Shown: positions 1 to 64,000 of the stretch, piece after piece
Layout: every line of letters starts with the position of its first letter
Numbering within the stretch: position 1 is the first letter of the stretch
Assembly: GCA_002364615.1 (NCBI GenBank)
Contig: DEYP01000019.1
Span: 186,001-250,000 of the forward strand
Direction of reading: 5' to 3'
Source: Arsukibacterium sp. UBA3155
Lineage (GTDB): Bacteria; Pseudomonadota; Gammaproteobacteria; Enterobacterales; Alteromonadaceae
Length of the DNA stretch: 64,000 bases
Notes under the pieces: generated by a model
What the model was told of the DNA's origin: nothing
Seen by the model: only the letters and a program-made list of their open reading frames with translations
Databases searched by the model: none
Program-made: the position numbers and the translations under genes

Positions 1-1
1 T

Positions 2-760
2 AAAGCCGAAGTGGAGCAGCGGGTGGGTGTGGCTTTTGCACCGGCTAAACCTTTTGAGTTTACCACGCGTGGCGATCGCTTTGGTTGGGTAGACGGCATA
101 GATGGCAAGCAGCACTTAACCTTATTTATCGAAAATGGCCGTGTGCTGGATTTTCCGGGTAAACCGCTTAAAACCGGTTTAGCGGCCATTGCCAAAGTGC
201 ACCAGGGCGACTTTCGGATGACCGCGAACCAGAACCTGATTATCGCCGGCGTGCCATCAGAGCAAAAAGCCTTAATTGAGCAGCTGGCGCGTGAACACGG
301 CTTAATAGACGACAGCCACAGTGAGCAGCGCAAAAACTCGATGGCCTGTGTCTCGTTCCCTACCTGCCCACTGGCCATGGCAGAAGCAGAGCGTTATTTA
401 CCTGAGCTGGTCAGCAAGGTAGAAGCCTTACTGGCGAAGCACCAGGTGGCTGATGATCACATTGTACTGCGGGTAACCGGCTGCCCGAATGGCTGTGGCC
501 GCGCCATGCTGGCCGAAGTGGGCTTAGTGGGCCGGGCGCCGGGTAAATACAATGTTTATCTGGGCGGCAATCTGGTGGGTACCCGCATTCCCAAGTTGTA
601 CCTGGATAATGTCGGCGAAGCGCAAATTCTGGGTGAGCTGGATAACTTAATTGGCCAGTGGGCGGCTGAACGCGATGGTAAAGAATGTTTCGGTGATTTT
701 GTTATTCGCAAAGGCGTGGTGGCTGAAGTGAAAGTATCCAAGACAGACTTTCATGCCTGA
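2..760 (+). CDS. cysI: Sulfite reductase (NADPH) hemoprotein beta-component, C-terminal part
   Basis: Only the last 252 residues are present; the frame is open at the left edge, so the gene starts outside the window. CysI reduces sulfite to sulfide in assimilatory sulfate reduction. The four cysteines that bind the 4Fe4S-sirohaem centre are visible as a C-x5-C pair (CVSFPTC) and a C-x3-C pair (CPNGC), followed by the usual [16 protein letters not shown] segment. cysH follows directly, as in many gammaproteobacteria. Sirohaem for this enzyme would come from the cysG gene at 10.5 kb. The identification is firm; only its N-terminus is unseen. Confidence 0.96.
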
Positions 761-809
761 TACCGTGAACCGTCATTTTAGCCAGGCTGGCACGCCAACG
801 GAGAATACG

Positions 810-1577
810 ATGGCAGGAAATAGCATGTACAAAAGTGTCGAAACTGACTATCGGCAGATTTTGCAGCAGGATAGCGCTACCCAGCAAGCCTGGCTGACAC
901 ACATTAATAATCTGCTGAGCCCGATGAGTGCCAGTGAGCGGGTACACTGGGCGCTGGCTAACTTACCGGCACAGCCGATCCTAAGCTCAAGCTTTGGTAT
1001 TCAGGCCGCGGTCATGCTGCATTTAATTACGGTGCAGCAGCCAGATATACCAGTAGTATTAACCGATACCGGCTATTTATTTCCGGAAACCTACCAGTTT
1101 ATTGATCAGCTTACCGAGCTGCTTCGCTTGAATTTACAAGTGTACCGGGCTTCACTGTCGGCCAACTGGCAACTGGCGCGCTATGGCGAGCAGTGGTTAA
1201 CCGCCGAGGGCACTAAGCAATACAATCAGTTAAATAAAGTCGAGCCGATGCAGCGGGCCCTGCGTGAATTAAACGCTGGCAGCTGGTTTACCGGCTTACG
1301 CCGCAGCCAGAGCAGTACCCGGGCAGACAAAGCGATAGTTGAAATAAATCGGGGCGTGGTGAAAATTCAGCCCATTATCGACTGGAGTAACAAAGACGTA
1401 TTTTACTACTTAAAGCAACATAACCTGCCGTATCACCCGTTATGGGAGCAGGGTTACTTGTCGGTAGGTGACACCCATTCCACGGTTAAATTTGAGCCGG
1501 GCATGAGCGAAGAAGATACCCGTTTTAATGGCTTTGGCCGCGAGTGCGGCCTGCATATGGATGGCGATGGCATCTAG
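810..1577 (+). CDS. cysH: Phosphoadenosine phosphosulfate reductase
   Basis: CysH reduces PAPS to sulfite with thioredoxin or glutaredoxin electrons. The protein has the PAPS-reductase signatures [36 protein letters not shown] and the C-terminal catalytic ECGLH motif. The frame is open from an ATG at 753, which overlaps the cysI stop by 8 bp, but the ATG at 810 has a GGAGA six bases upstream and gives 255 residues, close to the E. coli length of 244; the first conserved residues lie after it. No extra N-terminal cysteine pair is seen, so this is the PAPS-type rather than the Fe-S APS reductase. It is probably cotranscribed with cysI. Confidence 0.95.
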
Positions 1578-1646
1578 TCTGACGGGTTGCAAAAGTGACT
1601 TAACGGGGCATAATAGCGGCTATCTTTAAATCGTTATTAACCGGGA

Positions 1647-2909
1647 ATGGTTAACTATATGTTGGATTACGATTTCAGCGTTATCCAGGGCTGGCTGGAG
1701 CAACACCCCGATGCCAGTTTTTGGCTGAGTATTGGCCTGTTGCTGCTGGTGGCATGGCTCAGTAACTATGTCGTCAAAAAAGTATTGATCCGCGGCATTT
1801 TCAGAGCCTTGCGCGCCAGTGCCTATGGCCAGCATCAGGTTATCCAGCATTCCGCTTTTGTCGCCCGGCTTGCCAATATTGTTCCGGCGTTGATAATTTC
1901 AAAGGGTATCACCCTGATTGAGGGCGTGTCAGAAACCGTAGCCACCATTGTGGTTAATGTTTGCAACGCCTTTGTCATCCTGACAATCGCTCTGGCCATT
2001 GCTAATATCCTGACGTTGGTTAACCGGGTGTATGAAGAGCGACCAGAGGCCAAAACTAAGCCGATAAAAGGCTATGTGCAAGTCATAAAAATTCTGGTCT
2101 ACACCGTTGCCATCATTCTGATGATTGCTGCGCTGATAGATCGCTCACCACTAATTTTGCTATCGGGCCTTGGTGCCATGGCAGCCGTGCTGATGTTGAT
2201 ATTTCAGGACACCATTTTATCTTTAGTGGCCAGCGTACAGATTTCCTCGAACGACGTGATCCGGGTAGGCGACTGGGTTGAAATGCCGCAGCTCAATGCT
2301 GACGGTGACGTGATTGATATCGCGCTGCATACGGTCAAAATACAAAACTTTGATAAAACCATTACCACCATCCCAACCCGCCGTTTTATGACCGATGCTT
2401 TTAAAAACTGGCGCGGCATGCAGCAATCGGGTGGGCGCCGCATTAAACGCAGCCTGATGCTCGACCAGCAAAGCGTCCACTTTTTAGATAGCGACGAGCG
2501 CAAACGGTTAAATCGTTTTAGCCTGTTGCAGGATTATCTGGCCGAAAAACAGCAGGAAATTGAAAGCTGGAACAGTGAGCTTGCCGAGCAAGGTAAAGAG
2601 CCGGTAAATACCCGACGCATCACCAACATTGGTACCTTCCGGGCTTACGTGCAACGTTATTTAGCCAGCCATCCCGGCGTGCATCAAAAGATGACATTAA
2701 TGGCCCGTCAACTTGAGCCGGGCTCAAATGGCCTGCCCCTTGAAGTGTACTGCTTTACCAATACCACCGCCTGGCAGGCGTATGAGGGTATTCAATCCGA
2801 TATTTTTGATCATTTGCTGGCGATTTTACCGGAATTTGGCTTAAGGGTGTATCAGCACCCCAGTGGTATGGATATCCGGGCCATTAAGTTAAGCCAGGCT
2901 AACGACTAG
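1647..2909 (+). CDS. MscS-family mechanosensitive ion channel (YbdG-like)
   Basis: A 420-residue inner-membrane protein with about five hydrophobic segments (roughly residues 20-42, 75-95, 100-125, 140-160, 165-190), then the MscS beta domain (FQDTILSLVASVQISSNDVIRVGDWVEMP) and a soluble C-terminal region. The length and the insertion-rich C-terminal domain match the YbdG/MscM class better than short MscS. Such channels release solutes under hypo-osmotic stress. A second ATG at 1659 is possible; neither start has a strong ribosome binding site. It stands alone between cysH and ahpC. Confidence 0.85.
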   Translation: MVNYMLDYDFSVIQGWLEQHPDASFWLSIGLLLLVAWLSNYVVKKVLIRGIFRALRASAYGQHQVIQHSAFVARLANIVPALIISKGITLIEGVSETVATIVVNVCNAFVILTIALAIANILTLVNRVYEERPEAKTKPIKGYVQVIKILVYTVAIILMIAALIDRSPLILLSGLGAMAAVLMLIFQDTILSLVASVQISSNDVIRVGDWVEMPQLNADGDVIDIALHTVKIQNFDKTITTIPTRRFMTDAFKNWRGMQQSGGRRIKRSLMLDQQSVHFLDSDERKRLNRFSLLQDYLAEKQQEIESWNSELAEQGKEPVNTRRITNIGTFRAYVQRYLASHPGVHQKMTLMARQLEPGSNGLPLEVYCFTNTTAWQAYEGIQSDIFDHLLAILPEFGLRVYQHPSGMDIRAIKLSQAND

Positions 2910-3042
2910 CCTTAAGCAAAAACAGTTACCGGGCGCTTGAGAAATCAGCGCCCTGTCCTCATCTCTAGCACTGGTTTGTCACGCAACTGATATAAAAAAC
3001 CGCGATAATAGCAGCGTCACTCGCCTCTAATTCATAAAAGCG

Positions 3043-3057
3043 ATTAATACTATTAAT
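3043..3057. promoter_or_regulatory. Short symmetric AT-rich motif upstream of ahpC
   Basis: ATTAAT-ACT-ATTAAT lies 126 bp before the ahpC start. It could be an operator for a peroxide regulator, but it does not fit the spaced ATAG/CTAT pattern of OxyR, and no regulator gene is adjacent. Reported only as a visible symmetry in a 273-bp upstream region. Confidence 0.2.
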
Positions 3058-3182
3058 TTAATTCGTTTTAAAAGTTTAAGCTGGCTGGGTAATATAGCCC
3101 CTATTGAGAACGCAGAAATTTACGAACTGTTACTACTAACACATAGTAATAACTTACATTACTAACGAAAAGGAGCAAGACT

Positions 3183-3749
3183 ATGTCTTCAATTATCAAT
3201 ACTAAGATTAAGCCATTCAAAGCCACTGCATTTCATCAGGGCAAATTTGTTCCGGTAACAGAGCAGGATTTAGCGGGAAAGTGGGCAGTAGTATGTTTTT
3301 ACCCTGCTGACTTCACGTTCGTATGCCCAACTGAATTAGGTGATTTAGCCGATTTCTACGCAAAGTTTCAGGAAATTGGTGTTGAAGTGTATTCAGTATC
3401 AACTGACACCCACTTCACTCACAAAGCGTGGCACGATGCGTCTGAGACCATCAAAAAAATCAATTACCCAATGATCGGCGACCCAACCGGTGCCATTACC
3501 CGCAACTTTGGCGTAATGATTGAAGAAGACGGCTTAGCACTACGTGGTACCTTCGTAATTAACCCTGAAGGCGAAATCAAAGTCGCTGAAATTCACGACT
3601 TAGGTATCGGCCGCTCTGCTGCTGAACTGTTCCGTAAAGTACAGGCTGCCCAGTATGTGGCTAACCATGACGGCGAAGTATGTCCGGCTAAATGGACTCC
3701 GGGCGAAGCGACATTAGCGCCTTCACTGGACCTGGTTGGTAAAATCTAA
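3183..3749 (+). CDS. ahpC: Alkyl hydroperoxide reductase subunit C (peroxiredoxin)
   Basis: This 188-residue typical 2-Cys peroxiredoxin of the cytoplasm reduces H2O2 and organic peroxides. The peroxidatic cysteine is in FTFVCPTE (Cys48) and the resolving cysteine in GEVCPAKW (about Cys167). The length equals the family norm (187 in E. coli). An AAGGAG ribosome binding site lies nine bases before the ATG. ahpF, its dedicated reductase, follows after 214 bp that contain a strong hairpin, so the two genes may be expressed in unequal amounts. Confidence 0.98.
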
Positions 3750-3846
3750 GCAGTGCAACACCCTGCAGTTTACTGCAGCGGGAACTGATCACAGCCCCTC
3801 TTAAGAAGCTGTAGCTCAGCTTCCCTCTGCCAGACTACGGTTTGGT

Positions 3847-3873
3847 AACCGGGCAGGCAGTGTCTGCCCGGTT
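3847..3873 (+). terminator. Hairpin between ahpC and ahpF
   Basis: AACCGGGCAG and CTGCCCGGTT form a perfect 10-bp stem around a 7-base loop. Only a short T run follows, so it is more likely an mRNA 3'-end stabiliser or partial terminator than a full stop. It could explain more ahpC than ahpF product. Confidence 0.6.
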
Positions 3874-3963
3874 TATCCCGAATATTATGCTGACGGCCTG
3901 CAAATTCAGGCTGAGGCTTTGTTACGCTGATTTTTTATCGTCTTATTTTTTTCTGGAGTTTTT

Positions 3964-5508
3964 ATGTTAGATACTAACCTGAAGCAAACACTTAAAACTT
4001 ACCTGCAGAACCTGAAAACGGAAGTTGAGCTGGTGGTATCTTTAGACGATAGCGCCAAAGCCAACGAAGTAAAACAACTGGCAACCGAAATTGCCGAACT
4101 GTCAGATTTAGTGTCGTTGCGCCGCGACGACACCGCTATGGAGCGCAAGCCTGCCATGCTGGTGCGCTCGGTAGCCAAAGACACCCATATTACCTTTGCC
4201 GGTGTGCCACTGGGCCATGAATTTACTTCCTTAGTGCTGGCTCTGCTGCACTCAGGTGGCCACCCAATTAAGGTTGAGGCAGATACCATTGAGCAAATTC
4301 GCCAGTTACCTGGCAGTTTTGCCTTTGAAACCTATATTTCGTTAAGCTGCCAGACCTGTCCGGAAGTGGTGCAGGCGCTGAATATTATGTCAGCCGTCAA
4401 CCCGAACATTACTAACGTAATGATTGACGGTGCAATGTTCCAGGACGAAGTTGCAACACGCAACGTGATGGCCGTGCCATCCGTGTTCTTAAACGGCGAG
4501 TTATTTTCTCAGGGTGCCATTACTCTGGAGAAAATTATCCAGAAAATCGACGTTAACGCCGAAAAACGCCAGGCGCAAGCGCTGAAAAATAAAGCGGATT
4601 TCGACGTGTTAGTAGTAGGCGGTGGTCCGGCCGGAGCCTCAGCTGCCGTGTATGCCGCCCGTAAAGGCCTGAATACCGGTATTTTAGCCGAGCGGTTCGG
4701 TGGCCAGGTGGCTGACACCGTCGGTATTGAAAACTTTATCTCGGTAAAATACACCGAAGGCCCGAAGCTGGTGAATGCCTTAGAAGCCCATGTGCGGGAA
4801 TATGAGGTGGATATTATGAATAACCAACGCGCGGTCAAACTAAGCAAGGCCGATAAGGTTGAGCTGGAACTGGCTAATGGCGCAGTATTAAAAAGCAAAA
4901 CGTTAATTCTGGCGCCGGGTGCGCGCTGGAGAGAAATGAATGTACCGGGTGAGCAGGAATATCGTGGTAAAGGCGTGGCCTATTGCCCGCACTGCGACGG
5001 TCCGTTATTTAAAGGCAAAAAAGTAGCGGTGATTGGTGGCGGTAACTCGGGCATTGAAGCGGCTATCGACCTGGCCGGTATTGTTGAGCATGTTACCGTA
5101 TTGGAATTTGCCGCCACGCTGCGCGCCGATGCGGTACTGGTGAAAAAAGCCAATTCAATGGGCAACATTACCATTATTACCGAAGCGCAAAGTACTGAAG
5201 TGACCGGTGATGGTAAGCGGGTCAACGGCATTAATTATACCGACCGGAAAACTGGTGAGTCGCATCATGTTGAACTGGCGGGTATTTTTGTCCAGATTGG
5301 CCTGGTACCGAATACTGAATGGTTGCGCGGCGCGCTGGAATTATCGCCACGCGGTGAAATTATTGTCGACGAGCGTGGCCAGACTTCAGTACCTGGCGTG
5401 TTTGCCGCCGGTGACGCCACTACCGTACCCTTTAAGCAAATTATTATTGCCATGGGTGCCGGCGCTAATGCCTCGCTGGGTGCGTTTGACTATCTGATCC
5501 GCCATTAA
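3964..5508 (+). CDS. ahpF: Alkyl hydroperoxide reductase subunit F
   Basis: This 514-residue flavoprotein (521 in E. coli) passes electrons from NADH to AhpC. The N-terminal double thioredoxin-fold domain carries the CxxC of SLSCQTCPE (about residues 128-131). The thioredoxin-reductase-like part has the FAD motif [17 protein letters not shown], the redox pair CPHCDGP and the NAD(P)H motif [17 protein letters not shown] ribosome binding site precedes the ATG. A terminator follows at 5582. With ahpC it forms the peroxide-scavenging pair. Confidence 0.98.
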
Positions 5509-5581
5509 TATCTGAGCCGGCCTCAATAGCCGGTATCGGCGACACTTTCGCAAAACGGGATACCTCTCTCATCCCTCTTTG

Positions 5582-5609
5582 GCGGCAACTTTGGTTGCCG
5601 CTTTTTTTT
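5582..5609 (+). terminator. Rho-independent terminator of ahpF
   Basis: GCGGCAAC-TTTG-GTTGCCGC gives an 8-bp stem and is followed by eight T residues. It sits just before the end of the convergent PDZ-protein gene. Confidence 0.9.
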
Positions 5610-6471
5610 ACTCGCACTGACGGTCTTCTACTTTCCACACCAGCGGCTCCCAATATTGTGCAGGGTCCGTACGTTCTTCAATATCTGTAATATAGCGACT
5701 GGCCAGATGATAGACCTTATTGGGTTCCAGATTTAGTTCCAGTGGTTGGGTAAAGTGTCTGCTACGAATATCGGCCGGGTTTCTTCTGAACCGACCTAAA
5801 GGTATGTGCTCCAGTAACTCTATTTTTTGCTTCCCTGCAGCGATTTTGATCACATCAGTATTGCGAAAAGGCTGATCCCGGAAGTCAGTTTCGCCAACCA
5901 TTCTGATGGTAGCCGGAAAAATTTCCATGCTGGGGGGCGGTGAAAAGAATACGGAAATAAAACTACAGCCCGTGGTCTGGTTAATATTGGTTGTTGTGTT
6001 TTGTGGTGCTGGGTTTATCTCTAAGCGCCAGCCTGGGATGGTACGCCGGGTCACCGTGCTGTGTAACTTAATTGCTTTGCCTGCGCGGTTTACCCAGACA
6101 CTAAAAGGTTTACCTTCTTCAAAATCGTTTAGCAAGGCCAGTACATCTTCAAGGCTGGTTGAATTAACGGCAGCATTATTAATCTGTAATAGTTTGTCGC
6201 CTACCACAACCCCTGCTTTGTCAGCATCAGAATCCGGGGTTACCGCCAGTACTATATGTTGCCGGTTCATCACCGCGCCAAAGTGATAATAGTTACGGGC
6301 GGGCTGTTCAATGATCAGTGGGCCATCTTCCGCTGATTTACCTGATGTTACTATTGCTGCTTGCACGGCATCAATAATATCCTGCGAAGGTGTGTGTTGC
6401 TGCGCAGCTACGCCGATTGTCCAAAGTGCTGCTACAGTGATGCCAAGCCGCGAAACTTTTGTAAGGTTCAT
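5608..6471 (-). CDS. Exported PDZ-domain protein
   Basis: A 287-residue protein with an N-terminal signal-like segment (residues 1-23, ending VAAQQ) and one PDZ domain at about 60-135 (LAVTPDSDADKAGVVVGDKL is typical). No protease triad is visible. The C-terminal half has no family I recognise. Its start overlaps the upstream gene by an ATGA (4 bp), which makes it the third gene of an ECF sigma operon. A role as periplasmic sensor or partner of the one-TM protein is an inference from that coupling. Function unknown. Confidence 0.75.
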   Translation of the reverse strand: MNLTKVSRLGITVAALWTIGVAAQQHTPSQDIIDAVQAAIVTSGKSAEDGPLIIEQPARNYYHFGAVMNRQHIVLAVTPDSDADKAGVVVGDKLLQINNAAVNSTSLEDVLALLNDFEEGKPFSVWVNRAGKAIKLHSTVTRRTIPGWRLEINPAPQNTTTNINQTTGCSFISVFFSPPPSMEIFPATIRMVGETDFRDQPFRNTDVIKIAAGKQKIELLEHIPLGRFRRNPADIRSRHFTQPLELNLEPNKVYHLASRYITDIEERTDPAQYWEPLVWKVEDRQCE

Positions 6472-6848
6472 AGAGTATAAGTCCGTGGTTGAGGTTCATT
6501 AAAGTGTTGACGCTGCACAATTAAACGTTCTACCTGCTCGTAATCGTTAAGCAGAATAGATTGCTGAATTGCCGCATCCAGCTGCTCTAACCGGAAGTTA
6601 CTGACAGGGCTTGTTTGTGGTTGGTCTATCGCAACTTGCGCGGGTTCGGGCTGGTTGCTATACAGCATGCCACCTATTACGCCTATCATCGCCAGACTAG
6701 CGGCGCTGCTTAGCCAGAACGCAGATTTCCCGCGTTTATTACTTAGACGTTGCTGCAGCTGCTGCCACATTAAGTCGTCAGCAGTTTCCTGATGAGCCGC
6801 TGTTAAGCGCTGACCCAGCAGCTCACTGAATTGCTGTTGCTTACTCAT
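6468..6848 (-). CDS. One-TM protein, candidate anti-sigma factor
   Basis: A 126-residue protein with a cytoplasmic-type N-terminus rich in Q and L (LLGQRLTAAHQETADD), one membrane segment at about residues 43-62 (FWLSSAASLAMIGVIGGML) and a periplasmic tail. This layout and its ATGA overlaps with the sigma gene upstream and the PDZ gene downstream fit an anti-sigma factor. The zinc-binding HxxxCxxC motif of ZAS anti-sigma factors is absent, so the assignment rests on position and topology. Confidence 0.55.
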   Translation of the reverse strand: MSKQQQFSELLGQRLTAAHQETADDLMWQQLQQRLSNKRGKSAFWLSSAASLAMIGVIGGMLYSNQPEPAQVAIDQPQTSPVSNFRLEQLDAAIQQSILLNDYEQVERLIVQRQHFNEPQPRTYTL

Positions 6849-7402
6849 GATTCGTCCTGCTTAAGTTGAGTTGCTAATTTCAGTAAGGCCCGCCGGTATT
6901 GCTGGCGGACATTTTGCTCAGATAGTTGCAGCAATTCGGCCAGTTGCTGGTGGCTGTAACCCTCTACGGCATACAACCACACCAATACCCGCTGCTGTTC
7001 AGGCAGTACCGCCATAATGCGTTCAACATCATCCAGCCGGGTTAGCGAGTCTATGGCGCTGTTCCAGCTTTGATCACTAATATTGTCGCTTCCGTCATCG
7101 CTCAGCAGCTGTTGCCGGTTGCGTCGACGCAACGTATCCAGCGCTAACCTGACGCTAAGTTGTTTTAGCCAGCCGCCTACCGCCAATGGCTGTTTAATAT
7201 CTGCCAGACAGTCGAATGCTTTGATAAAAATATCCTGAGTCAGGTCGCGACCATCTTCGGCAGAACCCAGCATGCCAATACATAGACGGAGCACCGGATC
7301 AGCAAAGTGACTATAAAACCGCTTTAAAGCGTCTGGCTGGCCGCGCTGGGCTGCTCTAATAATCTCAGGCGCTATTGGTCTACCAAATCCGTTTGCTGAC
7401 AC
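6845..7402 (-). CDS. ECF-type RNA polymerase sigma factor
   Basis: A 185-residue sigma-70-family protein. Region 2 is at about residues 25-90 (QDIFIKAFDCLADI, then GGWLKQLSVRLALDTLRRRNRQ). Region 4 is at about 130-180, with the helix-turn-helix GYSHQQLAELLQLSEQNVRQ. There is no extra C-terminal domain. The start is a GTG preceded by AAGGAT at a good distance. It is the first gene of a three-gene overlapping operon and probably directs its own promoter, as many ECF factors do; the signal is unknown. Confidence 0.88.
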   Translation of the reverse strand: MSANGFGRPIAPEIIRAAQRGQPDALKRFYSHFADPVLRLCIGMLGSAEDGRDLTQDIFIKAFDCLADIKQPLAVGGWLKQLSVRLALDTLRRRNRQQLLSDDGSDNISDQSWNSAIDSLTRLDDVERIMAVLPEQQRVLVWLYAVEGYSHQQLAELLQLSEQNVRQQYRRALLKLATQLKQDES

Positions 7403-7477
7403 CGGGTATCCTTGTGTTGTTTAATAATAAGACGTAATAGCGCCAAAAAGTGTGACATGGGAACTGACATTTTTAGG

Positions 7478-8293
7478 TTAACCGGCTTTTTGCCGTAACG
7501 GATGATCGGCCGGTACGCCGAGTTGGTCCAGCATGTTGTGGTTAATTTTTTTGGCGTGCAGAGGCGGGATCACCAGGGTGGTGATTTGGTTTAGTGTGGC
7601 CTGAGGTAGTGAAGTTAAAGCTATGGTATCGGCCCGGTGTTGCCAAATAGGTAAGTCGGCGGCTTCATATAAAATAATCTGATGATCCGGCGGGTACCAT
7701 TGCTGCAGGTGCTGCACCAGAATTTGAATATAACGGCTGTCGCTCTCCAGTCTGGCTAAGCTGAAATCCCCTGCTATAGCCACCTGCCACAGCAGTAAAT
7801 ACCCACTGACATCAACGGTATGTTGATAAAACATAAACTGGCTGGCTTCAAATTGCTGACAGCCTTCTGCCATTGGGTCTATGCCCAGGTCGGCATATAG
7901 GCAGGCGTCGGCGCCAATGCCGGCTGCCATTTGCGCCTGGTAGCCCAGGGCTTTTAGCTGACGTATGGCTTCATGCGGTGGCCAGCTGGCGATGCCGGGG
8001 TGGCCGTAACAGGCCCAGACAACATTGTTGCCGGTAGTTACCGCTGCAATTACGGCATCCATCATGGCCTGATAGCTTTCAAGCCGTGACTGACCGGCCT
8101 GATAAAATGGTTGTAAATCAACTAAGTTGGGGTTTATTTGCTGTAAAAAACCGGCAAGATAATGACTATTGCTGTGAAAAAACACCACGTCGGCTACCGC
8201 CAGCTGCTCGCGGGCCAGAATGGTCAACTGGCTGCCGAGGGTAATGCCTAACCCCAGACACATCAAGCTGCCACGGGGTTGCTCAACTAACAT
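7478..8293 (-). CDS. Borosin-type peptide backbone alpha-N-methyltransferase (SonM-like)
   Basis: A 271-residue member of the tetrapyrrole-methylase fold, from the ATG at 8293; an ATG at 8263 is also possible. It begins with the SAM-site segment GSLMCLGLGITLGSQL, then has R70 and Y74 in QSRLESYQAMM, YGHPG at 96-100, GIGADACLYADLGIDP at 125-140, FEASQFMFY at 149-157 and QWYPPDHQIILYEA. From memory this order closely follows SonM of Shewanella oneidensis, which N-methylates backbone amides of a separate precursor (type IV borosin). Sirohaem or cobalamin methylases lack this pattern. The start overlaps the diguanylate cyclase stop by 11 bp, so it is translationally coupled. The precursor gene is first in the same operon. 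Confidence 0.88.
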   Translation of the reverse strand: MLVEQPRGSLMCLGLGITLGSQLTILAREQLAVADVVFFHSNSHYLAGFLQQINPNLVDLQPFYQAGQSRLESYQAMMDAVIAAVTTGNNVVWACYGHPGIASWPPHEAIRQLKALGYQAQMAAGIGADACLYADLGIDPMAEGCQQFEASQFMFYQHTVDVSGYLLLWQVAIAGDFSLARLESDSRYIQILVQHLQQWYPPDHQIILYEAADLPIWQHRADTIALTSLPQATLNQITTLVIPPLHAKKINHNMLDQLGVPADHPLRQKAG

Positions 8294-10022
8294 CGTTGCC
8301 CTGGTTGCCGCTGCTATCGGTCGGCTGATAAACCACAATCCGGTTGCGGCCACCGGTTTTGGCCTGATATAACGCATCGTCAGCTTGCTTTAATAAATTG
8401 TCAAAATCTGCGCTACTGCTGGTGGCCACCCCGAAACTGGCAGTGATTTGAATGATCCGGTCATCAACCTCAATATCAAGTTGCTCCAGGCTCTGCCGGC
8501 ATTGCTCGGCAATTTCTTTTGCGTCGGCGAGGGCACAACCCGGTAAAAACAAGGCAAACTCTTCACCGCCCACCCGCGCTAAAATATCCTGCTGCCGAAT
8601 CAATACCTGGCAACACTGGGCAATGGTACTTAATACTTTATCACCGGCGGCATGGCCGTATTGATCATTAATTTGTTTAAATAAATCGATATCAAACATG
8701 ATCAGGCTGTACTCGCCCTGCTGACGACGGTTGGCGAGATGTCTGCTAACCGTTTCGTTAAAATAGCGGCGGTTAAATAAGCGGGTTAAAAAATCGGTGG
8801 TGGCCAGCCGGTTCAGGGCCACTCTTTTGCTATTGAGAACATAAATTACCAGCAGTAACAATGCCAACAAAGCGACAGCAAACATCAGAGCTTTTAGTTT
8901 TTGTTCCTGTTGTAACTTACTTTCGAGTTGCAGCAACTCATTCGTACTCTCTAATAGCGCGAGTTTATTTTCGCTTTCCATAAAGTCAGCCTGTGCCAGA
9001 TGGTAGGCGACGCTGCGTTTTTTAAACTCATCAATATAACGAATCAGCGCTACAGAATGTTGGCTATATGCTTTAACAGCAGCTGCGGTATTTCCTGCTT
9101 TTTCATGTGTTTGTGCTAGTAGCAGCATCGCTTTATTGGCGGTTTTCGTATCATTTAACGCTATTGTTTGCTGATAAACCTTTTCCAGTAATGCCTCTGC
9201 TGCTGCATAGTTCTGCAGATGTAACTCAGCCGACCCCAGGAAAAATTCGGCCTGAATAACTGAATACAAATAGCCGGTTTTTTTAAGTTCAGGCATTACT
9301 GACAGCATGTCAGTTTTAACCTGAGCCGGCATTTTATCTAAATCAATTTCAGCGATGTACAGGCTAAGGGTGTGCAGTAATAATGGCTCGTTTGCTGTGA
9401 TGCAGGCTTGTTGCGCTGTTTTAAATGCTTCATTTGTGTACGTTTGCTTTAACTTTATTGTTGCATGCAATTGTAATGCATAGCCAACACAATAGCTGCG
9501 CGGAGATCTGGCAACATCGACGATATTAGACGCATATTCCAGGGCTTTGTCGTAAACATTGGCACTGATATGTAATTGGGTCGCAACAGTATACAAACTA
9601 ACCTGTAGAGGCTCGCTGTTCAGATAGTTGCCTGCTTTTAGCGCATCAAACAAGAACGAGTATGCCTTACTGAAATCCTTTCTGTGCTCATAAACTGTTG
9701 CCAGCAACAAGTTGGCTTTAAGGGTGATTTCCGGGTATTCACTATCTGCTATCTTAGCAGCCCAGCTAATCGCATTTTCCTGTTCGCCCTTAAATGCATA
9801 GATATAGGCTTTGAGAAAGGTAAATTGCTCTTTCTGATAAGGAGTCAGAGCCTGGTAATCCAACTCCAGCTGAGCAACGATGTCAGCGGTTTGGGTTGGT
9901 GACTGAGTGCGTAATGCTTCTGCCTTGTCCAGCTGTGGTTGAAAAGTGTCAGCTGCACTGAGAGCAGAAAACGCCGCTAACACCAATATCAGCGGTATAT
10001 ACACCCATCCTGTCCGTTGCAT
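8283..10022 (-). CDS. TPR-containing membrane diguanylate cyclase (GGDEF)
   Basis: A 579-residue protein with a signal or TM segment at 5-24, about eight TPR-like helical repeats at 30-340, a short coiled coil (LLESTNELLQLESKLQQEQK), a membrane helix at about 370-390 and a C-terminal GGDEF domain. The active site is GGEEF at 485-489. The inhibitory I-site RQQD lies five residues before it, so the enzyme is expected to make c-di-GMP with product inhibition. The TPR part should be periplasmic and could sense a ligand or peptide. It starts 6 bp after the borosin precursor and overlaps the methyltransferase, an unusual position for a signalling enzyme. Confidence 0.9.
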   Translation of the reverse strand: MQRTGWVYIPLILVLAAFSALSAADTFQPQLDKAEALRTQSPTQTADIVAQLELDYQALTPYQKEQFTFLKAYIYAFKGEQENAISWAAKIADSEYPEITLKANLLLATVYEHRKDFSKAYSFLFDALKAGNYLNSEPLQVSLYTVATQLHISANVYDKALEYASNIVDVARSPRSYCVGYALQLHATIKLKQTYTNEAFKTAQQACITANEPLLLHTLSLYIAEIDLDKMPAQVKTDMLSVMPELKKTGYLYSVIQAEFFLGSAELHLQNYAAAEALLEKVYQQTIALNDTKTANKAMLLLAQTHEKAGNTAAAVKAYSQHSVALIRYIDEFKKRSVAYHLAQADFMESENKLALLESTNELLQLESKLQQEQKLKALMFAVALLALLLLVIYVLNSKRVALNRLATTDFLTRLFNRRYFNETVSRHLANRRQQGEYSLIMFDIDLFKQINDQYGHAAGDKVLSTIAQCCQVLIRQQDILARVGGEEFALFLPGCALADAKEIAEQCRQSLEQLDIEVDDRIIQITASFGVATSSSADFDNLLKQADDALYQAKTGGRNRIVVYQPTDSSGNQGNDVS

Positions 10023-10028
10023 CGCGTA

Positions 10029-10235
10029 TCACTTTGCCGGGAAGATAAAAGTAACAGGCTGCACCGGATGTCCTGTTAACTGCTCAACTTTGGCTTTATC
10101 GCCCGCCACTACCGCGTCAATTTCATGGCTCTGAAGGCCATATTTTTGCATGGCGGTGGCAGGGTCTTGCTGATATTCCTGTTGCAGTTTTGGGTTGGTG
10201 GCTAAATCACTAATAAACTGGCTTAACGTCGACAT
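10029..10235 (-). CDS. Borosin-type RiPP precursor peptide (SonA-like)
   Basis: A 68-residue peptide with a good AGGATG ribosome binding site. Residues 1-55 look like the helical borosin binding domain: LSQFISDLATNPKL, then YQQDPATAMQKYGL and EIDAVVAGDKAKVEQLTG. The last 13 residues are a hydrophobic tail, HPVQPVTFIFPAK, that fits a core peptide; SonA of Shewanella has a similar leader followed by a short tail with beta-branched and aromatic residues that are N-methylated. The leader also resembles other short Nif11/LigA-like leaders, so the borosin call depends on the methyltransferase in the same operon. No protease or transporter gene is nearby. Confidence 0.85.
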   Translation of the reverse strand: MSTLSQFISDLATNPKLQQEYQQDPATAMQKYGLQSHEIDAVVAGDKAKVEQLTGHPVQPVTFIFPAK

Positions 10236-10504
10236 AGTACATCCTGTTAATTGCTGCGCTGGTTATTATTGAGCATTGTCAGCCCGTTGTTACTGGTAAC
10301 GGCCGCTACTGCTGCTATTTTGCACTCTAATGTAAGTCAAATAACACTTGCTAACAACAACCCATTATTGAAACTTTTGCATAAGTGGCTTGCCATTAAT
10401 TCCGTTTGGTTATATCTGAGCGTTATAAGCTATTTTGCGAAATAGGCTTGCAGCGCTATGCTAAGCACTAATATCAGCTGACGATTTCAGCTTGCGGAGC
10501 GGCC

Positions 10505-11926
10505 GTGCAATATCTTCCCTTATTTGTGAAATTAACCGATAAACCAGTGCTGATTGTCGGTGGTGGTTCGGTGGCGCTGCGTAAAGCCGGCACCCTGCTA
10601 AGTGCCGGCGCCAGGTTATATGTGGTATCGCCTGAGTTTGCTCCGGAATTTATCGAGTGGCAGCGGCAGGGCAAAGCCGAGCTTGTTCACGGTTATTTCA
10701 GCGAGGAGTTGCTCGACGGTAAATTACTGGTCATTGCTGCGACCGACAACGATAACGTTAACGCTGCAGTATTTGATGCCGCGACTGAACGCAATATGCT
10801 GGTAAACACCGTGGATGATCAGCCCAAATGCGGTTTTATTTTCCCGTCTATTATTGACCGTAACCCAATTATTATTGCTATATCCAGTTTTGGCACCGCT
10901 CCGGTGCTGGCCAGGCGTTTACGCGAAAAGCTGGAAACCTTGTTACCCCAACATTTAGGGCCACTGGCGCAACTTGTTGGTCGTTTTCGGGATCAGGTAA
11001 AAGCGAAAATTAAAGGCTTTGCCGCCCGGCGCCAGTTCTGGGAAAAAGTATTTAATTCTGATGTGGTGCGCGAGGTGCAGGCTAATCAGCTGCCGCAGGC
11101 AGAACGGCGGCTTACTGAGTTGCTGGCCGAGCCGCAGCAGCTGGACGGTGAAGTGTATGTAGTAGGCGCCGGCCCCGGCGATCCGGAGCTGTTAACCTTA
11201 AAAGCATTACAGTTAATGCAGCAAGCCGATGTGGTGGTATATGACTATCTGGTTTCGCCCGAAATTATGCAGTTGGTGCGCCGCGATGCCGAGCTGATCT
11301 GTGTGGGTAAAAAAGCCGGTTCGCATTCGGTGGCGCAGCAGGATACCAACCAGATATTGATTGATTTAGCCCTTTCCGGCAAAAAAGTGTGCCGCTTAAA
11401 AGGCGGCGACCCCTTTATTTTTGGCCGCGGCGGCGAAGAGATTCAGGCATTGCTGCCGCACAATATTGCCTTTCAGGTAGTGCCGGGAGTCACTGCCGCA
11501 GCTGGCTGTGCTGCTTATGCGGGCATTCCGTTAACCCATCGTGACCATGCGCAAAGCGTCCAGTTTGTTACTGGTCATTGCCGGCCCGATGGCAGCGAGC
11601 CTGACTGGCGCAGCATGAGTAAGGCTAATCAGACGGTAGTCATTTACATGGGCTTGATGAAAGCCGACCATATTCAGCAGCAGCTGATCAGCGCAGGGCG
11701 CTCGGCTGCTACCCCGGTAGCGATCATTGAAAATGGCAGCCGGCTGGAGCAGCGTATTATCACCACACAACTAAGTCAGCTGTCGGCGAAGGTTAGCAGC
11801 GAGCAGGTACAATCACCGGCGCTGTTGATCATTGGCGAAGTCGTTAGTTTACAGCAGCAGTTGCATTGGTTTGGTAAGCGGCCACAGCCTGCAGTATTTG
11901 CCCAGCCGTTAACCCGGCTGCGTTAA
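10505..11926 (+). CDS. cysG: Siroheme synthase (trifunctional CysG)
   Basis: A 473-residue fusion (457 in E. coli). The N-terminal dehydrogenase/ferrochelatase domain has the NAD motif LIVGGGSVALRKA and FPSIIDRNPIIIAIS. The C-terminal SAM uroporphyrinogen-III methyltransferase has VVGAGPGDPELLTLKA, LKGGDPFIFGRGGEE and GIPLTHRDHAQSV. It turns uroporphyrinogen III into sirohaem for sulfite reductase. The start is GTG, and the N-terminus QYLPLFVKL matches the family from there. It is divergent from the borosin operon; the 269 bp between them must hold both promoters. Confidence 0.97.
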   Translation: MQYLPLFVKLTDKPVLIVGGGSVALRKAGTLLSAGARLYVVSPEFAPEFIEWQRQGKAELVHGYFSEELLDGKLLVIAATDNDNVNAAVFDAATERNMLVNTVDDQPKCGFIFPSIIDRNPIIIAISSFGTAPVLARRLREKLETLLPQHLGPLAQLVGRFRDQVKAKIKGFAARRQFWEKVFNSDVVREVQANQLPQAERRLTELLAEPQQLDGEVYVVGAGPGDPELLTLKALQLMQQADVVVYDYLVSPEIMQLVRRDAELICVGKKAGSHSVAQQDTNQILIDLALSGKKVCRLKGGDPFIFGRGGEEIQALLPHNIAFQVVPGVTAAAGCAAYAGIPLTHRDHAQSVQFVTGHCRPDGSEPDWRSMSKANQTVVIYMGLMKADHIQQQLISAGRSAATPVAIIENGSRLEQRIITTQLSQLSAKVSSEQVQSPALLIIGEVVSLQQQLHWFGKRPQPAVFAQPLTRLR

Positions 11927-11994
11927 TTCTGATACACTCGCAGCACAAAATATATTGCAGCAACTACTCTCTCAAACCTTTCAAGGACGACACC

Positions 11995-12768
11995 ATGACC
12001 GCAACCTTATTACCAGCCATTATTAAGATTGCCGAACAGGCGGGCGAGGCCATTCTGGTTATTTATGGCCGCGGCCAGGCCGATTTTAATATTAGCGCTA
12101 AAAGCGACGACTCACCGCTGACGGCAGCTGATTTAGCGGCGCATCGGCTGATTGTCGCTGAGCTTGCCAGACTTACCCCAGACATACCTATTTTATCGGA
12201 AGAAGCGGCCGACATTAGCTGGGAAATCCGTAAAAACTGGCAGCGCTACTGGCTGGTGGACCCGCTGGATGGCACCAAAGAATTTATAAAACGTAATGGC
12301 GAGTTCACCGTAAATATTGCGCTGATAGACAACGGCGAACCGGTATTGGGCGTAGTACATGCACCGGTACTGGAGAAAACCTATTATGCTGCCAAAGGTG
12401 AAGGGGCTTTTTTAAAGCAGCAAGCCAGCATTAGCTCAATTCAGGCGAATAAAGCCAGCAGTAAACAGCTGGTAAAAGTGGTGGGCAGCCGCAGTCATCC
12501 CAGCCCCGATTTAGCAGGCTACCTGGCCCGGTTTAAGGCGCATGAAATGGTGCCGGTTGGCAGCTCATTAAAGTTTTGTTTAGTCGCCGATGGTAGCGCC
12601 GATGTGTACCCGCGTTTTGGCCCCACTATGGCCTGGGATACCGGTGCCGGCCATATTGTTGCCACTGAAGCCGGCGCCACCGTCAGCTTTGATGGTATCA
12701 GCAGCAAGGTATATCAGCGCGAGCAACTACTGAATCCGAATTTTATGGTATCAGCGCTACGCGACTAA
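11995..12768 (+). CDS. cysQ: 3'(2'),5'-bisphosphate nucleotidase CysQ
   Basis: This 257-residue Mg-dependent phosphatase of the inositol monophosphatase family splits PAP to AMP, removing the by-product of PAPS reduction. The metal-binding motifs are present: SEEA, DPLDGTKEFIKRNGEF and WDTGAGHIVATEAGA. It lies 68 bp after cysG in the same direction, in keeping with a sulfate-assimilation cluster. AAGGA precedes the ATG at a suitable distance. Confidence 0.95.
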   Translation: MTATLLPAIIKIAEQAGEAILVIYGRGQADFNISAKSDDSPLTAADLAAHRLIVAELARLTPDIPILSEEAADISWEIRKNWQRYWLVDPLDGTKEFIKRNGEFTVNIALIDNGEPVLGVVHAPVLEKTYYAAKGEGAFLKQQASISSIQANKASSKQLVKVVGSRSHPSPDLAGYLARFKAHEMVPVGSSLKFCLVADGSADVYPRFGPTMAWDTGAGHIVATEAGATVSFDGISSKVYQREQLLNPNFMVSALRD

Positions 12769-12818
12769 TCCGCGTCAGTGCGGTACACTAGCCACCTAAT
12801 TTACAGGTGACTAGTGCT

Positions 12819-13514
12819 ATGCGTTTAGATAAATATATTTGTGATTGTACCGGCCTGACCCGCAGCCAGGCCGGCAAAGTGATCCGCCAAAAGCTGGTCA
12901 GTATTAATGGCGAAGTGGTGAAACAGGCGGCAGTGCAGGTAAGCGACAGCGATTCAGTGGTGATGGACGGCCAGCCGCTGGCCATTATTGGTTTACGTTA
13001 CATCATGCTGCACAAACCGGCCGGGTTTCTCTGCGCCAATGACGACCCCGAACACCCCATTGTGTTTAACTTACTGGATGAGCCCTTAGTTGAACGCCTG
13101 CATACCGTTGGCCGCCTTGATTTAGACACTACCGGTTTATTACTGCTAACCGATGATGGCAAGTGGTCGCATCGCATTAGCTCCCCCAAGCATCATATTG
13201 CCAAAACCTACCGGGTATGGACTGCCGACCCGATAAGTGATGATGCCGCCAGCCTGTTTGCCGAGGGCGTAATGCTACGCGGCGAAAAAGACCCGACCTT
13301 GCCGGCGGAACTGGAATTAGTGGCCGAGCGCGAAGCGCTGCTGACTATTCATGAAGGCCGTTACCACCAGGTAAAACGGATGTTCGCGGCTATTGGCAAT
13401 AAAGTAGAGCAACTACACAGGGAAAAAATCGGTGGTTTGCAGTTACCGGCAGATTTGGCAGAGGGTGAGTATCGGGCGCTTACTGAAGCTGAGATGTTAA
13501 AATTAACAAAGTAA
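12819..13514 (+). CDS. rsuA: 16S rRNA pseudouridine(516) synthase
   Basis: This 231-residue protein has the same length as E. coli RsuA. It has an N-terminal S4 RNA-binding domain (MRLDKYICDCTGLTRSQA) and the catalytic motif GRLDLDTTGLLLLTDDG, in which Asp is the nucleophile. It makes pseudouridine 516 in 16S rRNA. The frame is open from a GTG at 12807, but the ATG at 12819 begins exactly with the family N-terminus and is chosen. Confidence 0.95.
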   Translation: MRLDKYICDCTGLTRSQAGKVIRQKLVSINGEVVKQAAVQVSDSDSVVMDGQPLAIIGLRYIMLHKPAGFLCANDDPEHPIVFNLLDEPLVERLHTVGRLDLDTTGLLLLTDDGKWSHRISSPKHHIAKTYRVWTADPISDDAASLFAEGVMLRGEKDPTLPAELELVAEREALLTIHEGRYHQVKRMFAAIGNKVEQLHREKIGGLQLPADLAEGEYRALTEAEMLKLTK

Positions 13515-13643
13515 TAATTGCCGGTTCGCTTTGCTGAAATGATTTTTCAAAGTAGGTAAAAATTTGTTGAGTTTTTCCATTTTCTAAACTAATTTCTGAT
13601 AGCAACTTGAGTTGCATTAAATAATAAAAAATATGGAGATTGT

Positions 13644-14129
13644 ATGAAGTTATCGTTAGTTGCTGCGGTTTCAGCTGTTGTGGTGTCGTTAGTTGCGGTA
13701 ATACCAGCTGCGCAAGCTCAGCAAAAAGTAAACCCATGGAAACAATGTGGTATTGGTGCAATGATTTTTGATGATAACGGTGCTGCAGCTGCTATCTCTA
13801 ATATTATCTGGGATTTAGGTACTACTGCTGTATCTTCTAACATAAGTTCACAAGATTCTTGTGAAGGTGTTAACGTTGCTGCTGCTCAATTTATTAATGA
13901 CAGCATCATTAATATTGAAGAAGAAACAGTAATCGGTCAGGGTGAAAATCTGACAGCTATGTTAAATATTATGGGTTGTGAAGTGTCTGCGCATCAAGCC
14001 ATTATTAGTGCTGTGCGTTCAGAGTTAGATCTTTCTGCGGCAGATAACAACGCTAAAGCTGAAGCATATTATCTACAACTAGAAGGTAAAACTTCAGGCC
14101 AGTTCTTTGCTCAGTGCCAGGTTATCTAA
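13644..14129 (+). CDS. DUF3015 family secreted protein
   Basis: A 161-residue protein with a clear signal peptide (cut after AAQA, about residue 25) followed by NPWKQCGIGAMIFDDNG, the typical start of DUF3015 proteins. Four cysteines remain in the mature part (C36, C75, C117, C159 approximately), suggesting two periplasmic disulfides. Function unknown. It is separated from the DUF4105 gene only by a terminator hairpin; the two probably act together in the envelope, which is inference. Confidence 0.8.
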   Translation: MKLSLVAAVSAVVVSLVAVIPAAQAQQKVNPWKQCGIGAMIFDDNGAAAAISNIIWDLGTTAVSSNISSQDSCEGVNVAAAQFINDSIINIEEETVIGQGENLTAMLNIMGCEVSAHQAIISAVRSELDLSAADNNAKAEAYYLQLEGKTSGQFFAQCQVI

Positions 14130-14150
14130 TTTGCTTTAGTTAGTATTTGC

Positions 14151-14178
14151 AAACCCGCCTAAAAGCGGGTTTTCTTTA
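14151..14178 (+). terminator. Rho-independent terminator after the DUF3015 gene
   Basis: AAACCCGC-CTAAAA-GCGGGTTT forms an 8-bp stem with TCTTT after it. It lies immediately before the ATG of the DUF4105 gene, so that gene depends on read-through or an internal start. Confidence 0.8.
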
Positions 14179-14180
14179 AT

Positions 14181-16040
14181 ATGGCTGCAGTTATGTGGTT
14201 TTTAACCCGTAAATTTATACTCTTACTTTTACTGTTTACCAGTAATGCTGTTATAGCTGAGCCTGCTGACACGTTACATAAAGTAGCCAACTCGGCTTAT
14301 TGGCGAGCCCTGTTGCACTTTCCGGTTGATAAATCTGAAAGCGAAATTATTGATACTGGATTTTTTCTGGCTACAAATGGTGCTACCGATCCCATGGCAG
14401 AGTTGCTGGCAACATTGGATCAACTTATCAAGCCATCTGAAGACGACGTAAACAGTCATGCGCAATGCCGCTTTATAGCCCGGTATCATTGGTTAAAACA
14501 GCAAGTCCCGGAGTTGCTGGTTGGAGCACCGCCTATAAGCTGTCCCCTGTTTGATAAGTGGACTGATCAACAACAGATAAACTCGGTCAGTGCAGTTTTC
14601 GCCAGTGGATACCTTGGTAATCCGGCTTCTTTTTATGGCCATATCCTGTTAAAACTGAATAGTAGCAACACAAACAAAAGCATTCTTCAACAACAAAGCC
14701 TTAACTTTGGTGCGGCGGTGCCCGATGCAGAGAATCCGCTTGTTTACATCGTTAAAGGTTTATTTGGTGGGTATGATGCGGTTTTTTCGCATGGTTTATT
14801 TTACAAAAATGTACTGACATATGGTGAGGCTGAACTAAGAGATCTGTGGGAATATAAACTAGAGTTAACACCAGAACAGGTCCAAAAGTTGGTTTTCCAT
14901 GCCTGGGAGTTAATAGGGCGAGACTATCAGTATTTTTTTCTACAGCAAAATTGCGCTTATCGTATGGCGGAGTTGTTAGAGTTGGTTATTGATACTGAGT
15001 TGATTAGTAAACACCAACCCTGGGCAATGCCCATTACCGTATTCCATCGTTTGGCTCAGGCGAAACAGGATAACCGAGCCATTGTCGGCGACATCATTCA
15101 TCATCCATCGCGACAGCAGCGCTTTCATCGACGTTACACCGAACTTAACGATGCTCAGCGTCAGATTATTAAGACGATTATTGATGCTGATTTTTCAGTT
15201 GACGTTGCTGGATATAACCAACTTACTGCCGCGCAGCAAAGTGCATCGCTTGAAATGCTATTTGATTATCTGGAGTTTCTGCGCATCAATAAACAGCCCC
15301 TATTCTCTGAGTCGGCTAAGCAACGGTTGTTGCAGGCGAGATTAAGACTGCCGGCGTCAACGACCCGTGACACAAAACCCTCTGACTTTGCGCCGCCGCA
15401 TCGCGGTACACTGCCTTCTATGTTTCAGCTTAGTGGCGTTAAGGCCGATAACAATGTAGCGCAGATACGGTTCCGGGCAACCTATTATGATTTACTGACT
15501 TCAGACACCGGGCGTGCAGCATATAGCGCTCTGTCAATGTTCGACCTGACGTTGCGCTATGATGACGGGTTGCGTGTACAGCGATTTGAACTACTAAATA
15601 TTGAAAATATGAACCTGAGTGCAACTGGACTGCCTGGCGATGGTGGTTATGCATGGAAATTGAACCTGGCATATGCGCCACAGCATTTGGCCTGCGACAA
15701 TTGCCAGGCATCGCAGTTAAATGCCGGTATCGGTAAAGCCCGATTGTGGCGGCCGGGCGTTCTTACCTATGCATTGCTAGATGGCAGCATACATTCCAAT
15801 ACTGCAAATAGTGGTATGGTATCTATTCAGCCAAGGCTGGGCATGTTGGCGGACATTGCTCCTTGGTGGCGTATGCAAGTTGAGGTTGGCAGGAGGTACC
15901 ATTTTGACGCAGATGGCCGCCACTTCAATTGGTATACATGGCAGCATAGGTTGGGCGCTCAGCCTAACTGGGATATTCGTTTTGGTATTCAGCGCCAGCA
16001 AGCAACAGAGTTTACTTTGGCTTATAGTCGCTATTGGTAA
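14181..16040 (+). CDS. DUF4105 (Lnb N-terminal-like) envelope protein
   Basis: A 619-residue protein with an N-terminal signal segment (FILLLLLFTSNAVIA). The middle part carries the DUF4105 pattern ASGYLGNPASFYGHILLKLN, then YGEAELRDLWEY and FFLQQNCAYRMAELLEL, with the conserved His and Cys of a cysteine-peptidase-like site. The last 200 residues alternate in a beta-strand manner and end YSRYW, suggesting an outer-membrane or beta-rich domain. The role is unknown; related domains are found in lacto-N-biosidase chaperone-like proteins. An alternative ATG is at 14193. Confidence 0.8.
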   Translation: MAAVMWFLTRKFILLLLLFTSNAVIAEPADTLHKVANSAYWRALLHFPVDKSESEIIDTGFFLATNGATDPMAELLATLDQLIKPSEDDVNSHAQCRFIARYHWLKQQVPELLVGAPPISCPLFDKWTDQQQINSVSAVFASGYLGNPASFYGHILLKLNSSNTNKSILQQQSLNFGAAVPDAENPLVYIVKGLFGGYDAVFSHGLFYKNVLTYGEAELRDLWEYKLELTPEQVQKLVFHAWELIGRDYQYFFLQQNCAYRMAELLELVIDTELISKHQPWAMPITVFHRLAQAKQDNRAIVGDIIHHPSRQQRFHRRYTELNDAQRQIIKTIIDADFSVDVAGYNQLTAAQQSASLEMLFDYLEFLRINKQPLFSESAKQRLLQARLRLPASTTRDTKPSDFAPPHRGTLPSMFQLSGVKADNNVAQIRFRATYYDLLTSDTGRAAYSALSMFDLTLRYDDGLRVQRFELLNIENMNLSATGLPGDGGYAWKLNLAYAPQHLACDNCQASQLNAGIGKARLWRPGVLTYALLDGSIHSNTANSGMVSIQPRLGMLADIAPWWRMQVEVGRRYHFDADGRHFNWYTWQHRLGAQPNWDIRFGIQRQQATEFTLAYSRYW

Positions 16041-16162
16041 GCTTGAGGATTACGATAACTGACCAAACTCAACTAGCTTATTCAAGTAGCCTGTAAACCC
16101 TACAAAATTTATTTTGCTCCCTTCTTCTAAAAGATTATTTATTCCGGTAAAGTTGCGCTAAC

Positions 16163-16201
16163 AAAATTTCAGGTTGTTTTTACATCAACCTGAAATTTTT
16201 T
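16163..16201 (+). terminator. Strong rho-independent terminator
   Basis: A perfect 14-bp stem (AAAATTTCAGGTTG with its complement) around a 9-base loop, ending in T residues. It isolates the DUF4105 gene from the lipoprotein operon. The rest of 16041-16307 shows no other clear element. Confidence 0.88.
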
Positions 16202-16307
16202 GCGTGTTGCACAATAACTATTGTGTGTAGTTGAATATGATGGTCGGCATGGAACGCTAGCCCCGCTTGTTGGCAGCTTTGTATGTGCTGGTCATAATGA
16301 GGACCTC

Positions 16308-17255
16308 ATGAAAAAAATAATAATACCTGTACTGCTGATTGCACTTACTGCATGCACATCTGCTACTCGCGAAACGGTCAATAAAGTCCCAGATACTAAA
16401 CCTGTCATCAGCAAAACTCTGGCTCAACCAGAGGCCATGTCGTTAAAGCGGGTGGTAGCCATTGCTCGTTTTTCGGATGAAACCAAGCGTGGAAACGCCT
16501 TTCTGGTTGACCAGAATGCAGATCGTTTAGGGAAGCAAGCGTCTGACATTCTTGCTGCGCGCTTAACTGAAACCAACAAATTTATTATGTTAGAGCGTGC
16601 TGACTTAGACAAGGTTATTGCCGAGCAAAATTTTGCGGGCAATGCGGTGCAGGCAGTAGGTTCAGATTACCTTATTGTTGGCTCAGTATCTGAGTTTGGC
16701 CGCTCCAGCACCAGTGAAGTTGGCGTATTTAGCCGCAACCGGATTCAGAGTGCAACGGCGACCGTCAATGTCAGGTTAGTTAATACTAAAACAGGCCAGG
16801 TGTTGTATTCCGAAGAAGCCACCGGCGAAGCCCGGGTAGAAGCGAACACTGTGGTCGGCATTGGAGAAAGAGCCGCCTATGACACCGCGATAAACGATAA
16901 AGCATTGTCTGCCGCAATTTCTAAGCTGGTAAGTAACATTGCAGAGAACTTGCTGGATGCCCCCTGGCAAGCTTATTTAATTAGTCAGCAAGGTTCTAAT
17001 TACCTGATGACCGGTGGTAAATCTCAGGGCATTAGTCTAAACGATACGTTTGAAGTACAAACGGCTGGAGAGCAAATTAAAAATCCGCAAACCGGTTTTC
17101 TTATTACTCTGCCAGGCAGTACCGTTGCTACGGTGAAAGTTATCGGTTTCGTTGGTGAGGGCGAGAATGAGCTGTCGATTTGCCAGCTGGTTACCGGCAA
17201 TATTGCTGAGCTTGAGTTACAGAAGCTGGTAGTTCGTGAAAAAGGAAAAGCGTAA
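16308..17255 (+). CDS. CsgG-like outer-membrane lipoprotein
   Basis: 315 residues from the ATG at 16308, which has a GAGG ribosome binding site and starts a lipoprotein signal with lipobox LTAC; the longer frame to 16221 lacks this logic. The body matches the CsgG/HfaB family: VVAIARFSDETKRG, ASDILAARLTETNKFIMLERADLDKVIAEQ and GSDYLIVGSVSEFG. CsgG proteins form outer-membrane pores, but no curli subunit genes are here. It is followed at 2 bp by three more small lipoprotein genes, a set known from Neisseria and other proteobacteria (CsgG, DUF4810, DUF799). Confidence 0.88.
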   Translation: MKKIIIPVLLIALTACTSATRETVNKVPDTKPVISKTLAQPEAMSLKRVVAIARFSDETKRGNAFLVDQNADRLGKQASDILAARLTETNKFIMLERADLDKVIAEQNFAGNAVQAVGSDYLIVGSVSEFGRSSTSEVGVFSRNRIQSATATVNVRLVNTKTGQVLYSEEATGEARVEANTVVGIGERAAYDTAINDKALSAAISKLVSNIAENLLDAPWQAYLISQQGSNYLMTGGKSQGISLNDTFEVQTAGEQIKNPQTGFLITLPGSTVATVKVIGFVGEGENELSICQLVTGNIAELELQKLVVREKGKA

Positions 17256-17257
17256 AA

Positions 17258-17581
17258 ATGAAAAATATCTTATTGATTACATTTGTATTTATGCTATCTG
17301 CTTGTAGTGCTGGCTACAGCTCGTCAACTCAGGTAGATGATAAAGCGTATTTGCAGCTGGCCGGTGACTTTTCTAACACTGTATTAATTATTAACGACCA
17401 GCAACCCATCATGCTTGATAGTGGTGAGGTGAATACCTTTAAACTTAATGGTGAAAAGGTAGCGAAGTTTGATCTGCCTACCGGCTCCCATACTGTAGAA
17501 GTACTGCGCAATAACACCACTGTGGTCAAGCGTAAAATCTATGTTTCTAATGGCAATACTTTTGAAGTGAGAATTCCATGA
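17258..17581 (+). CDS. Small lipoprotein of the CsgG-like operon
   Basis: 107 residues with a signal and lipobox (MLSACS). The mature part is predicted mostly beta, ending KRKIYVSNGNTFEVRIP, like a small PEGA-type or carboxypeptidase-regulatory fold. It overlaps the next gene by 4 bp (ATGA). Function unknown; by context it belongs to the CsgG-like outer-membrane assembly. Confidence 0.75.
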   Translation: MKNILLITFVFMLSACSAGYSSSTQVDDKAYLQLAGDFSNTVLIINDQQPIMLDSGEVNTFKLNGEKVAKFDLPTGSHTVEVLRNNTTVVKRKIYVSNGNTFEVRIP

Positions 17582-17934
17582 ACCTGATAAAAAAAGCAGC
17601 CATTATCGTCGTGGCATTAGGTCTGACGGCATGCCAGGCCACAAACTCAATATATTATTGGGGTGATTATTCTGATTCAGCCTATAAATTAAAAAATACG
17701 CCAACAGATGAAACACTCGCTAAGCATAAAGCGAGTTTGTTGAATATTGTCACTAACGCGCAACAGAAAAATAAAAAGATCCCGCCGGGTATTTATGCTG
17801 AACTTGCCATGCTGGAAGCGGAAGCGCGCAATGTTGACCTGGCACTGCAGTACTTTGGCAAAGAAAAAGAGTTGTTTCCTGAATCCACTAAAATAGTTGA
17901 TATGATGATCAGCTCGATGAATAAGGATGTGTAA
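17578..17934 (+). CDS. DUF4810 family lipoprotein
   Basis: 118 residues, lipobox LTACQ, then IYYWGDYSDSAYKLKN, the typical DUF4810 start, and a TPR-like helical pair (PGIYAELAMLEAEARNVDLA). Overlaps the preceding gene by 4 bp and is followed 1 bp later by the DUF799 gene. Expected to be membrane-anchored and periplasmic; role unknown. Confidence 0.82.
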   Translation: MNLIKKAAIIVVALGLTACQATNSIYYWGDYSDSAYKLKNTPTDETLAKHKASLLNIVTNAQQKNKKIPPGIYAELAMLEAEARNVDLALQYFGKEKELFPESTKIVDMMISSMNKDV

Positions 17935-17935
17935 C

Positions 17936-18613
17936 ATGAATTTAGGACGTGTTGTACTTCTGAGCGCAGTAACCCTGATTTTGGCAGGTTGCGCATCACC
18001 TATGATCACAAAGCAGGAAGCTTTTCCGAAGGTGTATCAGGAAAACCCATTATCAATACTGGTGGTTCCGGCTATTAATAATTCTACTGCCGCTGATGCC
18101 CCGGATTTATATTCTACTACCATAGCGCAACCCATTGCAGAAGCAGGCTATTATGTAATGCCGCTGCCACTCACTAATTTTATATTAAATAGTGAAGGTA
18201 TTACCGACGGCGCTCAATTGCAGGACGTTAACGCCATAAAGTTTAAACAATTATTCGATGCCGATGCCGTTTTATTTGTTACCATTAATCAGTGGGACAC
18301 TAACTACTATGTTACCGGTGGTAATGTTACGGTTGGAGCAGAGTTCAATTTAGTGTCAACAACTACTAATGAAGTGTTGTGGAATTATAACAACATTATC
18401 GTTCACAACACGTCAGGCAATAGCGGAAATCTTATTGCTGACATCATCGCTACGGCGATCACGACGGCGTTAACCGACTACGTGCCGGTAGCACGTATCG
18501 TTAATGCGACAGTGGTGAATACCCTGCCAGCCGGAAGATACAATGCCAAACATGGCAAGGATGGCCTGGAAAAAGCAGTGAATAAAAATTTGAGTACGCA
18601 AACCAAAGGTTAA
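17936..18613 (+). CDS. DUF799 (GNA1162-like) lipoprotein
   Basis: 225 residues from the ATG at 17936, which has AAGGATG seven bases upstream; an in-frame ATG at 17927 overlaps the previous gene. The lipobox is LAGCAS. ILVVPAINNSTAADAPDLYSTT and DADAVLFVTINQWDTNY match the GNA1162 family, whose meningococcal member has a TolB-N-like fold. It is last of the four-gene lipoprotein operon and is followed by a terminator. Confidence 0.85.
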   Translation: MNLGRVVLLSAVTLILAGCASPMITKQEAFPKVYQENPLSILVVPAINNSTAADAPDLYSTTIAQPIAEAGYYVMPLPLTNFILNSEGITDGAQLQDVNAIKFKQLFDADAVLFVTINQWDTNYYVTGGNVTVGAEFNLVSTTTNEVLWNYNNIIVHNTSGNSGNLIADIIATAITTALTDYVPVARIVNATVVNTLPAGRYNAKHGKDGLEKAVNKNLSTQTKG

Positions 18614-18678
18614 CATACGCTAACGCTAACCCGATGTGGCTCCTGGGTTATTTTAGCATGTCATAAACCGCACAGTTA

Positions 18679-18705
18679 AAGCCGGCTACAGCAGCCGGCT
18701 TTTTT
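18679..18705 (+). terminator. Terminator of the lipoprotein operon
   Basis: AAGCCGGCT-ACAGC-AGCCGGCT(T) hairpin followed by a run of T. Confidence 0.85.
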
Positions 18706-18769
18706 ATCTGAAAAAGCTGGTCTATGCTCATTCCATGCTAGTTCAGCATATAACGATTAAGGGATTACT

Positions 18770-19012
18770 ATGAATTTTATCGCTTTTTTAATTATCGGTG
18801 CCCTGGCGGGCTGGATTGCCGGCAATATTATGAAAGGTAAAGGCTTTGGCTTGTTAGGCAATATGCTGGTGGGTATTGTTGGTGCTTTTGTCGGCGGTTT
18901 TTTGTTTCGCTTAATTGGCCTGGCGTCATTTGGTTTTATTGGCTCGCTGGTTACCGCGACCGTCGGTGCGATAGTGCTGATTTATGTAGTGAGTTTAATT
19001 AAAAAAAGTTAG
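18770..19012 (+). CDS. GlsB/YeaQ/YmgE family stress-response membrane protein
   Basis: 80 residues, nearly all membrane: three hydrophobic helices with glycine-rich turns (LIIGALAGWIAGNIMKGKG, LLGNMLVGIVGAFVGGFLF). This is the transglycosylase-associated (YeaQ/YmgE) family of small inner-membrane proteins, often induced by general stress. Monocistronic. Confidence 0.88.
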   Translation: MNFIAFLIIGALAGWIAGNIMKGKGFGLLGNMLVGIVGAFVGGFLFRLIGLASFGFIGSLVTATVGAIVLIYVVSLIKKS

Positions 19013-19180
19013 CCACAGCTTTTAACTGCCAGCAGAACTATTTTAGCGCAGCGAGTCCATCAGCGCTGATCGTTACAACGCCCGCGCTGGCTCGCCACAG
19101 CAACTCGCCCTAACGCCTTCGGCAGGGCTCAGACACTCTGTGGCGCCCAGTTCGGGGTTCTAATGCGCGCTGATTAAGAT

Positions 19181-19423
19181 TCAGAACAAATCCAGTGATT
19201 CACCTTGCTCTGGCAAGTCCTGATCTTTTCTTGTTTTGGCATTCAGCCTGGCCCGGCGTTGGCTTAGCAGTTTCAGAATATGCGCCCGTTCGGCAGCGGG
19301 CTTCTGGTGCCAGTTAAAGCGTTCGTCACGCGAGCGCAGGCACCCCAGGCAATAACCTCGATTATTGCTCTGGCACACCCCGATGCACGGGTTTGGGATG
19401 TCGAATAGCTCCAGCTGATCCAC
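19181..19423 (-). CDS. DUF1289 family protein
   Basis: 80 residues with the DUF1289 cysteine cluster PNPCIGVCQSNNRGYCLGC-x-R and the following RDERFNWHQKPAAERAHIL. The four cysteines suggest a metal site. The start is a GTG; the frame stays open upstream for about 26 codons with no ATG, so the N-terminus is uncertain. E. coli YdhL is of this type. Function unknown. Confidence 0.8.
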   Translation of the reverse strand: MDQLELFDIPNPCIGVCQSNNRGYCLGCLRSRDERFNWHQKPAAERAHILKLLSQRRARLNAKTRKDQDLPEQGESLDLF

Positions 19424-19523
19424 AAAGCGACCGCCCTGACTGATGAATATCTTAAGTGTACGTTGTGGCAGGCCAAAGGTGCAAATACGTAACCTCTTAG
19501 ATTAACTTTTAAATCGTCAACGT

Positions 19524-19620
19524 AAACCGGTTTACCCTAAGACAACCGTTGCAGGCCGGGATGGCCGAATCGAGCCTACAGGGATGTATTTACGGCGTGT
19601 TGTCGTGGGCAAACCGGTTT
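19524..19620. repeat. MITE-like 97-bp element with inverted ends
   Basis: The ends are imperfect inverted repeats of about 22 bp, AAACCGGTTTACCCTAAGACAAC against AAACCGGTTTGCCCACGACAAC (read inward); each starts with the palindrome AAACCGGTTT. Inside, 19572-19597 is a 26-bp segment that recurs with one mismatch in opposite orientation at 23798-23823. No coding capacity. It lies between the DUF1289 gene and the ilv promoter region. Confidence 0.7.
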
Positions 19621-19667
19621 TAAGCATGCGGCATATTAGATTTTTTTAAGAAGATCAGAAAAATCGG

Positions 19668-19696
19668 TTGACTTCAGACTGATAGACGGCTATTTG
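19668..19696 (+). promoter_or_regulatory. Candidate sigma-70 promoter of the ilv operon
   Basis: A good -35 box TTGACT (19668-19673) is followed after 17 bp by a weak -10 TATTTG (19691-19696), about 75 bp before the leader peptide. The -35 is convincing, the -10 is not. Confidence 0.4.
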
Positions 19697-19772
19697 TAGT
19701 AGGTAATAGCGCTGCAATGTGGCGCTCAAAATAAAAACGAATTCAACCAAGTAAATAAGTAAGAATCATATT

Positions 19773-19859
19773 ATGCGTTTAGCTGCTGTTCTGAACATTA
19801 TTGTCCTCGTGGTCGTGGTGATTATTAATCTCCGCGGGGGCGGTGTTTTGGAAAAATAA
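19773..19859 (+). CDS. ilvL: ilv operon leader peptide
   Basis: A 28-codon ORF beginning MRLAAVLNIIVLVVVV and continuing IINLRGGGVLEK. Of the first 20 codons, 12 are Ile, Val or Leu, the end products sensed by attenuation of ilvGMEDA-type operons. It is followed by a strong hairpin (19881-19916) and then ilvG. Shortage of charged Ile, Val or Leu tRNA would stall the ribosome here. Its position and composition make the call secure. Confidence 0.93.
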   Translation: MRLAAVLNIIVLVVVVIINLRGGGVLEK

Positions 19860-19880
19860 AGTAGCTTAAGGCGAAATCCA

Positions 19881-19920
19881 ACAAAACCCCCGCTCCGCAA
19901 GGACCGGGGGTTTTGTCGTT
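19881..19920 (+). terminator. ilv attenuator terminator hairpin
   Basis: ACAAAACCCCCG (19881-19892) and CGGGGGTTTTGT (19905-19916) form a 12-bp stem ending in T-rich sequence. The C-rich arm can instead pair with GCGGGGG inside the end of the leader ORF (about 19834-19840), giving the alternative antiterminator. This is the standard amino-acid attenuation layout. Confidence 0.88.
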
Positions 19921-19958
19921 TCAGGGCTTTTAAAAAATATTAGCAACAGAGGTTACAG

Positions 19959-21608
19959 ATGAAAGGCGCAGAGTTGGTATTACAGGTGTTGCAGCAGCAT
20001 GGGGTAGATACCATTTTTGGTTATCCCGGCGGCGCTATTATGCCAATTTACGATGCAATCTATTCCAGTCCGGTGAAACACTACTTGTGCCGGCACGAGC
20101 AAGGGGGGGCGTTCTCGGCCATCGGTTATGCCCGCAGCTCTGGCAAGGTTGGGGTGTGTTTAGCGACCTCCGGCCCTGGTGCGACTAACTTGATTACCTC
20201 GCTGGCCGACGCCATGCTCGATTCGGTGCCGCTGGTGGCGATTACCGGTCAGGTATCCCAGGCGGTTATGGGAACTGATGCTTTTCAGGAAATTGATGTG
20301 CTGGGCTTAAGTTTAAGCGTCACCAAGCACAGCTTTATGGTACGCAGCGTTGATGAACTGGCGTCGACCTTAACCGATGCTTTTGCTATTGCCCGCAGCG
20401 GCCGGCCTGGTCCGGTATTGGTAGACATACCCAAAGATGTGCAGCTGGCAGAGGTTAGCGTTCATGAATTTGCCGCTAAACCCGCGCAGCAGGCAATCAA
20501 TACCTCGTTGGCGCAAAGCGCGCAGGCCCGTCAGCTGATAGCTAACGCCAAAAAGCCAATGGCCTATATCGGTGGCGGCGTGCATATGGCGGGTGCCATG
20601 CCTCAGCTGCAGGATTTTTTAGCAACGTGTCCAATGCCTTCTGTTACTACCTTAAAGGGCATGGGTTCGGTGGCGAAAGACAACCCACATTATTTGGGTA
20701 TGCTGGGCATGCATGGTACCCAGGCTGCTAATTTAGCGGTGCAGCAGTGCGATTTATTAATTTGTTTAGGCGCCCGTTTTGATGACCGGGTAACAGGCAA
20801 CCTGCAAAAATTCGCACCTAACGCCAAAGTGATCCATGTCGATATCGACCCGGCGGAAATCAATAAAGTGCGCTTTGCTCAGGTATCGTTTTTGGGCGAT
20901 ATGCGGCAAATTCTGCCGGCCATAGCCAGTAAGACCAATTGCCAGGAGTGGTTAGCGCATTGCAGCAGTTTAAAGCAGCAACATGGCTGGCGTTACGACC
21001 ACCCGGGCGAGCGGATATATGCGCCGTTAATGTTAAAGCAGTTAAGTGAGCGGATGCCGGATAACAGCGTGGTGTGCTGCGATGTGGGGCAGCATCAGAT
21101 GTGGGTGGCACAGCATATGCGCTTTAGTCACCCGCGTAATCATTTATCCAGCGGTGGCTTAGGCACCATGGGCTTTGGCCTGCCGGCAGCAATCGGTGCC
21201 AAGTTAGCCCGACCACAAGATACCGTTATCGCCGTATCGGGCGATGGCTCTTTTATGATGAACGTGCAGGAGCTGGGTACCATTAAGCGGTTCCGCTTGC
21301 CGGTAAAAATCGTCATTGTCGATAACCAGCGTCTGGGCATGGTAAAGCAATGGCAACAGCTGTTTTTTGATGAGCGCTACAGCGAAACAGACTTATCAGA
21401 CAACCCGGATTTTGTTGCGCTGGCTGCTGCCTTTGCCATACCCGGCCACTGCATTACCCGTAAGGATGAAGTTGAGGGTGCGCTGGAAGCCATGTTTACC
21501 TGGCCGGGGCCCTATTTACTGCATGTAAGAATTGATGAAAAAGACAACGTCTGGCCATTAGTACCGCCGGGTGCCGCAAATGAAGATATGATCATGGAGA
21601 GCAACTAA
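19959..21608 (+). CDS. ilvG: Acetolactate synthase II, large subunit
   Basis: 549 residues, thiamine-diphosphate enzyme. It condenses pyruvate to acetolactate or with 2-oxobutyrate to acetohydroxybutyrate. The N-terminal motif is [13 protein letters not shown] with the catalytic Glu in CRHEQGG; the ThDP motif is [12 protein letters not shown] followed by [11 protein letters not shown]. The reading frame is intact, unlike that of E. coli K-12. The stop TAATG overlaps ilvM by one base. A second isozyme, ilvIH, lies at 40.7-43 kb. Confidence 0.96.
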
Positions 21609-21862
21609 TGAACCACACCCTGACCATCACCACCAATAATGAAGCCAGCGTGGTTGAACGTTTACTGCAAGTTACCCGCTATCGTGGTTACCAGTTAGCC
21701 GGCTTGCAGCTGGAACCGTTAACTGACTGCGCCGGCCTGAGCGTTACGTTAACCGTATGCAGTGACAAGCCTATTCATTTACTGACCAGTCAGCTGCATA
21801 AATTATACGACGTGCGCGACTTAAAACTGGTCAGCGCCGACATCGCTGCGCTGCGCGCCTAA
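21608..21862 (+). CDS. ilvM: Acetolactate synthase II, small regulatory subunit
   Basis: 84 residues (87 in E. coli), a single ACT domain: LTITTNNEASVVERLLQVTRYRGYQLAGLQL. It is needed for activity of IlvG. Overlaps the ilvG stop by one base, so it is translationally coupled. Being short, it lacks the C-terminal domain of IlvH, in keeping with the valine-insensitive isozyme II type. Confidence 0.93.
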   Translation: MNHTLTITTNNEASVVERLLQVTRYRGYQLAGLQLEPLTDCAGLSVTLTVCSDKPIHLLTSQLHKLYDVRDLKLVSADIAALRA

Positions 21863-21899
21863 GCTAATACCATATTAATTATTACTAACGGAGTACCTG

Positions 21900-23750
21900 A
21901 TGCCAAAGTTAAGATCCGCCACTGTTACCGAAGGCCGCAATATGGCAGGAGCCCGCGCGCTGTGGCGAGCCACTGGGGTTAAAGACACCGATTTTGGCAA
22001 GCCCATTATTGCGGTGGTGAACTCATTTTGTGAGTTTGTGCCTGGTCATGTGCACCTTAGAGATTTAGGCAAACTGGTGGCCAAAAGCATCGAAGAGGCC
22101 GGCGGTATCGCCAAAGAGTTTAATACCATTGCCGTAGATGATGGCATCGCTATGGGTCATGGCGGTATGTTGTATAGCCTGCCTTCACGCGAACTGATTG
22201 CCGATTCAGTCGAGTATATGGTCAATGCCCATTGTGCTGACGCCATGGTCTGTATTTCTAACTGCGACAAAATTACCCCGGGCATGCTAATGGCCGCCAT
22301 GCGTTTAAACGTGCCGGCCATCTTTATTTCCGGCGGACCAATGGAAGCCGGCAAAACCAAGTTATCCGATCAAATTATCAAGCTGGATTTAGTCGATGCC
22401 ATGGTGTCGGCGGCCGATCCGAAAGTAAGCGATGCCGATAGCGAACAAATTGAGCGTAGCGCTTGCCCGACTTGTGGTAGTTGCTCAGGCATGTTTACCG
22501 CCAACTCGATGAACTGTTTAGTAGAAGCCCTGGGTTTAGGCCAACCGGGCAATGGCTCGCTGCTGGCTACCCATGCTGATCGCAAAGAGTTGTTTGTCCA
22601 GGCCGGCTTTCGGATTATGGATCTGTGTAACCGCTGGTATAAAAATGATGATGCCAGTGCCTTGCCGCGCAGCATCGGCAATAAAACCGCTTTTGAAAAC
22701 GCCATGATGCTGGATATCGCCATGGGCGGCTCGACCAACACCGTGCTGCATTTACTGGCCGCCGCTATTGAAGCTGAAGTCGATTTTACCATGGCCGATA
22801 TCGATCGTTTATCGCGCATTGTGCCGCATTTGTGCAAAGTGGCACCCTCTACCCAGAAATACCATATGGAAGATGTCCATCGTGCCGGTGGGGTTATTGG
22901 TATTTTGGCCGAGCTGAACCGGGCGGGCTTGTTAAACCCCAATACGCCGCATGTTGCTGGCAGTTCGCTTGGCGCAGTGCTGGAGCAGTGGGATTTAAAA
23001 GCCAGCCCGTCAAAACAGGTGCAGGATTTTTATGCGGCAGGCCCCGCCGGTATCCGTACTACCCAGGCGTTTTCGCAAAACTGTCGCTACCCATCGGTCG
23101 ATGATGACAGAGTGGCAGGCTGTATCCGCAGTAAAGAACATGCTTATTCACAAGACGGCGGCCTGGCGGTGCTGTTTGGTAATCTGGCACCACAGGGCTG
23201 TATTGTCAAAACAGCCGGGGTAGAGCCGGAGAACCTGGTATTTACCGGTCGTGCCCGCGTGTTTGAAAGCCAGGATGAGGCGGTAGAGGCCATTTTAAAA
23301 GGCAAGGTGGTCGCCGGCGATGCAGTAATTATTCGCTACGAGGGCCCGAAAGGCGGCCCGGGTATGCAGGAAATGCTTTACCCGACCAGTTACTTAAAAT
23401 CGATGGGGTTAGGTAAAGCCTGTGCTTTGATCACTGATGGCCGCTTTTCCGGCGGCACCTCGGGCTTGTCGATAGGCCATGTGTCACCGGAAGCGGCCAG
23501 TGGCGGCGCTATCGCCCTGGTGCAGGAAGGCGACAAAATAGAAATTGATATTCCGCAGCGCAAAATCGGTATCGCTATTAGCGACGAAGAGCTGGCAAAG
23601 CGCCATGCCCAGATGGATGCGAAAGGTAAGCAAGGCTGGAAGCCGGAGAATCGGCAGCGGGTAGTGAGTAACGCTTTAAAAGCCTATGCCTTGCTGGCCA
23701 GCAGTGCTGATAAAGGTGCTGTGCGGGATATTTCGAAGTTAGAAGAGTAG
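21900..23750 (+). CDS. ilvD: Dihydroxy-acid dehydratase
   Basis: 616 residues, equal to E. coli IlvD. It dehydrates dihydroxy-isovalerate and -methylvalerate to the 2-oxo acids. Fe-S cysteines are in [10 protein letters not shown] and [40 protein letters not shown] is near the end. It follows ilvM after 37 bp; ilvE, which sits between ilvM and ilvD in enterobacteria, is absent here. Confidence 0.97.
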
Positions 23751-23781
23751 CGGCCGGGTTTTTTGAGTGGGCTTCGACCAC

Positions 23782-23864
23782 AAACTGCACACAAGGACGC
23801 CGTAAATACATCCTTGTAGGCTCCTCTCCAGCATCCTTGCTGGAGACGCCTTGTTTAGCAGTTT
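23782..23864. repeat. 83-bp mosaic repeat element
   Basis: The ends AAACTGC / GCAGTTT are inverted, with CAAGG-CG(C)C continuing the symmetry. It contains the hairpin CTCCAGCA-TCCT-TGCTGGAG and the 26-bp core at 23798-23823 that is shared, inverted, with 19572-19597. It looks like a non-autonomous mobile or REP-type unit. Confidence 0.65.
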
Positions 23865-23904
23865 ATAGTCTACGCCAGCGATTTAAGTGATCTGGATGGT
23901 ACGA

Positions 23905-24005
23905 GCAAAAGCATAGAGCGATGGGCAAGGTGTGCTCTTGCAGCAGCGGCATGGATGCCGCGGAGGCTGAAAGGGCACAGGGATGTGATCCTTGAAGCCG
24001 GCGAA
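23905..24005. repeat. Possible second REP-like unit
   Basis: Contains the hairpin GCGGCAT-GG-ATGCCGC (about 23946-23961) and the phrase CACAGGGATGTGATCCTT. The style resembles interspersed gammaproteobacterial repeats built around ATGGATG or AGGGATG, but no second copy is in this window, so the ends are approximate. Confidence 0.4.
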
Positions 24006-24086
24006 AAGAGCATTTCCTTGTCTTGAGCTATACACAGATCTGCAAGCCACAACAGGTAAAATGATACTAATAGCAGTGGAGCAACA

Positions 24087-25655
24087 ATGAACAACCTGGC
24101 AATAGTCCAAGCAGGGCAGACAGATACTGAGTTAATGCAGCAGTATTTGCGGGACATTTTGCTGTCGCCGGTTTATCAGGCTGCGGTGGAAACGCCACTG
24201 GATGGCATGACTAAACTCAGCAAACGGCTGGGCCACAATGTGCTGCTAAAGCGCGAAGACAAACAGCCTGTGTACTCATTTAAACTGCGTGGCGCTTTTC
24301 ATAAACTGCATAAAGTAAAACAACAAAGCCCGAATGCCAGTGTGGTGTGTGCTTCGGCGGGCAACCATGCGCAGGGTGTGGCATTGTCTGCCAGCAAACT
24401 GGAGCTTAAGGCTACCATCGTAATGCCCATTACCACACCAGAGATTAAAGTGGCAGCAGTAAGGGCGCTCGGTGGCAATGTAGTCTTGCATGGCACTGCC
24501 TTTGACGAAGCTAACAGCTACGCCATTAACCTGGCGAACACAGAAGGCGCACTGTATATCCCCCCTTTTGACGACTGCGACGTGATTGCTGGTCAGGGTA
24601 CGGTGGCCAAAGAGTTGCTAAGCCAGCATAACCAGCTCAATGCGGTATTTATACCGGTAGGTGGCGGCGGCATTCTGGCGGGCATGGCAGTGTATATTAA
24701 AGCCATTCAGCCCAATGTGCGGGTAATAGGGGTTGAGCCGGAAGATGCCGCCAGTTTAAAAGCCGCAATGGCCGCCGGTGAGCCGGTAACGTTGGAGCGG
24801 GTTGGCCTGTTTGCCGACGGTGTAGCGGTAAAGCGTATAGGCACAGAAAATTTCAACCTGGCCAAACGCTTTTGTGATGAAGTGGTAACTGTATCCAGTG
24901 ATGAAATATGCGCCGCCATTAAAGATATTTTTGATGACTTACGCGCGGTGGCCGAGCCCGCTGGTGCATTGGCGCTGGCCGGTCTTAAAAAATACAGCCA
25001 GCAGCTTAATAACAGTACCCTGAGTAAGCCGCAACAGTTTGCGGCGGTACTAAGTGGCGCCAACTTAAACTTTGATACCCTGCGCTATGTGTCAGAGCGT
25101 TGTGAGCTCGGCGAGAAAAAAGAAGCGGTATTTGCGGTGACTATTCCGGAAGAAAAAGGCAGTTTCCGCCGTTTTTGTCAGGCGCTTGGTGGCCGTGCCA
25201 TCACTGAATTTAACTACCGCTATGCCAGTGATAATAAAGCCCATATTTTTGTTGGCATTAAGCTGCGTCATGGCCAGCAGGAATTAGATACCGTGACGAA
25301 AGCACTTCGTGATGCCGGTTATGAATATCAGGACTTATCCGACGACGAATTGGCCAAATTGCATGTGCGGCATATGGTCGGCGGCATGCCACCGCGCCAG
25401 TTAACCGAGCAGGTGTATCAGTTTAATTTCCCGGAATACCCGGGCGCCTTAATGAATTTTCTTAATACCCTTGGGGAGCACTGGAACATTACTCTGTTTC
25501 ACTACCGCAACCACGGTGCCGCCACCGGCGATGTACTGGCCGGTTTTGAGGTGGCGCAGCACAGCGATATTGCCGGCCATTTAGATAAGCTGGGCTATCA
25601 GTACCAGCAAGTCAGCAATAATCGCAGTTATCAGACGTTTTTAACGGCAGGCTAA
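24087..25655 (+). CDS. ilvA: Threonine ammonia-lyase (biosynthetic threonine deaminase)
   Basis: 522 residues (514 in E. coli). It converts threonine to 2-oxobutyrate, the first step to isoleucine. The PLP lysine is in YSFKLRGAF; the phosphate loop is GGGGILAG; CASAGNHAQGVAL is also present. Two C-terminal ACT-like domains (EKKEAVFAVTIPEEKGSF and RQLTEQVYQFNFPEYPGAL) identify the isoleucine-regulated biosynthetic form. Last gene of the ilv cluster. Confidence 0.97.
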   Translation: MNNLAIVQAGQTDTELMQQYLRDILLSPVYQAAVETPLDGMTKLSKRLGHNVLLKREDKQPVYSFKLRGAFHKLHKVKQQSPNASVVCASAGNHAQGVALSASKLELKATIVMPITTPEIKVAAVRALGGNVVLHGTAFDEANSYAINLANTEGALYIPPFDDCDVIAGQGTVAKELLSQHNQLNAVFIPVGGGGILAGMAVYIKAIQPNVRVIGVEPEDAASLKAAMAAGEPVTLERVGLFADGVAVKRIGTENFNLAKRFCDEVVTVSSDEICAAIKDIFDDLRAVAEPAGALALAGLKKYSQQLNNSTLSKPQQFAAVLSGANLNFDTLRYVSERCELGEKKEAVFAVTIPEEKGSFRRFCQALGGRAITEFNYRYASDNKAHIFVGIKLRHGQQELDTVTKALRDAGYEYQDLSDDELAKLHVRHMVGGMPPRQLTEQVYQFNFPEYPGALMNFLNTLGEHWNITLFHYRNHGAATGDVLAGFEVAQHSDIAGHLDKLGYQYQQVSNNRSYQTFLTAG

Positions 25656-25721
25656 CAAATTTCTTGATCAGCTCCAGGGGCGCAGTTAAACTTTGCGCGT
25701 TTTCTAAACAGGAGAAAAAAG

Positions 25722-25967
25722 ATGAGTAAACTAGCGGCAACCGAGCATGGCCGCGGCGAAATCCGCGATAATGCGATTAAGGCCTTAGTCACCAGCAAGG
25801 TGTTTCAAACCAGAGTGGTTAAGGCGAAAAAAGGCAAAGGTTCCTACAATCGGAAAGGGCGTAATTCAAAAGATTACGCCCTTAGTGTTTTGGTGAACTG
25901 CAAACCGAGTTTCTGCTCAACCCTGCTCGCGGTCAATCTTGGCGATAATGCTATCCAGCACCATTAA
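25722..25967 (+). CDS. arfA: Alternative ribosome-rescue factor A
   Basis: The reading frame codes 81 residues. The first 50 match ArfA: RDNAIKALVTSKVFQ then KAKKGKGSYNRKGR. ArfA recruits RF2 to ribosomes stalled without a stop codon. A GGAG ribosome binding site precedes the ATG. A terminator-like hairpin lies inside the frame at codons 45-54, so most mRNA should end without a stop codon; tmRNA would tag the product for degradation, and only when tmRNA fails does the short active protein appear. This is the same control logic as in E. coli. The tail after the hairpin (residues 55-81) is hydrophobic and not conserved. Confidence 0.9.
   Translation: MSKLAATEHGRGEIRDNAIKALVTSKVFQTRVVKAKKGKGSYNRKGRNSKDYALSVLVNCKPSFCSTLLAVNLGDNAIQHH
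25855..25895 (+). terminator. Terminator hairpin inside the arfA reading frame
   Basis: AAGGGCGTAAT-TCAAAAG-ATTACGCCCTT is a perfect 11-bp stem (25855-25883) followed by AGTGTTTT. Located within the coding sequence, it would create non-stop arfA mRNA by termination or by RNase III cleavage, the known basis of ArfA regulation by trans-translation. Confidence 0.82.
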
Positions 25968-26090
25968 ATCATTCGCCTTTTCCATATATTCGTCGCTATC
26001 TTCATCCAATTTTACCAGTTCAGCGCGCCCAACAGCTATTTGTCTGACCAGGCATAAGCGGATATGACGTAATTCTACTTTTGAGAACAT
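25917..26090 (-). CDS. Small hypothetical protein, 57 aa
   Basis: An ATG frame of 57 residues (MFSKVELRHIRLCLVRQIA to KIDREQG) begins 2 bp after the stop of the 141-residue gene and has GAGGT at a good distance, so it is likely translated with it. The charged, helical sequence (KLDEDSDEYMEKANDLM) has no family I recognise. Its 3' end overlaps the dispensable tail of arfA on the other strand by 51 bp. Too short for usual ORF cut-offs. Confidence 0.6.
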   Translation of the reverse strand: MFSKVELRHIRLCLVRQIAVGRAELVKLDEDSDEYMEKANDLMVLDSIIAKIDREQG

Positions 26091-26092
26091 AG

Positions 26093-26518
26093 CTAACTTA
26101 CCTCGGATTTAGGGGGGCTTAAAAAACTTGGAATTGCAGCAGATTCCAGTTGTTTCAGCTTTTCAATATACAGATAGTACGGCAGATCTTGCAAAGGTCG
26201 AATAGTGAAGTGAAACTTACCTTCTTTGCCGCCTTTGTCTAAGGATATATGCAGGCCGCTCGGTAGTTTTGTGCTTGCAGGAATTTTCCACCACAGGTTA
26301 CCGAATTTTGGGTTGCGGTAGTTAAACAAGGATAAACCACCGGATTTGCTATCGACAAAACTTACACCATCTTTGTCATAAACTTTAACATCCCAGGTGT
26401 CTTCTTTCTCATCCCTGGGGGGCGTAGGGCGAATGTAATCAAGTTTAGGTGTGGTTTTGCGGCCTAGACGAAACAAATCTTCCGGTACCGCCATATAAAA
26501 CTGAACAGGGGTGTGCAT
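26093..26518 (-). CDS. Hypothetical cytoplasmic protein, 141 aa
   Basis: No signal peptide or membrane segment. It starts MHTPVQFYMAVPEDLFRLGR, has the aromatic stretch FGNLWWKIPASTKLPSGL and ends SFLSPPKSEVS. I do not recognise a family. It is the first gene of a probable two-gene unit with the 57-aa protein and is divergent from the triplicated membrane proteins, sharing a 104-bp upstream region with them. A link to those proteins is possible but not shown. Confidence 0.55.
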   Translation of the reverse strand: MHTPVQFYMAVPEDLFRLGRKTTPKLDYIRPTPPRDEKEDTWDVKVYDKDGVSFVDSKSGGLSLFNYRNPKFGNLWWKIPASTKLPSGLHISLDKGGKEGKFHFTIRPLQDLPYYLYIEKLKQLESAAIPSFLSPPKSEVS

Positions 26519-26622
26519 AATCTTTCCTTAACGTAAAGTTCGCTAGTGAGTCACTATACTTCATAATGCCAATTTGTTAAATATGTCATCTAAGTGTAAA
26601 TTTAATCTGCATCAGGAATTCG

Positions 26623-27216
26623 ATGAACAACCATTCCATTTTTAAAGACGTTATTGCTCTGCTGTTCTTCGGGGTTTTACTTATCGCGGGCATTTGGACG
26701 CTACTTTACTCGGTGCAAATCCAATTAGCCGAGGTGAGTAGCGCTAAGCCCCTTATTGTATTGAGTAGCTTTCATGGTTATTTACCCGGTGCTTTGATAG
26801 CTATGGTCTTTATGTTGGGTTATGCCGCTAACAGACTATGGAGTGGGTTGAGACGGCAACCAATGGCTACTGACAACGGCAAAGTTACTGCAATAGGCGT
26901 ACTTGCTGGCTTGGCTCTTGTAATTATTGGTAGTTTCGTTATTAACTCGTACTGGGATGGGAGAGCAGAATATGCCGGTTACCAGCCCTGTCCGCCACTT
27001 ACGGTGTTAACCAATCGGGTCACGATGCAGGCCTGGACTAAAAACGAAGCCTTATGTTTCGATAACGATGTAAGGCGGATTATCGTTCGCGGCACTGCAG
27101 ATGAGACAACACAAGTGGCGCAACATCTAAGTGCAAGGGAAAAACAGCAAGCCGCTAAAATACAGTTTTTGCAACAGGAAACAGAGAGTAAACGGCGAAA
27201 CCAACTTAGCCAATAG
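26623..27216 (+). CDS. Membrane protein, first of three tandem paralogues
   Basis: 197 residues with three hydrophobic helices (about 10-32, 50-72, 88-110). The C-terminal domain has the motif shared by all three copies: YxPCPxxTxLxNRVT, then W-x4-EALC(F/Y)D-x-DVRRI and RGT-x2-ET-x-QV. The two invariant cysteines could form a disulfide outside the membrane. It ends in a Q/K-rich helix. I do not recognise a function; a DUF1240-like family is possible. Confidence 0.7.
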   Translation: MNNHSIFKDVIALLFFGVLLIAGIWTLLYSVQIQLAEVSSAKPLIVLSSFHGYLPGALIAMVFMLGYAANRLWSGLRRQPMATDNGKVTAIGVLAGLALVIIGSFVINSYWDGRAEYAGYQPCPPLTVLTNRVTMQAWTKNEALCFDNDVRRIIVRGTADETTQVAQHLSAREKQQAAKIQFLQQETESKRRNQLSQ

Positions 27217-27249
27217 CAGCTCAGTATTGAGGCAAGCCAGATCTAGTTA

Positions 27250-27855
27250 ATGAAACATCAGAATCAGAAAGTAAAACTTGCCGTCACATCATTATTAGCC
27301 TTTTTGTTGATGCTGACGTTAAGTGTGTCAGCGGTTGTTATGTTGACAGCTGAATTGCGCCATCATGCCAACGCAATAGCAAGTGGATCCCCGTTAATAA
27401 TTATCAGTAGCATGCATACTTATGGGCCTGGGATCATAGTTGGGGCTTTCTCGGGTGCATTATTGTTTCTGCTGTACTTTATGTATCGCTGTGTTTTTCA
27501 AACTGAAACACTATTTTTCAAAAGAAGTGAGAAGATCCTGGCTTCTTTAGCTTCAATCGGATTAGTAGTTATTTTTGTTGGAAGCCATTTAATTACCTCT
27601 CACTGGCAGAGCAAAGCCGATACAGCAGGTTTTGTTCCCTGCCCTGCGATGACATTGCTATCTAATAGAGTGACAATGGAAGTATGGGTGAGAGATGAAG
27701 CGTTGTGCTACGACGGCGATGTGCGGAGAATTTTAAGAAGAGGTACAAAAGATGAAACAACACAAGTGGCGCAGTATCTTAGTGTGAAGGAAAAGCAACA
27801 ACAAGCCAGGCAAAAGTTTTTAAAGCAAGAGACACCAAGTAAAAACAGGGGTTAA
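27250..27855 (+). CDS. Membrane protein, second of three tandem paralogues
   Basis: 201 residues, same plan as its neighbours: three hydrophobic segments, then FVPCPAMTLLSNRVTMEVW, DEALCYDGDVRRIL and RGTKDETTQVAQYL. The QVAQYLSVKEKQQ end is closest to the first copy (QVAQHLSAREKQQ), so these two are probably the latest duplication. 33 bp separate it from the first copy. Function unknown. Confidence 0.7.
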   Translation: MKHQNQKVKLAVTSLLAFLLMLTLSVSAVVMLTAELRHHANAIASGSPLIIISSMHTYGPGIIVGAFSGALLFLLYFMYRCVFQTETLFFKRSEKILASLASIGLVVIFVGSHLITSHWQSKADTAGFVPCPAMTLLSNRVTMEVWVRDEALCYDGDVRRILRRGTKDETTQVAQYLSVKEKQQQARQKFLKQETPSKNRG

Positions 27856-27929
27856 TAGAAGCGTGACTGCCGTAAATATTATGCTTAATCAGCACCTTTG
27901 TTCGCTTCTTGTCAGTTTCCGGTATTACG

Positions 27930-28556
27930 ATGAGTATTAGTAATTCCAAAGCCATCGCAGCTGGTTTTGCGATGTTGTTTTTTATCACACTTTTAATAAT
28001 TGCAATTATTACACTGTTGGTGCCCTCATGGCTTGAGCTACTAGCGCAATTTGGTTCAGCACGTCCGCTTATTGTAATCAGTTATTCCGGCAATCTGATG
28101 CCGGGGGCCATACTCGGTTTATTGGTAATGCTGGCGTTTGTGATTTTTCAGCTAACTGTGCGGATTCGGGGTAAGGTAGCGTTATCACTGGTAAATAAAG
28201 TAAACAGCTTTACCGGCAAAGCGATGGTTGCGTCTTTGGTGGCAACGTTTGCCGGTAGTTTTGCATTGGGTTACTGGCTGGATAACAAGGCAGAACATGC
28301 TGGGTATCAGCCCTGTCCGATGTTTACACTTCTTTCAAACCGGGTAACTTACACCGCCTGGGTGCAAAACGAAGCATTGTGTTACGACAGCGATGTACGC
28401 AGGATTGTCAGTCGCGGTACCGTTGCTGAAACAATTCAGGTTGAGCGGCACCTTGAGCAAAGACTGAAACAGCAAGCCGCCAAACTACGTTTTCTGGAGC
28501 AAGAAGAAGCGTTGCGCCGGGCGCGGCAAACCCAAAATACAGCTAATGATAACTAA
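27930..28556 (+). CDS. Membrane protein, third of three tandem paralogues
   Basis: 208 residues from the ATG at 27930 (a TTG at 27909 is in frame but less likely). Same motifs: YQPCPMFTLLSNRVTYTAW, NEALCYDSDVRRIV and RGTVAETIQVERHL. The N-terminal halves of the three copies have diverged strongly while the cysteine domain is kept, which points to selection on that domain. Function unknown. Confidence 0.7.
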   Translation: MSISNSKAIAAGFAMLFFITLLIIAIITLLVPSWLELLAQFGSARPLIVISYSGNLMPGAILGLLVMLAFVIFQLTVRIRGKVALSLVNKVNSFTGKAMVASLVATFAGSFALGYWLDNKAEHAGYQPCPMFTLLSNRVTYTAWVQNEALCYDSDVRRIVSRGTVAETIQVERHLEQRLKQQAAKLRFLEQEEALRRARQTQNTANDN

Positions 28557-28632
28557 TTTTTAAGCAGCAACGTTGAGTTAGCCACACTGGCATGTTACAT
28601 AACGGCTATCTTAATCAAAGCGTGCTTTTATT

Positions 28633-29145
28633 ATGTGGACCATTGCAGTTGCCTCGGCCAACCCGGCCAAAATTAATGCCGTGAAACAGTGTTTTCAAAG
28701 CAACTTTCCTGAGCAAACTTTTAAAGTTAGCGGCTATGCGGTGTCTTCGGGTGTTGCCGAACAACCGCTCACCAGTGCCGAAACTCTGCTCGGTGCGCAG
28801 AACCGCTTACAATCGTTGAAACTGCAAACTGCTGCCGATTATTATGTGGCGATAGAAGCAGGCCTGGATATTGATATGACTTTCGCCTGGATGCTGATTG
28901 AGCATAACGGCAAACTTGGCAAAGCACGTTCAGCCAGTCTGATGTTGCCACCGGAGGCGCTGCATTTGCTGGCAGAGGGTATGCAACTGGGTGATGCCAT
29001 GGACCAGTTATTTGGCACTACTAACATTAAACAAGCCGGCGGTGCTATCGGCTTGCTGACCCATAACCAGTTAAGCCGGGCCAGCGTGTATCAACAGGCA
29101 CTGACCCTGGCGCTGATCCCGTTTTTAAACCCAGAGCGCTTTTAA
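28633..29145 (+). CDS. yjjX: Inosine/xanthosine triphosphatase
   Basis: 170 residues (E. coli YjjX 170-173). A house-cleaning enzyme that hydrolyses ITP and XTP. Motifs: ASANPAKINAVKQCF at the start, VAIEAGLD for metal binding and GGAIGLLTHNQLSRASVYQQA at the end. Convergent with the next gene, overlapping it by 4 bp at the stops. Confidence 0.93.
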   Translation: MWTIAVASANPAKINAVKQCFQSNFPEQTFKVSGYAVSSGVAEQPLTSAETLLGAQNRLQSLKLQTAADYYVAIEAGLDIDMTFAWMLIEHNGKLGKARSASLMLPPEALHLLAEGMQLGDAMDQLFGTTNIKQAGGAIGLLTHNQLSRASVYQQALTLALIPFLNPERF

Positions 29146-30023
29146 ACTGCCACCGGTTCAGCTTGGCTGTGTTCTGCCAAGCGGCGTTTTTCCAGATAGG
29201 CATACAGCTGCTCGGTAAAAAAACCGTGCATTAAAAAGCGCTGGCCTAAATTCCAGGGACCAACCAAATAATGCGGGTATTTGTTGTAGGCCATTTCGGC
29301 CAGTTTTGGCTCGCCCACTAAGTCGCCAATCCGGATAGCGATAGACTGGTCCAGATTAAAACCATTAATGGCATCGCGGTATTGCTCGCGGGTTAGCAGT
29401 AAACAGAATAAACACATAAACAGGGCATGGGCACTTTCAAAATCGAGCCATTGGGTGCGTTTTTCTGTTAGCTGAAACTGTTCCATATCAACCGGTTGCC
29501 AGTGCTGCCAGTTAAGTTCCTCCGTTTTTAGCGGCTCTGCCGGATGGTGCCAGCTGCCAAGCTCAGCAAATAAGCGGAACAGCTCCTGATCATGCTCAAC
29601 AAAGCTGGCCTGCTGCATCTCGCTTATGCTTTTTGGATACAGGTTTACCGGCGTAAAGTCGCCAGCCGGGCTGTTCGCCGCCAGAAAATTCAACACATTG
29701 GACTCAGTGGCATAGTGGCGCAGGATCAGCAAATTCGCTTCCCGACTGACAAAGTGAGTGCAGAACCAGCAAATGAGTTTTTGTAAGCTGGTGTGGGCGC
29801 TAAATTGTGGCAATGGCAGTCGTTTAAAAAACCAGACAATATGCAGCAAAATCGCAAAAATAAACTGCAGCAATGGCCGTACACCCCAGCGTAACGGATT
29901 TTGTAAATCTTTTGACCAGAGATCCAGCGCCGCTTGCTCAATGGGTAGCGAGTTATCATTAGCGATGGCTTTTAAAAAGGCACTTGGCTCAGCGTTACTT
30001 TTACTGCTGTCATTAATACTCAT
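29142..30023 (-). CDS. Unknown protein, last gene of ketosynthase/diiron cluster
   Basis: 293 residues from the ATG at 30023, which overlaps the stop of the diiron oxidase gene by 11 bp. There is one or two hydrophobic stretches at about 50-75 (LLQFIFAILLHIVWFF), and the rest is helical with many His, Glu and Trp (ELGSWHHPAEPL, LRHYATESNVLNFL). An HYATES-x10-N motif and DFESAHALFMCLF are the most distinctive parts. I recognise no family. Coupling suggests it works on the product or substrate of the cluster. Confidence 0.6.
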   Translation of the reverse strand: MSINDSSKSNAEPSAFLKAIANDNSLPIEQAALDLWSKDLQNPLRWGVRPLLQFIFAILLHIVWFFKRLPLPQFSAHTSLQKLICWFCTHFVSREANLLILRHYATESNVLNFLAANSPAGDFTPVNLYPKSISEMQQASFVEHDQELFRLFAELGSWHHPAEPLKTEELNWQHWQPVDMEQFQLTEKRTQWLDFESAHALFMCLFCLLLTREQYRDAINGFNLDQSIAIRIGDLVGEPKLAEMAYNKYPHYLVGPWNLGQRFLMHGFFTEQLYAYLEKRRLAEHSQAEPVAV

Positions 30024-30699
30024 GATCAACTTCTTCCAGTTGCAGGCAATACAGCCTGGCGGTAACACGGGCGGTGCGAACTATTGCAGCAAGTTGCGCC
30101 GGGCTTTGACATAACCGGTCGAGCAACTGATACAGCTTCTGCAAATGGTCATCATCATTGGCACCGTGGTAACGCATAAAGCGGGTATAGCTGCTATCAC
30201 CGCCGGTACTTTTGTCGATTTGTGCTGCCCAGTCGCTGGCCATTTTCTGGCCGAGGCCCTCAATAATCCACATCGCGCCGACTAAATCGATGGGGTTGCT
30301 CTGGCTGGCCCGGTACATTAAAAAACCATGTAACGCTTCGGTACCAATATTGCGCGCTGCGTGTTGAATATCCGCCAATTTTCCGCCCGCGGCAACATAG
30401 TCTTGCTCCAGCATTTCGTAATCTCGGTGCTCTTCGCGGGCGTGACCGATAATGACCGAGCGCACGTCACTGTAGTCGCGGTCAAAGCTGGAGGCGCAGC
30501 GGCTGATCCAGCGTGAGCCTTCAATAACCTGCTGACGCCAGTTTAGTAGCAGCTGACAATAATCGGCTTTGCTGAACTGGCCCCGATCTAAGCGCTGCAA
30601 CAACGGTACCCGGCCGAGCTGGCGTTCAAACTCAAACCATACCCGCATTAACGCCTGTAAACATTGTTGGCCCTGCGGGCTTAATACTTGCTCAGTCAT
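30013..30699 (-). CDS. Haem-oxygenase-like diiron oxidase (HDO/TenA-like)
   Basis: 228 residues. The helical fold carries candidate iron ligands in GHAREEHRDYEMLEQDY (His/Glu/Asp at about 107-122), MWIIEGLGQ (Glu) and FMRYHGANDDDHLQKL (His, Asp, His). This pattern is that of iron-containing redox enzymes related to TenA, UndA and CADD. UndA-type members act on fatty acids, others on amino acids. It directly follows the ketosynthase with no gap, which favours an acyl-derived substrate. The exact reaction cannot be told. Confidence 0.75.
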   Translation of the reverse strand: MTEQVLSPQGQQCLQALMRVWFEFERQLGRVPLLQRLDRGQFSKADYCQLLLNWRQQVIEGSRWISRCASSFDRDYSDVRSVIIGHAREEHRDYEMLEQDYVAAGGKLADIQHAARNIGTEALHGFLMYRASQSNPIDLVGAMWIIEGLGQKMASDWAAQIDKSTGGDSSYTRFMRYHGANDDDHLQKLYQLLDRLCQSPAQLAAIVRTARVTARLYCLQLEEVDHEY

Positions 30700-31806
30700 T
30701 CAGGCTTCCACCACAGTCAGTTGCATATACGCATTATTAAAGCGGCCACTCTCCGGCACCATACATAAAATGGTATCGCCGGTTTTATATTGCCGGGTGC
30801 GACGAAACTCGTCCAGCATAATAAAGATAGAGGCGCAGCCGGTATTACCCCGGTCATACAGATTGCTGTACCACTTATGATCAGCAATACCGACCCCGGC
30901 GCGCTGCATCATATCGAAAATTTTACCGCGAAAATAATGTGACGAGTAATGGCACAATACATGGTCGACTTTGTCTGGTTGCACCCGGCCTTCGCTGATT
31001 AAGCGCAAATAGCCATCCACTCCCAGCTTAACGATATTTTCCAGCAATCGCACATCCTGCCGAATTAGCAGTGCCCCAGCCGCTTCGGCTTCGGCGTAGG
31101 TAGGATAATCCTGCCAGCTGCGCTGTTCACTGCTATCGCCTCGATAACCCACACTCATACACACCGGGTAAGCATCGGCATGGGAAAAACTGCGGATCCA
31201 ATCCACCCGGAAACAGCGGCCGCGGGCTTGGGTTTCCAGTAATACGGCGCCAGCGCCGTCAGACAACATCCAGCGTAAGAACTCGGCGTTAAAATCCAGC
31301 TCACTGCCGGCGGCTTCATAGCGGCTGGCTTTAAATAAACGTGAAGTCAGCTCACTCGCAACCACTAAGGCATTGGTCTGTTCGCCAGCCAGCAAATTGG
31401 TATAGGCGGCTTTTAATGCCATCATGCTGCTTGAGCAAATGCCATGACTGCTGTGCAATTCAATATCACTCAGACCAAGCTCGGCCTGCAACATCGAACC
31501 AAAACCGGGCAATACAACATCGCCCTGGCTGGTGGCGGCGCTCAGCATTTTTATCTGTCGTTTACCCAGAAAGCTGCTGCTTAAACAATGCTCAGCGGCT
31601 TTCGCTGCCATGCCGGCATTGCTGATGGTGGTGTGGTGGTTAGCGTCCATGGCGTAGTGGCGGGTTTTAATGCCATTAGATTGCAGAATACGCCGCTTTA
31701 AGCGACTGGGTTTGCCGTGCACTAAACCCAGCAATGGCTCCATCTGATCATTACTTATCGGCGGCCCCGGTAAAAAGTGGCCGCTACTGGTAATAAACAC
31801 GCTCAT
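30700..31806 (-). CDS. FabH-like beta-ketoacyl synthase (DarB/StlD-like)
   Basis: 368 residues from the ATG at 31806 (ATGA overlap with the upstream gene). A thiolase-fold ketosynthase with the catalytic triad of the KASIII class: Cys in HGICSSSMMALK, His in VLCHYSSHYF, Asn in NLYDRGNTGCAS. The N-terminus PISNDQMEPLLGLVHGKPSR followed by NGIKTRHYA resembles, from memory, the DarB/StlD ketosynthases of dialkylresorcinol and stilbene pathways. No acyl carrier protein or aromatase gene is near. It is expected to join two acyl units in the cytoplasm. Confidence 0.8.
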   Translation of the reverse strand: MSVFITSSGHFLPGPPISNDQMEPLLGLVHGKPSRLKRRILQSNGIKTRHYAMDANHHTTISNAGMAAKAAEHCLSSSFLGKRQIKMLSAATSQGDVVLPGFGSMLQAELGLSDIELHSSHGICSSSMMALKAAYTNLLAGEQTNALVVASELTSRLFKASRYEAAGSELDFNAEFLRWMLSDGAGAVLLETQARGRCFRVDWIRSFSHADAYPVCMSVGYRGDSSEQRSWQDYPTYAEAEAAGALLIRQDVRLLENIVKLGVDGYLRLISEGRVQPDKVDHVLCHYSSHYFRGKIFDMMQRAGVGIADHKWYSNLYDRGNTGCASIFIMLDEFRRTRQYKTGDTILCMVPESGRFNNAYMQLTVVEA

Positions 31807-32375
31807 AGTTTTACCTGCGGATGCTTTAACGCGGTAAATAAACAGCGCAGGTTTTCTTCCAGATAAGGCAGCACGCAAACGACGGCCATAAAACCCAGAT
31901 AGTAAGGCAGGTAAGTATCGCCGCCATGGGCATAGGGCATTCGCTGCAGGTAAAATTCGCCCTGCCAGTTAAAACTCAACAGTTTAATAAAGACCGGGTA
32001 ATTAATGACGATGATCAACAACAACATATACATGGGCAAAGTAGCCAGATAATTATGCGCATGCATTTCCCAGACGCTGATATGGCGTTTGGGCGCCGCG
32101 TAATGCACGTCGTAATGCGCAACGGCCTCATGTGCCAGCCAGGCAACAATGCAAATCAGCATAATCAGCACATTAACCTGAAACAGCAGGCATAACAGAA
32201 TAGGCACCGCCATCTGAATGCCCATTAGTGAGTGAATGAGCGACTCACGCAAGCCCGAGGTGTATTCAATACGGGTAGCGCGATGGCAGCACCAGTCCAC
32301 AAAACCGGCAATACCCCACAGCGGTAAAAACACATACAGCATAAGCTGAATTAATAACTGGCTGGTTTGCAACAC
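31803..32375 (-). CDS. Polytopic membrane protein with histidine motifs
   Basis: 190 residues, about four membrane helices. Between the helices are clustered histidines: FVDWCCHR, then LAHEAVAHYDVHYA and RHISVWEMHAHNYL. This spacing recalls membrane diiron hydroxylases and desaturases, but the set of boxes is not a standard one, so the call is by pattern only. It is first in the four-gene cluster and overlaps the ketosynthase start by 4 bp. Confidence 0.6.
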   Translation of the reverse strand: MLQTSQLLIQLMLYVFLPLWGIAGFVDWCCHRATRIEYTSGLRESLIHSLMGIQMAVPILLCLLFQVNVLIMLICIVAWLAHEAVAHYDVHYAAPKRHISVWEMHAHNYLATLPMYMLLLIIVINYPVFIKLLSFNWQGEFYLQRMPYAHGGDTYLPYYLGFMAVVCVLPYLEENLRCLFTALKHPQVKL

Positions 32376-32450
32376 CCTACTCCTGTTGGTGTTAATACTG
32401 CCAGTTACTATATCTTATGGTTAATGGTTTGTAGATTACTTTCCGATACC

Positions 32451-33764
32451 TTAATTTCGTGAGGCCTGCCGGCGCGCCAGAAAATATAGCGCCGTGCCGA
32501 GTAATACAAAAAGCGCCGTGGCGATAACCGATGATAAACTCACCTGCAGCGCCAGCCAGCCACAGGCGGCAAGGCCCAGCAGCGGAATGGTATAGCCCAG
32601 TGGCAACACAAAGCTGTCGCTGACAGCCAGTTTTGGCCGCAGCACCGGCACCGCGGCACAGGTCAGGCTGTATAACAGCAGGCGTGATACCACGGTAGCG
32701 GCTGCCAGCCATAAAAATGAGCCATACAGGGCAAGCATCAATGCCAGTACGCCAAAAAACAAAATAGAGTTAGCCGGGGTTAAAAAATGCGGCTGTACCG
32801 CCCCAAACCAGCGCGGCAGGCTGCCATCTTCGGCCAGCGCGAAGCTGGCGCGGGGCGTGGAAAATATCGCACCGAGTAAATTAGCCGCCACAGAGGCGAC
32901 TACGCCTAGCATCAATACTATGGCGCCGACGGGGCCAAACAGGGCGGCGGCGACATCCAGTAACGGGCTGCTGGAATTGGCGATATCTGTCACGGCAGCA
33001 ACACTCACCAGTTGAATGCCAATGTACAGCAGGGTAACCAGCAGTAGGCCCAGGATCAGCGCCCTTGGCATATCCCGCGCCGGGTTTTTTGCCTCTCCGG
33101 CGGGTACCACTACTGATTCAAAGCCAACAAAAGCATAAATCAGTAATAAGGTCGCCGCCCCAATATCGTAGGGGCTGTTAAATACCGTTAATGGGTTAAA
33201 ATCGGGCAGTAGCTTGGTGCCCAATAAACTGGCGCCGGCAACAACCAACAGCAGCAGTACCGCAAACTTGATAACGGTAAGCAGCGCCAGCGAGCGCATG
33301 GCCCGCAACGAACCTACGACATTAATCAGAGTAAGGCTGACAATAATTGCTGCCAGTAACAACACACGGTTAAAACCCGCTATTGCCGCTGGCCAGAAGT
33401 AACCGATACTGTCGACTAACAACACACTGTTAGCAGCAAACGACACTAAACGGGCAATGTAATATAACCAACCGGCTTGAAAGCCGATAAAAGGGCCAAA
33501 TGCTGCCGTGCCATATCGCACCGGGCCGCCACTACCGCGAAAATAACTGGCCAGCTCCGCCATGCAGAGCAAAATGGGCAGAATTAGCAGCGCACAAAAC
33601 AAATAAATTAACGGACTGTATTCGCCGGCCAGTTTTGCGGCGCCACCTGGCAAACCGAAAATACCGGCACCAATTAAGCCATTCACCACCAGCAACCATA
33701 GCCCGAATAAGCCCAGATGACGGGGCAGGGTATTGCCAGTGACAGCGGTTTTCAGATCAGGCAT
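32451..33764 (-). CDS. APC-family amino acid permease
   Basis: 437 residues from the ATG at 33764; the frame continues to 33821 without a better start. About twelve membrane helices. The N-terminal APC motif is LLVVNGLIGAGIFGLPGGAA, with GFESVVVPAGEAKNPARDMPRAL in the middle and ASFALAEDGSLPRWF later. It is probably an amino acid or polyamine proton symporter. It lies 75 bp upstream of the ketosynthase cluster in the same direction and may or may not be cotranscribed. Confidence 0.85.
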   Translation of the reverse strand: MPDLKTAVTGNTLPRHLGLFGLWLLVVNGLIGAGIFGLPGGAAKLAGEYSPLIYLFCALLILPILLCMAELASYFRGSGGPVRYGTAAFGPFIGFQAGWLYYIARLVSFAANSVLLVDSIGYFWPAAIAGFNRVLLLAAIIVSLTLINVVGSLRAMRSLALLTVIKFAVLLLLVVAGASLLGTKLLPDFNPLTVFNSPYDIGAATLLLIYAFVGFESVVVPAGEAKNPARDMPRALILGLLLVTLLYIGIQLVSVAAVTDIANSSSPLLDVAAALFGPVGAIVLMLGVVASVAANLLGAIFSTPRASFALAEDGSLPRWFGAVQPHFLTPANSILFFGVLALMLALYGSFLWLAAATVVSRLLLYSLTCAAVPVLRPKLAVSDSFVLPLGYTIPLLGLAACGWLALQVSLSSVIATALFVLLGTALYFLARRQASRN

Positions 33765-33880
33765 AGCAGTTATCCAATGTGGGTAAGCCCCTACTATAAA
33801 ATGAATAAACCCTTGCTGCACGGTTTTGTTTACTGTGCGCGCCAGCGCACCGATAAGCCCGACTCTGGCAGCTGTACTAT

Positions 33881-33922
33881 ACTCAATATTCTGGACTCAA
33901 TATTCTAGACTTAGTATCCCGG
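33881..33922. repeat. Three 14-bp tandem repeats
   Basis: ACTCAATATTCTGG, ACTCAATATTCTAG and the degenerate ACTTAGTATCCCGG follow one another without spacing, 47-88 bp before the DUF883-like gene. They could be regulator binding sites or part of its promoter. Confidence 0.55.
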
Positions 33923-33968
33923 CAATGTTGCTAAGGCTAATTTTTTACCAGTTACTAACGGAGGTATT

Positions 33969-34340
33969 ATGGACTATTTTACTAACGGAAATATAAATCA
34001 GGATGCCGTTCGCCGTCGCTTAAAAACCGCCAGAGGCAGTTTTCACAATGCAATCGATAACGTGACAGACAAAGCCGCACCGGCATTCAGAAGGATGTCT
34101 GGCAGAGCATCCCATGCGGTTGACAGAATGGCAGATGGCGCTCACGTGGCTGCTGATGCTCTATCGCATAAAGGAGAGCAGCTGCATCATCTGCAACAGC
34201 AGCTGGTTGCGGGCAGTCGCAGCACAATAAGAAACCGGCCCTTACTGGCGGTGGGTATTGCCGTCGCAGGCGGTGTACTTTTAAGCTGGTGGTTAAGTCG
34301 TCGGCAGCAGCGACAACAGGAACAGTACCCAGATGAGTAG
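33969..34340 (+). CDS. DUF883/ElaB-YqjD-like membrane-anchored protein
   Basis: 123 residues: a long basic amphipathic helix (residues 10-85, with KAAPAFRRMSGRASHAVDRM) and a C-terminal membrane helix (LLAVGIAVAGGVLLSWWL) followed by RRQQRQQEQ. The layout matches ElaB/YqjD-type proteins, which bind ribosomes at the membrane in stationary phase; the exact family is uncertain. A GGAGG ribosome binding site precedes the ATG. Confidence 0.6.
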   Translation: MDYFTNGNINQDAVRRRLKTARGSFHNAIDNVTDKAAPAFRRMSGRASHAVDRMADGAHVAADALSHKGEQLHHLQQQLVAGSRSTIRNRPLLAVGIAVAGGVLLSWWLSRRQQRQQEQYPDE

Positions 34341-34363
34341 TAATAATGGCTTTGAATGTCGTG

Positions 34364-34392
34364 AAACAGGCCGCCCCAAAGCGGCCTGTTTT
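34364..34392. terminator. Terminator between convergent genes
   Basis: AAACAGGCCGC-CCCAAA-GCGGCCTGTTTT, an 11-bp stem with A and T runs on its two sides, so it can serve both strands: the DUF883-like gene and the S9 peptidase. Confidence 0.85.
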
Positions 34393-34416
34393 ATAACCAT
34401 TACCCCACAGGGTTAA

Positions 34417-36345
34417 TTAAAGATACTGTTTTAAAAACGCCAGATAGGCTTGCTGCGCTTTAATCCGGTTACTCTTTTTCAAAAAGCCGTGGCCTTCGTC
34501 ATCAAATAACACATATTCTACCGGTACGCCGTTGGCGCGAATGGCCTCGACCATCTCATCGCTTTCTACCTGCAGTACCCGCGGGTCGTTGGCGCCTTGT
34601 ACTACCAGCACCGGCTTTTGCACTTTGTCACCATGAAATACCGGGGATATCCGGCGCAGCCGCTCGCCATCTACTGTCGGATCGCCAAGCTCGGCATAAA
34701 GGGATTCACGAAATGACTCCCACCACGGTGGAATACTCTCCAGCGTGCGTACCCAGTTGGTTACCCCGAAGATATTAATGCCAGCCTCAAACTCATCGGT
34801 AAAGGCCATTGCCGCCATAGTCAGATAGCCGCCGTAGCTGCCACCAATTACGCCAATACGCTCACCCGCCACCCAATCGAGCTGCTGCAGGTATTTTTTG
34901 CCGTACACAATGTCCTGTAAGTCATCTTCACCATGGCGCAGGTCATCCAGATGATAAAAGGTTTTGCCATAGCCAGATGAGCCTCGGTTATTGACCGACA
35001 ACACCGCATAACCATGGTTAACCAGATGTTGGATCATCGGATTGTAACCGGTGCGGGACTGGCCACCCGGGCCCCCGTGGATCCAGATTAAGGCCGGTAC
35101 TTTGGCGTTGGGGTTAGCCTGGTGGGGTTTGTAAAGTAGCGCCGGAATAGTTAAATCGTCAAAGCTGTTAAAGCGTACCACTTCACTTTGCACCAGATGT
35201 TGCTCATTAATACTGCTGTCCAGTGCCTGAGTTAAGCGCTTTGCCTGAGGACTACCCAGTTGCCAGACATATAAATTAGACGGGCTGTTATCGGCATTTA
35301 AATAAAAGCTCATATATTTACTGTCATCAGAAAACGACACCCCACGTAAGTCACCAGCCGGTAGCGTGGGTAATTTAAGCGCTTTACCATTTTTAAGGTT
35401 GGTAATATTAATTTCGGTAGAGGCATCGGCATTAACGCCCTGTACCCGGTACTGTTCGTCTTCACTGAAATAAATAAAACTGATATCCCAGTCAGCTTTG
35501 CTGTATGCAGAGGTTGCAACGCTTTGCAGGTTGTAGCTGTAGGCCGCTACAAACTCACTTTTACCGTCAGCCCCAAACAGTAATGCTTTACTGTCCGGGG
35601 TGAAGCCATAAATCTGATGCGAAATATTGCCCTGATGTTCAGTAATTAATACCGGCCTGGGAGTGGCGCTACCAAGGTCAACCAGAAACAGGTTGTTATC
35701 GGCATTATTGCGCTCTTTGCTCAGCGCCAGATAGCGACCATCTTTGCTGACATTACTGATGCTATAACCATCGTCATTCTGATAGATCAGCTTGCGGCCG
35801 TAGTCCTGGCTGTTGTAATGATAAAGATCGAAAAAACGCGGGTCACGTTCATTGGTGGCAATGTAAAAGCTGCCGTCGTTGTGCCAGCCAGCAAAGTAGG
35901 CTTTGAGTTTATCGCCGGGGGTCAGATCCCGCACTGTGCCATCTACCTCGCGCAGATAAACATGGTTTAACTCATTACCACCCTGATCAGAGGTGTACAG
36001 CAGCCGGTCATCGTTTGGAAACCAGCTAACCGGAAAGGCCGGATCGGTGGTCGATTTCGTCAATGGCTGCCAGTTCTTGCCATCCATACTGACCCGGTAC
36101 AGGTTAAAAACGCCTGTTTCATCCGAGGCCACCAGCATCGCGCTGTTATCGTGATTAATATCATTACCAAAATACGTTTTGGTCGCAAAAAACTGTTCTA
36201 CACTATACTGTGGAACGTTAAAAGACGTGTTTTGAGAAGCGCTGTTCTGTGTGCTGGCTGACGCAGTGTCAGTGGTATTATTACAGCCGGCTAACAGGGT
36301 ACTGGCCAGCAGGGCAAATAAGGTAATACTGGGGCGAGATAACAT
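34417..36345 (-). CDS. S9 family peptidase (prolyl oligopeptidase type), lipoprotein
   Basis: 642 residues. Signal with lipobox LLAGCN, a serine-rich linker, a beta-propeller domain (WD40/PD40-like repeats at about 60-390) and an alpha/beta hydrolase domain. Catalytic residues: Ser in [10 protein letters not shown], Asp in GANDPRV and His in DDEGHGF. It should cleave short peptides in the periplasm, anchored to a membrane. Related to acyl-aminoacyl peptidases. Monocistronic. Confidence 0.92.
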
Positions 36346-36432
36346 ACATTTTCCTTTTTAATGTTGATATAAGTCATCACGACTGCCTTACCTGTGATGG
36401 GTTAAACCAGAATTTAACCAGCTAGCATGGGG

Positions 36433-36681
36433 TTATTTCAGAAATTTTTTTACATACCAGCAGCTGGCATGAATGGTGAAATTTTGTGCTCTGGCCCAGG
36501 CCAGGCCGTGGCGCACCAGTTTTTCGGCCAAACCCTGGCCGCGCAGCTCGGGTGGCACAAAGGTATTGGTAAAATTGATGGTGTTACCCGCTAATTGATA
36601 ATCCAGTTGCGCCTGCTCACCGTCACCTGCCAGCACAAACCGCTGATGCCATGCCTGATGAATAATTTCGTCACTTGTCAT
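36433..36681 (-). CDS. Small GNAT-type acetyltransferase (YjdJ/NATD1-like)
   Basis: 82 residues from the ATG at 36681, 2 bp after the stop of the upstream gene. The acetyl-CoA loop is PPELRGQGLAEKLVRHGLAWA, with the C-terminal CWYVKKFLK of the short GCN5-related family (PF14542 type). Substrate unknown. Confidence 0.85.
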   Translation of the reverse strand: MTSDEIIHQAWHQRFVLAGDGEQAQLDYQLAGNTINFTNTFVPPELRGQGLAEKLVRHGLAWARAQNFTIHASCWYVKKFLK

Positions 36682-36683
36682 GC

Positions 36684-36944
36684 TTACTCCTCCAGCCACG
36701 GGGTTTGCGGTAATAAATTTAAATGACTGACATAGCGCGCCAGATTAAAACTTTGCTGATGCTCTATTACCTCCACCATCTCGGGTGCCAATGCACAGGC
36801 TATCAGGCCAATAGCATCATCATAGCTGTTACCCGTCATCCGTAGCCGCATTAAGGTCGCTTTTACCTCAGTGGGGTAGTTGTCAGCCAGTTGGTTTTCA
36901 ACTACTTCAAACAGCATGGCCTGATCGACTTGTTCTTCCTGCAT
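36684..36944 (-). CDS. Hypothetical protein, 86 aa
   Basis: Start at 36944 chosen because AAGGG lies eight bases before that ATG; the frame runs on to 36992. Cytoplasmic, helical, acidic (EEQVDQAMLFEVVENQLADN; GNSYDDAIGLIACALAPEM). Coupled to the acetyltransferase gene behind it. I do not recognise the family. Confidence 0.6.
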   Translation of the reverse strand: MQEEQVDQAMLFEVVENQLADNYPTEVKATLMRLRMTGNSYDDAIGLIACALAPEMVEVIEHQQSFNLARYVSHLNLLPQTPWLEE

Positions 36945-37049
36945 GGTGCACCCTTGTTGTTGTTGATCAGCGCCGTAAAACTGTTGCTGCATCCTGTATT
37001 TGCTTAGGCTAAGCTAGCCAGAAATAAATAACAATAAGCAGTGTAGACT

Positions 37050-38294
37050 ATGCAAGCGCAGCAACAAGGTTGGCAGAGCCGGCTGCAGGCTCTGGGGCCC
37101 GGTATTTTAATGGCAACGGCCGCGATTGGTGGCTCTCATCTGGTGGCCTCTACCCAGGCCGGCGCGCTATTCGGCTGGCAACTTATCTGGCTGATATTAA
37201 TAGTAAATATTGTAAAATATCCCTTTTTCCGCTTTGGTGTGCAATACACTCTGGAACACAATGAAAGCTTGCTGCAGGGCTATCAGCGCAAGGGTAAGGC
37301 GTATTTTTATAGTTTTATCGGTTTAAATATTATTGCGGCAGTGGTCAATACCGCCGGGGTGCTGTTACTTACGGCAAGTCTGCTGCACTATGCGCTGCCG
37401 TGGCCGGTGAGTGTGCCGCTTTTGTGCGCGCTTATTCTGACATTGTGCCTGGCGATTTTATTGCTGGGCCATTACCGGGCGCTGGATAAGGTGGCCAAGC
37501 TGATTATGCTGCTGCTCACCGTCACTACCGTCGCCGCGGCTATTATTGCTGCCAGCAACGGGGCCAGCGCGCCCGCTGATTTTATTGGTCCGTCACCCTG
37601 GCAACTGGCGATGCTGGGCTTTCTGGTAGCATTAATGGGCTGGATGCCGGCGCCGATTGAAATCTCTGCTATCAGCTCGTTATGGCTTAAGGCGAAGTTG
37701 CGCCAGCAATCGATTAGCCGCGCGCAAGGCTTGTTTGACTTTAACCTGGGTTATTGGCTTACGGCGGCGCTGGCGCTGGTGTTTGTCAGTTTAGGTGCAT
37801 TGGTGCAATATGGCTCAGAGCAGGATATTGCCCTGGCAGGAGCAGCCTTTGCCCAGCAATTAATTGGCATGTACGCCAGCACCATCGGCGATTGGGCCCG
37901 GCCAATGGTGGCGTTAATTGCTTTTCTATGTATGTTTGGCACCACCATCACCGTGCTGGATGGCTATGCACGCACCTTAAATGAGTCGTTTACTTTGCTT
38001 GGCTGGCAGCAGCCTGCTAACCGGCACAGTCTGAATATTTGGTTGCTGGTGCAGGCAGCCAGTGGCATGGCACTGCTATTGTTTTTCAGCGCTGCGCTGG
38101 GACCTTTACTGACGTTTGCCATGACACTGGCATTTTTAACCACACCGGTGTTTGCCTGGCTCAATTACAACCTTATGGCAAGCAGCTCCGCCGCAGGGAT
38201 AAGTTGGCCATTAAAGTGGTTAAGTTGGCTTGGTTTGGCTTATCTTAGCGGTTTTGCATTACTCTATTTATTCTGGTTTGCTGGCCTGTTTTAA
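37050..38294 (+). CDS. Nramp-family transporter lacking canonical metal-site motifs
   Basis: 414 residues, about eleven membrane helices. The start LGPGILMATAAIGGSHLVAS aligns with helix 1 of Nramp proteins, but the metal-binding DPGN is replaced by AIGG, and the helix-6 MPH motif reads MPAP (MGWMPAPIEIS). So the fold is Nramp but the substrate may not be Mn or Fe. Alone on the plus strand; its stop overlaps the convergent binding-protein gene by 4 bp. Confidence 0.8.
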   Translation: MQAQQQGWQSRLQALGPGILMATAAIGGSHLVASTQAGALFGWQLIWLILIVNIVKYPFFRFGVQYTLEHNESLLQGYQRKGKAYFYSFIGLNIIAAVVNTAGVLLLTASLLHYALPWPVSVPLLCALILTLCLAILLLGHYRALDKVAKLIMLLLTVTTVAAAIIAASNGASAPADFIGPSPWQLAMLGFLVALMGWMPAPIEISAISSLWLKAKLRQQSISRAQGLFDFNLGYWLTAALALVFVSLGALVQYGSEQDIALAGAAFAQQLIGMYASTIGDWARPMVALIAFLCMFGTTITVLDGYARTLNESFTLLGWQQPANRHSLNIWLLVQAASGMALLLFFSAALGPLLTFAMTLAFLTTPVFAWLNYNLMASSSAAGISWPLKWLSWLGLAYLSGFALLYLFWFAGLF

Positions 38295-39067
38295 GCGGGT
38301 GGAATAAAGGATGGATCCAAATTATATTTTTCTAATACGCCAAGCCAGGCAGGGTCGTTTTTCATCTGGGTAATGATGCGATTTAACTCCGTACCAAGTT
38401 GTGTGTCTTCGCTGCTATACATCAGGCGACGGATAATGTGTTCATGCGGTTTTTCAGCCACGTAATATAAAGTTGGGTTCTCGCCATGGCTAACCTTGTA
38501 TTGCAAGGTTGATTGGCTAATGACAGTAAAGTCGCCGCGTCCCAGTCGCAACATATCCAGCACATTATCTTCATGCATGGTATCGACCCGGATCAGGATA
38601 CTATTTTTTTCTGCCTGCTCCAGCCCGACATAGCGATAACCCTGCACGCCAATAAAGGTTTTACCCACCAGATTATCCAGATTATTGCTAACGAAGGGGC
38701 TGGCGGCTAATGAAACAAAAATATCATTCTCCTGTAATACGCCCTGAGTGAACTTGACCCTGGTACCCAAATGTTTAAACCATACTGGCTGTACACCGAC
38801 AACAACGTGAGCAAACGATTGTTGCAACATCGCGTCAATGCGACGTCGTGGCATAAACTCGGTTCTGAAAGAAAACTGCTTACTGTAGCGATTAAGATAG
38901 TTAGCCAAATCGAAATACAAACCTTGCTGCTGATTGGCATCAACAATATAGGGCGCTTTAAAGTGATAGGTAAGTAGCAACACTTCCTGCTTTGGCGCTG
39001 CCAGTAAGGGTAAACTGCACAGCAAACAACACATTAAAACAGCGTACAGACAGCGATAATTTGGCAT
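38291..39067 (-). CDS. Periplasmic solute-binding protein (SBP family 3-like)
   Basis: 258 residues from the ATG at 39067, which starts a signal peptide (LYAVLMCCLLCSLPLLAAP). The body has the family pattern TYHFKAPYIVDANQQQGLYFDLANYLNRY and a second lobe with GKTFIGVQGYRY. No ABC permease or ATPase genes are nearby, so it may be an orphan sensor-type binding protein. Ligand unknown. Such orphans are common in this group; a truncated one ends the window at 63.4 kb. Confidence 0.75.
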   Translation of the reverse strand: MPNYRCLYAVLMCCLLCSLPLLAAPKQEVLLLTYHFKAPYIVDANQQQGLYFDLANYLNRYSKQFSFRTEFMPRRRIDAMLQQSFAHVVVGVQPVWFKHLGTRVKFTQGVLQENDIFVSLAASPFVSNNLDNLVGKTFIGVQGYRYVGLEQAEKNSILIRVDTMHEDNVLDMLRLGRGDFTVISQSTLQYKVSHGENPTLYYVAEKPHEHIIRRLMYSSEDTQLGTELNRIITQMKNDPAWLGVLEKYNLDPSFIPPA

Positions 39068-39157
39068 AATCTCAATGTTAATGACGGCGGATAGCGTTAG
39101 CTTAGCCCAGTAATCTCTGTGAAACCAGTTAAAAACTGGCCAACCCACACTACGTTA

Positions 39158-40579
39158 TCAGTACCAACTGATGTTAAGACTGTCGATAAGCTCATCTTGG
39201 TTATAGGTGGCTTTAATTTCTACATTATCGCCATACAGGGTCAGTTGGTTAAGGCTATCAAAAGCATCGGCAAAACGCGCCATAAAATCGGCCCGGTTTG
39301 CCGGTAAGCCTAAAAATTTCAACTGTTGTTGAATATCACTGATGGCGTAGTCGTCTAAAATATTAGTTACCGTCAGGCCAACTAAATGGCTTTCATTGTA
39401 GCTAACCGCCAGGACCGGGCTTAATACTGAAAGACGATTGCCGTCACGTAACTTGCTGCGATTGAGAGAGGTGATTTGAGGCAGCGTAGCAAGCCTTTTT
39501 TCGTCGGGGTTGGCAAGCGTTTGCAGGCTGTTTTTTACTTGTAGCATTGAGTCGGCCGCTGGCAGTGCAAGCTGCAACTTGCCTACAGCATAATGTGTTG
39601 CTACCAGGCTGATTTCAACCAGTAACAGCTGATTACTATTACTTTTTATATCCAGATAAGGCGCAAAATTGAGGATAAGCTGGCTATCGTCGCCTTGTAG
39701 TGAAAATTGATACTGATCTACAGAGATCAACTTCTCCTGATAGAACGCTTTTATCTCTGTTAGAGGCGCACGACGCCGGAAAGTATCGTCTAACCGCCAT
39801 TGATGTTGTTGAAAGCGCAGATTTTCAAGCAGTCTTTTCTTTATTTCTGCTGACAAAAGGTTATTGCTTTGATGAAATGCAACTGCATTATTACCAGCAA
39901 AAACAATCAGATGCTCCTGGCCATAAATCCAGGCGGTCTGCTCTTTTTCCAGCGCCAGCTCTGCATCGGGCGTACCAAATAATGCCTGTACTTGCGGCGG
40001 CGTCATACCGACACGGGCGCCATAAAAACCATGCTGCAGCGATATGGTGTCCGAAAGCGGCGCCGATTCAACCTGCTCTGTGTGGGTGACAACTGGCAAA
40101 GACACCGCAAACTGCATGCTGGTGGTGAGGGAAGCCTGCCGGGTTTCAGCTTGCTTTTGGCCTGCACTGTTGTAGGGAGCGTACACGGTCGGTAAGTCGT
40201 TATCTTGCTGACATAAGGTAATTAACTCGGCCGCAATCCGGTATTTAACCTCACGGCCTGAATGTCTGATGGTTTTCAGTGATTCACTGTTACTGATAAC
40301 GCCTTGCACATCAGTTAAAATGACCGCATTTGCACCAGCTTCGGCCGCTTGTTGGCGAATTTTAGCGATAGTATTTTGCAATAAGGTTTGTTTGGCCGTC
40401 GCAATATCATCATCCCGCGCTACCGTTTTATCTGTAGCCTCGGCGTACCGGACTACCTGATAATCGCACTTAGGATAGCTGTTTAATACCGGCGGCAAGC
40501 CGGCATCTGCATGGCAAACACTGCTAATGGTTATGTTTAGGGCTACGCCAACAAACAAAAGTACTCTGGCTGAGTGCAT
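39158..40579 (-). CDS. Exported protein of unknown function
   Basis: 473 residues from the ATG at 40579; signal peptide to about residue 25 (SSVCHADAG). Residues 30-130 (KIRQQAAEAGANAVILTDVQG, then GREVKYRIAAELITLC) resemble YbjQ-type heavy-metal-binding-like folds that assemble by AGANAV motifs. Residues 180-240 (GFYGARVGMTPPQVQALFG) recall a BamE/SmpA-like repeat. The C-terminal part is unassigned. Role unknown; probably periplasmic. Confidence 0.6.
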   Translation of the reverse strand: MHSARVLLFVGVALNITISSVCHADAGLPPVLNSYPKCDYQVVRYAEATDKTVARDDDIATAKQTLLQNTIAKIRQQAAEAGANAVILTDVQGVISNSESLKTIRHSGREVKYRIAAELITLCQQDNDLPTVYAPYNSAGQKQAETRQASLTTSMQFAVSLPVVTHTEQVESAPLSDTISLQHGFYGARVGMTPPQVQALFGTPDAELALEKEQTAWIYGQEHLIVFAGNNAVAFHQSNNLLSAEIKKRLLENLRFQQHQWRLDDTFRRRAPLTEIKAFYQEKLISVDQYQFSLQGDDSQLILNFAPYLDIKSNSNQLLLVEISLVATHYAVGKLQLALPAADSMLQVKNSLQTLANPDEKRLATLPQITSLNRSKLRDGNRLSVLSPVLAVSYNESHLVGLTVTNILDDYAISDIQQQLKFLGLPANRADFMARFADAFDSLNQLTLYGDNVEIKATYNQDELIDSLNISWY

Positions 40580-40722
40580 TGGTACTAACGTTTCCAATAA
40601 GGATTTAAGCCGAAAGTAACACTGCAGGTCTTTGATGTAAACGCAGCGGCTAAGTTTCTTAATGCATAGTATTCCAGCCCTTCCTCAATAACACTCAGTG
40701 ATATTCGTCCTTAATTGCGTTT

Positions 40723-41214
40723 TTACAACGCCAGAGTTTTTTCACCGCGAGCAATGCCTGATACGCCACTGCGCACCACTTCTAAAATAGTAGTGCCGGC
40801 TAATGCCTGAATAAAGGCATCCAGTTTGTCGCTGGTTCCCACTAACTGCACGGTGTAAGTTGTGGCGGTGACATCAATGATCTGGCCGCGGAAAATATCA
40901 GCACAACGTTTTACTTCGTCGCGCGCCGCGCCGCTGGCTTTTACCTTGATCAGCATCAGCTCGCGCTCAAGATGCGCCGACTCATTTAAATCGGTCAGTT
41001 TTACCACTTCAATCAGCTTGTGTAACTGCTTGGTAATTTGCTCAATCACTTGATCATTACCATGAGTTACCAGGGTTAAACGCGATAACGTCGCATCTTC
41101 AGTGGGTGCAACCGTAAGCGAATCAATGTTGTAGCCGCGCTGGGCAAATAAACCGACTAAACGGGCTAAGGCGCCCGACTCGTTTTCCAGCAGCACAGAA
41201 ATTATATGTCGCAT
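40723..41214 (-). CDS. ilvH: Acetolactate synthase III, small regulatory subunit
   Basis: 163 residues (same as E. coli). ACT domain ISVLLENESGALARLVGLFAQRGYNIDSL and the C-terminal valine-responsive domain ending SGVSGIARGEK. It confers valine feedback on IlvI. One base separates it from the ilvI stop. Confidence 0.97.
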   Translation of the reverse strand: MRHIISVLLENESGALARLVGLFAQRGYNIDSLTVAPTEDATLSRLTLVTHGNDQVIEQITKQLHKLIEVVKLTDLNESAHLERELMLIKVKASGAARDEVKRCADIFRGQIIDVTATTYTVQLVGTSDKLDAFIQALAGTTILEVVRSGVSGIARGEKTLAL

Positions 41215-41215
41215 G

Positions 41216-42955
41216 CTAAGTCCTCTCTGTTTTGCTTAAAAACATTTCATTCATGGCGCCACCGGGTATTTGCATCGGATACACGTGCTCTTTCGGGTCG
41301 ATATGAATATCGAGGAACACCAGCTGATCTTTCAGGGCAAAGGCCCGCTCCAGGGCTGGAATAAGCTGCTCAGGTTCGGTTACCCGAATGCCAACATGAC
41401 CATAGGCTTCGGCCAGTTTGACAAAGTCGGGTAGGGAATCCATGTACGAGCTGGCATAACGTGACTCATAATTCATATCCTGCCACTGCTTCACCATGCC
41501 TAAATAGCCATTATTCAGGTTGATGATTTTTACCCCCAGGCCATATTGTTTGCAGGTCGATAGCTCTTGAATATTCATCTGAATAGAGCCCTCGCCGGTG
41601 ACGCATACTACATCAGCATCGGGATAATTCAGTTTAACCCCCATGGCCGCCGGCAGGCCGAAGCCCATGGTGCCAAGACCGCCCGAGTTAATCCAGCGGT
41701 TGGGTTTGTTAAAGCCATAATATTGCGCGGCAAACATCTGGTGCTGTCCTACATCACTGCAGACAAACGCATCGCCTTTGGTAATTTTACTGACCTGCTC
41801 AATCACATACTGCGGTTTTAACTGCGGGGCGGCGTTGTCGTAACGGCCACCGTGCACAGTGCGCCACTCATAAATTTGCTGCCACCATTTTTTCATCGCA
41901 GCGCTATCGGGCTTTTTCTTTTTATGATGCAGCAACGCCAGCATTTCGCTTAGCACCGGTTGCACCAAACCGACGATCGGAATATGCGCATTAATGGTTT
42001 TACTGATACTGGCCGGGTCTATATCAATGTGAATGATAGTGGCATCGGGGCAGAATTTTTTGGTGTTATTGGTTACCCGATCATCAAACCTGGCACCTAC
42101 TGCCAGAATTAAATCGGCATGGTGCATTGTCTGATTAGCTTCATAGCTACCGTGCATGCCCAGCATACCAATAAATTGTATATCGCTGGCCGGGTAACAG
42201 CCCAGCCCCATCAATGTATTGGTTACCGGTAAGTTAAGCAGCTGTGCCAGTTCGGTCAGTTCATTCGAGGCGCCGCCCATTATTACCCCACCACCGGCAT
42301 ACAGTATCGGCTTTTTAGCCGCCAACAGTGCGGTAACTGCTTTTTTAATCTGGCCACTGTGGCCTTTTAATTTGGGCTGATACGAGCGCAGTTTTACTTC
42401 GCTGGGGTAGTGATAAGGAAACGTCTGGCTGGGAATGGTCATATCTTTTGGGATATCAATTACCACCGGACCAGGCCGGCCACTTTGGGCAATATAAAAG
42501 GCTTTTTTAATAATAGCCGGAATATCTTCTGGCCGGCGTACCGACATATTGTGCTTACAAATAGGCCGGGAAATACCCAGCATATCGGTTTCCTGAAACG
42601 CATCGTCACCAATTAAGTGGCTCATCACCTGGCCGGTTAACACCACCATCGGAATAGAATCCATATAGGCGGTAGCAATACCCGTCACCGCGTTGGTGGC
42701 TCCCGGGCCTGAGGTGACTAGGACCGCACCGGCTTTACCACTTGCCCTGGCATAGGCATCGGCCATATGGGTAGCCGCCTGCTCGTGGCGCACCAATACA
42801 TGTTTAACTTTGGTTTGTTGAAATAAGGCATCGTAGATATGCAGCACAGCGCCACCCGGATAGCCATAAAGGTACTCTACTCCTTCATCGGCCAGCGCCC
42901 GGATAACCATGGCGGCACCCGATAACATCTCGGTTTGTTTAGATTGGCTTGTCAT
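41216..42955 (-). CDS. ilvI: Acetolactate synthase III, large subunit
   Basis: 579 residues (574 in E. coli). ThDP enzyme: [31 protein letters not shown] (catalytic Glu), [24 protein letters not shown]. It makes acetolactate for valine and leucine and is the valine-sensitive isozyme with IlvH. A short ORF with many Leu, Val and Ile codons lies just upstream. Confidence 0.97.
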
Positions 42956-42972
42956 GGTGTTGTCTCATAGTT

Positions 42973-43038
42973 TTATAGCAAAAGCGTAAGGCCAACGCTG
43001 AAAACCAGCATTGGCTTAATAATCTGCAGTACGCGCAT
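42973..43038 (-). CDS. Possible leader peptide of ilvIH
   Basis: 21 codons, MRVLQIIKPMLVFSVGLTLL plus L, ending 17 bp before ilvI; AGG lies eight bases before the ATG. Eleven codons are Leu, Val or Ile. A 10-bp hairpin (42991-43015) lies within it. It could be a translational or transcriptional leader, but there is no clear U-rich terminator, so this is tentative. Confidence 0.3.
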   Translation of the reverse strand: MRVLQIIKPMLVFSVGLTLLL

Positions 43039-43172
43039 GGGTACTGCCTGTTTGCTACGGGGACGGGTTGTTAACTATGGCGTTCTTGTTGTCGCTTCTT
43101 AAGAAGTCATATTATCTGAACGCTCTTACAATTTACGGGATGTTAGTGGCAATGTCGATGGTTTTTTCGAAT

Positions 43173-43202
43173 TTGCACCATAGTGCTCAGAGCTTGTAAA
43201 AT
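43173..43202 (+). promoter_or_regulatory. Candidate sigma-70 promoter of cnoX
   Basis: TTGCAC (43173-43178), 18-bp spacer and TAAAAT (43197-43202), about 56 bp before the gene. Confidence 0.5.
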
Positions 43203-43257
43203 AGCGCATCCGGCCACATAGTTAGGCCATTATGGCGAAATACAGGACCTGTCAGTT

Positions 43258-44103
43258 ATGCATAGCCCCATTGTAGAAGTCACTCTCCAAAATGCCCGTG
43301 AAGTGCTGGAGCAATCGAACACGCAACTGGTACTGTTTCAGTTTCACTCAGCACGCAGTGAAGGCTGTCAGCAATTAACTCCTATTTTAAAGAAGATCGT
43401 CCAACAGTACCCCAAGCAATTATTGCTGGCCCGGGTAGATTGCGATCAGCAGCAGGACTTAGCCATGCAGTTTGGCGTACAGTCTTTACCCACCGTAATG
43501 CTGATTAAAGATGGCCGGCCGGTAGATGGCTTTGCCGGTGTTGAGACCGAACAAGCGATTATGACCCGCTTACAGCCTTATTTACCCAAGCCTGAAGATG
43601 ACCTTATTGCTAAAGCGCAGCAGTTTTTGGCTGAGCAAAATCCGGCTGAGGCCTATCCATTATTTAAACAAGCACTGGATTTAGCGCCCGAGCGGACTGA
43701 ATTAAAAGTATGGTTGGCTGATACTGCGGTCAGCCTGGGTCAGCTGCCACAGGCGCAAGCCCTGCTGGCTGAGGTGAAACTGGCTGATCAGGACAGCATT
43801 TACAAAGCGGTGGTAGCGAAACTGGAACTGGCGATGGAAGCGGCCGACACCCCGGAAATTCGCGCTCTGGAGCAGCAGCTGGCGGCGAATCCTGATGACA
43901 GCAGCATTAAGGAAAAGTTGGCAGTACAGTATCAGGCAGCGCAGCGCAGTGAAGAAGCGCTGGCACTGCTGCTGGGGATTTTACAGCAGGACCTGAACTA
44001 CGGTGACAGTAAAAAACTGTTTCTGGATATTCTGGCCGCCCTGCCTAAAGGCGATACCGTTGCCAGCCACTACCGGCGCAAATTATACAGTTTGCTGTAC
44101 TAG
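43258..44103 (+). CDS. cnoX: Chaperedoxin CnoX (YbbN): thioredoxin-like and TPR domains
   Basis: 281 residues (284 in E. coli). Thioredoxin-like domain at 1-110 with SEGC in place of the CGPC redox site, as in E. coli CnoX (SxxC), so it is not a reductase. TPR-type helices follow (FLAEQNPAEAYPLFKQALDL). CnoX protects unfolded proteins under oxidative stress and hands them to GroEL or DnaK. The stop overlaps the next start by one base. Confidence 0.92.
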   Translation: MHSPIVEVTLQNAREVLEQSNTQLVLFQFHSARSEGCQQLTPILKKIVQQYPKQLLLARVDCDQQQDLAMQFGVQSLPTVMLIKDGRPVDGFAGVETEQAIMTRLQPYLPKPEDDLIAKAQQFLAEQNPAEAYPLFKQALDLAPERTELKVWLADTAVSLGQLPQAQALLAEVKLADQDSIYKAVVAKLELAMEAADTPEIRALEQQLAANPDDSSIKEKLAVQYQAAQRSEEALALLLGILQQDLNYGDSKKLFLDILAALPKGDTVASHYRRKLYSLLY

Positions 44104-45308
44104 TGACGAATTCCGGGACGCTGCAGCAGGCTTTTGCCGCATGCAGTGCGGTGCTTCAGCAAAACCGGCAGTACTGGCAGCTGGTACCTTTTGCCTGCCA
44201 GCAGTTACCCTGGGATAATCCGGCGTTAGCAGAAAAACTGCTGGCCCTGCCAGAGCGGGATTTAGCCTGTATTGATCAGGACCCGGCCTTGCAGCAACAG
44301 CATCTTGGCGAGCTGTTTTGCGACCTGTTTCAACTGAAATACCATTTAAACGCCCCTGAAAGCACCTTAATAGCGCACGAATTAAAACCGGTGCCCTTCT
44401 GGCTGACCAACGGCATTGGCGGGCGCAAAATGGCTCAAATTACCGCTTTTTCCAGCCAGATACCGCAAAGCGATTTGCCACTGCTCGAATGGTGCGCTGG
44501 CAAAGGCCATTTAGGCCGCCTGCTGGCCTGGCAGTTTCAGCGGCCGGTAACCAGTGTTGAGTGGCAACAGCAGCTTTGTGCCGATGGCAGCGCCCTGGCC
44601 AGTCAGTTTAATATCCCACAACGCTTTGTTCATGCCGATGTGCTTACGCCACAAGGCAGCGCGGTATTGGCACCACAGCAACAGGTAGTGGCACTGCATG
44701 CCTGTGGCCAATTACATATTGAACTACTACGCCAGGCTGTCAGCAAAGGTTGCCAGCAGTTGCATCTGGTGCCCTGTTGTTATCATTTAATTCCGGATGA
44801 GCAATATCAACCATTATCTGCTTTGGCGCAGCAAGCTGATTTGGCACTTAGCCATCACGATTTAAAACTGGCGGTGCAGGGCCAGGTAACGGCCGGTGTC
44901 CGGATTGAAAAGTTGCGCCATACCGAAGTAAAGTGGCGACTGGCTTATCAGGCACTGCGCGCCGCGCTGACCGGTGACAATAACTACCAGCCATTATCGT
45001 CGGTTGGTAAGCATTGGTTTAGCGGTGATTTCGCCGATTTTGCCCGTTGGGCCGCAGATCAACATCAACTTACCCTGCCAGCAGCGCCTGACTGGCAACA
45101 CTATTTAACAATGGGGGCTGAGCATGCTGCGCTGGTAACACGGATTGAGTTGGTGCGGCATCTGTTTCGCAGGCCGCTTGAGCGTTGGCTGGTGCTGGAT
45201 CGCGCGTTATACCTGCAGCAACACGGCTATCAGGTGCAGTTAAACGCGTTTTGTGATTATCAGGTAACCCCGCGCAACCTGCTACTACAGGCTGTGCGTC
45301 AGAACTAA
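44103..45308 (+). CDS. SAM-dependent methyltransferase-like protein
   Basis: 401 residues, GTG start overlapping the cnoX stop. The middle domain has a class I methyltransferase motif (LLEWCAGKGHLGRLLAW) and VVALHACGQLHIELLRQA followed by LVPCCYHL, as in the METTL25/RRNAD-type family with the CCYH signature. The target is unknown. Coupling to cnoX suggests joint expression rather than a shown joint function. Confidence 0.8.
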   Translation: MTNSGTLQQAFAACSAVLQQNRQYWQLVPFACQQLPWDNPALAEKLLALPERDLACIDQDPALQQQHLGELFCDLFQLKYHLNAPESTLIAHELKPVPFWLTNGIGGRKMAQITAFSSQIPQSDLPLLEWCAGKGHLGRLLAWQFQRPVTSVEWQQQLCADGSALASQFNIPQRFVHADVLTPQGSAVLAPQQQVVALHACGQLHIELLRQAVSKGCQQLHLVPCCYHLIPDEQYQPLSALAQQADLALSHHDLKLAVQGQVTAGVRIEKLRHTEVKWRLAYQALRAALTGDNNYQPLSSVGKHWFSGDFADFARWAADQHQLTLPAAPDWQHYLTMGAEHAALVTRIELVRHLFRRPLERWLVLDRALYLQQHGYQVQLNAFCDYQVTPRNLLLQAVRQN

Positions 45309-45341
45309 TGCCGGCTGCGTTCTCGCATAAAAGGCCGGCAC

Positions 45342-46274
45342 TTAGGATGACAGCAACACGCCAGCGGCACTACTTTGTTTTTCCTGCTGATAAAACGCCT
45401 GTATTTTCTTATCTTTGATCAGCCAGCGCTGATTTAACCAGAGCTGGAAGCGCTCCCGAAAAGCAGTATCATTAAAGTAGTCACCAATAACCTGCTCGTC
45501 TACTGCCAGCACGTCAGCCTGAATAACGATACGTTTTAGGCGACCCATTAACATATCCAGTGCTACATGTTGCTGATTATCCGGGTAAATTAACGTGACA
45601 TCTAAAATCGCATTAAACTGCTCGCCCATGCTGGCAAGGGTAAAAGCAATGCCACCGGCTTTTGGGGGCAATAAGTATTGAAACGGGCTGCGTTTAGCCA
45701 GACGTTTTTGCTCGGTACAACGACTGCCTTCGACAAAATTAATAATGGTAGTTGGCACGGTTAAAAACTTGGCACAGGATTTACGCGTCGTTTCAATATC
45801 TTTGCCTTTCAGGTGGGGCTGTTTTGCCAGCGTGGCTGCACTGTAGCGTTTCATATAGGGCATATCCAGCGCCCAGCAGCCAGTTCCTAAAAAAGGTATC
45901 CACTTTAACTGATCTTTTAAAAAGAATTTAGGCTCGGGAATAAGCTTATGGGCAAAACCGCTGACCACCGGAATATCCAGCCAACTTTTATGGTTGCTGA
46001 TCAGCAAATACCAACTTTCCCGATCCAGTGCCTGCTGGCCACTGATTTGCCAGTCAACATCATTGAATAGGTTAATAAGGCCGGTGTTTACCATGGTCCA
46101 GCCACGAAAGCAGCCACGGCCAGCCATCGCCAGCAATCGGTGCATAGCTTTAAATGGCAACAACAGTTTCAGGATACCCAGTGGAGTAACCACGATACCC
46201 CAGAACGCCAGGTTTAGCGCAAAACAGCTGAAACTGATCGGTAACAATAACCAACCCGGTAAAAAACTTAACAT
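45342..46274 (-). CDS. YihG-like acyltransferase, copy 2
   Basis: 310 residues. N-terminal membrane helices, then the acyltransferase box NHKSWLDIPV (NHx4D) and FVEGSRCT. This family (YihG in E. coli, a 1-acyl-sn-glycerol-3-phosphate acyltransferase) adds a second acyl chain to make phosphatidic acid. Its ATG shares a base with the stop of copy 1, so the pair is a coupled duplication. Confidence 0.88.
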   Translation of the reverse strand: MLSFLPGWLLLPISFSCFALNLAFWGIVVTPLGILKLLLPFKAMHRLLAMAGRGCFRGWTMVNTGLINLFNDVDWQISGQQALDRESWYLLISNHKSWLDIPVVSGFAHKLIPEPKFFLKDQLKWIPFLGTGCWALDMPYMKRYSAATLAKQPHLKGKDIETTRKSCAKFLTVPTTIINFVEGSRCTEQKRLAKRSPFQYLLPPKAGGIAFTLASMGEQFNAILDVTLIYPDNQQHVALDMLMGRLKRIVIQADVLAVDEQVIGDYFNDTAFRERFQLWLNQRWLIKDKKIQAFYQQEKQSSAAGVLLSS

Positions 46275-47167
46275 CAGCTAACTCCTTTTTCTGCCAATGC
46301 GGCCAACTCCCGATCTTTCTGTTGCCATAGCTGGTTTACCCATTGCTGAAAGTGCTCGCGGTAGTTAGGGTCGTTGTAGTCGCCAATCAAATCACTGCTG
46401 ATCGGTAGCACGTTAATGTTGACTGTTATATCACGAACCTTACCCGAAATATAATCCCAGAAACTGGGGATCCCTTGCGGGTAATAAATAGTGACATTGA
46501 GCATTTTGTGCAGCTGATTACCCATGGCACCGAGCACAAATGCCACACCACCGGCTTTGGGTTTTAACAAATGGCTAAAGGGTGATTGCTGCATGTCATG
46601 CTTAGCTTTGGTAAAGCGGGTGCCTTCTACAAAATTCATAACGGTCGTAGGTTTAAATTGAAATTTAAGACAGGCTTTGCGGGTAGTTTCGATGTCTTTA
46701 CCCTGCAACTGCGGATTTTTCTGCAAAAAGTGCTTGCTGTAACGTTTCATAAACGGAAAATCGAGCGCCCACCAACAAATGCCCAGCAGCGGCACATAAA
46801 TCAGTTCTTTTTTAAGAAAGAATTTTATAAAGGGAATTTTGCGGTTAAAAATATTCTGTAACACCAGAATATCAGCCCACGACTGATGGTTTGCCAGCAG
46901 CAGATACCAGTCTTTGCGGGACAATTGTTCCAGCCCCTGCACATTCCAGCGAATGCGGGTAAATAAACGGGTGGTAAAGTTGTTAACACTGATCCATGCC
47001 ACAGCACAGGCATCCAGCAGATAAGTCATCCAGCTTTGCCAGCGCGTAATAGGGGGCAATTTCAATATGGCCAGCAGCGTTACCGGTACAAACCAGAATA
47101 AGGTGTTAAAGAAATACAGTAATACCGATATCACGCCAACAACGGGCTTGGGTAGAAAAGAAAACAT
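46274..47167 (-). CDS. YihG-like acyltransferase, copy 1
   Basis: 297 residues with the same layout as its neighbour: VLLYFFNTLFWFVPVTLL membrane segment, NHQSWADILV and FVEGTRFT. The two copies share the GKDIETTRK-C-KF and LLKPKAGGVAFVL patterns but differ widely elsewhere, indicating an old duplication, perhaps with different acyl preference. Overlaps copy 2 by one base. Confidence 0.88.
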   Translation of the reverse strand: MFSFLPKPVVGVISVLLYFFNTLFWFVPVTLLAILKLPPITRWQSWMTYLLDACAVAWISVNNFTTRLFTRIRWNVQGLEQLSRKDWYLLLANHQSWADILVLQNIFNRKIPFIKFFLKKELIYVPLLGICWWALDFPFMKRYSKHFLQKNPQLQGKDIETTRKACLKFQFKPTTVMNFVEGTRFTKAKHDMQQSPFSHLLKPKAGGVAFVLGAMGNQLHKMLNVTIYYPQGIPSFWDYISGKVRDITVNINVLPISSDLIGDYNDPNYREHFQQWVNQLWQQKDRELAALAEKGVS

Positions 47168-47259
47168 AGCGCACCTGATTATTTATACCCGTCCTACCTG
47201 CATCTTCAAGTTGTTTGGGTAGCGTGCTGCCGTGGCTGGCAACATAAAATAAGCCTAAG

Positions 47260-47288
47260 ACAAACAGAGCAGCTCTGGGCTGCTCTGT
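47260..47288 (-). terminator. Probable speA terminator
   Basis: ACAGAGCAGC and GCTGCTCTGT make a 10-bp stem with a 5-base loop; GTTTGTCT follows on the minus strand. It lies 28 bp past the speA stop. Confidence 0.7.
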
Positions 47289-47315
47289 ACTTGTCCGATC
47301 AGTTGCTATTCTAAC

Positions 47316-49202
47316 TTAATCTTCGAAATAGGTATAACCATAAACACCGGATTTCAATTCATCCAGCAATGCCTCTTTCTGATCGTTACTCATGTCCAGC
47401 TTAGCCAATTGATTGCTATAGGAGGTCAGTAGTTTAGTGGCGTCAAACTGCACATAACGCAGCACGTCTGCAACCGTGTCGCCTTTTATAATATTGGTCA
47501 GTTTGTAACCGCCATCGTCCGTCAGTTCCACATGTACCGAGTCGGTGTCACCAAACAGGTTATGCAAATCACCAAGGATTTCCTGATAGGCGCCTACCAT
47601 AAACATGCCCAGTAAATACTGTTCATCTTCTTTATATACCGGCAGCGGCAGGCTGGACTCGATGCCATTGCCGTCGGCATAGCTTTTTAACTGGCCATCA
47701 GAGTCGCAGGTAATATCCTGAATAATCGCCCGGTGGTCCAGCGGTTCCAGCATGCGCTCCAGCGGCATGACCGGGAACAACTGATCAATACCCCAGGCAT
47801 CGGGCATCGACTGAAACAAAGAGAAATTAACGAATAATTTATCGGCCAGTTTTTCATTCAGTTCGTCATGAATAGCCCGATGCGAGCGCGCCGATAAGTC
47901 TAAGTTAGCCCGTACTTTATTAATGGTGGCAAAATAAATTTGTTCCAGCAATGACCAATCTTGCAGGGTCAGTAAACCGTGCACATACTGGGCGTGGGCA
48001 TCAGTAAAGTAATGAATAGCATCATGATAAGCCTCAATGGCCGAGCGCGGTGTCACATTCTGGTAGGCTTCCCATAACCCTAAAATAACCGTTGGCGCGT
48101 CGTCACTGGGCTCCGGCAAATTGACCAAGCCAGGTGCCCGTTCAATATCAATCGCATCGGTTACCAGCACCGCATGGTGCGCCGTCATTGCCCGGCCGGA
48201 CTCGGTAATAATGTTCGGGTGCGGCAGGTCGTACTCGTCACACACTTCTTTTAAACCGTTAACCACGTTGCGGGCATATTCCATCATGGTGTAGTTCATC
48301 GAACAGGCGGAGCGTGATTTCGAGCCTTCGTAATCTACGCCTAAGCCACCGCCGACATCAACGGTGGTAATGGGCACACCCAGGGTGCGCAGTTCGGCGT
48401 AATGCCGGGCGCATTCACGAATAGCATTATGAATATCGCGAATATTAGCAATTTGCGAACCGATATGAAAATGCACTAATTGTAATAAATCGAGCTTACC
48501 GGCAGCACGCAGCACCTCAATGGCCTGCAATACCTGAGTGGCGGTTAAACCAAACTTGCCTTTTTCACCACCGGTATTTTGCCATTTACCCTTACCCACT
48601 GAGTTTAAACGGATCCGGATGCCAATACGGGGTGCTGCACCTAAATTATCAATTTCGCGTAGCAGGGTTTTTAGCTCAGACAGTTTTTCTACCACCACAT
48701 AAACGGTGTGGCCCATCATCTGGCCAATGGTCGCCAGCCTTAAAAACTCGCTGTCTTTATAGCCGTTGCAGACAATCTGCAGCGGTTTTTCGGTCACGCC
48801 TAAAATGGCCATCAGCTCGGGCTTACTGCCTGCTTCCAGGCCTACTTTGCCACTTTCGTGGCTGATTAAGCGTTTAACCACAGAAAACTGCTGGTTCACT
48901 TTAATCGGATAAACAGCGGTGTACTGGCCCTTATATTCTTTCTCGGCTTTGGCATTCTTAAATGAGGTAATCAGGGTATCAACCCGGTGCTGCAATATAT
49001 CGGTAAAGCGCACCAGCACCGGCAGAGTAAGGCCTTCTTCTTTAAAGCGGTTAGTCAGCTCCGGAAAGCTGATCCCTGCTTTGCTGTGATCCTGATCCGG
49101 ATAGGCAATTAAATTACCTTTCTGATCAACATCAAAATAGCCTTCACTCCATACGGCAACGTTATAAATTGAACGTGCTTTTTCAATACCCCAATCAGCC
49201 AT
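47316..49202 (-). CDS. speA: Biosynthetic arginine decarboxylase
   Basis: 628 residues. It decarboxylates arginine to agmatine for putrescine synthesis. PLP lysine in YPIKVNQQ; VHFHIGSQIANIRDIHNAI; VDVGGGLGVDYEGS; C-terminal substrate motif GLWEAYQNVTPRSAIEAYHD. No agmatinase (speB) or agmatine deiminase follows, so the next step must be encoded elsewhere. Divergent from speE. Confidence 0.97.
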   Translation of the reverse strand: MADWGIEKARSIYNVAVWSEGYFDVDQKGNLIAYPDQDHSKAGISFPELTNRFKEEGLTLPVLVRFTDILQHRVDTLITSFKNAKAEKEYKGQYTAVYPIKVNQQFSVVKRLISHESGKVGLEAGSKPELMAILGVTEKPLQIVCNGYKDSEFLRLATIGQMMGHTVYVVVEKLSELKTLLREIDNLGAAPRIGIRIRLNSVGKGKWQNTGGEKGKFGLTATQVLQAIEVLRAAGKLDLLQLVHFHIGSQIANIRDIHNAIRECARHYAELRTLGVPITTVDVGGGLGVDYEGSKSRSACSMNYTMMEYARNVVNGLKEVCDEYDLPHPNIITESGRAMTAHHAVLVTDAIDIERAPGLVNLPEPSDDAPTVILGLWEAYQNVTPRSAIEAYHDAIHYFTDAHAQYVHGLLTLQDWSLLEQIYFATINKVRANLDLSARSHRAIHDELNEKLADKLFVNFSLFQSMPDAWGIDQLFPVMPLERMLEPLDHRAIIQDITCDSDGQLKSYADGNGIESSLPLPVYKEDEQYLLGMFMVGAYQEILGDLHNLFGDTDSVHVELTDDGGYKLTNIIKGDTVADVLRYVQFDATKLLTSYSNQLAKLDMSNDQKEALLDELKSGVYGYTYFED

Positions 49203-49337
49203 TACGATTCCTTAAATATTTCTCTGTCAGATAGTGTAAAGCCTATGCCGTTGCACTGCAGCAAAAAACGATAAAAATTTGTTTGTTGCCGCCCATACAG
49301 GCAAAATATGCGGCCTATACGTACAAGGGGAAAAAAG

Positions 49338-50201
49338 ATGTCAGTATTTGATGACAAAAAGTGGTTAACTGAAGTATTTGCCGACAGTGGTAGCGTATTT
49401 GGCCTGGCCATTACCAAAAAACTGGATGAAGTACAGTCGCCATTTCAGAAAATTGCGATGTATGAAACCAGCCATTTCGGTAATTTGATGGTTATTGATG
49501 ACGTGATCATGCTCAGTAGCCGTGATAACTTTTTGTATCACGAAATGCTCAGTCATCCTGTGTTATTTACCCACCCCAACCCGAAGAATGTAGTGATTAT
49601 CGGCGGTGGCGATTGTGGCACCTTGCGCGAAGTACTAAAACACCCGGGGGTAGAGACGGTTACGCAAATTGATATCGATGAGCAAGTGACCCGGATGGCC
49701 GAAAAGTATTTCCCGGAGTTATGCGCATCAAATAATGACCCCCGTGCCATTTTGCAGTTTGCTGATGGTATTCAGTTTATGCGTGATGCAGCAGCAGAAT
49801 CGGTAGATGTAATTATTGTTGACTCGACCGACCCGATTGGTCCGGGCGAAGGGTTATTTAACCGGGCCTTTTACGCCAGTTGTCTGCAAGCCCTGCGCCC
49901 AGGCGGTATTTTGGTGCAGCAAAGTGAATCGCCATTAATCCATATGCCGTTGCTATCAGCAATGCGTCAGGCGATGAGCGATGCCGGTTTTGCCGCGCTG
50001 CAAACTCTCAATTTCCCACAGATGGTATATCCTTCCGGTTGGTGGACCTGCACCCTGGCGCGTAAAGGCGCGGCATTCAATGGTTTTCGAGAGGCGGATG
50101 CACAGCAGGCAGCGTTTACGACAGAATATTATAATGTTGATATTCACAAAGCAGCCAGTGCCCTGCCAAACTTTATGAGAAAAGCCTTGCAAGCCAGCTA
50201 A
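49338..50201 (+). CDS. speE: Spermidine synthase
   Basis: 287 residues from the ATG at 49338 (AAGGGG upstream). It transfers aminopropyl from decarboxylated SAM to putrescine. Motifs: VMLSSRDNFLYHEMLSHP, VVIIGGGDCGTLREVLKH and VDVIIVDSTDPIGPGEGLF (active Asp). Divergent from speA across 135 bp, a natural polyamine pair; speD is not in the window. Confidence 0.97.
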   Translation: MSVFDDKKWLTEVFADSGSVFGLAITKKLDEVQSPFQKIAMYETSHFGNLMVIDDVIMLSSRDNFLYHEMLSHPVLFTHPNPKNVVIIGGGDCGTLREVLKHPGVETVTQIDIDEQVTRMAEKYFPELCASNNDPRAILQFADGIQFMRDAAAESVDVIIVDSTDPIGPGEGLFNRAFYASCLQALRPGGILVQQSESPLIHMPLLSAMRQAMSDAGFAALQTLNFPQMVYPSGWWTCTLARKGAAFNGFREADAQQAAFTTEYYNVDIHKAASALPNFMRKALQAS

Positions 50202-50325
50202 CGCCGTTTATGTAACCGCCCGGGCAGGTTCAGGCCAGCGGCTAGCCTGAAATAAATTTCAAAGAAAGCTTGCTAAATTGGCAAGCATTTTGTACATTTA
50301 TTGCTCATAAAAAGGGTGAAGTAAT

Positions 50326-50775
50326 ATGAGATACTTGTCGTTATTGTTTTTAGGGGCGTTTTCAGCGCAGGCGACGGTGTATAAATGTGAAACGAATGGC
50401 GTGGTTGAATTTAGCCAGTTTCCATGTGCCAAGGATGCTGAAGCAGTAGATATGCGGCCGGTTGGTACGGCCTTGTCAGGTACACCCGGTGAGTTTAAGC
50501 AGCAGGTTGATGCTGTGAAGCGTAAAAGCCGGTTTGTCGAGTTTCAGATAGCGAAGCTTGAGCAAGAAAAAACACTTTTACTGGAAGAACTTAAAGCCGA
50601 GCAATACAAGTTAAGGCGCAGTTTCCCGCGGGCAGAAGAAGTGGCGGCAATCGCTCAGAAAATCGAGCGCACCGAACAACGCTTTGCCGAGCGGATCAGT
50701 ACAGAGCGTGCTACCTTAAGAGGTTTGCAAGCGCAGGCAGTGTCGCTTGAACGGCAATACGCCCAAAATCAGTAA
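50326..50775 (+). CDS. DUF4124 protein with coiled coil
   Basis: 149 residues: signal peptide (LLFLGAFSAQA), DUF4124 start TVYKCETNGVVEFSQFPCAKDA with its cysteine pair, then a long coiled coil (about 75-147, IAKLEQEKTLLLEELKAEQYKL). Envelope protein of unknown role. Ends in a good terminator. Confidence 0.8.
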   Translation: MRYLSLLFLGAFSAQATVYKCETNGVVEFSQFPCAKDAEAVDMRPVGTALSGTPGEFKQQVDAVKRKSRFVEFQIAKLEQEKTLLLEELKAEQYKLRRSFPRAEEVAAIAQKIERTEQRFAERISTERATLRGLQAQAVSLERQYAQNQ

Positions 50776-50799
50776 GTAAAGCAGAACCTCAATTATTAT

Positions 50800-50824
50800 A
50801 AGCCCGCTAACCAGCGGGCTTTTG
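50800..50824 (+). terminator. Rho-independent terminator
   Basis: AAGCCCGCT-AACC-AGCGGGCTT, 9-bp stem followed by TT. Confidence 0.8.
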
Positions 50825-50997
50825 CGTTTAATCTCTTTTTTTTAAGACCATTCATCCAGCAATAAACTCCAGTTAGAAATTCGCTTGAAAATATCATTTG
50901 TAATAATTTGTAATGGCAATGTGAATATTGGCAATTGTATGCTACACATTTGTGGCTGTCTGAGCGGCAGTACCAACACAAATAATAAAGGAAGCAT

Positions 50998-53583
50998 ATG
51001 AATACGTTATTTAAATATTCACTTTGTGCGCTGGCAGTAAGTTCCACCGGTTTTAGCGCCGCCAGTTTCGGCCAACAGGGCACTGCGCAAACAGTAGCGC
51101 CTCTGGTTGAGAGAATTGAAGTTACCGGCTCACGGATTAAACGCAATGACTTGGAAGGCGCAGCACCAATAGACGTTATCAGCCGTGACGAAATTGCTAA
51201 ATCGGGCTTTTCAAACTTACAGCAACTGTTAGAAAGAACGCCGGTTGCTGGTACAGGTACTTTTTCTACTCGCGGCAATAACCAGGATTCCACCGCAAAT
51301 GGTGGCGCGGCGATCAGTTTAAGGGGGTTCGGCTCCGACGCCACCCTGGTGCTGATCAATGGCCGGCGGGTTGCGGTCAGTGCTTTTGCTGAAAATATTG
51401 CCAACTCTTTTGTCGATATTAATTCTATTCCCGTTGCTGCAATAGAGCGGGTTGAAATATTAAAAGATGGTGCATCGGCAGTTTATGGATCCGATGCGGT
51501 TGCCGGCGTGGTCAATATTATTTTACGTAAAGACTTTGACGGTGCAGAACTTAGTGTCAGCCATGGTGGCACCACCGGGCCTTCGTATGATGAAACCTCA
51601 GCAAGCCTGGTATGGGGCACCGAGTCAGATGATGCCAATGCCACATTAATTCTGGATTATTTTAAAAATACCGTTATTACCGGTGCCGAGATGGGCCGTT
51701 TTGGCACGGCTAACCAGGCGCCTTACGGCGGCAATGATTTCCGTTCATCACGTGGTTTTCCGGGTAATTTTATTGTAAATGGTGAAACCCGTATCGATCC
51801 GGATTGCCCGACAGAGAGAGCATTCGGTCAAACGTGTGTGTTCGATTATGGTCCTTTTGGTATGGTAGTTCCTGCGGCAGAGCGGGTGGGAGCAATTTTC
51901 CAGGGAAGTCAGCGTCTTAGCTCTGATTTGGAAGGCTATGTTGAATTAGCGGTACAGCACAACCGTTCACAGGCAGCGGGTGCGGCAACGCCACTGGATG
52001 GCGATGCCGGATTAACGGTTCCTGCTTCTCATCCAGATAACCCATTTGACGAAGATATCGCGATTAACCGTTTTCGGACGGTAGATGCCGGACCACGGAC
52101 CTGGGATATCGAATCTGATTCATTGCGCCTGGTGGTGGGTTTGCGCGGCCAGCTAAATAACTGGGATTGGGATATCGCTGCCCAGAAAGGACGAAGCGAG
52201 TCAATGCAAACCGGCAGCAAGCAACAGGGCTGGGTACGCACTGATTTTCTGCAAGAGCAGATTAACCTGGGTAACTATAATCCATTTGGCGGCACTATAA
52301 ATTCGCCAGAAGTAATCGATGCGATTACTACATCGTTAGTGCGCCGTGGTGAGTCACATATTACGGCATACGATGCCAGTATCAGTGGTGAAGCCTTTGC
52401 CCTCGGAGATCAGATGGTCTCCATGGCGGCGGGGCTGGAGTATCGTGAAGAAGATGCTTTTGATCAGCCGGATGACCAATTCCAGCGTGGTTTAATCTTT
52501 GGCACTGAGTCTGTTTCGGCTCAGGCACAGCGCGATCAGTATGCGGCGTATATTGAGTTACTGGTACCGGTATCAGATGAGCTTGAATTTACGGTAGCTG
52601 GCCGTTATGACCACTACAGCGACTTTGGTTCTACCACTAATCCGCAATTAAGTATGAAGTGGCGCCCGCTGGACAACTTTACCCTGCGGGCCTCATTTGG
52701 ACAGGGCTTCCGGGCACCTTCACTGGCGCAAATTGGTCTGGGGCCGTCACAGGAATCGGTATTTTTTACTGACACCTTTCGTTGCCCCACTATTGACCCC
52801 AGCAATCCAGCTTGTGCAGCAACCGACTACACCATCGTCTTTGTTGGTGCTGAAGGCTTGCAGCCAGAAGAATCTGAAACATTTAATCTTGGCTTTGTCT
52901 GGCAGATAAATGATGAATTTGATGTCACCGCGGATGTCTGGAGTATTACGCAGGATAATAAAATCGATAAAAACGATTTTGAAAATGTGTACAACGCCGA
53001 ATGTAATAATCAGAGCAGCACTATTTGTGTTCGCTTAGATCCTTTGCCAGGGCAAACTCTGGGTGAATTATCCCGCTTATTTAACAGCTATGTCAATGTC
53101 AGCTCACAGGAGGCTACAGGCTTAGATCTGTCTACTTCTTACCGTTTAGCGTTACAGGATATGGGACAAGTTCGCTTTAATCTGGATTGGTCGTATATCA
53201 ATAAGTTCGAGAAAAACGGTATCGACTATGCCGGCGAGTATAACTATCCGCAACACCGCTGGTTGGCAGCGGCTGACTGGAGCCACGGTGACTGGGGCGT
53301 GGTTACCAGCCTGAGTTACATTGGTGAGTTTGAAGATTATGCGGCGCCAAGTGAAGTTGAAAGCACGTCAACCCGTTCAATTAGTGCGCAAATGCTATTG
53401 GATGTGCAGCTTCGTTATAATCTGAACGACAAAACGCAACTGGTGCTGGGGATGAATAACGCACTGGATGAAGATCCGCCATTTGCGATAGGTGATGGTG
53501 ATGCCGACCTGTACGGTTATGCCTCGCGGGTTCACAATCCCCGTGGCCAATTTGTGTACGGCAAAGTCAGTTACCGGTTTTAA
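50998..53583 (+). CDS. TonB-dependent outer-membrane receptor
   Basis: 861 residues. Signal peptide to about 25, a TonB box-like segment VERIEVTGSRIKR, plug domain (PIDVISRDEIAKSGFSNLQQ; GASAVYGSDAVAGVVNIIL) and a 22-strand barrel ending in Phe (VYGKVSYRF). The NPRGQFVYGKVSYRF end is typical of the large receptors of Alteromonadales and Xanthomonadales that take up peptides, glycans or metal complexes. No substrate genes are adjacent, so the ligand is open. No Fur-like box is evident upstream. Confidence 0.92.
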   Translation: MNTLFKYSLCALAVSSTGFSAASFGQQGTAQTVAPLVERIEVTGSRIKRNDLEGAAPIDVISRDEIAKSGFSNLQQLLERTPVAGTGTFSTRGNNQDSTANGGAAISLRGFGSDATLVLINGRRVAVSAFAENIANSFVDINSIPVAAIERVEILKDGASAVYGSDAVAGVVNIILRKDFDGAELSVSHGGTTGPSYDETSASLVWGTESDDANATLILDYFKNTVITGAEMGRFGTANQAPYGGNDFRSSRGFPGNFIVNGETRIDPDCPTERAFGQTCVFDYGPFGMVVPAAERVGAIFQGSQRLSSDLEGYVELAVQHNRSQAAGAATPLDGDAGLTVPASHPDNPFDEDIAINRFRTVDAGPRTWDIESDSLRLVVGLRGQLNNWDWDIAAQKGRSESMQTGSKQQGWVRTDFLQEQINLGNYNPFGGTINSPEVIDAITTSLVRRGESHITAYDASISGEAFALGDQMVSMAAGLEYREEDAFDQPDDQFQRGLIFGTESVSAQAQRDQYAAYIELLVPVSDELEFTVAGRYDHYSDFGSTTNPQLSMKWRPLDNFTLRASFGQGFRAPSLAQIGLGPSQESVFFTDTFRCPTIDPSNPACAATDYTIVFVGAEGLQPEESETFNLGFVWQINDEFDVTADVWSITQDNKIDKNDFENVYNAECNNQSSTICVRLDPLPGQTLGELSRLFNSYVNVSSQEATGLDLSTSYRLALQDMGQVRFNLDWSYINKFEKNGIDYAGEYNYPQHRWLAAADWSHGDWGVVTSLSYIGEFEDYAAPSEVESTSTRSISAQMLLDVQLRYNLNDKTQLVLGMNNALDEDPPFAIGDGDADLYGYASRVHNPRGQFVYGKVSYRF

Positions 53584-53597
53584 TCGAGGTGACCAAT

Positions 53598-53627
53598 AAA
53601 AAACAGCGCCTGATGGCGCTGTTTTTT
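53598..53627. terminator. Bidirectional terminator
   Basis: A 13-bp perfect stem, AAAAAACAGCGCC-TGAT-GGCGCTGTTTTTT. It ends the TonB receptor gene and, on the minus strand, the OmpA-like gene. Confidence 0.92.
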
Positions 53628-53671
53628 ATTAAGTCGTATTCAATGCTGTGCTCGAACCGAGCCTTTGCCGT

Positions 53672-54304
53672 TTATTCAACGATAGGTTCGATATGGATCT
53701 CTACCCGACGGTTTTGTGTGCGATTCGCATCCGATGTGTTCGGCACGGCCGGATAGTTCGGGCCATAACCCTGAGTTTCCAACCTGACTGACTGCACATT
53801 CTGCGCCATTAAATAATTCTTAACGGCATCAGCACGGGCCATCGATAAATTCATATTGTACTGATACGGGCCGGTATCATCAGTATGGCCGGCAATCACC
53901 AACATGGTTTTTTCGTAATCACGCAGTACTTTTGCAATATCATTAAACACCGGATACAAATTCGATTTGATATCTGAGCGGTTAATATCAAAAGTAAGCT
54001 GAGCTGGAATGTCTAACTTTAAAATGTCGCCATCGCGGATAACTTTTACCCCTGAGCCGCTAAGCTCTTCCCGCATGGCTTTTTCTTGTTTATCCATATA
54101 ACTACCAACGGCGGCACCTGCCAGGGCACCTACGGCAGCACCAATGACCAGGCGTTTATCTTTATGGTTGCCGGTAGCTTTGCCCGCAATAGCACCCGCA
54201 ACAGCGCCAATAGCGGCGCCTTTGGTAGCATTAGACTGATTAGCGCAGCCGGCTAATGTCAGGCTGGCAACCAGGGTTGTAACGGCAAAAGACGTAAATT
54301 TCAT
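53672..54304 (-). CDS. OmpA-family lipoprotein (YiaD-like)
   Basis: 210 residues. Lipobox LAGCAN; a glycine-zipper region (GAAIGAVAGAIAGKATG and GAAVGALAGAAVGSYM); C-terminal OmpA peptidoglycan-binding domain with LTFDINRSDIK, GHTDDTG and RTQNRRVEIHIEP. Links the outer membrane to peptidoglycan. Confidence 0.93.
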   Translation of the reverse strand: MKFTSFAVTTLVASLTLAGCANQSNATKGAAIGAVAGAIAGKATGNHKDKRLVIGAAVGALAGAAVGSYMDKQEKAMREELSGSGVKVIRDGDILKLDIPAQLTFDINRSDIKSNLYPVFNDIAKVLRDYEKTMLVIAGHTDDTGPYQYNMNLSMARADAVKNYLMAQNVQSVRLETQGYGPNYPAVPNTSDANRTQNRRVEIHIEPIVE

Positions 54305-54529
54305 ATTGGGCTCCTTAGATTAATGAATTGAGCTTAACACTGTTCTCTGAATTGCTGCTGAACTTAATTATTCACTTAAATGTATTGGCCTGATTACTAA
54401 TTGATTCAAGACCCGATGTAGATTTTATGTAAATGGAATTCCCTTTCGCCTGGTTTTTGGGTATGGTAGCTAAGTTTTTTGGCTAGCAAGAATGGCTGCC
54501 AGGGTAATAAACAGTCAGGATAAACTGTG

Positions 54530-55042
54530 ATGATAATAATAATTCGTTGTTTTTGTTTGTTTTTTGTTTTAGGGGTAGGCCAGGTCGCGCATGCCAATGT
54601 GTATAAGTGCACGGCAGCCGATGGCAGCGTAGTCTTTCAGGGGGCAGCTTGTATTTCCGGTGATCAGGCCCAGATTGATATGCTGTTCGGTGAACAGGAA
54701 GCGAGTGAGCAAATACCTTTGCTGGAAGGGAGCTGGTGTGAGTTGGGTACCTCTGAGGTACTGGACGGCACCGTTTACCGGGATGAGACAATGAGTAAAA
54801 CCTGGATATTTGCTAAGCATCAGATGACCCAGCATATTCAGCAAGGACAGCGACAGGATACCTTCAATTATAATATCCGCCAGCAAACGGGTAATTTTGT
54901 GATTGATCACCCTGCTTTTGGCAGCGGTCAGGTAAGTTGGCGCGTGCGTCACCATACGGAACAAGAGCTTATTATTGCGGCGTATGGCAATTTTACCCAC
55001 CTGACGGCGGGTGAATGTAATGTTGCGGTCGCACGTAATTAA
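54530..55042 (+). CDS. DUF4124-type secreted protein
   Basis: 170 residues from the ATG at 54530. Signal peptide (RCFCLFFVLGVGQVAHA) then NVYKCTAADGSVVFQGAACISG, the DUF4124 start. The C-terminal 110 residues (LEGSWCELGTSEVLDG onward) look beta-rich and of lipocalin-like type; this is uncertain. Unknown role. 63 bp before proB. Confidence 0.75.
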   Translation: MIIIIRCFCLFFVLGVGQVAHANVYKCTAADGSVVFQGAACISGDQAQIDMLFGEQEASEQIPLLEGSWCELGTSEVLDGTVYRDETMSKTWIFAKHQMTQHIQQGQRQDTFNYNIRQQTGNFVIDHPAFGSGQVSWRVRHHTEQELIIAAYGNFTHLTAGECNVAVARN

Positions 55043-55105
55043 ATAACAATAGACATGTAGACGCCTAAATCGTAAGCTGCTGCCAGAGTTAAGCGGGAGG
55101 TTGTT

Positions 55106-56212
55106 ATGGCTTTTGCGTCCTGGCGTCGTATTGTTATCAAAGTAGGCAGTGCGTTAATTGCACCCTCTGCCCAGGGGTGTTCCACCCGCTATCTGTTAAG
55201 TATCGCGCATTTTATTGCACGGTGCCGTCTGGCTGATATCGAAGTGGTACTGGTCTCCTCCGGCAGTGTTGCTGCCGGGCGCAATGCCATTGTAGCCAAG
55301 CAACACCCTCTGCCAATTAATATTAAACAAGCCATGGCTGCAGTTGGCCAAAGCCGGATGATGGCCAGCTGGAGCCAGCTATTTGACTTTGACTGTGCCC
55401 AGATACTGCTAACCCATGATGATCTGCAAGACCGCCGCCGTTACCTGAATATTGACAATACACTGCGTACCCTGCTGGCCAATCAGGTGTTACCCATTGT
55501 CAATGAAAATGACTCTGTGGCCACCGCTGAATTAAAAGTGGGCGACAACGATAATCTGGCGGCATTGGTGGCCATCGTGGTGGATGCTGATGCACTGCTG
55601 ATCTGCTCTGATATTGATGGTTTGTATACGGCTAACCCCAGGTTGGTATCAGACGCGAGCCATATCGCTGAAGTGACACAAATTACTAAAGATATTTATG
55701 CCATGGCGGGTGGTAGTCATCATGCCATTGGCACCGGAGGTATGCATACCAAGATTCAAGCGGCGGATAAAGCCACCAAAGCCGGAATAGATACCCTGAT
55801 AATTAACGGTCAGGATGCCAGCAGTTTTACCCGGCTTCTTAACGGCGAGCCAACGGGTACCCGCTTTATCCGGCAACAGGAGCGGCTTAGCGCCAAAAAA
55901 CACTGGCTGTTAAATAGTTTGAAACAGCACGGGGCGGTGCACGTTGATGCCGGCGCCTGCGCCGCATTGCAGCAAAAAGGTGCCTCGCTGCTGGCCAGTG
56001 GTATTGTCAGTTGCTCCGGCAGCTTTGAAAAAGGTGATGCGGTACTGATCATAGGCCCAGAGCAACAGGAGCTGGCAAAGGGGATCAGTCAGTATAATTC
56101 GTACGAACTGACTAAAATACTGGGGCTGCACAGTGGCCAGATTGCCCCGGTGCTAGGATATTGTCCCAGTGAAGAGGTCATACACCGCAATGATTTAGTG
56201 CTGCTAAACTAA
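55106..56212 (+). CDS. proB: Glutamate 5-kinase
   Basis: 368 residues (367 in E. coli). It phosphorylates glutamate in proline synthesis. Kinase domain: VIKVGSALI, LVSSGSVAAGR, VNENDSVA, GDNDNLAALVA, GTGGMHTKIQAA. C-terminal PUA domain at about 275-360. proA does not follow; instead there is a GlpD-like oxidase 44 bp on. The GREEN-box Lys and Asp residues are all in place. Confidence 0.94.
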   Translation: MAFASWRRIVIKVGSALIAPSAQGCSTRYLLSIAHFIARCRLADIEVVLVSSGSVAAGRNAIVAKQHPLPINIKQAMAAVGQSRMMASWSQLFDFDCAQILLTHDDLQDRRRYLNIDNTLRTLLANQVLPIVNENDSVATAELKVGDNDNLAALVAIVVDADALLICSDIDGLYTANPRLVSDASHIAEVTQITKDIYAMAGGSHHAIGTGGMHTKIQAADKATKAGIDTLIINGQDASSFTRLLNGEPTGTRFIRQQERLSAKKHWLLNSLKQHGAVHVDAGACAALQQKGASLLASGIVSCSGSFEKGDAVLIIGPEQQELAKGISQYNSYELTKILGLHSGQIAPVLGYCPSEEVIHRNDLVLLN

Positions 56213-56256
56213 TCAGGTGCTTGCTGATTCACTTTACCCGGATAAAAGGAACGCTA

Positions 56257-57321
56257 ATGAAGCTGGCGATTGTAGGAGGGGGCATTAATGGTTTATCCAG
56301 TGCCTGGCAAATGGCACTGGCCGGCCATCAGGTAACCTTGTTTGAACGCGACACACTCATGGCGGCAACCAGCAGTGCATCGTCTAAATTACTGCACGGT
56401 GGGCTACGCTATCTGGAGCAGGGCGAGTTCCGCCTGGTAAGAGAAGCGCTGCAGGAGCGACGCTGGTGGCTGAAAAAAGCACCGCAGCTTACCCGGCGCC
56501 TGCCTATTCTTTATCCTATCTATGATGATTCGCGCCGGGCCCGCTGGCAACTGAAAATAGGCTTATGGCTATATGATACCTTTGCCGGACGCAAAGGCAT
56601 TGGTCGTCACCGCTGGTTAACGGCATCGCAGGCCTTACGTTGCTCTGCACATTTAAACGCCGATGGACTAAAAGGCGCTTATCTGTTTTTTGATGGCCAG
56701 ATGGACGATCAGAAACTGGGGCTGTGGATGGCTGCGCAATGTACCAAAGCCGGGGTGCAAATATGCGAACATGCCGAGGTGCTGCAGGTTGATACCGATG
56801 GCAGGGTTTTGCTGCACAGCGGCTGGCAACAATTTGACCGGGTAATTAATGTTGCGGGCCCCTGGAGTCAGCAGCTGTTAAAGCAGTCAGGTTTAGCTCA
56901 GCAGCCGCTGGATTTAGTGCGCGGCAGTCATTTACTGTTGCCGGCAATCAGTCGCTATGGTCATATGCTGGAGGTGCCCGGCGAAACACGTATCGTATTT
57001 GTGTTGCCCTATCAAGGCAATACGTTGCTGGGTACAACCGAGGTGCGGCAGCAACTGACTGATCCTATTACCTGCTCTGAAGCCGAGCGCGACTATCTGT
57101 TAAACGTGTATAACCATTATTTTCAGCCTAAAGCCACGCACACCAATGTACTGGCCAATTTTGCCGGCGTAAGGCCATTGCTTGGCGGCAGTGCGAATGC
57201 CAGCAACGCCAGTCGTGAGTATCAGCTTAGCTGGCAGGGACAACTGCTAACCGTATCGGGCGGTAAGTGGACTACCGCCCGGGCGCTAGGTAAGTCAGTG
57301 GCAATGCAGATTAAGCCGTAG
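56257..57321 (+). CDS. FAD-dependent oxidoreductase, short GlpD-like
   Basis: 354 residues from the ATG at 56257 (AAGGAA upstream). The DAO fold has FAD motif LAIVGGGINGLSSAWQMALAG, SSKLLHGGLRYLEQGEF and GGKWTTARALG, as in glycerol-3-phosphate dehydrogenase GlpD. It lacks the C-terminal helical domain of GlpD (about 500 residues), so it may be a soluble or specialised enzyme. It probably shares a transcript with proB, an unusual partner. Confidence 0.82.
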   Translation: MKLAIVGGGINGLSSAWQMALAGHQVTLFERDTLMAATSSASSKLLHGGLRYLEQGEFRLVREALQERRWWLKKAPQLTRRLPILYPIYDDSRRARWQLKIGLWLYDTFAGRKGIGRHRWLTASQALRCSAHLNADGLKGAYLFFDGQMDDQKLGLWMAAQCTKAGVQICEHAEVLQVDTDGRVLLHSGWQQFDRVINVAGPWSQQLLKQSGLAQQPLDLVRGSHLLLPAISRYGHMLEVPGETRIVFVLPYQGNTLLGTTEVRQQLTDPITCSEAERDYLLNVYNHYFQPKATHTNVLANFAGVRPLLGGSANASNASREYQLSWQGQLLTVSGGKWTTARALGKSVAMQIKP

Positions 57322-57325
57322 GGCT

Positions 57326-58645
57326 TTACAGGGTCAGCGCCAGGATTTTTGAGCGGCGCTGATAATTATACAATTGCTTTTTCTGGCTGGGTAAATCGTC
57401 TACCGTGACCAGCTCAAAGCCTTGCTCTAAAAACCAGTGAATGCTGCGGGTCGTCAGGGCAAATACTTTGTCATAGCGTCGCTGCCGTGCCTGCTGAATA
57501 ATATGCTTTAACAGCAAATAGCCCCGGTCGGCGTCGCGGTAATCGGGGTGTACCGCCAGGCAGGCAAACTCACCGACATTTTCATCAATGAACGGATATA
57601 ACGCGGCGCAGCCGATCACCAGACCATCGCGTTCTATCAGGGTAAAGTAGTCAATTTCCATTTCCAGCTGCTCGCGGGAACGGCGTACCAGCAGCCCTTG
57701 TTGCTCCAGCGGCCTGATTAAATCTAAAATACCGCCAATGTCCCGGATAGTTGCCCGGCGTAGCTTCTCTGCGGACTCGGTAACAATCTGGGTACCGATA
57801 CCATCGCGGGAGAATAATTCCTGCAGTAGCGCACCATCTTCATCGTAGCTGACCAAATGGCAGCGCGGCACGCCGCCGCGGGTGGCGGTGATGGCCGCAT
57901 GCAAAAAAGCCAGGGTGCCCGGACAGGCTGAGTTGTTTTCAGCCAGTTCCTCTAATATATTTTCAGCCTCATTTGGCATTAATTCGGCAATAATGTCACC
58001 ATCTGGCTCGGTTATGCCACCAACTTCGCTAAAACCAATCATTTTGTCGGCTTTTAATTTTATAGCCACCTGCGTGGCAATATCTTCGGCAGTTAAGTTA
58101 AAGCTTTCCCCGGTAACTGAAGCCGCTATCGGCCCCATTAACACTATGCCATTATGCTCCAGCTGACGTCTGATACCGGCTACGTCAATCCGCCGCACTT
58201 TGCCACTGTGGTAATAGTCAATGCCTTCATCAACGCCCAACGGCTGGGCAATAACAAAGTTACCGCTTATCACGTTTATCTGCGCGCCCTGCATAGGGGT
58301 ATTACTTAAACTCATCGACAAGCGGGCGGTAATATCCAGCTGCAGTGCGCCGGCAACCTGTTTAATCAGCTTAAATGAGTCATCATCGGTTACCCGTACC
58401 CGGTTGTGGTAGGTCGGCTCCAGGCCGGCTTGGCCCAATGCCTGATTAATTTGCGGCCTGGCGCCATACACCAGCACAATTTTTATACCCAGGCTGTTAA
58501 GCAGGGCAACATCATTGATAATGCTACGAAAACCAGGTTGGGTAATGGCTTCGCCGCCCAGCATCACCACAAAGGTTTTACCACGGTGAGCGTTAACATA
58601 GGGGGCAGACTGGCGAAAACCGGAGACAAGTTCAGTAGTGCGCAC
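57326..58645 (-). CDS. argA: Amino-acid N-acetyltransferase (N-acetylglutamate synthase)
   Basis: 439 residues (443 in E. coli). N-terminal amino-acid-kinase-like domain ([19 protein letters not shown]) that binds arginine, C-terminal GNAT domain ([32 protein letters not shown]). It makes N-acetylglutamate, the first step to arginine. Convergent with the GlpD-like gene. A convincing ArgR box pair was not found in the 223 bp upstream. Confidence 0.96.
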
Positions 58646-58868
58646 GGGTAAGGGACTTCCTTTTGCTTAAGAATTAACTGTATAGGTTATAAAGATGGCA
58701 GTAAGCTGACAAAAAGCCAAATTTAGCGGCAGTAAAATCAGCATTTTAGGCGTATTTTGTATTATTATCTACATTTTTAGCATATCTATTCTTATTTTGG
58801 GCTGCGTTTCCTGAAAATCACTCTGACCCTTTTTTTCTTTTTTTCTGACCCCTTTTTTCAGATGGCAA

Positions 58869-60017
58869 TTAACCGAGGATAATATGCGGCAAAAAACGCG
58901 AGCTGTCTTTAGTGATTAAGCTGTTATCTTCGCGAATACAAATACCGGCGGCGCTATCGCCGACCACCCAGCTGCCAATTAAGGTGTAGCTGTCGCCAAA
59001 CTTTGGCAGTGGCGCCAGGGCCTGGCGAATATAGCCGTTGTCGGTGTAAGGGCCGTCTTCTTTTATGCGCTGGCCGCTGGCAGTCACCAGCTCAATATTG
59101 GCGCCTTCCCGCGAGAACAATGGCTTTTTCACCCAACCGGGTTCTATCTCGCGGTTATCGGCAAAAAAAGCGGGCAATAAATTAGGGTGGCCCTGATATT
59201 TTTTCCACAGCAGCGGCAAAATTCCTTTGTTAGATAACAACAGCTTCCAGCTGGGTTCCAGCCATTGGGTTTTGCTGGTTAAAATGGTGCTGGCAAAATC
59301 TTCCTGCAGCATAAATTCCCACGGGTACAGCTTGAACAGGCCATTTACCGGATAGCCATCGAGATCGACCAGTTGGCCGTCCATATCGCCCAGTTGTTCC
59401 AGCTGAATATAGCGGCAATCGAGGCCTGCCTGTAGCGCAATGTCCATCAGATAGTCGACAGTGCCTTTGTCTTCGATGCTTTCGGTAACGCTGCTAAAAT
59501 AAAACGGCTGAGCCAATGGTAGCTGGGCGAAAGCCTGCTCCAGCTTGTCCTGTACCGAGTTAAACTGATCGCTTCCCTGCGGCAACTGGCCCTGCATCAG
59601 TTGATCTTCCAGCCAGACCCACTGGAAAAACCCGGTTTCAAATAACGAGGTGGGGGTGTCGTAGTTCAGTTCCAGCAGTTTAGCCGGGCCAGTACCCTGA
59701 TAACTAAAGTCCATCCGACCGTACAAATGTGGCTCGCCACTGCGCCAGCTCGTGGCAATAAAATCCCAGAACCGCTCTGGAATAGCGAGTTGCTTTAGTA
59801 ATTGCTCATCGGCCAGAATATCCGGCACCAAATCCAGGGCCATCTGGTGCAGTTCTTCGGTCGGTGCTTCTAAATCCTGCTCAATTTGCTGCAAGCTAAA
59901 CTGGTAGTAGGCGCTTTCGTCCCAGTATTGTTCATTGTCGATGGTATGAAATTCAAAGCCCACGCTGCTGGCAAAGTCTTGCCAGCCAGGACGGGGCGCA
60001 ATACTGTGTCGTTTCAC
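58869..60017 (-). CDS. Glutathionylspermidine synthase-like ATP-grasp protein
   Basis: 382 residues of the YgiC/YjfC family: FHTIDNEQYWDESAYYQF, then LYGRMDFSYQ, LELNYDTPTSLFE (metal and substrate) and KKPLFSREGANIEL. Members resemble the synthetase half of Gsp but their product is not settled; they join an amine to a peptide-like acid. It is last in an operon with DUF1190 and DUF350 proteins, as for YjfL-M-C of E. coli. Confidence 0.88.
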   Translation of the reverse strand: MKRHSIAPRPGWQDFASSVGFEFHTIDNEQYWDESAYYQFSLQQIEQDLEAPTEELHQMALDLVPDILADEQLLKQLAIPERFWDFIATSWRSGEPHLYGRMDFSYQGTGPAKLLELNYDTPTSLFETGFFQWVWLEDQLMQGQLPQGSDQFNSVQDKLEQAFAQLPLAQPFYFSSVTESIEDKGTVDYLMDIALQAGLDCRYIQLEQLGDMDGQLVDLDGYPVNGLFKLYPWEFMLQEDFASTILTSKTQWLEPSWKLLLSNKGILPLLWKKYQGHPNLLPAFFADNREIEPGWVKKPLFSREGANIELVTASGQRIKEDGPYTDNGYIRQALAPLPKFGDSYTLIGSWVVGDSAAGICIREDNSLITKDSSRFLPHIILG

Positions 60018-60022
60018 TTAAT

Positions 60023-60637
60023 TCAGCCTCCGTAGCTGCGATTAGCGCTACGCTGCGCTGCCTGGGCACCAAAGCCGCCTCGTCTTGCTAAGGCAGCAGG
60101 CTTTGGCTGCACGGCCGAGGGCCGGATATTGGTCGTGCCGGGCTGGCTTGCTACGGCAGTATTGGTTGCAGTACGAAAGGTATTGCGGTCGTCGCGCGAC
60201 TTATACAATGGTTGGGTTGGCACGGTGTTACGGCCGGTTGAGCCAGTGGTTTGCTGGCTGGTGACCTGGCCACTGCCCGCGGCTAAGCCACCACGGTTTA
60301 GCATTTGACCGGCCATAAAGCCCATCATCATTGGCATAAAAAAACTGCCCTGCTGGTGTTGCTCCGGCGCGGTTTCACATTGGCCAGCACCAAAATCGGC
60401 TTCACATTCCTGCTTATTGGCGTAGCGTGGGGCCACTTTCGGGTGTAATTGTTCCGCTTCAGCAAAGGCTGCCTGACACTGGGCCGGCGGATTATAAAAT
60501 GCAGCGCACTCATCAGGGGTACTGAATACCTGAGCGGTTACTTCTTTTTCAGCACAGCCGTTCAAAACCAGACCAGCGGCTGGCAGCATAAAAATCAGGG
60601 CAGCTTTATGGCTGCGTTTGCTTGGGGGTAATTTCAT
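60023..60637 (-). CDS. DUF1190 (YgiB-like) lipoprotein
   Basis: 204 residues. Basic start KLPPSKRSHKAALIFMLPAAG, lipobox-like LNGCAE, then YgiB motifs DECAAFYNPPAQCQAAFAEA and PRYANKQECEADFGAGQC. The C-terminal half is low-complexity (Gly/Ser/Thr/Asn-rich). Between the DUF350 and the ATP-grasp genes; 5-bp spacing to the latter. Confidence 0.85.
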   Translation of the reverse strand: MKLPPSKRSHKAALIFMLPAAGLVLNGCAEKEVTAQVFSTPDECAAFYNPPAQCQAAFAEAEQLHPKVAPRYANKQECEADFGAGQCETAPEQHQQGSFFMPMMMGFMAGQMLNRGGLAAGSGQVTSQQTTGSTGRNTVPTQPLYKSRDDRNTFRTATNTAVASQPGTTNIRPSAVQPKPAALARRGGFGAQAAQRSANRSYGG

Positions 60638-60647
60638 CGGCTACTCC

Positions 60648-61076
60648 TTAATAACTCATACAGGCGGCATTTAACATGCCCACTGTAATTGAACAGCCGG
60701 CTGAGAAAACACCGGCAGCTAACTCACCCTGGGTAATACGTTGCGGCAGTTGTTTAAGGGCAGCGCTGCTTAGCAGAAATGTCAGCACCTGAACGACCAA
60801 TGCCACGCCGCCCCAAATGGCACAATCAAGCAATGACAAGGAGTGGGTAATAGCGCTGCTAAGTGGCCAGGCAAAACCCACCAGGGCGCCGGCAAAGGCG
60901 ATGGCAGCAGCAGGGTTATTAGCGCGGATAAGCGCAAACTCATCGTGCGGGGTTACCCAGGTGTACAACCTGACAAATACCAGTAGCAGCACGACGGCCA
61001 GGGCAAAATAAGCTAAAAAGGAGGGAATGCCCGCCAAAGAGCCTAATGCGGTGTTTAACATGGGGTTGGCTGACAT
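60648..61076 (-). CDS. DUF350 membrane protein (YjfL-like)
   Basis: 142 residues, four membrane helices with the pattern NNPAAAIAFAGALVGFAWPLS and GVFSAGCSITVGMLNAACM. First gene of the operon with DUF1190 and ATP-grasp proteins; this trio is widely conserved and thought to act at the membrane. Confidence 0.87.
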   Translation of the reverse strand: MSANPMLNTALGSLAGIPSFLAYFALAVVLLLVFVRLYTWVTPHDEFALIRANNPAAAIAFAGALVGFAWPLSSAITHSLSLLDCAIWGGVALVVQVLTFLLSSAALKQLPQRITQGELAAGVFSAGCSITVGMLNAACMSY

Positions 61077-61274
61077 AACGAGTCCTGCGATTAATTGCCT
61101 GCGCTGATCCTGCGCAAAAAGCCAACGTAATTCAAGTAAAACCGTATTCAGCTGACGACTTTACCTTTTGTCGCAGCCTGGCAGCGGGTTAACCTGCCTT
61201 GCTTTACAACGGGGGTAGAGTTTTACACTCTGATTATATTTACAACAATAATAGCTATTATCCAAGGAACTCAT

Positions 61275-63341
61275 ATGAACAAAGTATCTGCCCTGGCTTT
61301 AGGCGTAGCCTTATCGCTTGGTCTGGCCGCCTGCAGCCAGCCGGTTGCCACTGACACCACTCAACCGCAGGCTGAACAAGCGGCTCCAGCCTTAAGTTCG
61401 GGCATTAACCCGGCTAACATGGACTCTACCGTTGCGCCGCAGCAGGATTTTTTCCGCTACGTAAATGGTAACTGGCTAAGCAGTACCGATATTCCGGCAG
61501 ATAAAGCACGCTGGGGCAGTTTCGATGAGCTTAGAGAAAACGCCGAAAAACAAGTGTTAGCCATTATTCAGGAGCTGGCGGCCACCAGCCACGCACCGGG
61601 TTCTGATAGTCAGAAAATGGCGGACTTATATCGCTCTTACCTTGACGAAGCACGGATTAATGCACTGGGGCTAACACCGCTGCAGGGTGAGATTAGCCGG
61701 ATAGAAAACGTAAGTAACAGCGCTGAATTAAGCCAGTACTGGGGTGAAAACCAACGGTATCGGTTTGGTACGCCGTTAGCGGTTTATGTGGGCCAGGATC
61801 AACGCCAATCTGATCAATATATTACCGGCGCCAGCCAGGCCGGGCTGGGTATGCCTGATCGCGACTACTACATAAAAGACGACGAGCGCAGCAAAGTGTT
61901 ACTGGCGCAGTACGGTGCCTTTATTGAAACGCTGTGGCAGCTGGCGGGTTGGGATAACGCCGGGCAGGCGGCTGAAAATATTCTGGCCATCGAAACCAGG
62001 CTGGCTAAAGCACAATGGAGCCGGATCCAAAACCGCGACCGCAATGCCACCTACAATAAACTAACCAAAGCAGAGCTGGCCGCACTGGCGCCAGGTTTCG
62101 ACTGGACCACATTTTTAGCCGCGGCCAATCTGAATGATATTGAGCATATTGTGGTGCGCCAACCGAGCTATTTTGAAGCTTTTGCCAAAATTCAGGCCGA
62201 GGTGCCGCTGGCTCAGTGGCAACAGTACCTGAAATTTCATTTGTTGCGGGCCAATGCCAACAACCTGAGCGAGCCTTTTGTTAACGCCAGCTTTGATTTT
62301 TACGGCCGCACGCTAAGTGGCCTACAAGAGCAGCGCACCCGGGAAAAGCGTGCAGTAAGCACGGTAGAAAGTAATCTGGGCTTTATGGTAGGCAAAGAGT
62401 ATGTTGCACGGCATTTTCAGCCTGAAGCTAAAGCACGTATGGATGAAATGATTGAAAATCTGCGCCTTGCTTTTAAAGAAGCCATTAACGATCTGGAATG
62501 GATGAGCCCGCAAACCAAAGTAGAAGCGCAAGCCAAACTGGCCAAATTTAATACCAAAATTGGTTACCCGGATGTCTGGCGCGATTACCAGTGCCTGACC
62601 ATTGCCGCTGATGATTTGATGGGCAACCTGCGCCGCAGTGCGGAGTGCGAATATCAGCGCATGACAGACCGGCTGGGACAACCGGTAAACCGTGATGAGT
62701 GGGGCATGACACCGCAAACGGTAAATGCCTATTACAGTTCTACCATGAACGAAATTGTGTTTCCGGCTGCAATCTTACAACCGCCTTTCTTTAATGTTGA
62801 TGCCGATGATGCCGTTAACTACGGGGCAATTGGCGGAGTTATCGGCCACGAATTTACCCATGGCTTTGATGATCAGGGGCGGCGCTCCGATGGTGAAGGT
62901 AACCTGCGCGACTGGTGGGTACCGGAAGATGAAAGCCAGTTCCGCGAGCGGGCGCAGCGGATGATTGATCAGTACAGCAACTTTAATCCCATTGACGATT
63001 TGCGCTTGCAAGGCGCGTTAGGCCTGGGTGAAAACATTGCCGATTTAGGCGGCCTAACCGTGTCTTATAAAGCGTATCAAAACGCCACTAAAGGTCAGCC
63101 CGCGGCAACGATTGATGGTTTTACGCCAGAGCAGCGGTTTTTTATGGGCTGGGCCCAGGTTTGGCGGATAAAATTCCGGGACGAAGCACTGCGTCAGCAA
63201 GTGATCACCGGGCCACATTCACCGGGTATGTATCGGGTATTAGGGGTACTATCGAATATGCCGGAGTTTTATCAGGCATTTGACGTGAAACCCGGCGATG
63301 CCATGTACCGGGAAGAGGATGTCCGGGTAAAAATCTGGTAA
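61275..63341 (+). CDS. M13 family metalloendopeptidase (PepO-like), lipoprotein
   Basis: 688 residues with lipobox LAACSQ. Zinc motif HEFTHGFDDQGR (HExxH) and the third ligand in ENIADLGGLTVSYKA. NAYYSSTMNEIVFPAAILQPPFF is also typical of neprilysin-like enzymes. It should degrade peptides in the periplasm. Monocistronic. Confidence 0.95.
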   Translation: MNKVSALALGVALSLGLAACSQPVATDTTQPQAEQAAPALSSGINPANMDSTVAPQQDFFRYVNGNWLSSTDIPADKARWGSFDELRENAEKQVLAIIQELAATSHAPGSDSQKMADLYRSYLDEARINALGLTPLQGEISRIENVSNSAELSQYWGENQRYRFGTPLAVYVGQDQRQSDQYITGASQAGLGMPDRDYYIKDDERSKVLLAQYGAFIETLWQLAGWDNAGQAAENILAIETRLAKAQWSRIQNRDRNATYNKLTKAELAALAPGFDWTTFLAAANLNDIEHIVVRQPSYFEAFAKIQAEVPLAQWQQYLKFHLLRANANNLSEPFVNASFDFYGRTLSGLQEQRTREKRAVSTVESNLGFMVGKEYVARHFQPEAKARMDEMIENLRLAFKEAINDLEWMSPQTKVEAQAKLAKFNTKIGYPDVWRDYQCLTIAADDLMGNLRRSAECEYQRMTDRLGQPVNRDEWGMTPQTVNAYYSSTMNEIVFPAAILQPPFFNVDADDAVNYGAIGGVIGHEFTHGFDDQGRRSDGEGNLRDWWVPEDESQFRERAQRMIDQYSNFNPIDDLRLQGALGLGENIADLGGLTVSYKAYQNATKGQPAATIDGFTPEQRFFMGWAQVWRIKFRDEALRQQVITGPHSPGMYRVLGVLSNMPEFYQAFDVKPGDAMYREEDVRVKIW

Positions 63342-63393
63342 GTTAACAAAACAATCAGGGCTGCTATGCAGCCCTTTTTTTTAAATTGCCCAG

Positions 63394-64000
63394 CTAAGGC
63401 ATTGGTGCAGCCTGCGCTTCATTGTTATAACGCTCTAGTAAGGCGTCAATTTGTTGCATCAACAGCCCACTGTTTGGCAGGGCCTGGCGTAACCATAAAA
63501 ACATTTCAATGCTATCGAGTATATGATAATTCAGCTGGTGTTCGCTCTCTGGCGGCATAGCATGGCGATAACTTAAGAAATATTCGCCTCTGTCCAGTTG
63601 TAAGGCTTCGATGCCTAACCGATGCTGCTCTATCTGGACCAGCTGGCGAATTAAGCCATTGCCAGGTTCTAACTTTTCACGCAGACCGCCATATGTATAG
63701 CCGCTCATTACAATCAGCCGGCTGTTATTTAAATCACTGAGTTGACGAACCGGCTGTGTACCTGGTTGCCAGTAAACCGCTAATTCCATCATCGCGACAG
63801 GTTGTGCAGAACGCAGGTAAAGGTGTTGTTGGGTCAGCACTGAACTGATGACCATCGCCAGATCCAGACCACCTTCATTTAGCAAATTGATCATCCGCCG
63901 GTTGGGGTACTGCTGGGCACGCATTTCTAGCTGCAGATCTTGCATCACGCGTTGCAATAATGCTGCTAATTCACCTTCTGCTAAGCCGGGCGCAGTTTCA
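63394..64000 (-). CDS. Periplasmic binding-protein-like, C-terminal part
   Basis: The frame is open past the right edge, so the N-terminus is outside. Contains about 200 residues: GELAALLQRVMQDLQLEM, NLLNEGGLDLAMVISSV, then LNNSRLIVMSGYTYGGLRE. The pattern is that of SBP family 3 proteins without transport partners, similar in type to the one at 38.3 kb. Ligand unknown. Confidence 0.7.
   Translation of the reverse strand, partial: ETAPGLAEGELAALLQRVMQDLQLEMRAQQYPNRRMINLLNEGGLDLAMVISSVLTQQHLYLRSAQPVAMMELAVYWQPGTQPVRQLSDLNNSRLIVMSGYTYGGLREKLEPGNGLIRQLVQIEQHRLGIEALQLDRGEYFLSYRHAMPPESEHQLNYHILDSIEMFLWLRQALPNSGLLMQQIDALLERYNNEAQAAPMP

What the first reader, a model, noticed from the sequence alone, without database searches (positions are those of the whole stretch)
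7478..10235. Split borosin (backbone N-methylated RiPP) locus
A 68-aa peptide with a borosin-binding-domain-like leader and a hydrophobic C-terminal tail, and a methyltransferase that follows SonM motif by motif (R70/Y74, YGHPG, FEASQFMFY), are in one operon. Borosins were first known as fungal fusion proteins; split bacterial forms are few and their functions unknown. This looks like a further member with a different tail, and the product's role is open.
Basis: partly seen in the sequence, partly recalled or inferred. Interest (0 to 1): 0.9.

Follow-up and report, generated by a model that had tools for sequence, protein, structure and literature searches.

The report
Modified-peptide operon with built-in receptor
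A bacterial operon makes a small peptide and an enzyme that very probably methylates its backbone, and it also carries a membrane sensor that occurs beside such peptide genes again and again, which suggests that these peptides, whose job is unknown, are chemical signals.

Summary
Window 7478-8293(-) encodes a relative of the backbone N-methyltransferase SonM with its active-site residues; 10029-10235(-) encodes a 68-aa precursor with a SonA-type leader and hydrophobic tail. This is a type IV split borosin, a known, widespread kind. In 120 related loci a GGDEF or histidine-kinase gene lies within 3.5 kb of the enzyme in 108, another companion in 7, none by my rule in 5; after 129 precursors the next gene is GGDEF for 92 and kinase for 19. 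The output can change while core and sensor stay: L104 and L116 have kinases behind sensors homologous to GGDEF receptors and nearly the same cores. Best explanation: the N-methylated tail is a ligand of the periplasmic TPR sensor, making a peptide-to-c-di-GMP signalling unit. Methylation, release, export and binding are not shown, and receptors without precursor exist. A GGDEF label in a borosin figure is already in print; I did not find the signalling reading in the library searched.

The parts
10029..10235 (-). Split-borosin precursor, 68 aa (stop included in coordinates)
   Evidence: ORF; SonA homologue E 5e-8; Pfam LigA 22.9 bits, below its cut-off of 25.3; 68-residue form in 9 window-class loci; AGGA six bases before the ATG, read directly
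10068..10235 (-). Borosin-binding-domain leader, residues 1-56
   Evidence: Aligns to SonA 1-56
10032..10055 (-). Predicted core, residues 61-68 VTFIFPAK; F63 and F65 sit where SonA is methylated at L63 and I65 (inferred)
   Evidence: Tail compared over 9 loci; SonA sites from PMC8429565 and PMC11285071
8283..10022 (-). Receptor-like TPR diguanylate cyclase, 579 aa
   Evidence: Pfam GGDEF 8.3e-47, TPR_12 3.3e-6 (27.6 bits, below its cut-off of 30.1), TPR_14 24 bits (over its cut-off of 23.5); AlphaFold2 mean pLDDT 93.9
9033..9950 (-). Predicted periplasmic TPR sensor, about residues 25-330; C178 and C207 invariant in the 65 GGDEF receptors aligned
   Evidence: Models; invariant columns
8832..8891 (-). 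Transmembrane segment, about residues 378-397, inside one long helix 312-408
   Evidence: Read from the sequence; helix; second hydrophobic segment in 115 of 117 companions by a crude hydropathy rule
8340..8804 (-). GGDEF domain, residues 407-561, with GGEEF and an upstream RxxD inhibitory-site motif
   Evidence: motifs read; over 91 GGDEF receptors GG(D/E)EF in 87 and RxxD in 77
7478..8293 (-). Backbone alpha-N-methyltransferase, 271 aa, SonM homologue
   Evidence: Pfam TP_methylase 2.8e-14

Best explanation
The locus is a type IV split borosin whose product works as a signal for the receptor made by the same operon. Steps: (1) the precursor leader docks on the methyltransferase dimer and the enzyme N-methylates backbone amides of the tail, most likely around F63-F65 of VTFIFPAK (inferred from SonMA). 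(2) The tail is cut off by an unidentified protease and crosses the inner membrane, helped by N-methylation or by a transporter not in the locus (inferred). (3) It binds the periplasmic TPR superhelix of the 579-aa protein (inferred). (4) Binding is passed through the single long helix that crosses the membrane and changes diguanylate cyclase activity, so the peptide sets c-di-GMP; in relatives the same kind of sensor drives a histidine kinase instead. Shown by computation: the parts, their order, the gene linkage over many genera, the output swap behind conserved cores and sensors. Not shown: methylation, release, export, binding, and the direction of the response. My confidence: enzyme methylates this precursor about 0.95; precursor, enzyme and receptor form one functional unit about 0.9; the modified peptide is itself the receptor's ligand about 0.55.
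For: SonM and SonA homology with conserved active-site residues. Precursor found near the enzyme in 116 of 120 loci, 8 of them only at E 0.002 to 0.03. Next gene after 129 precursors (largest same-strand ORF of 250 aa or more starting from 150 bases before to 700 after the precursor's end): GGDEF 92, histidine kinase 19, other 7, none 11. By locus: GGDEF or kinase within 3.5 kb of the enzyme in 108 of 120, another companion in 7, none in 5. GGDEF genes elsewhere in those loci are rare: 91 of 108 GGDEF ORFs follow a precursor, among about 1,100 crude genes. Output swap: the sensors of L104 and L116 match the GGDEF receptor of L087 at E 2e-73 and 4e-76 but end in a kinase; their enzymes branch with L087's (support 99); and their cores are nearly those of GGDEF loci (SKIVCMIMPAED, SKIVCMIVPAEE against SKIVCMLVPAKD in L117). 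In the window genome, with 56 GGDEF domains, a single-sequence search with the window sensor finds one other place: the receptor of the second borosin locus. With a sensor profile, 32 of 36 strong matches (E<=1e-50) in 22 chosen genomes lie within 5 kb of a borosin enzyme. Two precursor-receptor pairs beside a single enzyme in six loci: L054, L055, L057, L059, L066 with GGDEF and L141 with kinases. Core distance correlates with sensor distance after removing output and enzyme distance, r 0.33, more than with output (0.20) or enzyme (0.10) (n=71). The modelled sensor resembles, among other TPR proteins, RapF with its peptide (TM 0.61, rank 43) and Rap3T with pheromone (TM 0.54 to 0.59).
Against: No step of the chemistry or binding was tested. 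I saw no protease or exporter gene recurring in the neighbourhoods printed, but ran no systematic search for one. Four of 36 strong sensor matches sit in GGDEF genes with no enzyme and no precursor nearby, so the receptor can exist alone; and the 22 genomes were chosen by me, 19 with an enzyme and 3 without, which favours linkage. The profile also finds many weaker, mostly partial matches to other TPR proteins, two of them in the window genome. L107 has the enzyme and two precursors but no receptor nearby. TPR folds are generic: the best-scoring fold matches are LGN complexes and the best profile matches are engineered TPR proteins. Only 36 of 65 GGDEF companions reach TPR_12 at E<=0.01. TPR in cyclases can serve protein-protein contact, as in RcbA-RcbB (PMC12282931 abstract and passages). 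Partial Mantel tests overstate significance when sequences share ancestry; leader distance also tracks sensor overall and in class B, and output in class A. Loci are related, so the counts are not independent events.
Confidence: 0.55

Rival explanations
1. The receptor controls the borosin rather than sensing it: the TPR domain senses another envelope cue, and the cyclase or kinase sets expression or release of a peptide that acts elsewhere (toxin, metallophore, competition).
For: Regulators are often encoded beside biosynthetic genes (general knowledge); orphan receptors without precursor make up 4 of 36 strong matches; no ligand is shown.
Against: Reading the ORFs printed by eye I saw no recurring c-di-GMP-binding regulator, transporter or resistance gene, though no profile search for these was run. 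Precursor and receptor are the closely spaced pair (89 of 92 GGDEF receptors start between a 105-base overlap and 36 bases after the precursor) and occur as two pairs beside one enzyme in six loci. Core and sensor distances are linked beyond output and enzyme.
Confidence: 0.25
2. The unmodified or modified precursor works as a whole protein partner of the receptor, for example the folded leader caps the TPR groove or tethers the enzyme, with no released peptide.
For: No protease seen in the locus; TPR-partner protein control of a cyclase has a precedent, RcbA derepressing RcbB (PMC12282931).
Against: By eye the precursor has no signal peptide (no predictor was run), while the sensor is predicted periplasmic: 109 of 117 companions have an N-terminal hydrophobic segment and 115 of 117 a second one by a crude hydropathy rule. 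A whole cytosolic protein could not meet the sensor without export.
Confidence: 0.12
3. An ordinary borosin natural-product cluster; the GGDEF gene is a passenger.
For: GGDEF genes are common here (56 domains in this genome).
Against: GGDEF or kinase within 3.5 kb in 108 of 120 loci, and precursor plus GGDEF in 3 of 3 further loci of the class outside the order; in this genome the single-sequence sensor search finds only the two borosin-linked GGDEF proteins.
Confidence: 0.05

Closest known systems
Type IV split borosin SonM-SonA of Shewanella oneidensis (PMC8429565: outline, abstract, section 6 and passages seen)
   Same: Separate enzyme and precursor, homologous leader and enzyme, same active-site residues, hydrophobic C-terminal tail. 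The named Shewanella loci L042 and L044 and the unnamed L085, whose tail is nearly SonA's, also have the GGDEF gene after the precursor.
   Different: Tail VTFIFPAK instead of the SonA tail; gene order precursor-receptor-enzyme instead of enzyme-precursor-receptor. The terms GGDEF and operon do not occur in that paper's main text.
Borosin type figure with a GGDEF-containing domain (PMC11395268: outline, abstract, passages and figure legends seen)
   Same: Shows that a GGDEF domain has already been drawn in a borosin architecture figure.
   Different: Both uses of the word are in the Figure 1 legend, without a function, and 'cyclase' does not occur in the text. I could not see which type it belongs to; one of the primary surveys it cites is not held.
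RNPP peptide receptors, e.g. RapF-PhrF (PMC3601957, passages seen)
   Same: A TPR superhelix reads a short peptide, made by a neighbouring gene (recalled); similar fold in the sensor model.
   Different: RNPP receptors are cytoplasmic and of Gram-positives (abstract start of PMC3601965), and their peptides are not backbone-methylated (recalled); no sequence relation beyond general TPR.
TPR diguanylate cyclases: RcbB of Vibrio vulnificus and periplasmic-TPR cyclases of V. parahaemolyticus mentioned in PMC12282931 (abstract and passages seen)
   Same: TPR domain joined to GGDEF; in RcbB the TPR domain represses the cyclase and a partner relieves it.
   Different: RcbB works with a protein partner at the cell pole; no peptide or methyltransferase gene is described in the passages seen.

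Membership tests
Type IV split borosin | Enzyme and precursor encoded separately, close together | tested here: met
   Two ORFs, 7478-8293 and 10029-10235, same strand, with one gene between them
Type IV split borosin | Methyltransferase of the SonM/OphMA family, not a tetrapyrrole methylase | tested here: met
   Best PDB matches are SonM then fungal borosin enzymes; in a quick tree with SonM, apart from this genome's CysG and RsmI domains, which were two long rows used as the root
Type IV split borosin | Core-, cofactor- and lock-contact residues conserved (SonM Y58, R67, Y71, Y93, E146, W166, Q167) | tested here: met
   These seven conserved; F99 and E173 are A and D
Type IV split borosin | Precursor leader is a borosin-binding domain | tested here: met
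   SonA homology over residues 1-56
Type IV split borosin | Hydrophobic C-terminal core | tested here: met
   VTFIFPAK; FP(A/V)K end in 9 of 9 window-class loci
Type IV split borosin | Backbone alpha-N-methylation of the core | not testable with these tools
   Needs mass spectrometry
Peptide-TPR receptor signalling (RNPP-like) | Receptor with a TPR ligand domain | tested here: met
   TPR helices in models; Pfam TPR matches, partly under cut-off. That the domain binds a ligand is not tested
Peptide-TPR receptor signalling (RNPP-like) | Homology to RNPP receptors | tested here: not met
   Matches to Rap proteins are no better than to unrelated TPR proteins
Peptide-TPR receptor signalling (RNPP-like) | Peptide binds the receptor and changes its output | not testable with these tools
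   The structure tool takes one chain; needs a binding assay
Active diguanylate cyclase | GG(D/E)EF catalytic motif | tested here: met
   Window has GGEEF; 87 of 91 GGDEF receptors have the motif

The most novel reading that the evidence does not exclude
Split borosins of Gammaproteobacteria are a cell-cell or self-signalling system: a ribosomal peptide hardened by backbone N-methylation is read in the periplasm by a dedicated TPR receptor with interchangeable outputs, diguanylate cyclase, histidine kinase or hybrid kinase, and whose peptide-receptor pairs duplicate and diverge like quorum-sensing pherotypes. That would be a Gram-negative peptide signalling system with no described counterpart that I know of, and the natural function of bacterial borosins.
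Probability: 0.5. Interest if true: 0.92.

Novelty: new variant of a known kind. Interest (0 to 1): 0.72.

Why it matters
Bacterial split borosins have well-studied enzymes but, in what I could read, no stated biological role. If the tail peptide is the ligand of the neighbouring TPR receptor, the role becomes signalling, c-di-GMP or two-component output gains a defined peptide input, and most of the loci supply a matched ligand-receptor pair for tests. It would also explain the choice of modification: N-methylation is said to improve membrane permeability (PMC8429565 abstract) and proteolytic stability (start of the PMC7878506 abstract).

Tried and rejected
Rejected: tetrapyrrole methylase identity. 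NCBIfam hits of the precursor (IniB N-terminus, NHLP-type) are all below cut-off and were set aside. The downstream ECF sigma / membrane protein / PDZ trio (5608-7402) was considered part of the operon and set aside: it follows the enzyme in L035 but not in L038, L039, L040, L041 or L052 (L036 and L037 were not looked at for it). No Rfam family reached its gathering score in the window. Promoter-like sites are no more than in shuffles, 5 against 7.4; terminator-like sites exceed shuffles (13 against 6.0) but none was used. The full-length receptor fold search gave GGDEF proteins in the 50 rows shown, so the sensor was modelled alone. The region L160, fetched because of two moderate sensor matches (E 6e-26, 3e-16), showed no precursor, enzyme, GGDEF or kinase by my profiles.

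Limits of the counts: the 120 loci are the window, 10 named loci (L035-L044), 29 same-genus regions (L045-L073) and 80 order-level regions (L074-L153), the last chosen by me from the longer match list, not all of it; some loci come from one genome. The 11 precursors without companion: L072 and L103 (receptor ORF overlaps the precursor by slightly more than my rule allowed; my reading), L114 (three TPR genes lie after the enzyme), L149 (contig end), L077, L078, L079 and L145 (a receptor goes with the other precursor), L056 (beside an enzyme fragment) and L107 twice, a real exception. The 5 loci without receptor by rule are L107, L114, L125, L149, L153. No precursor was found in L071, L118, L125, L153; L071 and L118 do have a GGDEF gene. 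Pfam calls the companion of L043 a GGDEF domain, so one of the 7 'other' is a GGDEF missed by my rule. The tree used 74 of 120 loci after dereplication at 72%; the Mantel test 71 of 91 pairs after dereplication at 70%, with core limits set by simple rules. The cut-off E<=1e-50 was chosen after seeing the list. Precursor HMMs were built from the same loci they were counted in. Paper searches: in an open-licence library only; two look-ups were not held, among them the survey by Imani et al.; the survey by Cho et al. was not looked up. A later paper on a S. oneidensis borosin product is recalled only.
Full report
What is there. On the minus strand three genes lie head to tail: a 68-aa peptide (10029-10235), a 579-aa protein (8283-10022) and a methyltransferase (7478-8293; the longer ORF to 8377 is less likely). 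Peptide stop and receptor start are 6 bases apart, and receptor and enzyme overlap by 11 bases. The enzyme's best solved relatives are SonM (E 1.3e-71) and then the fungal borosin enzymes; the peptide's are SonA (E 5e-8) over the leader. Seven SonM residues that PMC8429565 ties to core binding, cofactor binding or the locks are conserved; others, F99 and E173 among them, differ. In a quick tree of 74 enzymes, SonM and this genome's own CysG and RsmI domains (two long rows used as the root), the window enzyme is inside the borosin group. The organism is close to Arsukibacterium (nearest named orthologue Arsukibacterium indicum, 87% identity).

How common. In the genus 29 of 31 genomes have an enzyme; 8 have the window form (76% identity or more) and 28 a second form at 46-50%, the window genome having both. 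In a sample of the order 95 of 394 genomes have one at E<=1e-20, in a phylum sample 15 of 398 at E<=1e-15.

The missed gene. The middle protein has an N-terminal hydrophobic segment, about 300 residues of TPR-like helices, one transmembrane stretch within a single long helix, and a GGDEF domain with GGEEF and an RxxD motif. The AlphaFold2 model has mean pLDDT 93.9. Two cysteines (178, 207) are invariant in the 65 receptors aligned. By the secondary structure they sit on consecutive helices, where they could form a disulfide, which would fit a periplasmic place; the distance was not measured (inference).

Linkage. I compared 120 loci: the window, 10 named, 29 of the genus, 80 of the order. A precursor was found by profile in 116, 8 of them only at E 0.002 to 0.03, 129 precursors in all. 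The next gene, by the rule given under evidence, is GGDEF for 92, histidine kinase for 15, hybrid kinase for 4, another protein for 7 and none for 11; 89 of the 92 GGDEF receptors start between a 105-base overlap and 36 bases after the precursor. Counted by locus, GGDEF or kinase lies within 3.5 kb of the enzyme in 108 of 120, another companion in 7, none in 5. Pfam on 29 non-GGDEF companions (26 by rule and the three TPR genes of L114) finds TPR_12 in 25, HisKA in 18, response regulator in 4 and GGDEF in 2; on 65 of the 91 GGDEF companions, GGDEF in 65 and TPR_12 in 36. Of 108 GGDEF ORFs in these loci 91 directly follow a precursor, while the loci hold about 1,100 genes by a crude count. In the phylum sample three loci lie in the class but outside the order; all 3 have precursor and GGDEF. 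One from another class is a 1174-aa fusion with neither.

Specificity. The genome has 56 GGDEF domains. The window sensor, searched as a single sequence, finds one other place: the receptor of the second borosin locus (E 1.7e-5). A profile of 32 sensors adds two weak matches in this genome (E 6e-11, 2e-7) and gives 36 strong ones (E<=1e-50) in 22 genomes of my choice, 19 with and 3 without an enzyme; 32 of the 36 lie within 5 kb of a borosin enzyme. Weaker, mostly partial matches to other TPR proteins are many. The 4 strong matches without an enzyme have no precursor either. One, L157, lies between the same kinds of neighbours as the genus's second borosin locus, which looks like loss of enzyme and precursor with the receptor kept.

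Output swap. L104 and L116 carry a histidine kinase, yet their sensors match the GGDEF receptor of L087 at E 2e-73 and 4e-76, their enzymes branch with that of L087 (support 99), and their cores nearly equal those of GGDEF loci L117 and L108. There, enzyme, core and sensor persist and the output differs. The other kinase companions match GGDEF receptors only at E 1e-6 to 1e-12 in the sensor part, which general TPR likeness could give. Two precursor-receptor pairs beside one enzyme occur in L054, L055, L057, L059, L066 (GGDEF) and L141 (kinase).

Co-variation. Over 71 precursor-receptor pairs, core distance tracks sensor distance after removing output and enzyme (r 0.33), more than output (0.20) or enzyme (0.10). 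Within class A the three values are 0.25, 0.18, 0.10 and within class B 0.28, 0.10, 0.16. The leader tracks the enzyme in all three sets (0.19, 0.27, 0.31), as expected from its docking role, but it also tracks the sensor overall and in class B (0.36, 0.31) and the output in class A (0.50). Shared ancestry inflates such tests; I give this little weight alone.

Mechanism and rivals. I think the methylated tail is the ligand of the TPR sensor and changes c-di-GMP (about 0.55). The best-scoring fold matches of the sensor are LGN, a eukaryotic TPR protein solved with bound partners; RapF with its inhibitory peptide (TM 0.61) and Rap3T with pheromone (0.54 to 0.59) are among the closest by TM-score, and so are anaphase-promoting complex subunits (about 0.6). 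In RcbB of Vibrio vulnificus a TPR domain represses the attached cyclase and a partner relieves it (PMC12282931 abstract). Weak points: no exporter or protease seen in the locus, orphan receptors, one locus with precursors but no receptor (L107), and no experiment.

Known and new. As biosynthesis it is a new member of type IV. A GGDEF domain is named in the legend of a borosin architecture figure, Figure 1 of PMC11395268, so that link is not wholly new. I found no statement of a TPR sensor, of kinase-output forms or of a signalling role in the held library, which lacks at least one main bacterial survey.

Noticed in passing
G000:C29:130490-133917 (L045): Second borosin locus of the same genome: enzyme, a protein that looks GNAT-like by eye (no NCBIfam match), 95-aa precursor with a NKIVCMILPAEEP core and acidic tail, then TPR-GGDEF.
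   Followed up: partly
L156, L157, L158, L159: Receptors of this family without enzyme or precursor; L157 has the neighbours of the genus's second borosin locus.
   Followed up: partly
L114:4281-8860: Precursor and enzyme followed by three tandem TPR-type proteins of 361-365 aa without an output domain.
   Followed up: no
L077-L079: Two enzymes and two precursors in tandem with one receptor; the first precursor holds a repeated motif, LLLLEPTNGQDHKLLLLTP.
   Followed up: no
L056:8620-9546: A 139-aa enzyme fragment with a second precursor and no receptor of its own, apparently decaying.
   Followed up: no
window 5608-7402 (-): ECF sigma factor, 126-aa membrane protein (possible anti-sigma, by eye) and PDZ protein just downstream of the enzyme; present in L035, absent in several other orthologous loci.
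   Followed up: partly
window 34417-36345 (-): S9-family (prolyl oligopeptidase-like) peptidase about 24 kb away. A fungal borosin pathway uses a prolyl oligopeptidase for cyclization (title and abstract start of PMC12235650, listing); no link shown here.
   Followed up: no
window 16221-18613 (+): CsgG-like protein, small ORF, DUF4810 protein and GNA1162-like lipoprotein in a row.
   Followed up: no
L164:2445-5969 (-): A 1174-aa protein with a borosin-type methyltransferase domain in another class, without a nearby precursor or GGDEF gene by these profiles.
   Followed up: no
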